28,698 nucleotides of DNA from Bacteroidota bacterium (lineage in GTDB: Bacteria; Bacteroidota; Bacteroidia; UBA8524): positions 11,047-39,744 of the forward strand of contig DQHT01000082.1 in the NCBI GenBank assembly GCA_003531115.1, given 5' to 3'. Shown here piece by piece: positions 1 to 28,698 of the stretch (positions are counted from its first letter, which is position 1; each line of letters opens with the position of its first letter). The notes below the pieces were generated by a model that was not told the origin of the DNA, did no database searches, and saw only the letters and a list, made by a program, of their open reading frames with translations. The position numbers and the translations under genes are program-made.

Positions 1-1106
1 ATTATGAGATCCGGGCAGACGATAGCATCTATGTTTTTGTTGAAGTAACTGTCGATCCGAACAACGTGAGCAACCCGTTGATCATCCAGGATTCGGTGGT
101 TTTTCAAACAAATGGAAATATCCAGGACGTGAAACTGGTAGCCTGGGGACAGGATGCCCATTACCTCACCGATTCTGTCCTGATCGGAAATATTGTATGG
201 GACGACCAGGTAAAACCCTATGTGATCTACAATTCCATACTCGTTAATACAGCTTCCAAACTGACGATTCTTGAAGGAGTAAAGGTTTATTCTTCGGTAG
301 GCAGCCGCATTTTTGTGAATGGTACGCTGGAGATACTGGGAAGTAAAGACAAACCGGTTATTCTTCAGGGTGCAAGGCTGGAGCAGACATACCGCAATAC
401 TCCTTCGCAATGGATCGGCATACGTTTATTGCCTGCAAGCCGATTGAATAAGATCGATTTTGCTGTAATAAAAAACGGGGTGCTGGGTATAGAAGTCGAC
501 TCACTCCAAACGGGAGGAGGCTTCAAGCTTGAGCTCAGTCATACAAAAATTTTAAACATGAGTGCCGGCGGACTGATCGGGTATACCGCCTGGATCAAGG
601 CCACCAATGTGTTGTCGGCCAATTGCGGGCAGTATACTTTTCTCGGTGAACTTGGAGGGAATTATGAACTCAAACATTGCACTTTCGCGAATTACAATAC
701 CACCTTTTTGCGTTCCAAACCTGCATTTGGCTTGAGCGATGCGGATTATGTCGATGCGAATGGAAATCGTACGCCCAATAATCTCGTATACCTTATTCAA
801 AACAGCATTGTTTGGGGTTCTTTAAAGGAAGAGTTGGTATTTTTTGAAGGCGGTCAGGGAAACGTGACAAAAACGATAGAAAACAGCGTCTTTCGAACAG
901 AAATCGGAGGATTGGGAGTAAACAATAACCAGATCAATATCGATCCCAAATTTAAGGATTACCGCGAATTGAATTTTGAGCTGGATACGCTCTCTCCTGC
1001 AAAGGATGTGGGCAGGACCCCCTTAACCCCACCCGTTTTAGACGACCTGCGTGGGGAACTGCGGGATGCCTTCCCCGATATTGGGGCTTTTGAAAGAAAA
1101 GAGTGA
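1..1106 (+). CDS. Secreted right-handed parallel beta-helix protein, 3' end (partial)
   Basis: The reading frame is open to the left edge of the window (frame beginning at base 3), so the real start lies outside and the GTG at 66 is internal. About 367 residues are visible. They form repeated short beta-strand runs with the rhythm of a parallel beta-helix, for example 'SKLTILEGVKVY', 'RIFVNGTLEILG' and 'KPVILQGARLE' in the first third. The end, 'LDDLRGELRDAFPDIGAFE', matches the closing motif of Bacteroidota choice-of-anchor Q/beta-helix surface proteins (LSPA-x-D-x-G ... R ... PDIGA[YF]E). By analogy it is an exported, probably cell-surface protein. The substrate or ligand cannot be told. 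No T9SS tail is seen. The next gene starts 36 nt downstream and probably has its own promoter. Confidence 0.75.
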   Translation, partial: YEIRADDSIYVFVEVTVDPNNVSNPLIIQDSVVFQTNGNIQDVKLVAWGQDAHYLTDSVLIGNIVWDDQVKPYVIYNSILVNTASKLTILEGVKVYSSVGSRIFVNGTLEILGSKDKPVILQGARLEQTYRNTPSQWIGIRLLPASRLNKIDFAVIKNGVLGIEVDSLQTGGGFKLELSHTKILNMSAGGLIGYTAWIKATNVLSANCGQYTFLGELGGNYELKHCTFANYNTTFLRSKPAFGLSDADYVDANGNRTPNNLVYLIQNSIVWGSLKEELVFFEGGQGNVTKTIENSVFRTEIGGLGVNNNQINIDPKFKDYRELNFELDTLSPAKDVGRTPLTPPVLDDLRGELRDAFPDIGAFERKE

Positions 1107-1142
1107 GACAAATGCTAACTTGCAGGTCTATTTGACATATTT

Positions 1143-1916
1143 ATGATCCGATTCGACTACCTGGAAGAAAATAAAGACAAATTCCGCGAGGAATTCCTCC
1201 ATAAAAAACCCTTTCCCCATATTGGTATTGACGACTTTTGTGAGCCGGAGAAAATTGATGCGCTCTATGCCAAAATTCCGGAAATACAGACGGAAAGTGC
1301 CGACTATATTTTTGCCAAAAACAAGTTCGAAAAATCCAAATTCACCGAACTGGGTCCTGAGTTTCAGGAGTTGTATGATGATTTTACTTCCGAACGCTTT
1401 CAAAAATGGTTGTGTTATGTAACCGACCAGGATGTATTCGTGGACAAACGTTTTTACGGTGGCGGCATTCACCAGGGGAAAAAAGGAAGTTTTTTGGATA
1501 TGCACGCCGACTTCAATTACCACCCCCTGGAAGAAACCTGGTTTCGCAACCTGAACCTGCTTCTCTACCTCAATAAAGACTGGAAAAAGGAATACAAAGG
1601 CGAATTACGTCTTGAACATAAAGACACCGGTGAGGCCGCCGAAGTTGATGTTCCGTTTAACCGCCTGGCCATTATGTTATGCCGCGGTTTTACCCTCCAT
1701 GGCTACGATCCGATCAATTTCCCTGAAGGTAAATTCCGGACCTCCATCGCTGCTTATGCCTATACCATCCATGAAAAACCCATGGAAGCAGCCCGTACCA
1801 CCGAATGGAAGATCGAAGCGAATAAATCCCCGTTAAAATATTTTGTGTCGAAACTATGGGTTCCCATGGTCAAACTCAAAAGTAAAATCAGCAAGAGCAA
1901 AACAGCAGATCATTAG
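1143..1916 (+). CDS. 2-oxoglutarate/Fe(II)-dependent oxygenase (prolyl 4-hydroxylase-like fold)
   Basis: 257 residues, the usual size for single-domain Fe(II)/2OG dioxygenases. The facial triad and co-substrate anchor are intact: H121-A-D123 in 'LDMHADFNYH', distal H186 in 'RGFTLHGY', and R199 in 'FRTSIAAY' as the likely 2-oxoglutarate salt-bridge residue. The N-terminus 'PFPHIGIDDFCEP' is typical of the PKHD-type family. These enzymes couple decarboxylation of 2OG to hydroxylation of a protein side chain or small molecule; the substrate cannot be inferred here. No signal peptide, so probably cytoplasmic. A promoter-like box (CTAACTTGCAGG, 1115-1126) lies 16 nt upstream. The S8 protease gene follows after 21 nt, so co-transcription is possible. 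Confidence 0.85.
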   Translation: MIRFDYLEENKDKFREEFLHKKPFPHIGIDDFCEPEKIDALYAKIPEIQTESADYIFAKNKFEKSKFTELGPEFQELYDDFTSERFQKWLCYVTDQDVFVDKRFYGGGIHQGKKGSFLDMHADFNYHPLEETWFRNLNLLLYLNKDWKKEYKGELRLEHKDTGEAAEVDVPFNRLAIMLCRGFTLHGYDPINFPEGKFRTSIAAYAYTIHEKPMEAARTTEWKIEANKSPLKYFVSKLWVPMVKLKSKISKSKTADH

Positions 1917-1937
1917 GGTTTTGTTGTCTATCCATTT

Positions 1938-4127
1938 ATGAAACACCGTTATATTCTGGCCCTGTTCCTTCTTTTGGCACAAAGCGCAAGTTTTGGCCAG
2001 TCAAAATGGACGGCCGGTTCCCAGCTTCTCTTCGAAAACGAGAAGCAGCAGGGCACATTTGAACTGCTTGTAGAAGTAGACCTGCAATTAGCGGATGAAT
2101 TTTTCAGTGCCCAGGGCCTCATTGCCGGTTCAAAGATCGGTGCTATATGGACCACAAGGGCCGATCGGGAACAGGTGGAAAACATGCTGAATTCCCTGGC
2201 AATCAAAAGGATAGAGATCAGCCGGGTTATATTTCCGCATTTTAAAGTGGATGATGTTTCCAGGGTCGCGAGTAAGGTTCATTTGGTTCAGAACGATCCG
2301 CTGGGTTGGGGCATTTCTGCACCGTATACCGGTAAAGATGTGATCGTTGGGATTATCGATATCGGTTTTCAGCCCGATCATCCTACTTTTTATGATACCA
2401 GCGGACAGGTAAACCGGGTAAAACGGTATTGGGACCAGCTCGACGAAACAGGAAATCCACCGGCAGGTTTCAATTATGGAAGTTTACATTCGACTTTGGC
2501 CGACATGATCGCAACTGTAGATCAGGAAGAACTTCACGGTAGCCATGTGGCGGGTATTGCGGGTGGGTCGGGTTATGGAAGCAAAAACCGGATGTATGCC
2601 GGAATGGCTTATGAGTCGGACCTGGTTTTTGTGAATATCCGTTTTTATGACAATCAATATCCGGCCAGTGCAAAGGGCGATTATCTTGTTGCTACTCCCG
2701 CCATCATCGATGGATTAAATTATATCTTTTCTTATGCTGATTCTGTAGGAAAACCGGCGGTAGTCAACCTGAGCTGGGGCATGCATACAGGGCCGCATGA
2801 TGGAACCAGCCTCTTTGATCTGGCTATTGAAAATCTTACCGGAAAGGGGAAACTTTTTGTTGGTTCGGCCGGGAATTCAAACTGGACCCGAACGCATATT
2901 AGCGCAAACTTAAAGCAGGATACCCTGCGCACGTTTCCGTTTAATAATCGAAATGTGCGAGCTGATGTAGAAGATATGTATATCGACATGTGGGGAAGCG
3001 CAGGTACCGATTTTGAAATGGCCATCGGACTGGCCGATACAAATGGAAACAGGCTGGGCCAAAGTCCTTATTTCAATACCCAAAAAGACACCCTCATCCA
3101 GGGAATGCTTACCGTTCTGAACGACAGTTTTGGCGTCGATACGCTGGAATATAGTTTATCCATAATTTCCCGTTATGCGGCGAATAACAAGCCGAACATT
3201 CTTTTTGAACTGAAAAATTATACCCCCCAAACCCGCAGGACCACCCTTTTTGTTTACTCTGATTCGAGTGAGGTACACGCCTGGAATTCGGGACAGATTC
3301 TGAGTTGGGGGGAGGGAGGATTTGCGGCTGCATTTTGGGGACATACCAATGTTCCTGGTTTTACCAGTGGAAATTCGAATTATGTAGTGGGTGAAAATGG
3401 CGGGACAGGGAAACAGACCATTACCGTGGGCGCATACAACAGCAGCGTAAACATGACGGCCATTGATGGTACACCGATCTTTGGAGGCTGGGGAAACCGG
3501 TCGCCGTTCAGTTCCCGGGGTCCGACCGTTGACGGGCGTACAAAACCGGATATTTCTGCTCCCGGAGAAAATGTAATTTCAGCCTTTAACCGGCATGCAT
3601 CGACCTCCTTTCGGATGAGTGATGTTCTGGATACCTTTGTTTGGAACGGACAAACGCAATTTTGGGGAGCCGCTTCGGGGACGTCAATGGCCTCTCCCAA
3701 TGCAACAGGGATCATCGCTTTATTCCTGCAGGCAAACGATAGCCTTGACCCGAATATGGTCCTTGATGTTCTGCAAAATACCGCAATCGTCGATCCCGAA
3801 ACCGGACTGGTGCCTAATAATGACTGGGGTTATGGAAAGATTGATGCCTACGAAGGGCTGCGTTATATTCTAAATTCTGTAGGCTTAAAGGAAATTGAAC
3901 CCGAGACCTGGAAGCTCTTTCCTAATCCATCACAAGGGAATATCCATATTTGGGGATCAGCGCCTGATGCAGCATTTCGTGTTTATGATCTGCAGGGAAA
4001 AATGCTCAGCAGCGGACATCTGACTGACAACCAAACGCATCTCGACCTGAGTTCCGGGCTCTACATTTTGGTCATCGAAGAGCAGGGTTGGCAAAAGAGT
4101 TTCAGGCTAGAGGTAGTGGGAAAATAG
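1938..4127 (+). CDS. Subtilisin-like (S8) serine protease with T9SS type A sorting domain
   Basis: 729 residues. A signal peptide (residues 1-21, cleavage after 'ASFGQ') precedes a propeptide-like region (about 25-120). The S8 catalytic triad is intact: D141 in 'GIIDIGFQPDHP', H200 in 'LHGSHVAG' and S583 in 'SGTSMASPNAT'. The oxyanion-region Asn is probably in 'FVGSAGNSN'. Between the last two blocks there is an insert of about 170 residues (roughly 310-490) rich in beta strands, reminiscent of the jelly-roll insert of Csp-type subtilases. The last ~75 residues, starting at 'WKLFPNPSQGNI' and ending in 'SFRLEVVGK', are a T9SS type A sorting domain, so the enzyme is expected to cross the outer membrane and be released or surface-attached. 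The gene lies 33 nt upstream of the E1 gene, which has its own promoter. Confidence 0.92.
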   Translation: MKHRYILALFLLLAQSASFGQSKWTAGSQLLFENEKQQGTFELLVEVDLQLADEFFSAQGLIAGSKIGAIWTTRADREQVENMLNSLAIKRIEISRVIFPHFKVDDVSRVASKVHLVQNDPLGWGISAPYTGKDVIVGIIDIGFQPDHPTFYDTSGQVNRVKRYWDQLDETGNPPAGFNYGSLHSTLADMIATVDQEELHGSHVAGIAGGSGYGSKNRMYAGMAYESDLVFVNIRFYDNQYPASAKGDYLVATPAIIDGLNYIFSYADSVGKPAVVNLSWGMHTGPHDGTSLFDLAIENLTGKGKLFVGSAGNSNWTRTHISANLKQDTLRTFPFNNRNVRADVEDMYIDMWGSAGTDFEMAIGLADTNGNRLGQSPYFNTQKDTLIQGMLTVLNDSFGVDTLEYSLSIISRYAANNKPNILFELKNYTPQTRRTTLFVYSDSSEVHAWNSGQILSWGEGGFAAAFWGHTNVPGFTSGNSNYVVGENGGTGKQTITVGAYNSSVNMTAIDGTPIFGGWGNRSPFSSRGPTVDGRTKPDISAPGENVISAFNRHASTSFRMSDVLDTFVWNGQTQFWGAASGTSMASPNATGIIALFLQANDSLDPNMVLDVLQNTAIVDPETGLVPNNDWGYGKIDAYEGLRYILNSVGLKEIEPETWKLFPNPSQGNIHIWGSAPDAAFRVYDLQGKMLSSGHLTDNQTHLDLSSGLYILVIEEQGWQKSFRLEVVGK

Positions 4128-4142
4128 TCCATGGATTTCGCC

Positions 4143-4150
4143 TAAATTTG
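4143..4150 (+). promoter_or_regulatory. Bacteroidota -7 promoter element for the E1 gene
   Basis: TAAATTTG is an exact match to TAnnTTTG and ends 10 nt before the ATG of the E1 gene. No clear TTG -33 element is seen about 19 nt upstream, so the assignment rests on the -7 box and its position in the 33-nt gap between genes. Confidence 0.6.
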
Positions 4151-4160
4151 GCGCCAAATT

Positions 4161-6140
4161 ATGATGGAATTCAACCGCAGGGAACTGAGCGATGATGTGT
4201 TGCTCGACCTCTATGCCCGATTGCTCAAACCCCGTATGATCGAAGAACGTATGCTTATCCTGCTCCGCCAGGGCAAGGTGAGCAAGTGGTTTTCAGGTAT
4301 CGGACAGGAGGCTATAGCCGTTTCTGTGGCTGCGGCCCTCGATGAGGACGAATACATCATGCCCCTGCACCGGAATCTTGGTGTTTTTACCGGGAGGGAT
4401 ATTCCTTTTTCCAAATTATTCGCCCAATGGCAGGGTAAAAAAGAGGGATTCAGCAAGGGAAGAGAGCGATCTTTTCACTTTGGTACGAACGAATACCATA
4501 TCGTTGGGATGATCTCCCATTTGGGGGCCATGTTAGGTGTGGCCGACGGGATCGCGCTGGCACATAAACTCAAAGGAGAGAAAAAACTTTCCCTGGCTTT
4601 CAGTGGCGATGGAGGAGCCAGCGAAGGCGATTTCCACGAAGCCCTGAATACTGCTGCCGTATGGGAATTGCCCGTTATTTTTTTGGTTGAAAACAATGGC
4701 TACGGACTTTCTACCCCTTCGTCCGACCAGTTCCGTTGCAAGCAGTTTATTGACAAGGGAATCGGCTATGGAATGGAAGCCTATCAGGTTGATGGGAACA
4801 ATATTTTGGAAGTCTATCATCTACTTAACACTTTGGCCCAATCTGTTAGGGAGAACCCACGTCCCATATTACTTGAATGTATGACTTTCCGCATGCGGGG
4901 CCATGAGGAAGCATCAGGCACCAAATATGTGCCTCAGGAATTGTTCGACGAATGGGGTAAAAAGGACCCGGTTGAAAATTACAGAAAATACCTGCAGGGC
5001 GCCGGGGTGTTGAGCGAAGAAAAGGAATTGGAAATTCGGTCGGCGATAAAAAGTGAGATCGAACGAGGCCTGGATGAGGTCTTTGAGCTGGCTGAAATCA
5101 CCCCGGATCTGGAAGAAGAAATGGCTGACGTGTATATGCAGCATGAGGTCGAGGTGATCGAGCCTGCAACTGCAGCCACAAGCACCAAACGCCTGGTAGA
5201 TGCCATAAGTGATGGCATGCGCCAGAGCATGGAAAGGTATCCGCAGTTGGTTCTGATGGGACAGGATATTGGAGATTATGGTGGTGTATTTAAGATCACC
5301 CAGGGATTTGTGGAACAGTTCGGAAGGGAGCGGGTACGAAATACTCCCTTGTGTGAGTCAGCTATCATCGGCGCGGCCTATGGATTGTCCATCAAAGGGC
5401 ATAAGGCTATGGTAGAAATGCAGTTTGCCGATTTTGTGACCTGCGGGTTTAACCAGATCATCAATAACCTGGCAAAGTCGCATTACCGTTGGGGACAAGT
5501 TGCCGATGTAGTGGTGCGTATGCCAACGGGGGCGGGTGTGGGTGCCGGTCCCTTCCATAGCCAAAGCAATGAAGCCTGGTTTTTCCATACTCCCGGATTG
5601 AAGGTAGTTTATCCATCCACCCCGGAGGATGCAAAAGGCTTGTTATGCGCCGCATTTGAAGACCCGAATCCGGTATTGTTTTTTGAACACAAGGCACTGT
5701 ACCGCTCTTTAGAAGGGGAAGTGCCGGATGATTATTATACAGTTCCGATTGGTAAGGCCCGCGTAGCCTTGTCGGGTGAGGATGTGAGCATCATCACGTA
5801 TGGAATGGGTGTTCATTGGGCGATAAATTTGTGCAGGGAAAAGGGAATTTCGGCCGATATCATCGACCTGAGAACACTATTGCCCTGGGATATGGAAGCG
5901 GTATTGAATTCTGTTAAAAAAACCGGCCGGGTCCTGGTGCTTCATGAAGATAGTCTCACCGGAGGAATCGGCGCAGAAATAGCCGCCTGGATATCGGAGC
6001 ATGCCTTTCAGTTCCTCGATGCACCGGTAAGGCGGGTAGGAGGATTGGATACTCCTGTTCCTTTCGCCATAAGCCTGGAACAGGCTTTTTTGCCCGTGCA
6101 CAGGTTAGAACAAACCTTAGTCGATTTGTTGGCATTTTAA
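4161..6140 (+). CDS. 2-oxoacid dehydrogenase E1, alpha and beta subunits fused (branched-chain type)
   Basis: 659 residues, equal to an E1-alpha (about 1-330) followed by an E1-beta (about 345-659). The alpha half holds the thiamine diphosphate/Mg motif: G149-D-G-G152 followed by N178-N179 in 'VENNGYG'. The beta half begins at 'TSTKRLVDAISDGM' and has E1-beta landmarks such as 'MGQDIGDYGG', 'TPLCESAIIGAAYG' and 'GPFHSQSNEAWF'. The enzyme decarboxylates a 2-oxoacid and passes the acyl group to lipoyl-E2. Fused E1 proteins of this type in Bacteroidota are generally assigned to branched-chain 2-oxoacids, but the sequence alone does not fix the substrate. No E2 or E3 gene is nearby. ATG 4161 was chosen because the -7 element lies 10 nt upstream; ATG 4164 is equally possible. 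Confidence 0.9.
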   Translation: MMEFNRRELSDDVLLDLYARLLKPRMIEERMLILLRQGKVSKWFSGIGQEAIAVSVAAALDEDEYIMPLHRNLGVFTGRDIPFSKLFAQWQGKKEGFSKGRERSFHFGTNEYHIVGMISHLGAMLGVADGIALAHKLKGEKKLSLAFSGDGGASEGDFHEALNTAAVWELPVIFLVENNGYGLSTPSSDQFRCKQFIDKGIGYGMEAYQVDGNNILEVYHLLNTLAQSVRENPRPILLECMTFRMRGHEEASGTKYVPQELFDEWGKKDPVENYRKYLQGAGVLSEEKELEIRSAIKSEIERGLDEVFELAEITPDLEEEMADVYMQHEVEVIEPATAATSTKRLVDAISDGMRQSMERYPQLVLMGQDIGDYGGVFKITQGFVEQFGRERVRNTPLCESAIIGAAYGLSIKGHKAMVEMQFADFVTCGFNQIINNLAKSHYRWGQVADVVVRMPTGAGVGAGPFHSQSNEAWFFHTPGLKVVYPSTPEDAKGLLCAAFEDPNPVLFFEHKALYRSLEGEVPDDYYTVPIGKARVALSGEDVSIITYGMGVHWAINLCREKGISADIIDLRTLLPWDMEAVLNSVKKTGRVLVLHEDSLTGGIGAEIAAWISEHAFQFLDAPVRRVGGLDTPVPFAISLEQAFLPVHRLEQTLVDLLAF

Positions 6141-6155
6141 ACTTTGCAGCGCCTC

Positions 6156-6175
6156 ATCCCCCTTCGGAGGGGGAT
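6156..6175. repeat. Perfect hairpin ATCCCCCT-TCGG-AGGGGGAT
   Basis: An 8-bp perfect inverted repeat with a 4-nt loop lies 16 nt after the E1 stop codon. It could fold in RNA as a stable stem. It is not followed by a U-tract (next bases TGGCTTTGGG), so it is not a standard intrinsic terminator. It may stabilise the E1 mRNA 3' end, or be a remnant of the GC-rich CCCCT/AGGGG intergenic repeats seen in this phylum. Confidence 0.5.
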
Positions 6176-6285
6176 TGGCTTTGGGTAGCCTTAAGTGATG
6201 TCTCCAGGGTTGGGGATAGTGCTTTGATGGTGGAGCTTTTCTTCCCCTTGTGAGAGCAATTCAGAACAAACACTATCTTAGCGGG

Positions 6286-7665
6286 GTGAAGTCCTTATTA
6301 AAGAAACTCTTTCGTTTTTTGAGCCATGGAGTATGGACGGTTGATGAAAACAAACTGAACCGGACAAATCGCTATTTGGTTAAGCTTATTCGGATCATCA
6401 TTCTTGCCTTTCAGGACTTCTCGCAAAAGAATCTGATCCTTCAGGCAAGCGCCCTCACCTTTTACACCCTGCTTTCTATCGTGCCTGTTGCCGCTATGGT
6501 TTTTGGGATGGCAAAAGGATTTGGTTTGGAACAACGCATGCGTGAAGAATTATTCCGCTCCTTTGAAAACCAACCTGAACTACTCGAACAACTTCTGGGA
6601 TTTGTAAACAGCCTGCTTGCCAATACCCAGGGAGGACTAGTTGCTGTATTTGGTTTTATTGTGTTGTTATGGTCGGTGCTGCAAATGTTGAGCAGTGTCG
6701 AAGAAAGTTTCAATAGTATCTGGCAGATCACCACCAACAGAACCTGGGTGAGGAAATTCACAGACTATTTCAGCATTTTACTGATCGCTCCCATTTTTAT
6801 TATCGTTGCCGGAAGTGCTACAATAATTATTACCTCCTTCATTACGGAATTTACGGAAGAATGGATCAGAATGGGCTTTCTAAAGGAGCTTTTTATTTTC
6901 GCGATCAATTTGATCCCGTATGTGTTAAATGCATTATTGTTCACATTGATCTACATAATAATTCCCAATACCAGGGTAAAATTCAAATCGGCGGTGGTGG
7001 CGGGGATGGTTGCGGGTTTCACCTTTCAGCTTTTCCAGTGGGGTTATATTGAATTTCAGGTCGGGGTAAGCAGAATGAATGCAATCTATGGAAGCTTTGC
7101 GTTTTTTCCCTTGTTTATCACTTTTTTGCAATTGAGTTGGATGATCGTTTTACTTGGAGCGGAGGTAAGTTACTCCTTGCAAAATATCCATCTTCATATT
7201 GATGAACGCCAGCACTTTATTCCTACCAACCGGCAAAAATTTATTCTGGCTCTCACCATTTTGGCCTTGTCGTGTAAACGATTTGAAAATGGCAAACCGG
7301 CCTATAGTGCACAGGAATTGAGTGAGCGTCTGGACGTGCCCTATAAGATGTTAAAGGAGTTTTGTATTGAATTATGTCGTGCCGGATTGTTAAGCGAACT
7401 CAAGTCGGTTGATAATTCTTTGGAAACACGTTATCAACCTGCGGTGGGTCCGGATAAGATCGACATGGTCTATGTTATGAGCCGCCTTGATGGTGTGAGT
7501 GTGATGCCGAAAGAAATCATCTTGCCGGATGATCTAAAATCCACCGAAAAGCTTGTCGATGACTTTTACACAAACAGTTCAAAGGCTAAGTACAATATGC
7601 CTATCCTCGAAATCTATCCTCAACTTTCTGAAGAAGCATTAAATCCTAGTACACCAGACTCTTAA
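6286..7665 (+). CDS. YihY/virulence factor BrkB family inner-membrane protein
   Basis: 459 residues from GTG 6286. GTG 6250 would add 12 residues. I prefer 6286 because a -7-like box, TATCTTAG at 6274-6281 (one mismatch), would lie inside the longer version, and 'KSLLKKLFRFLSHG' is a normal beginning for the family. The YihY core spans about residues 35-300, with roughly six membrane segments, the signature 'ASALTFYTLLSIVPVAAM' near the start and 'SWMIVLLGAEVSYSLQN' at the end of the core. About 150 cytoplasmic residues follow, with a winged-helix-like stretch ('YSAQELSERLDVPYKMLKEF ... GLL'), common in Bacteroidota members. The molecular function of the family is not established; it is not RNase BN, as formerly annotated. 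The 3' end overlaps the convergent lipoprotein gene by 20 nt. Confidence 0.85.
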   Translation: MKSLLKKLFRFLSHGVWTVDENKLNRTNRYLVKLIRIIILAFQDFSQKNLILQASALTFYTLLSIVPVAAMVFGMAKGFGLEQRMREELFRSFENQPELLEQLLGFVNSLLANTQGGLVAVFGFIVLLWSVLQMLSSVEESFNSIWQITTNRTWVRKFTDYFSILLIAPIFIIVAGSATIIITSFITEFTEEWIRMGFLKELFIFAINLIPYVLNALLFTLIYIIIPNTRVKFKSAVVAGMVAGFTFQLFQWGYIEFQVGVSRMNAIYGSFAFFPLFITFLQLSWMIVLLGAEVSYSLQNIHLHIDERQHFIPTNRQKFILALTILALSCKRFENGKPAYSAQELSERLDVPYKMLKEFCIELCRAGLLSELKSVDNSLETRYQPAVGPDKIDMVYVMSRLDGVSVMPKEIILPDDLKSTEKLVDDFYTNSSKAKYNMPILEIYPQLSEEALNPSTPDS

Positions 7666-8131
7666 ATTCCATTACCGTGCCATCAGCATGACTCGCCTGG
7701 CGCAAAGTAACCCGCGCATCGCGACAACCATTTGGAACGATGGTTTCTACGATGATGCTGGAGCGTGAGTGTGGTCCAACAAGTCCCTGCATCTTATAAG
7801 AAGAAAACGGTTGAAAATCACGCATTTGCAAAGAATCATAAATGATTTCGCCCTTGTTGTCAACAAAGCTGATATGCCCCTTGACCGAACTTAAGGCTAC
7901 TCCGGTTCGATTAATAACATCCATTTTCACCCATTGTCCGGAAATGGAAATGCGGGTAACTTTAAGTTCTACGAGAGGTCCGTTGGTTGAGGTAGGCATG
8001 GTTAGAATACTGTCATTTTGAGGTCCAGCGATCGGCTCTGTTTCCAGAAGGGCGACCTGGTCGGTGGTGGGGATACAAGAGGCAATTACAAAACACGCGG
8101 CAATAGCCCCGGCTAGTATGAGTAGGTTCAT
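7646..8131 (-). CDS. Small lipoprotein with FxLYD-like beta domain
   Basis: 161 residues. A signal peptide ends in the lipobox 'VIASC' (C19), so the mature protein should be lipid-anchored. A Thr/Pro-rich spacer follows (about 25-50), then a single beta-sandwich-like domain (about 53-150). The pattern 'LKVTRISISGQWVKMDVINR' followed by a conserved-looking 'VDNKGEIIYDS' resembles the FxLYD/DUF3426-type domains found in small exported proteins. No catalytic motif is seen. Its last 20 nt overlap the 3' end of the YihY gene on the other strand. A one-mismatch -7 box (TCATTTTG on the minus strand, 8155-8162) lies 23 nt upstream of the ATG. Function unknown. Confidence 0.7.
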   Translation of the reverse strand: MNLLILAGAIAACFVIASCIPTTDQVALLETEPIAGPQNDSILTMPTSTNGPLVELKVTRISISGQWVKMDVINRTGVALSSVKGHISFVDNKGEIIYDSLQMRDFQPFSSYKMQGLVGPHSRSSIIVETIVPNGCRDARVTLRQASHADGTVMEFKSLVY

Positions 8132-8271
8132 AGAATTAGGATTAGTGGATCAACAAAATGAAGATACAACAGCCTGAAATTCAATTCAACACATGACGTA
8201 TAATTTGCATAAAATCAGCAAATCAATTACGCAAAAGAAAAATAATAGGGATGATTTTTACACAGGAAGAT

Positions 8272-8889
8272 TTAACGTACCCTTCTCAGATAGGGACTTC
8301 CAGCCATTCCGTTTGGATTACACCCTGGTTTCCCTTCCGGGATCTGTATACCGAGTTTCTGGTAATGCTCGGTCCAGGAGGCCGGTATCTGGCCGGTTTT
8401 TTCGTCGGTAAAGGTCATTGGCTTCAGGTCAAAAATGCCATATGTAGAATACAAAGCATAAACGAATTCTGAACAATAGAAACCGTCATCTTCCATAATA
8501 TAAGTTTCATTGTAAGGCTTTCCCAGAAGCACATTTGCCCGTTTCCAAATGATAGGAAGGTGTTTGCTCATGGAGTCGGGTAAGCGGTAAACATGCATTT
8601 GGCGAAGGGCGCCTTCGTCATCTGTTTGAAAAGCACGGATCGATTCCTTTACTACCCCTTTTTTCGGGGCTGAATGCCATACGAATGTGTCTGTACCCTC
8701 GATTTGAAGGAGGCCCTGGTGCGCATAATTCCGAATGGAATCGCCTTCAGTAACTGCATTGATGGCTTGTCCCAGCCCTTCATCAGAGGCAATAAGAAAA
8801 AGAAAATCCCCGTTTTTTAAAGCGGCATTATTTTTTTTACAGCCCAATAACAAAAGCCCGATAAGGAGCATGAATACGAGTCTCATCAT
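8272..8889 (-). CDS. YiiX/YebB-like permuted NlpC/P60 cysteine hydrolase, lipoprotein
   Basis: 205 residues. The signal peptide ends in the lipobox 'LLGC' (C17). The mature part has the order expected for the circularly permuted papain-like YiiX/YebB family: a catalytic-type His first (H57 in 'NYAHQGLL', after 'NGDFLFLIASDEGLGQAI') and the nucleophile later (C139 in 'DGFYCSEFVYALY', with the adjacent E141). The Cys follows 'LLGKPYNETYIMEDD', as in the family. Members are thought to act as amidases or peptidases on cell-wall or lipid substrates; the substrate here is unknown. An exact -7 element ends 4 nt before the ATG, so the message is probably leaderless or starts at M2 (8886). The gene lies 30 nt downstream of the glycine-rich protein gene on the same strand. 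Confidence 0.8.
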   Translation of the reverse strand: MMRLVFMLLIGLLLLGCKKNNAALKNGDFLFLIASDEGLGQAINAVTEGDSIRNYAHQGLLQIEGTDTFVWHSAPKKGVVKESIRAFQTDDEGALRQMHVYRLPDSMSKHLPIIWKRANVLLGKPYNETYIMEDDGFYCSEFVYALYSTYGIFDLKPMTFTDEKTGQIPASWTEHYQKLGIQIPEGKPGCNPNGMAGSPYLRRVR

Positions 8890-8893
8890 CGGG

Positions 8894-8901
8894 CAAATGT
8901 A
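8894..8901 (-). promoter_or_regulatory. -7 promoter element for the YiiX-like gene
   Basis: On the minus strand this reads TACATTTG, an exact TAnnTTTG match, ending 4 nt before the ATG at 8889. No TTG -33 box is evident at the usual distance. Its position in the 30-nt gap between two same-strand genes suggests that the lipoprotein gene can be transcribed independently. Confidence 0.6.
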
Positions 8902-8919
8902 GGGGATTGGGGAGAATTC

Positions 8920-10059
8920 CTAAAACTGCAGCAGCGCACCGAATCCGGGATAGGGTTTTGCGGGTACCCCGGGAAGATAAGCGCCGGGTCCTGGAATAAA
9001 TCCGGGGAAAAGACTGAAATCCGGGCCGGATTTTCTTGTGTCGGAAGTTTCTTTATGATTTCGAATAAAGTGCTGCGTAAGCAAGACATAAGTCGCCAAA
9101 GATCCGGTCATACTTCCGAACATGGTATAGTTTCTTTGTTTCTCTCTGGTATTTGCCAGAATGTAGCCGAATCCGCCGCCAAATAGCGCACCGGCCAGTT
9201 CTCCCAGGTTCAGATAGGTTCCCTGGCTGGAGGAAAAGTCGCTTTTTTGTGCCAGATGATGCCCCAATAAAATACCACCGGCACCACCGACCATGGAAGC
9301 TATAGAGAAGTTCTTCCTATTTTTAGGCCGGATCATGGTCATGGCTGCAAATGGAAGAAAGGCCCCGAGTTGGCCGCTGGCACGGAGCATCAATGCATCG
9401 CCTTTTGTATAGCTATTTGAATTGGCGATCAGCGCACCACCCGTTATTCCTACAATTGAGCCACCCAGGGTATACAAGCCTGTTTTCCGCTCATTTATTT
9501 CAGACATGGCCCCGTTTGCATGTGCCAGGGCCAATCCGAAGCCGATACCGAAGTCGCTGTAAGCACTGATGGTAGCGGTCTGGGCCTGGCTCATATTCTG
9601 CGAACGCGACCATAAATAGGCCCCTGTTCCTTCGAGAATACTACCTGCCATTCCATAGGCCAGGAAATAGTCTTTTTCCGTATGAGGCTGAACGATGCCT
9701 GCCAGGGCCATTCCATGAATGATCCCCCGCGTTTGTCCGTGAATGAACAACGATGCGTCAGCTTGGGTAACAGGTTGGTTTTTAGTAAGCAGAAAAGGAA
9801 TAAAAAAGCTCCCGGCCGAGCTTAGCATATACGTGCCGATCGATGCCCTTTCGTTGTTAAAATTTCCAATTTCAGGAATTGCCCAGCCGTAATAAGCCAG
9901 ACCCATTATGGTGCTGGATACCAGGAGTTTTGCCCTACCGCTCTGTTCGGTAGAATCGTGGGTGAGGATAGGAGCATTTTCAAATGTTTGAAGACTTTCC
10001 TGTGCACGCGTTGTGCCTGCACAAAAAATCAGGGATAGGGTTAAAAACATGATTTTCAT
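8920..10059 (-). CDS. Exported glycine-rich hydrophobic protein, function unknown
   Basis: 379 residues. An N-terminal signal peptide ends at 'GTTRAQ' (about residue 19). I do not recognise a named family. The mature protein is made of many short hydrophobic, Gly/Ala-rich stretches with glycine-zipper character, such as 'LGGSIVGITGGALIA', 'SMVGGAGGILLGHHLA' and 'ELAGALFGGGFGYILA', alternating with polar loops. That would suit tightly packed helices in a membrane, or less likely an outer-membrane barrel. The C-terminal ~45 residues are Pro/Gly-rich ('FPGFIPGPGAYLPGVPAKP') and end 'GFGALLQF'; the terminal Phe is compatible with, but does not prove, an outer-membrane location. It is followed after 30 nt by the YiiX-like gene. 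A perfect inverted repeat lies 13 nt upstream of its ATG. Confidence 0.6.
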   Translation of the reverse strand: MKIMFLTLSLIFCAGTTRAQESLQTFENAPILTHDSTEQSGRAKLLVSSTIMGLAYYGWAIPEIGNFNNERASIGTYMLSSAGSFFIPFLLTKNQPVTQADASLFIHGQTRGIIHGMALAGIVQPHTEKDYFLAYGMAGSILEGTGAYLWSRSQNMSQAQTATISAYSDFGIGFGLALAHANGAMSEINERKTGLYTLGGSIVGITGGALIANSNSYTKGDALMLRASGQLGAFLPFAAMTMIRPKNRKNFSIASMVGGAGGILLGHHLAQKSDFSSSQGTYLNLGELAGALFGGGFGYILANTREKQRNYTMFGSMTGSLATYVLLTQHFIRNHKETSDTRKSGPDFSLFPGFIPGPGAYLPGVPAKPYPGFGALLQF

Positions 10060-10072
10060 AATGGTTCATTTT

Positions 10073-10092
10073 ATTGATGGATTGCCATCAAT
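10073..10092. promoter_or_regulatory. Perfect inverted repeat ATTGATGG-ATTG-CCATCAAT
   Basis: An 8-bp perfect inverted repeat with a 4-nt centre lies 13 nt upstream of the start codon of the glycine-rich protein gene (minus strand). It could be an operator for a dimeric regulator, or an RNA hairpin in the 5' leader of that gene. No exact -7 element is seen next to it. Confidence 0.5.
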
Positions 10093-10134
10093 TTTTATCC
10101 CGGATTTTATAAAAAGGCAGTCTATCCCCGTTTT

Positions 10135-10187
10135 TTGACAGTACCCTGACAAATGGATGATGGATTTGACATAAATCTGACAATGGA
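10135..10187. promoter_or_regulatory. Array of four TGACA boxes (two copies of TTGACA-N5-CTGACA)
   Basis: TTGACA-GTACC-CTGACA at 10135-10151 and TTGACA-TAAAT-CTGACA at 10166-10182 form two direct repeats, each followed by (A)ATGGA. TGACA cores start at 10136, 10147, 10167 and 10178, so spacings are 11, 20 and 11 nt, placing boxes on similar faces of the helix. Together with the inverted repeat at 10073-10092, this is the only structure found in the 304-nt gene-free stretch 10060-10363. A regulator-binding site is inferred; no regulator can be named. Confidence 0.45.
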
Positions 10188-10363
10188 GATGTTCTTACTT
10201 GCCAAACAACGGTAACTTCCCTTTATCATCCTTGCAAATCCGGAAGGTTTATAAAAGGCCATTTCTGGGGAAATTGTACTCATTTCGTATAGGCTGGAAA
10301 TTATAGGATGCAGCAATTTCAGGGTAGGTAGGTCAATGGCATCAGTCTTGGAGTAGTGTGACC

Positions 10364-10558
10364 ATGAATCTAAAACGAATTTTTGGAGCAGTGCTTACCG
10401 TACTCGGAATCGCAGGGCTCATTTATGCTGCAGTACTGTTTGTAGCGACGAATAACCAGGGGCAGGAATTGAAATACCTGTTGAGTTATGGCATATTGGG
10501 TTTGATATTTTTTATATCGGGTATGGGCCTGATACGGAATACCCGCGACGAAGGATAA
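10364..10558 (+). CDS. Small two-helix membrane protein, conserved hypothetical
   Basis: 64 residues from ATG 10364 ('MNLKRIFGAVLTVLGIAGLI'). An in-frame GTG at 10358 would add two residues. Two transmembrane helices are clear, about residues 8-27 and 39-55, separated by a polar loop 'TNNQGQELK'; the short tail 'RNTRDEG' is charged and probably cytoplasmic. Short proteins of this pattern (Lys/Arg start, G-x-V-L-T-x-L-G-I-x-G-L-I-Y, then 'YGILGLIFFISGMGLIRNT') are familiar to me from many Bacteroidota genomes, but have no known role. It stands alone between the TGACA array and the tRNA-Phe promoter. Confidence 0.7.
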   Translation: MNLKRIFGAVLTVLGIAGLIYAAVLFVATNNQGQELKYLLSYGILGLIFFISGMGLIRNTRDEG

Positions 10559-10587
10559 GCACCTTCGGACAAAGGGATGAAAAATTA

Positions 10588-10618
10588 TTTTGGAAAGAGG
10601 AGAAAAGCGTTACTTTTG
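10588..10618 (+). promoter_or_regulatory. Promoter of tRNA-Phe (-33 TTTTG, -7 TACTTTTG)
   Basis: TTTTG at 10588-10592 and TACTTTTG at 10611-10618 (exact TAnnTTTG) are separated by 18 nt, fitting the Bacteroidota housekeeping sigma-factor promoter. Transcription should begin near 10625, about 50 nt before the mature tRNA. Confidence 0.7.
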
Positions 10619-10622
10619 CACT

Positions 10623-10650
10623 CCCCAAAGTAGACTGCGTCACTTTGGGG
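10623..10650 (+). repeat. 9-bp hairpin in the tRNA-Phe 5' leader
   Basis: CCCCAAAGT (10623-10631) and ACTTTGGGG (10642-10650) form a perfect 9-bp stem with a 10-nt loop. It begins at about the predicted transcription start and lies wholly within the 5' leader removed by RNase P. There is no U-tract, so it is not a terminator of upstream transcription. Confidence 0.6.
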
Positions 10651-10677
10651 CACGCCCTTTAGTTAGGACGTAGTGAA

Positions 10678-10750
10678 GGTGCGGTAGCTCAGTTGGTAGA
10701 GCAAAGGACTGAAAATCCTTGTGTCGCCGGTTCGATCCCGGCCCACACCA
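10678..10750 (+). tRNA. tRNA-Phe (anticodon GAA)
   Basis: 73 nt fold as a cloverleaf: D-stem GCTC/GAGC with AGTTGGTA loop, anticodon stem AAGGA/TCCTT with loop CTGAAAA (GAA anticodon), variable GTGTC, and T-arm GCCGG-TTCGATC-CCGGC. The acceptor stem GGTGCGG/CCACACC has six Watson-Crick pairs and one C5-A68 mismatch. The discriminator base is A73 and CCA is not encoded (next bases CTT), so CCA must be added after transcription. A clear promoter precedes it and an intrinsic terminator follows. Confidence 0.95.
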
Positions 10751-10754
10751 CTTT

Positions 10755-10788
10755 TAACCGCCGAAGCTTCAGCGAAGGCGGTCGGTTA
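10755..10788. repeat. GC-rich imperfect inverted repeat (REP-like) after tRNA-Phe
   Basis: TAACCGCC (10755-10762) pairs with GGTCGGTTA (10780-10788) as an 8-bp stem with one bulged T; ACCGCC/GGCGGT is an alternative 6-bp pairing. The centre holds the palindrome GAAGCTTC. Elements of the form CCGCC-GAAGCTTCAGCGAA-GGCGG are familiar to me as dispersed intergenic repeats near tRNA genes in this phylum; only one copy is in this window. Confidence 0.5.
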
Positions 10789-10791
10789 TAC

Positions 10792-10826
10792 CAAAAGGCC
10801 CCGAAAAGACGGGGCTTTTTGTTTTT
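10792..10826 (+). terminator. Intrinsic terminator after tRNA-Phe
   Basis: GCCCCG (10798-10803), loop AAAAGA, CGGGGC (10810-10815), followed by TTTTTGTTTTT. An A-rich run just upstream of the stem makes it potentially bidirectional. Confidence 0.85.
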
Positions 10827-10991
10827 ATACAATCCGATTCGCTGCGGTTAGAAGAGGCTTTTTCACTTCCTGGTGAACCAGGATGGAATGGTCTGAGGCA
10901 ATCACAGAAACATAGGGGAGGGTGGACACTTCTACACAACATTGGGTGATGCAGCCAAAATTCCCCATATTTGGTACCTCAATTCTTCGTT

Positions 10992-12281
10992 ATGCTCGCA
11001 CAAGGAATATTTGCAGTGATCCTGCTTTCGGCCATCCTCCTCTTTGTCCGGAACGTAGGGAAAATAAGAAGAAATATCCTCCTCGGAAGAGATGTCGACA
11101 TGAGCGACCGCAAAGGGGATCGTTTTAAAACCATGCTTCGTGTGGCCTTCGGACAATCAAAAATGGGTACACGGCCTGTTCCGGCGTTTTTCCATTTGCT
11201 CATTTACGTGGGGTTTGTCCTGATCAATATTGAAGTATTGGAGATCTTTTTCGATGGACTAGCCGGCACGCATCGTGCCTTCCAACCGGTCCTGGGAAGC
11301 TTTTATACCTTTCTCCTGGGCTTTTTTGAAGTATTGGGCCTGTTTGTATTGATTGCCTGTGTGGCCTTTTTATACCGGCGCCATGTTCAGCGGGTTGGAC
11401 GACTGACCATGCCCGAATTGAAAGGCTGGCCGCAGAAAGATGCCACGACCATTCTGGTAATCGAAATTGTACTGATGGTTGCTTTATTCGTGATGAATGC
11501 AGCCGATCGCTCCTTTCAGCTTTCTACAGCCGGCACCATGCCGGTGAGTTCCTTCATCGCGCCCTTCTTCGATAATACCGGTGATGCAACGCTGAGTCTT
11601 ATTGAACGTGGTGCCTGGTGGTTCCATATTTTGGGTATCCTTGCCTTCCTCAATTATTTACCTTACTCCAAACATTTCCATATCATCCTGGCCTTTCCAA
11701 GTACCTGGTATTCACGCCTTGAACCCAAAGGTTCATTTGCCAATCTGGAAACCGTAACCACGGAAGTACAATTGATGATGGACCCTGCGGCTGCCGTACC
11801 TGATGGCTATGAACCCCCAACCAGCTTTGGTGCAAAGGATGTTCAGGACCTGAGCTGGAAAAACCTGATGGAAGCTTATTCCTGCACAGAATGCGGACGA
11901 TGCACGGCTGTTTGTCCGGCAAACATCACCGGCAAACTCCTCTCACCGCGTAAGGTAATGATGGACACGCGCGACCGTGTTGAGGAAGTAGGAAAGAACA
12001 TGGACGCCAACCAAGGTGTTTTTGTGGATGATGGAAAAAACCTCCATAACCTGATCAGCAAGGAAGAGCTCTGGGCCTGCACTACCTGCAATGCCTGCGC
12101 AGAGGCCTGCCCTATCAATATCAACCCTATGGAGATTATCTTTCAAATGCGCCAATACCTGGTGATGGAAAAATCTGAGGCTCCGGGAGAACTGAATAAT
12201 ATGTTCAATAACCTTGAAAACAATGGCGCACCCTGGCAGTTTTCTCCCGCCGACAGGGCCAATTGGACCCGGGAATCATGA
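10992..12281 (+). CDS. Membrane-bound Fe-S oxidoreductase, two [4Fe-4S] clusters (HdrD/DsrK-like N-terminal half)
   Basis: 429 residues from ATG 10992. A longer TTG start (10971) would place the -7-like CATATTTG box (10966-10973) inside the gene, so it is not used. The N-terminal ~245 residues hold about five membrane helices resembling the cytochrome b/NarI-like domain of respiratory oxidoreductases. The C-terminal part has two ferredoxin-type motifs: C298-x2-C301-x2-C304-x3-C308-P and C363-x2-C366-x2-C369-x3-C373-P. This is the usual membrane partner of a CCG-domain (HdrB-like) protein, and such a gene lies at 16402. Expected role: electron transfer between the quinone pool and a cytoplasmic thiol/disulfide or organic substrate; the actual substrate is unknown. 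No CCG domain is present in this polypeptide. Confidence 0.85.
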   Translation: MLAQGIFAVILLSAILLFVRNVGKIRRNILLGRDVDMSDRKGDRFKTMLRVAFGQSKMGTRPVPAFFHLLIYVGFVLINIEVLEIFFDGLAGTHRAFQPVLGSFYTFLLGFFEVLGLFVLIACVAFLYRRHVQRVGRLTMPELKGWPQKDATTILVIEIVLMVALFVMNAADRSFQLSTAGTMPVSSFIAPFFDNTGDATLSLIERGAWWFHILGILAFLNYLPYSKHFHIILAFPSTWYSRLEPKGSFANLETVTTEVQLMMDPAAAVPDGYEPPTSFGAKDVQDLSWKNLMEAYSCTECGRCTAVCPANITGKLLSPRKVMMDTRDRVEEVGKNMDANQGVFVDDGKNLHNLISKEELWACTTCNACAEACPININPMEIIFQMRQYLVMEKSEAPGELNNMFNNLENNGAPWQFSPADRANWTRES

Positions 12282-12456
12282 GGATTAAAAGGCCGTTCCA
12301 TCCATTCAGAAGGTCAATTTAGCCATTGAGCCTTATTTATTGACAAAAAGGTGCGTAAACTACTGATTTTCACCTAGCTGACAACCGTGATTTTTAAGTT
12401 CCCCATTTACCATTCCGGATTATTTGGTATAAATTGAAAACGAATTCTCTGCACCT

Positions 12457-13146
12457 ATGGTAATGGACGTAAACTACAAGGAGTGTCATCCCGCCCGAAT
12501 ATTGGTGGTCGACGACCATCAGGTATTGATCGATGGCCTGAAGCTCCTTCTCAGAAAAGAACAAACTGTCAGCTTCCAGTATGAAGCCAACAGCGCTGAA
12601 TCTGCATTAGAGTTGTTGAACCGACATCATGCGGATATCGACATTATTCTCACCGACATCTCTATGAGCGGAATGACCGGCCTCGACCTGATCCGTGAAA
12701 CCAAAAAAAGATACCCCCGAATTAAAGTGCTTGTACTCAGTATGTACAAAGACCCGGAAACGGTGAGCGAAATTCTGGCTTCAGAAGCAGAAGGGTATCT
12801 TCTCAAAAATTCAGGAAAGGCCGAGTTGCTCGATGCCATCCGAAAGATCTGTCAGGGGGGTAATTATTACAGTACCGACGTGATCTCCAGCTTTATGAAA
12901 CATCGCACCGATGAGGAGAAAAAGTTCAAAAAGGACATCAAAGAACTATTGACCACCCGCGAAGTGGAGATTGTTCAACTTATCTGCGAGGAACTCACTA
13001 CAGCAGAAATAGCCGAACGCCTGTTTATTAGTCCGCGTACGGTCGATACGCACCGGAAACATATCCTCGAAAAAACGGAGAGCAAATCGGTGGTCAGCCT
13101 CATCAAACTGGCCTATGAATACAACCTCATATCCGTTGCTATTTAG
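12457..13146 (+). CDS. LuxR/NarL-family response regulator (orphan)
   Basis: 229 residues. The receiver domain (about 14-130) has the acidic pair D19-D20, phosphoacceptor D67 in 'ILTDISMSG', the switch Ser in 'VLVLSMYKD' and the conserved Lys in 'YLLKNSGK', so phosphorylation should be possible. The C-terminal GerE-type HTH (about 163-225) carries the recognition-helix pattern 'ISPRTVDTHRKHIL'. No histidine kinase is present in the window. The gene has 175 nt of upstream non-coding DNA and is followed, after 122 nt with its own promoter, by the OmpA/barrel gene. Its HTH is identical at about half of positions to the HTH-only protein at 16061, on the other side of that gene, which suggests related targets. 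Confidence 0.92.
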   Translation: MVMDVNYKECHPARILVVDDHQVLIDGLKLLLRKEQTVSFQYEANSAESALELLNRHHADIDIILTDISMSGMTGLDLIRETKKRYPRIKVLVLSMYKDPETVSEILASEAEGYLLKNSGKAELLDAIRKICQGGNYYSTDVISSFMKHRTDEEKKFKKDIKELLTTREVEIVQLICEELTTAEIAERLFISPRTVDTHRKHILEKTESKSVVSLIKLAYEYNLISVAI

Positions 13147-13160
13147 GGGTTTAGGATTTT

Positions 13161-13175
13161 TACGGACAGACCGTA
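13161..13175. promoter_or_regulatory. Inverted repeat TACGG-N5-CCGTA upstream of the OmpA/barrel gene
   Basis: A 5-bp inverted repeat with a 5-nt centre lies about 75-90 nt upstream of the expected transcription start of the 13269 gene. Its size and symmetry suit a dimeric NarL-type regulator. The binding claim is inference only. Confidence 0.35.
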
Positions 13176-13195
13176 CGTATCATCAGGTATCCAAA

Positions 13196-13215
13196 AATCA
13201 CCGATTCTAGTGATT
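13196..13215. promoter_or_regulatory. Inverted repeat AATCAC-N8-GTGATT near the -33 region
   Basis: A 6-bp perfect inverted repeat ends 20 nt before the -7 box (13236-13243), thus overlapping the expected -33 region of the OmpA/barrel gene. The promoter lacks a recognisable TTG -33 box, which would fit activator dependence. GTGATT also occurs at 12387-12392 upstream of the response regulator gene. Confidence 0.4.
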
Positions 13216-13235
13216 CATAGCCGATAAGCAGCCTC

Positions 13236-13243
13236 TAGTTTTG
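13236..13243 (+). promoter_or_regulatory. -7 promoter element for the OmpA/barrel-LuxR operon
   Basis: TAGTTTTG is an exact TAnnTTTG match, ending 25 nt before the ATG at 13269. The -33 TTG is absent at the usual distance; the inverted repeat at 13196-13215 occupies that region instead. Confidence 0.6.
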
Positions 13244-13268
13244 TTCATAGCAAGTTATCCCTTGACCT

Positions 13269-16049
13269 ATGAAAAAAATGTATCTGCTTATCGTTGCCCT
13301 TTTATTCTGCAGCAACCTTGTACTTGCTCAGAACGGCGACGCTTATTTAGCAAAAGACGATTATCAGGGCGCCATTCGGGCCTATCGCAGTGAAGTTCAA
13401 AACAACCCGGCAGCGTATTTTAACATGGCCAGAGCCTATTTCGCTATGCAGGATTTTGATGCAGCCATACTCGCTCTGGAAAGCTGGAAGTCGAAAGATC
13501 CGAAATGCGACCATACCAAGGCTGATAAATGGCTGGAACTTTTGCGCCGCGACGATCAACCCGTGAAGATCGAAAACATGGGTTCAACGATCAATACTTC
13601 CGAGGATCAATACGTACCGCGGGTTTCGGCAGATGGAAAAACACTTTATTTCCTTTCCGATGAACGTAGCGGGGGAATGGGTGGAGAAGACATCTGGTAC
13701 TGTGAACGTCAATCGGATGGCTCCTGGGGTGTGCCCAAAAACTTCTATTCCATGAACACGACCTCGAACGAGGGGATACTGGCAATTTCTCCGGATGGAA
13801 ATGTGGCCATCGTTTTTGGGAACTACAAAGGATCTTTTGGAAGTGGTGACCTCTTCTATTCTGTAAAAACAGAAAATGGATGGAGTTTCCCCTGTAACCT
13901 CGGAGGTACCATCAATACAAAAAATTGGGAATCCCTGGCTGCGCTTGGTCCCGATGGAAAAACACTGATCTACTCAACCAGCCGCGAGGGGGGAAAAGGG
14001 AATTCGGATCTGTGGGTGAGCCAGTTAACGGAAACGGGATGGACCACGCCAAAAAACCTGGGCGCTGCCATCAATACCGGAGAAGATGAAAAATGGCCCT
14101 TTATCGCTGCCGATGGAAAAACCATGTATTTCAGCTCAAACGGTCATTTTGGTTTTGGTGGCTCCGACCTTTTTATGGTGAAGCGCCTCGACGATAGCTG
14201 GACAAACTGGTCGGAACCTGTGAATTTGGGCCCTTATATCAATAGCATAAAAGACGATAAAGACTTTTCCGTATCCGGTTCGGGTATCAATGGCTTTGTT
14301 ACCCGCTCGGGCTCACCGGATGGCTATGGTGCCAACGACATTTACCAGTTTTATGTTCCGGTACAATTCCGCCCTGAACAGGTATTTAACGTATTCGGCC
14401 GTGTAAGCGACGAAAACGATTCAAATGCCTGGGTGAATATTCGCTATTTTGATATGGACGATGGAGCTGAAGTAAATAAAACCACCACCGACGCTGCCGA
14501 TGGCATGTATACCGTGGCCTTGCAAAAAGGTAAAAAATACCAGGTGGTGATCGACATGAAAGGCTACTTGTATTTTTCTTCCATCCTTGACCTGAGCGAC
14601 CCGAATTTGCTCAGAAAAAAGGAACCTTTTTATGAGAAACTAAAATTTAAACAGGATGAAGTGAACCGGCTTCAGACTGAACTCGACCGCCAGAATGCCG
14701 AGTTAAAAGCGGCTTTACAATCGGGTTCGGAGAATATTGAAGAAATGTTCGAGGCCATTGAGGCGAATATGAAACGTTACCGAAAGGCGCTCGATGACCT
14801 GGAGAATGTGATGGCTGAAGCCAAATACCAATGGTTGGAAGAAGAAGGCCAGAGTCTCAACCTGCGTCAGGATTATAAAGTACAAACGGCCAGGATAGGT
14901 GCGAAGTTCGAGCTTAAAAATATATTCTTCGAGTTTGGAAAAGCAACGCTCACCAAAGAGTCGGAAAAGGAACTCGACAAGCTTTATGAGATCATGGCAA
15001 AAAGCGAGATCGTGATCGAGTTGGGAGGACATAGCGATAGCATCGGTTCGGAAGAAGCAAATGAAAAATTATCGCAGGATCGCGTGAACAGTGTAAAAAG
15101 CTACCTGGTCAATAAAGGTATCAATACCCAACGTATTCAGGCTGTTGGTTATGGAGAAACCCAGCCTGTCGCCAGCAACCATAATGAAGAAGGTCGTGCC
15201 CTGAACCGCAGGGTGGAGGTTAAGATCCTGAAACTTCAAATGGACCGTGAAGGTGGAGAAGTGGTAACCGACGACGACAAAAAGAAGAAAAAAGAACCGA
15301 AAGAAGAAGTGGTTCCGGTTGAAGTGGCCGAAAAGGGAAATATGCTCGATCTCCTGCAAAAAGCAGCGAAAAACGGGGGCTTGCCTTCAGGATCTGACTG
15401 CAACAAAGAGGTGCAATATGGTTCCAACCCGAACTATAAACCAACCCCTACCAAGAAAAAATACAACTATGGAGGAAATGGAGGCATTTCCTGGAATTTC
15501 GGTGACGTAGATAAAGGCAATTTTATTCTTAAATCCTTTAATGTCAGCGTGATCAATTGGGGATACAAGCCCCTGGATCAGAAATCGCTGGGGGCCGAAG
15601 TTTCTTTTGTAACTAAAAAATTAAAAGAGCACCACTTCCAATACTATTTCGCGAACCCCGATTCAGTATCCCTGGGTATTGGTTATGATTATTTGAGAAA
15701 CTGGCAGATAAAATCCACGCCGATCCTGTTCTGTTATGGCTTTGAAAGCAAACTGTTTCTGGGAAAAGTCCTGACGATGACAGAAGAAAAGCTTTTCGGA
15801 CATGTGGCGATTCCGTTCGGTATTCGGTATATGATGCAGCCGAAAGGTGTGGTTGTTGCGCCTGAACTATTTTATAATCTGTCGCTTTGGACTTCTAAAC
15901 GGTCGGATGATAATGGTGCTTTTGAAGAAGGGGCTTCTTATCTTCGACTTGGAGTAAATGCGCGGTGGAAACTTGTACATGCGGGCGTTCATCTTAATGC
16001 TGGTCAAACAACAAGTTTCTTAGGCTTCAGGGCGGGTGTTTCTTTCTAA
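13269..16049 (+). CDS. TPR-PD40 propeller-CRD-OmpA envelope protein with C-terminal beta-barrel-like domain (PorE-like front part)
   Basis: 926 residues with a signal peptide (1-21, ending 'LVLAQ', no lipobox). Domains in order: a TPR-like helical unit (about 22-95); five PD40/WD40-like repeats (about 108-365) with the motif '[SA]xDGKTxYF ... G.SDL[FW]'; a carboxypeptidase-regulatory-like fold (about 373-440); a coiled coil (about 450-535); an OmpA_C domain (about 545-655) in which D590 and R605 have the 15-residue spacing of the diaminopimelate-binding pair; a Lys/Glu linker (about 660-735); and about 190 residues of amphipathic beta strands ending 'FRAGVSF', with the aromatic terminus of outer-membrane barrels. 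The first four match PorE, a T9SS protein that binds peptidoglycan; the extra barrel does not. Expected role: outer-membrane-anchored, peptidoglycan-linked scaffold. The stop is 11 nt from the next gene. Confidence 0.85.
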   Translation: MKKMYLLIVALLFCSNLVLAQNGDAYLAKDDYQGAIRAYRSEVQNNPAAYFNMARAYFAMQDFDAAILALESWKSKDPKCDHTKADKWLELLRRDDQPVKIENMGSTINTSEDQYVPRVSADGKTLYFLSDERSGGMGGEDIWYCERQSDGSWGVPKNFYSMNTTSNEGILAISPDGNVAIVFGNYKGSFGSGDLFYSVKTENGWSFPCNLGGTINTKNWESLAALGPDGKTLIYSTSREGGKGNSDLWVSQLTETGWTTPKNLGAAINTGEDEKWPFIAADGKTMYFSSNGHFGFGGSDLFMVKRLDDSWTNWSEPVNLGPYINSIKDDKDFSVSGSGINGFVTRSGSPDGYGANDIYQFYVPVQFRPEQVFNVFGRVSDENDSNAWVNIRYFDMDDGAEVNKTTTDAADGMYTVALQKGKKYQVVIDMKGYLYFSSILDLSDPNLLRKKEPFYEKLKFKQDEVNRLQTELDRQNAELKAALQSGSENIEEMFEAIEANMKRYRKALDDLENVMAEAKYQWLEEEGQSLNLRQDYKVQTARIGAKFELKNIFFEFGKATLTKESEKELDKLYEIMAKSEIVIELGGHSDSIGSEEANEKLSQDRVNSVKSYLVNKGINTQRIQAVGYGETQPVASNHNEEGRALNRRVEVKILKLQMDREGGEVVTDDDKKKKKEPKEEVVPVEVAEKGNMLDLLQKAAKNGGLPSGSDCNKEVQYGSNPNYKPTPTKKKYNYGGNGGISWNFGDVDKGNFILKSFNVSVINWGYKPLDQKSLGAEVSFVTKKLKEHHFQYYFANPDSVSLGIGYDYLRNWQIKSTPILFCYGFESKLFLGKVLTMTEEKLFGHVAIPFGIRYMMQPKGVVVAPELFYNLSLWTSKRSDDNGAFEEGASYLRLGVNARWKLVHAGVHLNAGQTTSFLGFRAGVSF

Positions 16050-16060
16050 ACAGAGCAAAG

Positions 16061-16303
16061 ATGAAAGGAGAAATATTTATTAAACCGACCCTCACCCGTA
16101 GGGAGGAAGAGATCTTAAGACTGATTTCCCAGGAGTATACTTCGAACGAAATTGCGCGCTTATTGGAGATCAGTGTGCGTACCGTGGAAACACACCGCAA
16201 AAACCTGCTGATCAAAACGAGCTCGAATTCCGTGGTTGGCTTGCTCAAGTATGCGATCCAACAAGGATGGGTTCCCGGATTTTACAGAAATACAAAACTG
16301 TAA
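16061..16303 (+). CDS. Stand-alone LuxR/GerE-type DNA-binding protein
   Basis: 80 residues consisting almost entirely of a GerE HTH (about 10-72): 'LTRREEEILRLISQEYTSNE', then the recognition helix 'ISVRTVETHRKNLL'. There is no receiver, sensor or membrane segment, so any control must come from its own level or from partners. It begins 11 nt after the OmpA/barrel stop codon and is followed by a strong terminator, so it should be the last gene of that operon. Its HTH resembles that of the response regulator at 12457. It could autoregulate the operon, or compete or heterodimerise with the response regulator; both are inference. Confidence 0.85.
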   Translation: MKGEIFIKPTLTRREEEILRLISQEYTSNEIARLLEISVRTVETHRKNLLIKTSSNSVVGLLKYAIQQGWVPGFYRNTKL

Positions 16304-16326
16304 AAATCAACAACCGATATATGCTT

Positions 16327-16353
16327 AAAAACCGGCCTTGTGCCGGTTTTTTT
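16327..16353 (+). terminator. Strong intrinsic terminator closing the OmpA/barrel-LuxR operon
   Basis: AAAAACCGGC (16327-16336), loop CTTGT, GCCGGTTTTT (16342-16351) and further T residues form a perfect 10-bp stem running into the T-tract. It lies 23 nt after the HTH gene and separates that operon from the HdrB-like gene. Confidence 0.9.
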
Positions 16354-16373
16354 GTTTAGTGCCTGTCAAAGGC

Positions 16374-16380
16374 TAATTTG
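16374..16380 (+). promoter_or_regulatory. Short-spaced -7-like element TAATTTG (CTAATTTGCAGG box) for the HdrB-like gene
   Basis: CTAATTTGCAGG (16373-16384) lies 17 nt before the ATG. It is one base shorter than TAnnTTTG between TA and TTTG. Almost the same 12-mer, CTAACTTGCAGG, lies 16 nt before the oxygenase gene at 1143, which supports a promoter role. Confidence 0.4.
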
Positions 16381-16401
16381 CAGGCGAATTAACCTTTACT
16401 C

Positions 16402-17187
16402 ATGCAAATTCATATCCCCACAATGGCCGAAATGGCCGCCAATGGCGAACAGCCCGAAGTGCTTTTTTGGGTAGGATGTGCCGGAAGTTTTGATGAACGG
16501 GCACAGAAAATTACCCGTGCCTTCGTAAAGCTGCTCCACGCTGCTGAGGTGAAATTTGCGATCCTTGGAACGGAAGAATCCTGCACGGGCGACCCGGCAA
16601 AACGAGCAGGAAATGAGTTCCTTTTTCAAATGCAGGCCATGGCCAATATAGCTACCCTGAATGCCTACCAGGTCAGTAAGATCGTAACGGCTTGTCCGCA
16701 TTGTTTCAATACCCTGAAAAACGAATACCCGGAATTGGGCGGAAGCTACGAAGTTGTCCACCATACCCAATTTTTGAATGATCTTTTGAATGACGGTCGA
16801 CTTTCAATCGAAGGGGGTGCCTTTAAAGGAAAAAAGATCACCTACCACGATTCCTGTTACCTCGGGCGTGCCAATGGTGTATATGAGGCGCCACGTGAGC
16901 TCATTGAAAAACTGGATGCCGAACTGGTGGAAATGAAACGCTGCAAAACCAACGGTCTCTGTTGTGGTGCAGGAGGAGCACAAATGTTCAAGGAAGCGGA
17001 AAAGGGAAATAAGGAAGTCAATATTGAACGTACCGAAGAAGCTCTGGAAACCGGTGCTAAAATTGTTGCTTCAGCTTGTCCTTTTTGTATGACCATGATG
17101 AGCGACGGTGTTAAACATCAGGAGAAAGAAGGCGATGTTCAGGTACTCGATATTGCCGAATTGATCGCCCAGGCGAAAGACCTTTAA
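16402..17187 (+). CDS. HdrB-like (Fe-S)-binding protein with two CCG domains
   Basis: 261 residues with two cysteine-rich CCG domains. The second is complete: C152 in 'YHDSCYLGR', C187-C188 in 'LCCGAGG', and C226-x2-C229 in 'SACPFCMTMM'. The first is a variant: 'GCAGS', then 'EESCTGDPAKR' with a single Cys in place of CC, then 'ACPHC'. CCG domains in heterodisulfide reductase subunit B bind noncubane [4Fe-4S] clusters at the active site; GlcF/LutA-type proteins use the same fold. No signal or membrane segment is present, so it is cytoplasmic, presumably docking on the membrane Fe-S protein encoded at 10992, 4.1 kb upstream. The stop codon overlaps by 4 nt (TTAA) with that of the convergent giant gene. 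Substrate unknown. Confidence 0.88.
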   Translation: MQIHIPTMAEMAANGEQPEVLFWVGCAGSFDERAQKITRAFVKLLHAAEVKFAILGTEESCTGDPAKRAGNEFLFQMQAMANIATLNAYQVSKIVTACPHCFNTLKNEYPELGGSYEVVHHTQFLNDLLNDGRLSIEGGAFKGKKITYHDSCYLGRANGVYEAPRELIEKLDAELVEMKRCKTNGLCCGAGGAQMFKEAEKGNKEVNIERTEEALETGAKIVASACPFCMTMMSDGVKHQEKEGDVQVLDIAELIAQAKDL

Positions 17188-20100
17188 GGCAATACGGTGA
17201 CTGTTCCGGAATAGCGGTAAACTTTGTCGTAAACGCTTACCACCTCAACCAAATAGAGGTATACATCCTGCTGAACAGGAACTCCTTTGTATTTTCCATC
17301 CCAGCTTCGGTTGACGTCTTCTGAATAAAAAACTTCTTCGCCCCAACGGTTAAAAACACGGATACGAATGCTTTTGTAATTTCCGGCTACAACTACGAAC
17401 TGTTCATTAATAAGCATGTCTTGTCCGTTTGGCGTAAAGGCATTGGGAATAAAAACACTCAATTCAGGAATGATCAAAAGTACCCTGCTGGCGGTATCCC
17501 AACAGTCATCCATAGTGCGAACCAGGAGATGCACCCGGTATGAAACGGAGTCGTTATCGGATAAAATGGGGTATTCATAATAGGGATCCACGGCATTTGA
17601 ACTGCCATTATCCGGGTCGCCAAATTGCCATTCCCAATAGTTGATAACCCCATCGCCTTCAACAGTTGACCGGTCTCTGAACTGAATGCCGGGGAAATTC
17701 ACGTTGGTAACCCATTTATCTGCATCAGGTATGGCACGAGGTTTTGGAAAAACTTCAATGTTCACGGTTTCCGCTTCGGCGTAACAAGCCCCTTCACTTA
17801 TATCCGTAAGCACGCGGAGGCTTACAGGATAGGTGCCGTACTTGTTATACCGATGTTTTATTCCTAAAAACAGGTCAATTCCGGTAGTATCCTGACCTTC
17901 CCCATAATTCCAGGTATAACGGCTGTTGGCAGGGATGGTCCCCTGTACCTCGAAGTCGACATCCAATGGCTCACAGCCGGATAGCTGTTGGGCTACAATG
18001 ACAGGCAAAGGCAAGGTAATTACTCTGACTTGTTTGCTTATCTGTTTTTCCGGACATGCCGACCCCTGGCGTGTGATGACCTGTATCGTTACATTTCCGT
18101 TACTCAGATCGGAGGTTCCCGGGGCATAAGAACTCACAGCCAGGTCGCTGAATGCCGCTCCTCCATCAAATACCCCGTCGCCTGAACCCGTCCAGCGAAC
18201 CCCTGAGGCATCGCTAAATGTGGAATGGAGAGCAAGCTTTTCTCCTTCACACACGTCGTTCGGTATGGTAGCGCTAAGCTCAGGAGGGATTTCCAGATAA
18301 ATTTGGCCCTGTATCGAATTTTTACATCCGTTGGCTGCCTGAAAATTATAACCGATTGCATGCCAGCCTTTCCCCGCCACAACCATATCCATAAACGAAC
18401 CGTTGATGCCGGTGCCTGTCCAGCTGCTGCCCGTTCCCACCGGCGTAACAAGCGTTTTCAGGTCCAGGGTTCCGGCATCCATACAAAAAGAGTCAACTGG
18501 GAAATAAAGTTGGGGAAGAGGTTTGATCGTTAGCAATACAGAGTCAGTGGTGGTACAGGTATTTAATGAACGGGTATAATAAAACCACAACTGGTCACCG
18601 GTATATTGTTTATCCATACCGATCGATGCAGGTAAAAAGCCGGAAGGTGCCTGAATGATAACGGAAGAAGTCCAGATTCCACCTCCCGGTGTGGCCCCGC
18701 TTGCCGTATTAAGGTCAAAAAGCGGGTCATTAAAACAAACAGGGGTGAATGTGCCGGCTTCTGCCAACGGGATAGGCTTCACAATGAGCGTGGCGGTATC
18801 GAAATTCGCACAGCCATTTGTGTTGTATTCCAAGCGTAAAACCAGCTTGTAGGTGCCTGCCGGTACGTTTGTATTCAGGCGTAATTTGGTGTTTAACGGA
18901 TCCGACTTGTCTAAATTGGCAGCAATGGACGGATTTCCATTTGCTTCGTACCAGTCAACCTTGAGACCGGTATAGTTGGCGGGAGCTAATTTATAAGTAT
19001 TCAGAAGCAGCTCCTTTTCATTCGCACACACGATCTGGGTGTCGAGGAGTTGAAGTGCCGGTGCCTGTTTAACCTGAATGGTGATGTTTTTTCGTGTCTT
19101 ACAGCCCAAAACATCAGTCACTTCATAGCTTAAAACATGGTTTCCGGATCCTGCCAGAGCCGGGTAAAACATGCCATTATTCACTGATGAAGGCGAGGAT
19201 GTGCTTGTCCATACCCCATCAAAGGCGGTTGGGAATTGAACTGAGGTAATGAGCGACACGGCAGCGTCATTCGGACAATAAGGTCCCAAAGGTGCCAACT
19301 GATTATATGGGGCGGGATCCATCGCAACTAAAACCGTGTCGAGGTAAGCGCATTGCAGGGTATCGAATGCCTTTAGTCCTCTAACAATGAAGCCTTTATT
19401 CTGGGTAACGATATAGGTCAGGCTGTCGGTATTCCCTATCGACGCGGGCAATGGATTAAGACTAAACCCGCTTTGATTGTACCAGCGGTATGAGTCGGCC
19501 CCGGAGGCGCCAAGTTTTAGGGTATCCCCTTCACAAGCCCGCAGATCCGGGCCCGCGGTAAGGGCCATACTTGCCAGTTGATGAAAGAGGGTATCGTAAT
19601 TTTTACAACCCAAAGAATCCGTAACACGAACCCAATAGCTAAAATTTTTATCAGCCAGCAAAGTTCTGGCAGTATCTCCGGTGACCCAATAATAGCTCAA
19701 TGTCATCGAATCATTTCCTGCGTCCAATAAAGAATTATCGCCTTTGCAAACCCGCAGGTCGTTTCCCAGATCAACCGGAGGAGGAAGTGCATAGCTGACC
19801 CGGACCGTATCCCAATTTTTACACTCCGAGGCATCCGTCACCTGAATTACATAACGGGTAGTCGTATCCGGAACCACCGTTATATCTTCATTGGTTTCTA
19901 TAGGCCCGTAAGGGGTTGTGTCTGTCATTTGGGTCCAGATATGGGAGTAAGGTGCCGTTCCGTCCCAGGTCCGTCCGTCTATCCATAAAGAACCACCGGC
20001 ACAAACAAAAGTATCGGAGGGTATATCCACGCGCACAAAGTCAGCTACGGTAAAGGTATCCGAAGCCACCTCAAAACAAGGAGTACCCGTTCGAAACAAT

Positions 20101-21530
20101 AGGGTGGCCGTATATTTACCCGGCTGTAAAAATGCCGTATCGTATTCCATGTTGTTTGCACTTCCGAAAACGGGTTTGTTGTTTGCATCACGGATCGACC
20201 AGTTTGCCACAAACCCGGGGTAGGTCTTATATGGAACATAGTGGAGTGCCACCTTTCCGCAGTTCAATACCTGGGTAGTGATGGTCGCTTTCGGGGTTTC
20301 ACGGACAAAAATGCTGAACGAACGAATACTTTGTCCGGTAACCGGGCAGGCATTATCCTTTGCAGCAATAGTGAAGGTGTATGGAATATTGCTGATGTCG
20401 CTTTCTTTCGGCGTCCAACAGACTTCCCCTTTTGCGTGTTTCACAGCTCCGTTGTTATTGGTGAAAGTCGCCCCTTTAATCCCCTTGTTCCAGCTGATTC
20501 GCACCGTGTCATTGGTATTGGCATCATCGGTCACCACATCGACACAAATTTTTTGGCCGGTACAGGCATTGAAGGTATAGGGAGGGTCGATTTCAGGAAC
20601 GGCATTATTCGGACAATTGATCACGATAAACTGCATGTCGCGCCGCATTTCACCAACTTTGACCCAGGCACCACCTACCTTTCTCCATTCCGTTACTTTG
20701 ATTACGATTACCGCAATCTGGTTTGCCTGAGTGGGCCGGAAAGTAAGGTCGCCACTCACAGGATCAACATGAAACCCGGAAGGATGTGTACCATTGGCAT
20801 TGGGAAAGCCTAAAAAAGTGAGGGGTTTGGTATAACTGAAACTTCCGTAATACGTTGCCTGGTTCGTTTTTGAACGCATGGCCGGAGCCAGTTCAAAAGA
20901 TAGGCTGTCGCCATCCAGACTGTCTAATGCTCCGTTATTAAAGGCAAAATCCTGTCCGGCACAAATGATCCCCACCGGATCATTGGTAAAAATGGGACTT
21001 GAATTGCAGGGGGTAACACAGCGGTCGAGCTCTACATAGGTATAAAAAAGATCCGTATTGCAACAGGTGGTGGTGGCTGTATTCCGTGTTGAATTTCCGA
21101 TATAGCCGATATGGAAATTGCAACAGCTTGTATTTCCAAGATAAACGATGGCTTTAAAGGTTAGTTTTTCTATTCCGTATGGAAAGGAACAGGAACTATT
21201 GGACGTATTTGAATTGCAGGTGGAATTGCATTTTGTACAATATCCATCACATACCGGGGTAATATCCACACAGGATACCAATGTGGGGGATATGGTTTGT
21301 TGGGTATAGGTGCATCCAATGGCTGATACGAAAAGATTATAGGTGTTGGCCGGGATCGTCCAGTTGGCGTTGCAGTCTTTATAAACGATGGTTGTAAACT
21401 CAAAACTGTCGTTGCCCAGACAGCGATAAGTCATGTCAGCACCCATAATATCGCTGGCAACCGCTTTGTTGGCGGGAGCTAACGCGATAAGGAGCGTTAA
21501 AATCATACATGACTTCAGGTATCTCAACAT
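17184..21530 (-). CDS. Giant surface protein with Ig/PKD-like domains and T9SS type B (gliding-motility-associated) C-terminal domain
   Basis: 1448 residues from ATG 21530. The frame is open to 21632, but only the downstream start gives a proper signal peptide ('CMILTLLIALAPANKAVASD'), and an exact promoter lies between. Residues about 27-175 form a Cys-rich N-terminal domain beginning 'DIMGADMTYRCLG', a common opening for large Bacteroidota surface proteins. Many Ig-like modules follow, with 'VC.GD...L' starts and 'D..GC...DT' ends, then two PKD-like domains (about 1170-1355; 'YTWNYGEGQDT', 'YWEWQFGDPDNG'). The final ~90 residues are the type B sorting domain: 'IPNAFTPNGQD', 'RVFNRWGEEVFYS', 'WDGKYKG'. 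Expected to be exported by T9SS and surface-displayed, perhaps as an adhesin. No catalytic domain is recognisable. Confidence 0.9.
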   Translation of the reverse strand: MLRYLKSCMILTLLIALAPANKAVASDIMGADMTYRCLGNDSFEFTTIVYKDCNANWTIPANTYNLFVSAIGCTYTQQTISPTLVSCVDITPVCDGYCTKCNSTCNSNTSNSSCSFPYGIEKLTFKAIVYLGNTSCCNFHIGYIGNSTRNTATTTCCNTDLFYTYVELDRCVTPCNSSPIFTNDPVGIICAGQDFAFNNGALDSLDGDSLSFELAPAMRSKTNQATYYGSFSYTKPLTFLGFPNANGTHPSGFHVDPVSGDLTFRPTQANQIAVIVIKVTEWRKVGGAWVKVGEMRRDMQFIVINCPNNAVPEIDPPYTFNACTGQKICVDVVTDDANTNDTVRISWNKGIKGATFTNNNGAVKHAKGEVCWTPKESDISNIPYTFTIAAKDNACPVTGQSIRSFSIFVRETPKATITTQVLNCGKVALHYVPYKTYPGFVANWSIRDANNKPVFGSANNMEYDTAFLQPGKYTATLLFRTGTPCFEVASDTFTVADFVRVDIPSDTFVCAGGSLWIDGRTWDGTAPYSHIWTQMTDTTPYGPIETNEDITVVPDTTTRYVIQVTDASECKNWDTVRVSYALPPPVDLGNDLRVCKGDNSLLDAGNDSMTLSYYWVTGDTARTLLADKNFSYWVRVTDSLGCKNYDTLFHQLASMALTAGPDLRACEGDTLKLGASGADSYRWYNQSGFSLNPLPASIGNTDSLTYIVTQNKGFIVRGLKAFDTLQCAYLDTVLVAMDPAPYNQLAPLGPYCPNDAAVSLITSVQFPTAFDGVWTSTSSPSSVNNGMFYPALAGSGNHVLSYEVTDVLGCKTRKNITIQVKQAPALQLLDTQIVCANEKELLLNTYKLAPANYTGLKVDWYEANGNPSIAANLDKSDPLNTKLRLNTNVPAGTYKLVLRLEYNTNGCANFDTATLIVKPIPLAEAGTFTPVCFNDPLFDLNTASGATPGGGIWTSSVIIQAPSGFLPASIGMDKQYTGDQLWFYYTRSLNTCTTTDSVLLTIKPLPQLYFPVDSFCMDAGTLDLKTLVTPVGTGSSWTGTGINGSFMDMVVAGKGWHAIGYNFQAANGCKNSIQGQIYLEIPPELSATIPNDVCEGEKLALHSTFSDASGVRWTGSGDGVFDGGAAFSDLAVSSYAPGTSDLSNGNVTIQVITRQGSACPEKQISKQVRVITLPLPVIVAQQLSGCEPLDVDFEVQGTIPANSRYTWNYGEGQDTTGIDLFLGIKHRYNKYGTYPVSLRVLTDISEGACYAEAETVNIEVFPKPRAIPDADKWVTNVNFPGIQFRDRSTVEGDGVINYWEWQFGDPDNGSSNAVDPYYEYPILSDNDSVSYRVHLLVRTMDDCWDTASRVLLIIPELSVFIPNAFTPNGQDMLINEQFVVVAGNYKSIRIRVFNRWGEEVFYSEDVNRSWDGKYKGVPVQQDVYLYLVEVVSVYDKVYRYSGTVTVLP

Positions 21531-21548
21531 AAGTTGGGCAGTATCTAT

Positions 21549-21578
21549 CAAAGTTAGTAAACAATCAACGAATGGAAC
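21549..21578 (-). promoter_or_regulatory. Promoter of the giant T9SS gene (-33 TTG, N19, -7 TAACTTTG)
   Basis: On the minus strand, TTG (21578-21576) is followed after exactly 19 nt by TAACTTTG (21556-21549), a full match to the Bacteroidota consensus. The -7 box ends 18 nt before the ATG at 21530. Confidence 0.8.
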
Positions 21579-21598
21579 GAATACTTTAGATGAATCTC

Positions 21599-21606
21599 TA
21601 TCTTTG
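21599..21606 (+). promoter_or_regulatory. -7 promoter element for the 21612 gene
   Basis: TATCTTTG is an exact TAnnTTTG match and ends only 5 nt before the ATG, so the transcript should have almost no leader. It is divergent from the promoter of the giant gene, with about 40 nt between the two -7 boxes. Confidence 0.65.
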
Positions 21607-21611
21607 AAATC

Positions 21612-22100
21612 ATGGAAGAACTTGCTTTTCATCCCCGCTCACGGGTTTGGGTTTATACCACTTCCCGAACCTTTACTGACGAAGAAGTTGACCGTTTGAA
21701 AGGAAAACTCGACCAGTTTTGCCGAAGCTGGACGGCCCATGACCAGAAGCTGATGGCTGGCGGACATGTTCTCCATAACCGGCTTCTTGTGCTTTTTGTT
21801 GATGAAACACGGGCCGGGGCAAGCGGTTGTTCGATCGATGCATCTGCCAGATTTCTGCGGGAAACAGGAAAAGAATTAGACTGCGACTTTTTTGTGCGGA
21901 ATTTAGTGGCTGTTAAGCGCAACGGAAGCTGGGAATGGATGGATTTTAAATCAATCCCTGAATTGCTCGAGTCGGGGAAGATCAGTGCTGATACCACGAT
22001 TATCGACACTTCAATAAGCGAACTTGAGGAGCTTAATTCCTGGGAAAAGCCTTTAAAAGAAACCTGGCTTAAACGCTATTTAAAAGAACCGGCACTTTGA
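21612..22100 (+). CDS. Conserved Bacteroidota protein of the family often mislabelled 'ABC transporter ATPase'
   Basis: 162 residues, probably cytoplasmic (no signal or membrane helix). Family landmarks I recognise are the opening 'SRVWVYTTSRTFTDEEV', then 'FCRSWTAHDQKLMAGG', the core motif 'ASGCSIDASARFLRE', and the C-terminal 'W..PL.ETW..RYL'. Similar proteins in this phylum carry the name ABC transporter ATPase, but there is no Walker A, ABC signature or Walker B motif here, and the length is too short for such an ATPase. Function unknown. Its stop codon overlaps the start of the next gene (TTGA, 22097-22100), so the two are probably translationally coupled. Confidence 0.75.
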   Translation: MEELAFHPRSRVWVYTTSRTFTDEEVDRLKGKLDQFCRSWTAHDQKLMAGGHVLHNRLLVLFVDETRAGASGCSIDASARFLRETGKELDCDFFVRNLVAVKRNGSWEWMDFKSIPELLESGKISADTTIIDTSISELEELNSWEKPLKETWLKRYLKEPAL

Positions 22101-23551
22101 CTTTAAAGCGGCTTCTTGTATGGATACCCTGGGGGATCGCTTTATTTTATTTCCTCCTTTCCATGTCGCTTCCTTTTTGGGGCGACAGTATTGCCAGCGT
22201 ATCCAAGGCGGCGGTGCGAATCTATGAAGAAGGGCTCCACCGTCCGTGGAACTATCCAACAGCCGATCCGGGGCATCCTACCTTGTTTCCCTGGCTCATT
22301 GCCCTGTGCTGGACCCTTTTCGGCAAAACACTCTGGATGGCCCATGCTCTTATTGCTTTGGGGGTAGGTGCCTTACTTCGCTTGATCGGCCAGTTCGTTC
22401 AGCTTTATGATGAAAAATGGCAGTTTGCGGCCTATGCGCTTCTTTTTGTGTCCCCATTGTTGGTATCGCAGGCTGTGGAAATATCCCTGGCACTACCGCT
22501 GACACTGGCTTTTTTTGCTGCTGTCAGGGCATTAAAAAAGGGCAAGACGCTCTTTTGGGTTCTGTGTATGATTGCACTTTCTCTTTTGCATTTACAGGGT
22601 ATGCTCCTTTTGGCGGCACTTGGCCTTTATGATATTTTTCGTTCCTGGCCATTGAAAAAAGCCTGGTGGAAAAGGTTCCCGCTGTATTTGATCCCATTAT
22701 GTACGTTCGCGCTCTGGGCCTGGTTTCATTATCAGGAATTTGGCTGGGCCCTGATCACCCCTAACTTCGGCCAACGCGGTGCACCTGATCCGGGTGCCAT
22801 TTTGTATAATTTGGGAATAGGCACCTGGCGATTGTTGGACCTGGGCTATTTTATTTTGTTCATCCCTGTATTTTTTGCCTTTTTGAAAATACTTCTAAAG
22901 GGCCGGCCCGGAGATCTGGACAGGCTTTTTTTGGCCGTCTTTTTAATTCTTTGTCTGTTTATTCCGGTCATTTTTCCATACCCACCCAATCACAGGTATA
23001 TTTTTCCGGTTTATCTGCTTATGGTGCCCCTTTTTATCCGCTGGCTTCAGAATAAATCGCGAACATTCCGGTCGGTATGGTTGTCGCTGGCCTTTTTGAT
23101 CCTGCTCAGCGGAAATATCTGGTACTATCCGGGCAAATGCCTGGGGGATCAAAATCTGGTCTTTCTTTCGTATGCTGATATTGAATCGGAAATGATGGAA
23201 GTACTCCCGGAAGGAACCACCCTCTATTCTTTCGCTCCCTTAAACAACCCGTCGAAGTTTACGTATTTAACAGAATCCCGGAAGATTCGTTATGAAGATC
23301 TGTATGAGCATGACTTTGCTGAGTTGGATTGGATCGTAGAAAGCAATGTCAACTGTGAATTTACCTCAGAAATGCGGGATACATTGAGGGATCAGTTTGT
23401 CCCCCGTGTTTTTGAATCCTACGGAGTTTATGTCAATGTATGGATGAATAAACGCCTGCTCGAACATTATCCCGATTTTGCCGATAAGGAACATCAACCG
23501 GGGCCGGCAGAGCAGTTTATTCGATCCATGAAGGAAAAGCTACAGCGTTAA
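22097..23551 (+). CDS. Polytopic membrane glycosyltransferase, GT-C fold (GT39/ArnT/PMT-like)
   Basis: 484 residues with roughly ten to twelve membrane helices in the first ~360 residues and a soluble C-terminal region (about 365-484). The first external loop has 'PFWGDSIASVSKAAVRIYEE' and 'GHPTLFPWLIALCWTLFG', the arrangement seen in GT-C enzymes that use polyprenyl-phosphate sugars, with an acidic residue (GD) at the expected catalytic position and a G-H-P motif after it. Start is TTG 22097: the overlap TTGA with the previous stop fits translational coupling, and no in-frame ATG exists until residue 23. The target (lipid, glycan or protein) is unknown. The stop codon overlaps the convergent ureohydrolase-like gene by 4 nt. 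Confidence 0.75.
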   Translation: MTLKRLLVWIPWGIALFYFLLSMSLPFWGDSIASVSKAAVRIYEEGLHRPWNYPTADPGHPTLFPWLIALCWTLFGKTLWMAHALIALGVGALLRLIGQFVQLYDEKWQFAAYALLFVSPLLVSQAVEISLALPLTLAFFAAVRALKKGKTLFWVLCMIALSLLHLQGMLLLAALGLYDIFRSWPLKKAWWKRFPLYLIPLCTFALWAWFHYQEFGWALITPNFGQRGAPDPGAILYNLGIGTWRLLDLGYFILFIPVFFAFLKILLKGRPGDLDRLFLAVFLILCLFIPVIFPYPPNHRYIFPVYLLMVPLFIRWLQNKSRTFRSVWLSLAFLILLSGNIWYYPGKCLGDQNLVFLSYADIESEMMEVLPEGTTLYSFAPLNNPSKFTYLTESRKIRYEDLYEHDFAELDWIVESNVNCEFTSEMRDTLRDQFVPRVFESYGVYVNVWMNKRLLEHYPDFADKEHQPGPAEQFIRSMKEKLQR

Positions 23552-24687
23552 AGGCTGTATTTTTGATAAAAGCGCCACCAGCGGTCGGGCAATTCTTCAC
23601 TGGCCGCCATCAGGTAATCTTCATAATCACAGGGTATGATATAGGGCCGGGTATTCAACTTACCACTTTTGGGATGTGGGATTTCCATCCACCATCTGTC
23701 GCTGGCCTGGCTTTTATAGAAGATAAGTTCGTGGGTGTTTTTTAATGCCATCCTGTATTTTAAAAACTGATCCGGTTTGTCAAGCGGGTCTTCATTGCGC
23801 CTTAAAGGAAATCCTTCCAGAAAATGCCAGAGCATCTGGGCCACTTGTCGGGCACTTACTCCCTGTTTATCGAAGACCGGGCTAAAGTTATAGAAGCCCA
23901 CACTCGAACAGCGGTCAGACATGCCCGCATAACGAGCCAGCTGACAAGCATCTTCATTTAACAGGCCATTGGGAGAGGCATCGAAGGTGCCGGGGAACTC
24001 ACTGGCCCGAATAGCTCCGCAATCGAAAATGGCCAGGTGGGCACTTCGAAGGCAGGGTTCGGCGATCCCTAATCGTCCACGTAAGGTTCCAAGGCGAACA
24101 GGGTCAAAAAACAGGCGTTCCATCGCATCGAGCGACTCCTGTTCGGTCAGGTAAGTCTGGTAGGCCAGGGTAGTGAGGTTGAAAAGAGAGCTGCTCTCAT
24201 CCAATACGATCCTATTCATCCAGCTTCCTTCCCTCAGGTTGATCTGCCGGCCACAATACACCAATTCAATAGAGGCACTTCGGTTTTTTAGCGCATGGTA
24301 TTGCAGACTGGCCAGTTTTTCATCTCCTCCCAAAACAACAGCACAAATATCCAGGGCACTCAGTTCGTGTAAAACCGTTTGTACGGCAAAAAGCGTATCC
24401 TCCAGGGTGTCGCCCGCATCCACATTACCAAGATCGACCACGTTCAGCCAGGATTTAGGTTTCATAAGCCGGTAAAACTCCCTGCGGCAGGCATCAGCCC
24501 CCTGGGAAGCGCCAACATTAAGTCCGTCGAGACGCTGGTCATTGACTCCGAAGAGGGCCACCTTTACTCCACTGAGATCCGGAAATTGCTTGGTATGGAT
24601 GGAAATATGATTCGCCAAACTTCCCGGAAGCTGGTCGGATGAAAATAGGGTGTCGGGGTTAAGGGGGTGTAAGAATGACTCAAGCAT
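23548..24687 (-). CDS. Ureohydrolase-fold protein (formimidoylglutamase/arginase family), metal ligands missing
   Basis: 379 residues from ATG 24687. A longer in-frame start at 24741 would bury the promoter, so it is rejected. The fold is that of the arginase/formimidoylglutamase family ('VALFGVNDQR', 'VVDLGNVDAGDTLEDT', 'ICAVVLGGDE', 'CQLARYAGMS'). The three manganese-ligand motifs are altered. GG-[GD]-H is G120-G-D-E123, D-A-H-x-D is about 'VYCGRQI' (143-149), and the late D-x-D is D222-C-G224. Only one ligand-type Asp remains, so classical binuclear Mn hydrolysis is unlikely. Related Bacteroidota proteins labelled formimidoylglutamase also lack these residues, as I recall, so this seems a conserved non-canonical branch, not decay. 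No hut genes are nearby. It is divergent from the epimerase gene (52 nt). Confidence 0.75.
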   Translation of the reverse strand: MLESFLHPLNPDTLFSSDQLPGSLANHISIHTKQFPDLSGVKVALFGVNDQRLDGLNVGASQGADACRREFYRLMKPKSWLNVVDLGNVDAGDTLEDTLFAVQTVLHELSALDICAVVLGGDEKLASLQYHALKNRSASIELVYCGRQINLREGSWMNRIVLDESSSLFNLTTLAYQTYLTEQESLDAMERLFFDPVRLGTLRGRLGIAEPCLRSAHLAIFDCGAIRASEFPGTFDASPNGLLNEDACQLARYAGMSDRCSSVGFYNFSPVFDKQGVSARQVAQMLWHFLEGFPLRRNEDPLDKPDQFLKYRMALKNTHELIFYKSQASDRWWMEIPHPKSGKLNTRPYIIPCDYEDYLMAASEELPDRWWRFYQKYSL

Positions 24688-24690
24688 GGC

Positions 24691-24698
24691 CAAAATTA
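24691..24698 (-). promoter_or_regulatory. -7 promoter element for the ureohydrolase-like gene
   Basis: Minus-strand TAATTTTG, an exact TAnnTTTG match, ends 3 nt before the ATG at 24687. This strongly suggests a leaderless mRNA and fixes the start codon choice. Confidence 0.65.
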
Positions 24699-24725
24699 TC
24701 TTTTTTCGCTTACTATTGAATTGCC

Positions 24726-24732
24726 TAATTTG
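24726..24732 (+). promoter_or_regulatory. Short-spaced -7-like element TAATTTG for the epimerase gene
   Basis: CTAATTTGCC is one base shorter than the consensus, as at 16374, and ends 7 nt before the ATG at 24740. It lies in the 52-bp divergent gap shared with the ureohydrolase-like gene. Confidence 0.4.
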
Positions 24733-24739
24733 CCGACCC

Positions 24740-25738
24740 ATGATACTTCTGACCGGTGCAACAGGATTTTTAGGGGCACATACCTGTGCAAGCCTCCTTC
24801 AAAAAGGTTATGCGGTGCGGGCATGCAGGAGGGAAAACAGTAGCCTCGGGGAGTTTGAATCGATCTTCAAATACCGCTTTGGGGAGGAATGGAAAAAATT
24901 TGCCGATAAAGTCGACTGGATAGAGGCGGATATCCATGACTACGATAAAATGGCAGATGCCATGGAAGGCTTAGAGGCTGTATTTCATATTGCAGCAGTG
25001 GTGAGCTTTTGGCCCAAACGCCGGGAGGAACTTTATTATACCAATGTAGAAGGCACTGCCAATATGATTAATGTGGCTCTGGCAAAGGGAGTTCCCTGGT
25101 TTATCCATGCGAGTTCTATTGCAGCCATAGGTCGCGACGAAAAACATCCGGTAATCACCGAAGAAAATGAGTGGATAAATTCCGAACTCAATTCCCAATA
25201 CGCTATTAGCAAAAATCTCGCAGAAAGGGAAGTTTGGCGGGGAAGGGAAGAAGGGTTAAAGGCATCCATGGTCAATCCGGGGGTCATACTCGGAGAGGGT
25301 GACTGGAACAAAGGAAGTTGCCGGCTTTTAAAGAAGGTCATGACCGGGATGCCCTATTACACCGATGGACAAAATGGATACGTGGATGTATTGGATGTAG
25401 CAGAGGCCATGATACGGCTATACGATAAAAAAATTGATGGAGAACGTGTTCTGCTGGTAGGTGAAAATCTGTCGCCAAAGGCCTTTATTTCCCAGGCGGC
25501 AGAATATTTCGGGCAGAAACCACCCTATATCAGAGCAAGACCCTGGATGGGAGAGATCGCCTGGCGTCTTGTAGCGTTGCTCAGTTTTATTACTGGTAAA
25601 GAACCGCTCCTGACCAAAGAAACGGCAAAAACAGGCACCCATCATTTTACCTATTCTTCGCAGAAGGCAACAGACCTGCTGGGTATACGATTCACGCCTT
25701 TGAGCGAAACGTTACGCCGGGTAAAACGTTTTATTTGA
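24740..25738 (+). CDS. NAD-dependent epimerase/dehydratase (extended SDR)
   Basis: 332 residues from ATG 24740. The frame is open to 24650, but the Rossmann fold begins right at 'MILLTGATGFLG', so the longer start is wrong. Features: nucleotide-binding G6-x2-G9-x2-G12, 'VFHIAAVVSF' after strand 4, Ser125/Ser126 in 'IHASSIAAIG' and the catalytic Y154-x3-K158 in 'QYAISKNLAE'. Residues about 190-250 ('NPGVILGEG', 'YVDVLDVAEAMIRLY') are typical of the extended SDR branch that includes dihydroflavonol-4-reductase-like and 3-beta-hydroxysteroid dehydrogenase-like enzymes. It should bind NAD(P) and act on a sugar nucleotide or other alcohol/ketone; the substrate is not identifiable. The 3' end overlaps the convergent lipoprotein gene by 8 nt. 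Confidence 0.9.
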   Translation: MILLTGATGFLGAHTCASLLQKGYAVRACRRENSSLGEFESIFKYRFGEEWKKFADKVDWIEADIHDYDKMADAMEGLEAVFHIAAVVSFWPKRREELYYTNVEGTANMINVALAKGVPWFIHASSIAAIGRDEKHPVITEENEWINSELNSQYAISKNLAEREVWRGREEGLKASMVNPGVILGEGDWNKGSCRLLKKVMTGMPYYTDGQNGYVDVLDVAEAMIRLYDKKIDGERVLLVGENLSPKAFISQAAEYFGQKPPYIRARPWMGEIAWRLVALLSFITGKEPLLTKETAKTGTHHFTYSSQKATDLLGIRFTPLSETLRRVKRFI

Positions 25739-26615
25739 TCTGAATTTCCTTTTTTATTCCACCAGGTAAGGTGATTTCGGCTTTATTGTCGCAGGCGCCG
25801 TTATTGTCAGGGTCAAAATCGATCATCATGGCCGAACTTGCGCCATCATTTTTCAGTTCAATTTTGCCTATGATGAAGGTATTGGCACAACCGTCCTCAA
25901 CACGTTTAACCAGGGTTTTTGTGATCTCGATGGTAAAAGGCTCATTATCGCGGTTAATGCCACTTCCGTTTCCTGTAATTTCGAATTCGTCACCCAAGGT
26001 TCCAATATCTCCACTACCAACAGTGCGGGTAATCTCCTTTGAAGAAGATAATGTTACCGTTCCTTCGGGAGTAATAACCTGCGCATTTACAATTTCCAGT
26101 TTTACCGTTTCAGAAGCACTCCGGGTAGCCGTCATGGTTCCGAGCACCTTGTTCATGATGCTTCCGGTACCCACATAATAAGCGTTTGAGTTTGGGAAAT
26201 TCGCGGTAGCCACGCAACCAATTTGAGAATAAGGGCTTGAAACGGAGATCTCTACACGTCCGGCCCTGAATTTTCCATCCGGACAAAGCAAACCGTTAAC
26301 GGGAGCGTTTTCATTATACGGGCCAAAGTCAATATAAAAAGCAACGCCATTTCCGTCCGTAAAGGAGGAGTCGGTAAAAACAACCTGAGCGCCATTGGGC
26401 AATAAGGAGGAGCCATTTTTTAATACACGCCCATCCGTGGACGAAACATCGTCCATCACATCAAAAGCGCTGGAAATAGCTGTTTCAGCAGCTGCAATAT
26501 CTTCAGCGGATGTAGAAGTTTCACTAATATCGTCGAGGGCTTTTTCGCAAGAGGCAAAGGAAAAAAGCAAAACAACCACGACAGGCAGCGCCATTGGTTT
26601 TACGAACTTTATCAT
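25731..26615 (-). CDS. Lipoprotein of unknown function
   Basis: 294 residues from ATG 26615 ('MIKFVKPMALPVVVVLLFSF'), chosen because it gives a clean lipoprotein signal with lipobox 'FASC' (C23). The frame extends upstream to 26852 but that part overlaps the vWA gene. The mature protein starts with an acidic/Ser/Thr-rich spacer ('TSTSAEDIAAAETAISSAFD') and then a mostly beta domain. The end has 'DFDPDNNGACDNKAEITLP', a D-x-D-x-N-x-G acidic loop that might bind Ca2+ and carries one of several Cys (others in 'LLCPDG', 'IGCVAT', 'DGCANT'), perhaps as disulfides. I do not recognise a named family. It is 64 nt downstream of the vWA gene on the same strand; the gap contains the palindrome TGCAAATTTGCA. 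Confidence 0.7.
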   Translation of the reverse strand: MIKFVKPMALPVVVVLLFSFASCEKALDDISETSTSAEDIAAAETAISSAFDVMDDVSSTDGRVLKNGSSLLPNGAQVVFTDSSFTDGNGVAFYIDFGPYNENAPVNGLLCPDGKFRAGRVEISVSSPYSQIGCVATANFPNSNAYYVGTGSIMNKVLGTMTATRSASETVKLEIVNAQVITPEGTVTLSSSKEITRTVGSGDIGTLGDEFEITGNGSGINRDNEPFTIEITKTLVKRVEDGCANTFIIGKIELKNDGASSAMMIDFDPDNNGACDNKAEITLPGGIKKEIQIK

Positions 26616-26638
26616 GATTACAGGTTTTGGGTGTTTAC

Positions 26639-26650
26639 TGCAAATTTGCA
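26639..26650. repeat. 12-bp perfect palindrome TGCAAATTTGCA
   Basis: The palindrome lies 23 nt upstream of the lipoprotein ATG. It contains CAAATTTG, one mismatch from TAnnTTTG on the minus strand, so it may simply be the -7 region of that gene, or an operator overlapping it. Confidence 0.35.
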
Positions 26651-26679
26651 ACCAATTTTCGAAAAAAAGTATAACCTTT

Positions 26680-28065
26680 TTATGTCTTCCCCCACAGCCT
26701 GCGCCACCAGCCTTTAAAACCTCCTCCGCCCATATTGTCTTTGTGCATGGTGCGGTAAATAGGTTTACTTTTGAGCTCTTCCAGGTTCTTTTTTTCACGC
26801 GCTGCGAGTTCCTGGTCCATATAACGGCATTGCTCCTTGTTCTTACATACATAAAGATTCAATTCCGTATCCAGCACAAACTGCATCCCCGATATGGTCA
26901 GAAGGGTATCTGCCCTTCCATCGCTAAAATTCCAATCCCCCACTCCGGTATGAAAAGAGCCTCCTGTAAGGTAAGCCAGATTGATATACTGTGGATTTAC
27001 AGTCCAGTCGCCATCAGCGAGGATCACACGAACCGGGTGTTTGATCTGGTCCCAAAGGTCGAAATCACGGATCACAGAATTATCTGCTACCAGGATCAGA
27101 TCCTTGAAATCAGTATAATATTCCATGGATTTGGTAATGGCTTCCACATCGTTCTCCGGCATTTCGCCACCCAGTCCTTTTCGCATGGCCATATTAAAAA
27201 CCCGGACTACTTTGTTCATATTATCCGAACTCCCAAAATAGATTCCACCGGTTTCTCCGAGCTTTTTCTCATACTCCCATTTCGCGTCTCCATCATTAAA
27301 AAAGGCGAAATAACGAAGTCCGGAGCTGTCGATATAGTCAAGATGCCAGGCCATACATTGGGCCGAATACTGGTACATGCTGCTTGTCCAGTCGATCACT
27401 ACCAGAGCATTATCCCAGTGTTTGTTGCGGTTAAATGCCTTGTATACACTTGAGTCAAGCATTCCTCCGGCATTTTTCATGTAGCGGTTTACCCTGCTTT
27501 TCACCCCGCTGTAATCAACCGGAGCACCCGCAGCTATTTCAGCTTTGATCTTTTGCTCCCTTTCTTTGCTTTCCTTGGCGGTCAGTTTCCGGTGTTTGAT
27601 CAAAAAGCCATGGAAGAGCTTTTTCGCCTCATCCTCGGTTTTGCATTCTGTTTCAAGCACCAGATTATACAGGATGGACATATCATTGAGCTCCGGATCG
27701 ATATCAAAAAGCGTTTTCAGTCGGTTGGCAAGCAGTTCATAATAATTCGTTTGCCAGAAATTAAAATCTGCCGGATATTTACTGAAAACCAGCGATACCT
27801 CGAGTGCTTTTACCCCTTCTTTGGTCTGGTACCAGGGTTCGGCATTGGGGATTTCGAATTTCGCGTAACCGTTTTCTAATGCAACAACGTTTTTAAGTCC
27901 GGCCGGATTCACACGTTTGGTGATCTGGATCTTAAAAAGTTTTTCAAGCGTAGTAGCATTCGCTTTGGGGTTGTCGAGTACCTCTTTACTAAAACGCGGA
28001 ATTGTCTGGCCATTAGCGAAAAGGCCGGAAAACAGCAGCAGGGAGAGGACTAGCTTGCGGAACAT
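26680..28065 (-). CDS. Exported von Willebrand factor A-like protein
   Basis: 461 residues with a signal peptide (1-20, 'GLFANGQ'). The N-terminal ~200 residues are mixed alpha/beta with a charged helical stretch ('HRKLTAKESKEREQKIKAEI'). From about 220 a vWA-like domain begins at 'ALVVIDWTSSMYQYS': D225-x-T227-x-S229 resembles the MIDAS D-x-S-x-S with Thr for the first Ser. A later 'LILVADNSVIRDFDLW' (about 330) could be the strand-4 part of the fold. The tail is basic and aromatic: Gly4 followed by 'FKGWWRRLWGKT'. Probably periplasmic, perhaps membrane-associated through the tail. Function unknown. It starts 15 nt after the mfd stop codon, with a -7-like GATATTTG between the two genes. Confidence 0.75.
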   Translation of the reverse strand: MFRKLVLSLLLFSGLFANGQTIPRFSKEVLDNPKANATTLEKLFKIQITKRVNPAGLKNVVALENGYAKFEIPNAEPWYQTKEGVKALEVSLVFSKYPADFNFWQTNYYELLANRLKTLFDIDPELNDMSILYNLVLETECKTEDEAKKLFHGFLIKHRKLTAKESKEREQKIKAEIAAGAPVDYSGVKSRVNRYMKNAGGMLDSSVYKAFNRNKHWDNALVVIDWTSSMYQYSAQCMAWHLDYIDSSGLRYFAFFNDGDAKWEYEKKLGETGGIYFGSSDNMNKVVRVFNMAMRKGLGGEMPENDVEAITKSMEYYTDFKDLILVADNSVIRDFDLWDQIKHPVRVILADGDWTVNPQYINLAYLTGGSFHTGVGDWNFSDGRADTLLTISGMQFVLDTELNLYVCKNKEQCRYMDQELAAREKKNLEELKSKPIYRTMHKDNMGGGGFKGWWRRLWGKT

Positions 28066-28080
28066 GCTACAAATATCTAC

Positions 28081-28698
28081 TTATTGATTGGCTCGGGCAA
28101 ATTGCGCGATCTCTTCAAACAACGAAATGCCCGCCGCAATATTTCGAATACCCTGAAAAGTAACCGTTAAACTTTTTGGGGTTTGTTTCATGCGGCATAA
28201 AGAAGGGTTGCCGGTAATATACTTCAACATGTTTCCGAAAAACGGACTGCTGTAATAGGCGCTTTCCTGATCGGAAGGAAACCAGGCCTTAATTGCATCC
28301 TTTTCGAGACTAACCTTTTCAAGACCCAATTCTCTTGCACTCCATTTCAAACGCACCGCATCCAGAAGTTCCAGAACGGGCTGAGGCAAGGGTCCAAAAC
28401 GGTCTTTCAGCATAAAGCCAAATTTGTTCAGCTCCTCCAGGCTGTTGATCTTGGCCAGGTCGCTGTACAAACTAAGCCGCTCCGGTATACTGCGCACATA
28501 ACTGTCTGGGATCAACAATTCGCTGTGACTTTCCACCTGGCAGTCCTGAGTAGTAAAATCCGGTTCTTCGTCCTTGAATAATTCGCTGAATTCATCCCGT
28601 TTCAATTCACGCAGGGCTTCATCCAGAATTTTCTGGTACATGTCGAAGCCGATCTCGGCGATAAACCCGCTCTGTTCCCCGCCAAGCAGGTTCCCGGC
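28081..28698 (-). CDS. mfd: Transcription-repair coupling factor Mfd, C-terminal part (partial)
   Basis: The frame is open to the right edge of the window. The visible 205 residues begin inside the translocase region with 'AGNLLGGEQSGFIAEIGFD', which matches the TRG motif of Mfd/RecG, then 'MYQKILDEALRELK', typical of Mfd. The C-terminal domain 7 follows ('IPDSYVRSIPERLSLYSDLA', 'DRFGPLPQPVLELLDAVRLK'), which in known Mfd masks the UvrA-binding surface until the protein is engaged on a stalled RNA polymerase. Mfd releases stalled polymerase by ATP-driven translocation and recruits UvrA. About 900 residues, including the UvrB homology module, RNAP-interacting domain and most of the motor, lie outside the window. 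The C-terminus looks intact. Confidence 0.93.
   Translation of the reverse strand, partial: AGNLLGGEQSGFIAEIGFDMYQKILDEALRELKRDEFSELFKDEEPDFTTQDCQVESHSELLIPDSYVRSIPERLSLYSDLAKINSLEELNKFGFMLKDRFGPLPQPVLELLDAVRLKWSARELGLEKVSLEKDAIKAWFPSDQESAYYSSPFFGNMLKYITGNPSLCRMKQTPKSLTVTFQGIRNIAAGISLFEEIAQFARANQ

Follow-up and report, generated by a model that had tools for sequence, protein, structure and literature searches.

The closest known proteins to the one described here are PorE and CHU_0125 of Cytophaga hutchinsonii. Proteins of the PorE type link type IX secretion and surface adhesins with the cell wall, for which they depend on a separate barrel partner. PorE is described as a lipoprotein that ends at its OmpA_C domain and binds the separate barrel PorP (PMC7192894, PMC9143113), which has 14 strands (PMC9143113), and crystallography of the PorE domain from P. 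gingivalis shows diaminopimelate bound by Asp576, Asn584 and Arg591 (PMC7192894). An arrangement of porP followed by porE is reported to go with a complex of PorE, PorP and type B cargo (PMC9143113, PMC12618676). PorE is needed for type IX secretion, and some of its homologues have N- and C-terminal extensions, according to a report that also places the barrel first in classical OmpA-type proteins (PMC5053529). For CHU_0125, a protein of 656 residues, the available text of the corresponding report describes no barrel (PMC5891637).

Here we analysed a window of 28,698 nucleotides, by which we mean the whole stretch of DNA under study, in which one gene encodes a PorE-like protein with a predicted barrel of its own at the C-terminus (Table 1). 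The initial annotation had read the protein as a signal peptide without a lipobox, a TPR-like unit, five PD40 repeats, a CRD-like fold, a coiled coil, an OmpA_C domain, a Lys/Glu linker and about 190 residues of amphipathic strands, and most of this order was borne out. A strict lipobox regular expression was negative, and the probable cleavage site, as read from the sequence, precedes QNGD. Pfam recognised the TPR unit, the OmpA domain (residues 553-647) and three significant stretches of PD40, the best at 265-303, and the whole-chain AlphaFold2 model (mean pLDDT 80.4, pTM 0.58, from a 39-row alignment) gave five blades with strands between residues 114 and 362. The same model contains a strand-rich unit compatible with a CRD, for which the Pfam CarboxypepD_reg match at 375-434 reached 16.7 bits against a cut-off of 32.3. 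The helices of the supposed coiled coil were recovered, but as a predicted two-helix hairpin. D590 and R605 do lie 15 residues apart, and together with N598 they reproduce the spacing of PorE Asp576/Asn584/Arg591. The linker stood as described in its first part, whereas the full stretch of 656-756 also holds a conserved patch. After the OmpA-like part the model places ten strands at 757-925, mostly with pLDDT near 90; the barrel-type strands were thereby retained and their extent was corrected to 170 residues.

Table 1 Features of the barrel-bearing gene and its product, with positions in the window
Feature	Position	Strand	Basis
Whole gene: PorE-like protein with predicted C-terminal barrel, 926 residues	13269..16049	+	ORF, Pfam, AlphaFold2
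Signal peptide, residues ~1-20, without lipobox	13269..13328	+	Strict lipobox regular expression; cut site read from sequence
TPR unit, residues 23-92	13335..13544	+	Pfam TPR_19 27-80; AlphaFold2 helices 23-92
PD40 propeller, five-bladed, residues 99-366	13563..14366	+	
Cys209, in P-x-N-L-G loop between propeller blades 2 and 3	13893..13895	+	
CRD-like beta domain, residues 372-441	14382..14591	+	AlphaFold2 model; weak Pfam CarboxypepD_reg
Helical hairpin spacer, helices 454-485 and 490-526	14628..14846	+	AlphaFold2 model
OmpA_C peptidoglycan-binding domain, residues 549-655	14913..15233	+	Pfam OmpA 81.5 bits; D590, N598, R605
Lys/Glu-rich linker, residues 656-687	15234..15329	+	Mean conservation 0.526; pLDDT <50 at 656-683
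Conserved patch preceding barrel, residues 688-713 (AAxxGGLPSGSxC)	15330..15407	+	Conservation
Cys711, in patch preceding barrel	15399..15401	+	Cys in 51/51 barrel-bearing rows
Predicted ten-stranded beta-barrel, residues 757-926, terminal Phe	15537..16046	+	AlphaFold2 runs, sequence pattern
Intrinsic terminator-like stem, 277 bases 3' of stop codon	16327..16351	+	z -3.83

The search for homologues with the same domain order that the initial annotation had proposed was successful. Residues 660-926, used as a query, retrieved 32 proteins (query included), and a second search from the most divergent relative retrieved 12, nine of them new; 39 of these 41 proteins, two near-copies being omitted, form alignment A2. 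Homologues of the same architecture are 31-64% identical across 90-100% of the extension, which argues that the extension is not a product of chance. An extension common to all PorE homologues, which had been considered beforehand, is not what we observed: a profile of it matched in 10 of 395 genomes of the window's own class, in one copy each (E 1.9e-54 or better, open frames of 853-962 residues), and barrel-less relatives exist. Across the phylum there were matches in eight of 395 genomes, including the window's own; five are from one distant family (f90, loci L079-L083; E 1.0e-13 to 6.9e-19) and one, G646, from another (E 6.4e-88). In the order of the distant family, 6/116 genomes matched, one of them doubtfully (G787, E 1.5e-4, in a 193-residue frame; stops inside). 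The remaining phylum match, G474 (E 4.2e-4), was rejected as a family member; in its 601-residue protein (L084, 8097-9902) the barrel-like part is, by eye, N-terminal and the OmpA-like part C-terminal.

We compared 51 barrel-bearing rows (36 from A2 and 15 from genome loci, 50 distinct over their full length, with the fragments P0002, P0008 and P0040 left out) with a sample of 34 barrel-less rows taken from locus frames of at least 500 residues. Left out of the latter were L004, L005, L008 and L014, which are cut or lack a propeller, as well as L019 and L020, two barrel-bearing proteins already represented in the first set; a few of the proteins kept are only distantly PorE-like. A quick tree was built from residues 96-440 and 536-654 and rooted at the midpoint; several of its barrel-less branches are long. 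On it the 51 barrel-bearing and 33 barrel-less rows (one being too short) required one state change (SH-aLRT 98), and the barrel carriers are one clade. A 987-residue PorE-like protein in another genome (L021 in G034) has a different C-terminal extension that by eye resembles a pair of SPOR repeats; C-terminal parts may thus have been added to PorE-like scaffolds on more than one occasion.

D590, N598 and R605 are invariant in both sets (51/51 and 34/34). The interval of the helical hairpin, residues 443-535, separates the sets almost completely: it measures 91-94 residues in 44 of the 51 barrel-bearing rows and 11-16 in the other seven, and 15 or fewer in 33/34 barrel-less rows, the sole barrel-less row with a hairpin-sized interval (~88 residues) being L038 of G045. 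The length-constant hairpin is therefore nearly exclusive to the barrel-bearing clade, and so constant a length points to a spacer more than to a floppy linker.

We folded the C-terminus separately, because a fold search with the whole model was swamped by propellers and OmpA domains, and this run and the whole-chain run both predicted ten strands for residues 757-926. A globular, non-barrel fold of residues 735-926, the outcome that would have spoken against the first reading, was thus not predicted, and the ten strands carry the pattern of a membrane barrel: their number is even, they are amphipathic with an uncharged lipid face, and the C-terminus is aromatic. The terminal residue is Phe in 50/51 barrel-bearing rows, the last strand keeps its alternation of hydrophobic residues until it ends, and E787, R853, R899 and R921 on the polar face are invariant or nearly so; strands 1, 2 and 9 show little charge contrast between their faces. 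A soluble ten-stranded barrel of nitrobindin or FABP shape, lying in the periplasm and binding a hydrophobic ligand, would share the strand number. We regard it as very improbable, because the terminal Phe, the alternating hydrophobic residues and the four charged residues of the polar face agree with a membrane barrel whose lumen is polar, and the two best membrane barrels in the fold search scored 1.1-1.4 Z units over the best soluble one, a small margin. The sequence pattern and the C-terminal Phe favour a membrane barrel, which would insert into the outer membrane.

The barrel family has no existing name. Twelve members collected in A3 gave no Pfam or NCBIfam match at E up to 1 except for one weak single-member match per library, and no PDB sequence match at E up to 1; the Pfam omptin model likewise matched none of them, and the window's barrel had no PHROG match. 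A stand-alone form was sought among proteins of 0.55-1.75 times the length of residues 735-926, and none of the 56 candidates sharing words with this stretch matched at E up to 0.01. By the sequence comparisons made, the barrel is also unrelated to PorP/SprF: none of the 12 members matched PF11751 at E up to 1, and hhalign gave a probability of 1.5% against the six PorP-type proteins of the window's own genome. PorP/SprF structures were absent among the 50 fold-search matches listed, which in itself excludes nothing. An origin by fusion of a porP-porE operon through stop loss is unsupported, since the barrel is not PorP-like and the gene order is wrong: at the two places in the same genome where a barrel-less PorE-like gene directly follows a PorP/SprF gene (C57 and C66), porP comes first, and read-through would therefore have left the barrel at the N-terminus.

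Two cysteines set the clade apart. Position 209 is Cys in 51/51 barrel-bearing rows and in none of the 33 barrel-less rows that have a residue there, where Val, Arg, Gln, Lys, Ala, Glu and others occur, and among the relatives compared the pair of Cys209 and Cys711 is confined to barrel-bearing ones. They are the sole cysteines past residue 25 in 12 rows, six of which come from genomes that do not belong to the window's own class. The patch around Cys711 is conserved well above its surroundings, with a mean frequency of the commonest residue of 0.742 against 0.526 and 0.407 in the flanks (0.528 in the barrel and 0.773 in the OmpA part), and A699, A700, G703, P706 and C711 are invariant in the 51 rows. 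As the barrel, both cysteines and most of the patch arose on the same branch, these statistics amount to one event, never lost in the rows examined. VKOR was present in one of the 16 carrier genomes. Cys209 and Cys711 probably form a disulfide, which would fasten the propeller to the segment that immediately precedes the membrane.

Collectively, we consider it likely that the protein is a one-chain anchor from the outer membrane to peptidoglycan on a PorE-like scaffold, for which we infer membrane insertion, the disulfide and load bearing. The signal peptide would send the chain to the periplasm, where the OmpA_C domain would hold diaminopimelate of the wall, and the ten-strand barrel would insert in the outer membrane with both its ends on the periplasmic side. 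The TPR unit and propeller may together form a periplasmic docking platform. With the propeller pinned under the barrel by the disulfide, the wall-binding domain would hang as a loop between two fixed points. By analogy with PorE and PorP, the docking partner of the propeller might be a surface or secretion component. This supports the initial annotation in its proposal of an outer-membrane-anchored, wall-bound scaffold with the barrel at the C-terminus and a periplasmic propeller.

Immediately upstream of the gene is a response regulator of the LuxR type, and downstream is a CCG-domain protein; its neighbours also include a Fer4 protein and a large CHU_C (type B signal) protein. Of the other fetched loci, only that of G001, from the same genus, has the genes in this order. 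Fer4 and CCG-domain proteins are often a pair; here (window positions 10971-12281, 12457-13146 and 16402-17187) they are split by the regulator and the barrel-bearing gene. The window also contains a subtilase whose type IX sorting tail is of type A (1938-4127) and a tRNA gene found with Rfam (10678-10750). A relative of the regulator occurs in 9/16 carrier loci (the window, G001, G227, G368 and all five from the distant family), with a histidine kinase beside it in the distant family and G227; the remaining seven loci gave none. Such regulators are common, and from nine of 16 loci we make no claim that it is a partner. In L081 (4717-7695) the kinase matches the PorZ N-terminal propeller model with 31.0 bits at a cut-off of 27.

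Type IX sorting-domain genes lie near the barrel-bearing gene in 9/16 carrier loci, which represent about four lineages. The window and G001 encode a CHU_C protein two genes downstream; in the window it has 1482 residues with PKD and CHU_C domains and lies on the opposite strand (17184-21632). The next downstream gene in G252 has a CHU_C domain, and the next two upstream genes in G368 have type A tails. In the distant family each of the five loci has, divergently oriented at a distance of 149-242 bases, a giant cargo gene for an FG-GAP/Ig/fn3 protein of 1680-1974 residues with a type A tail, while the regulator and kinase stand on the other side of the barrel-bearing gene. These neighbours, together with homology, are what a type IX role rests on: the protein would be a one-chain type IX anchor, its barrel holding a secreted surface protein as PorP/SprF does and the remainder acting as PorE. 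Known complexes of PorE, PorP and type B cargo (PMC9143113, PMC12618676) and the order of the C57 and C66 genes are in keeping with this. The distant family points the same way: its five carriers have SprA, PF11751 finds no PorP/SprF in them, and the PorE model at E 1e-20 has the barrel-bearing protein as its sole propeller match, with an additional hit in 3/5 to the OmpA domain of a 493-497-residue frame. Much the same holds for G646, where a single weak and partial PorP match (30.1 bits) exceeds the cut-off. How far these absences hold depends on the sensitivity of the two models.

Several observations nevertheless make a type IX anchor somewhat unlikely. The barrel is without sequence kinship to PorP/SprF and has ten strands where PorP has 14. 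In the ten carriers of the window's own class nothing has been replaced, because all ten also have PorP/SprF genes and, separately, a PorE-like gene. A search of the window and the 16 fetched loci for PorP-like ORFs gave none; outside the fetched stretch, G038 has one PorP/SprF match at a distance of ~10 kb from the barrel-bearing gene. SprA is present in 16/16 carriers but also in 143/149 genomes of the class, so that its co-occurrence was discarded as an uninformative link there. Cargo genes are common in such genomes, the nine loci that have one nearby come from only about four lineages, and the other seven have no sorting domain among the neighbours scanned.

A general tether for envelope integrity of the CHU_0125 kind, with no part in secretion, is a tentative possibility that we place slightly above the type IX role, the two being indistinguishable by sequence. 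CHU_0125 (NF053607) is the best NCBIfam match, with 236 bits against 221 for PorE (NF052230), but both scores are far below the curated cut-offs of 620 and 600, the latter of which no gene of the 16 carrier genomes exceeds. Loss of CHU_0125 is reported to harm outer-membrane integrity and to raise vesicle output about six-fold (PMC5891637). A tether would also suit a rare gene with a single copy per genome and neighbours that vary between most lineages. By contrast, the propeller and TPR unit exceed the needs of a plain tether, and PorE itself is reported to be dispensable for integrity (PMC5053529).

A more far-reaching proposal combines the above: integral outer-membrane wall anchors, stapled by a disulfide, would form a family of their own in which the PorE scaffold has acquired a barrel. 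In lineages that keep the type IX translocon but lack PorP/SprF and a separate PorE, they would replace both and dock secreted machinery or surface proteins, perhaps the adjoining cargo, to the wall, and their periplasmic reach would depend on whether the length-constant hairpin is present. We give this little credence at present. A lipid anchor swapped for a barrel, as a general rule, was rejected. Lipobox loss does not track the barrel, because the strict expression, which misses at least one probable lipoprotein (L006), hits 1/36 barrel-bearing rows and 2/38 rows listed as extension-less, a list that also contained the barrel-bearing L019 and L020 together with some OmpA proteins outside the PorE-like group.

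In the literature covered, with preprints and most subscription papers outside its scope, no PorE-like protein is described as having a barrel at its C-terminus, and the available text of the F. johnsoniae BAM paper names no PorE-like subunit (PMC12611786). If the one-chain anchor is real, the entire link from membrane to wall could be purified as a single chain and its geometry solved. The Cys pair and the spacer make the reading directly testable, the pair serving as an inexpensive probe of the seat of the propeller under the barrel, and a lineage with a translocon and without detected PorP or separate PorE would be a natural case for the roles of both.

In summary, the protein of the window shares with PorE the order of TPR unit, five-bladed propeller, CRD and OmpA_C domain and the spacing of the wall-binding Asp, Asn and Arg, and unlike PorE it has no lipobox and continues for ~270 residues beyond OmpA_C, with a helical hairpin, a Cys pair and a predicted barrel of its own. 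The missing lipobox does not set it apart from its barrel-less relatives, most of which are also negative by the regular expression. With the CHU_0125 family it shares TPR, PD40 and OmpA_C in one chain. Classical OmpA and OprF likewise join a membrane barrel and a wall-binding OmpA_C domain in one chain; their barrel has eight strands, whereas here the order is reversed, the predicted barrel has ten strands at the C-terminus and the chain starts with a TPR unit and propeller. PorP/SprF is an outer-membrane barrel that works with a PorE-like partner, but it is encoded by a separate gene and has no sequence link to the window's barrel. The likeness to omptins, OpcA and the designed TMB10 is one of fold only, with no sequence match and no shared function implied. 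Intimin and invasin also place a periplasmic wall-binding domain before a membrane barrel, there a LysM domain, 12 strands and a passenger after the barrel, here an OmpA_C domain. The predicted C-terminal barrel, the Cys pair and the hairpin are what is new on a known PorE-like scaffold.
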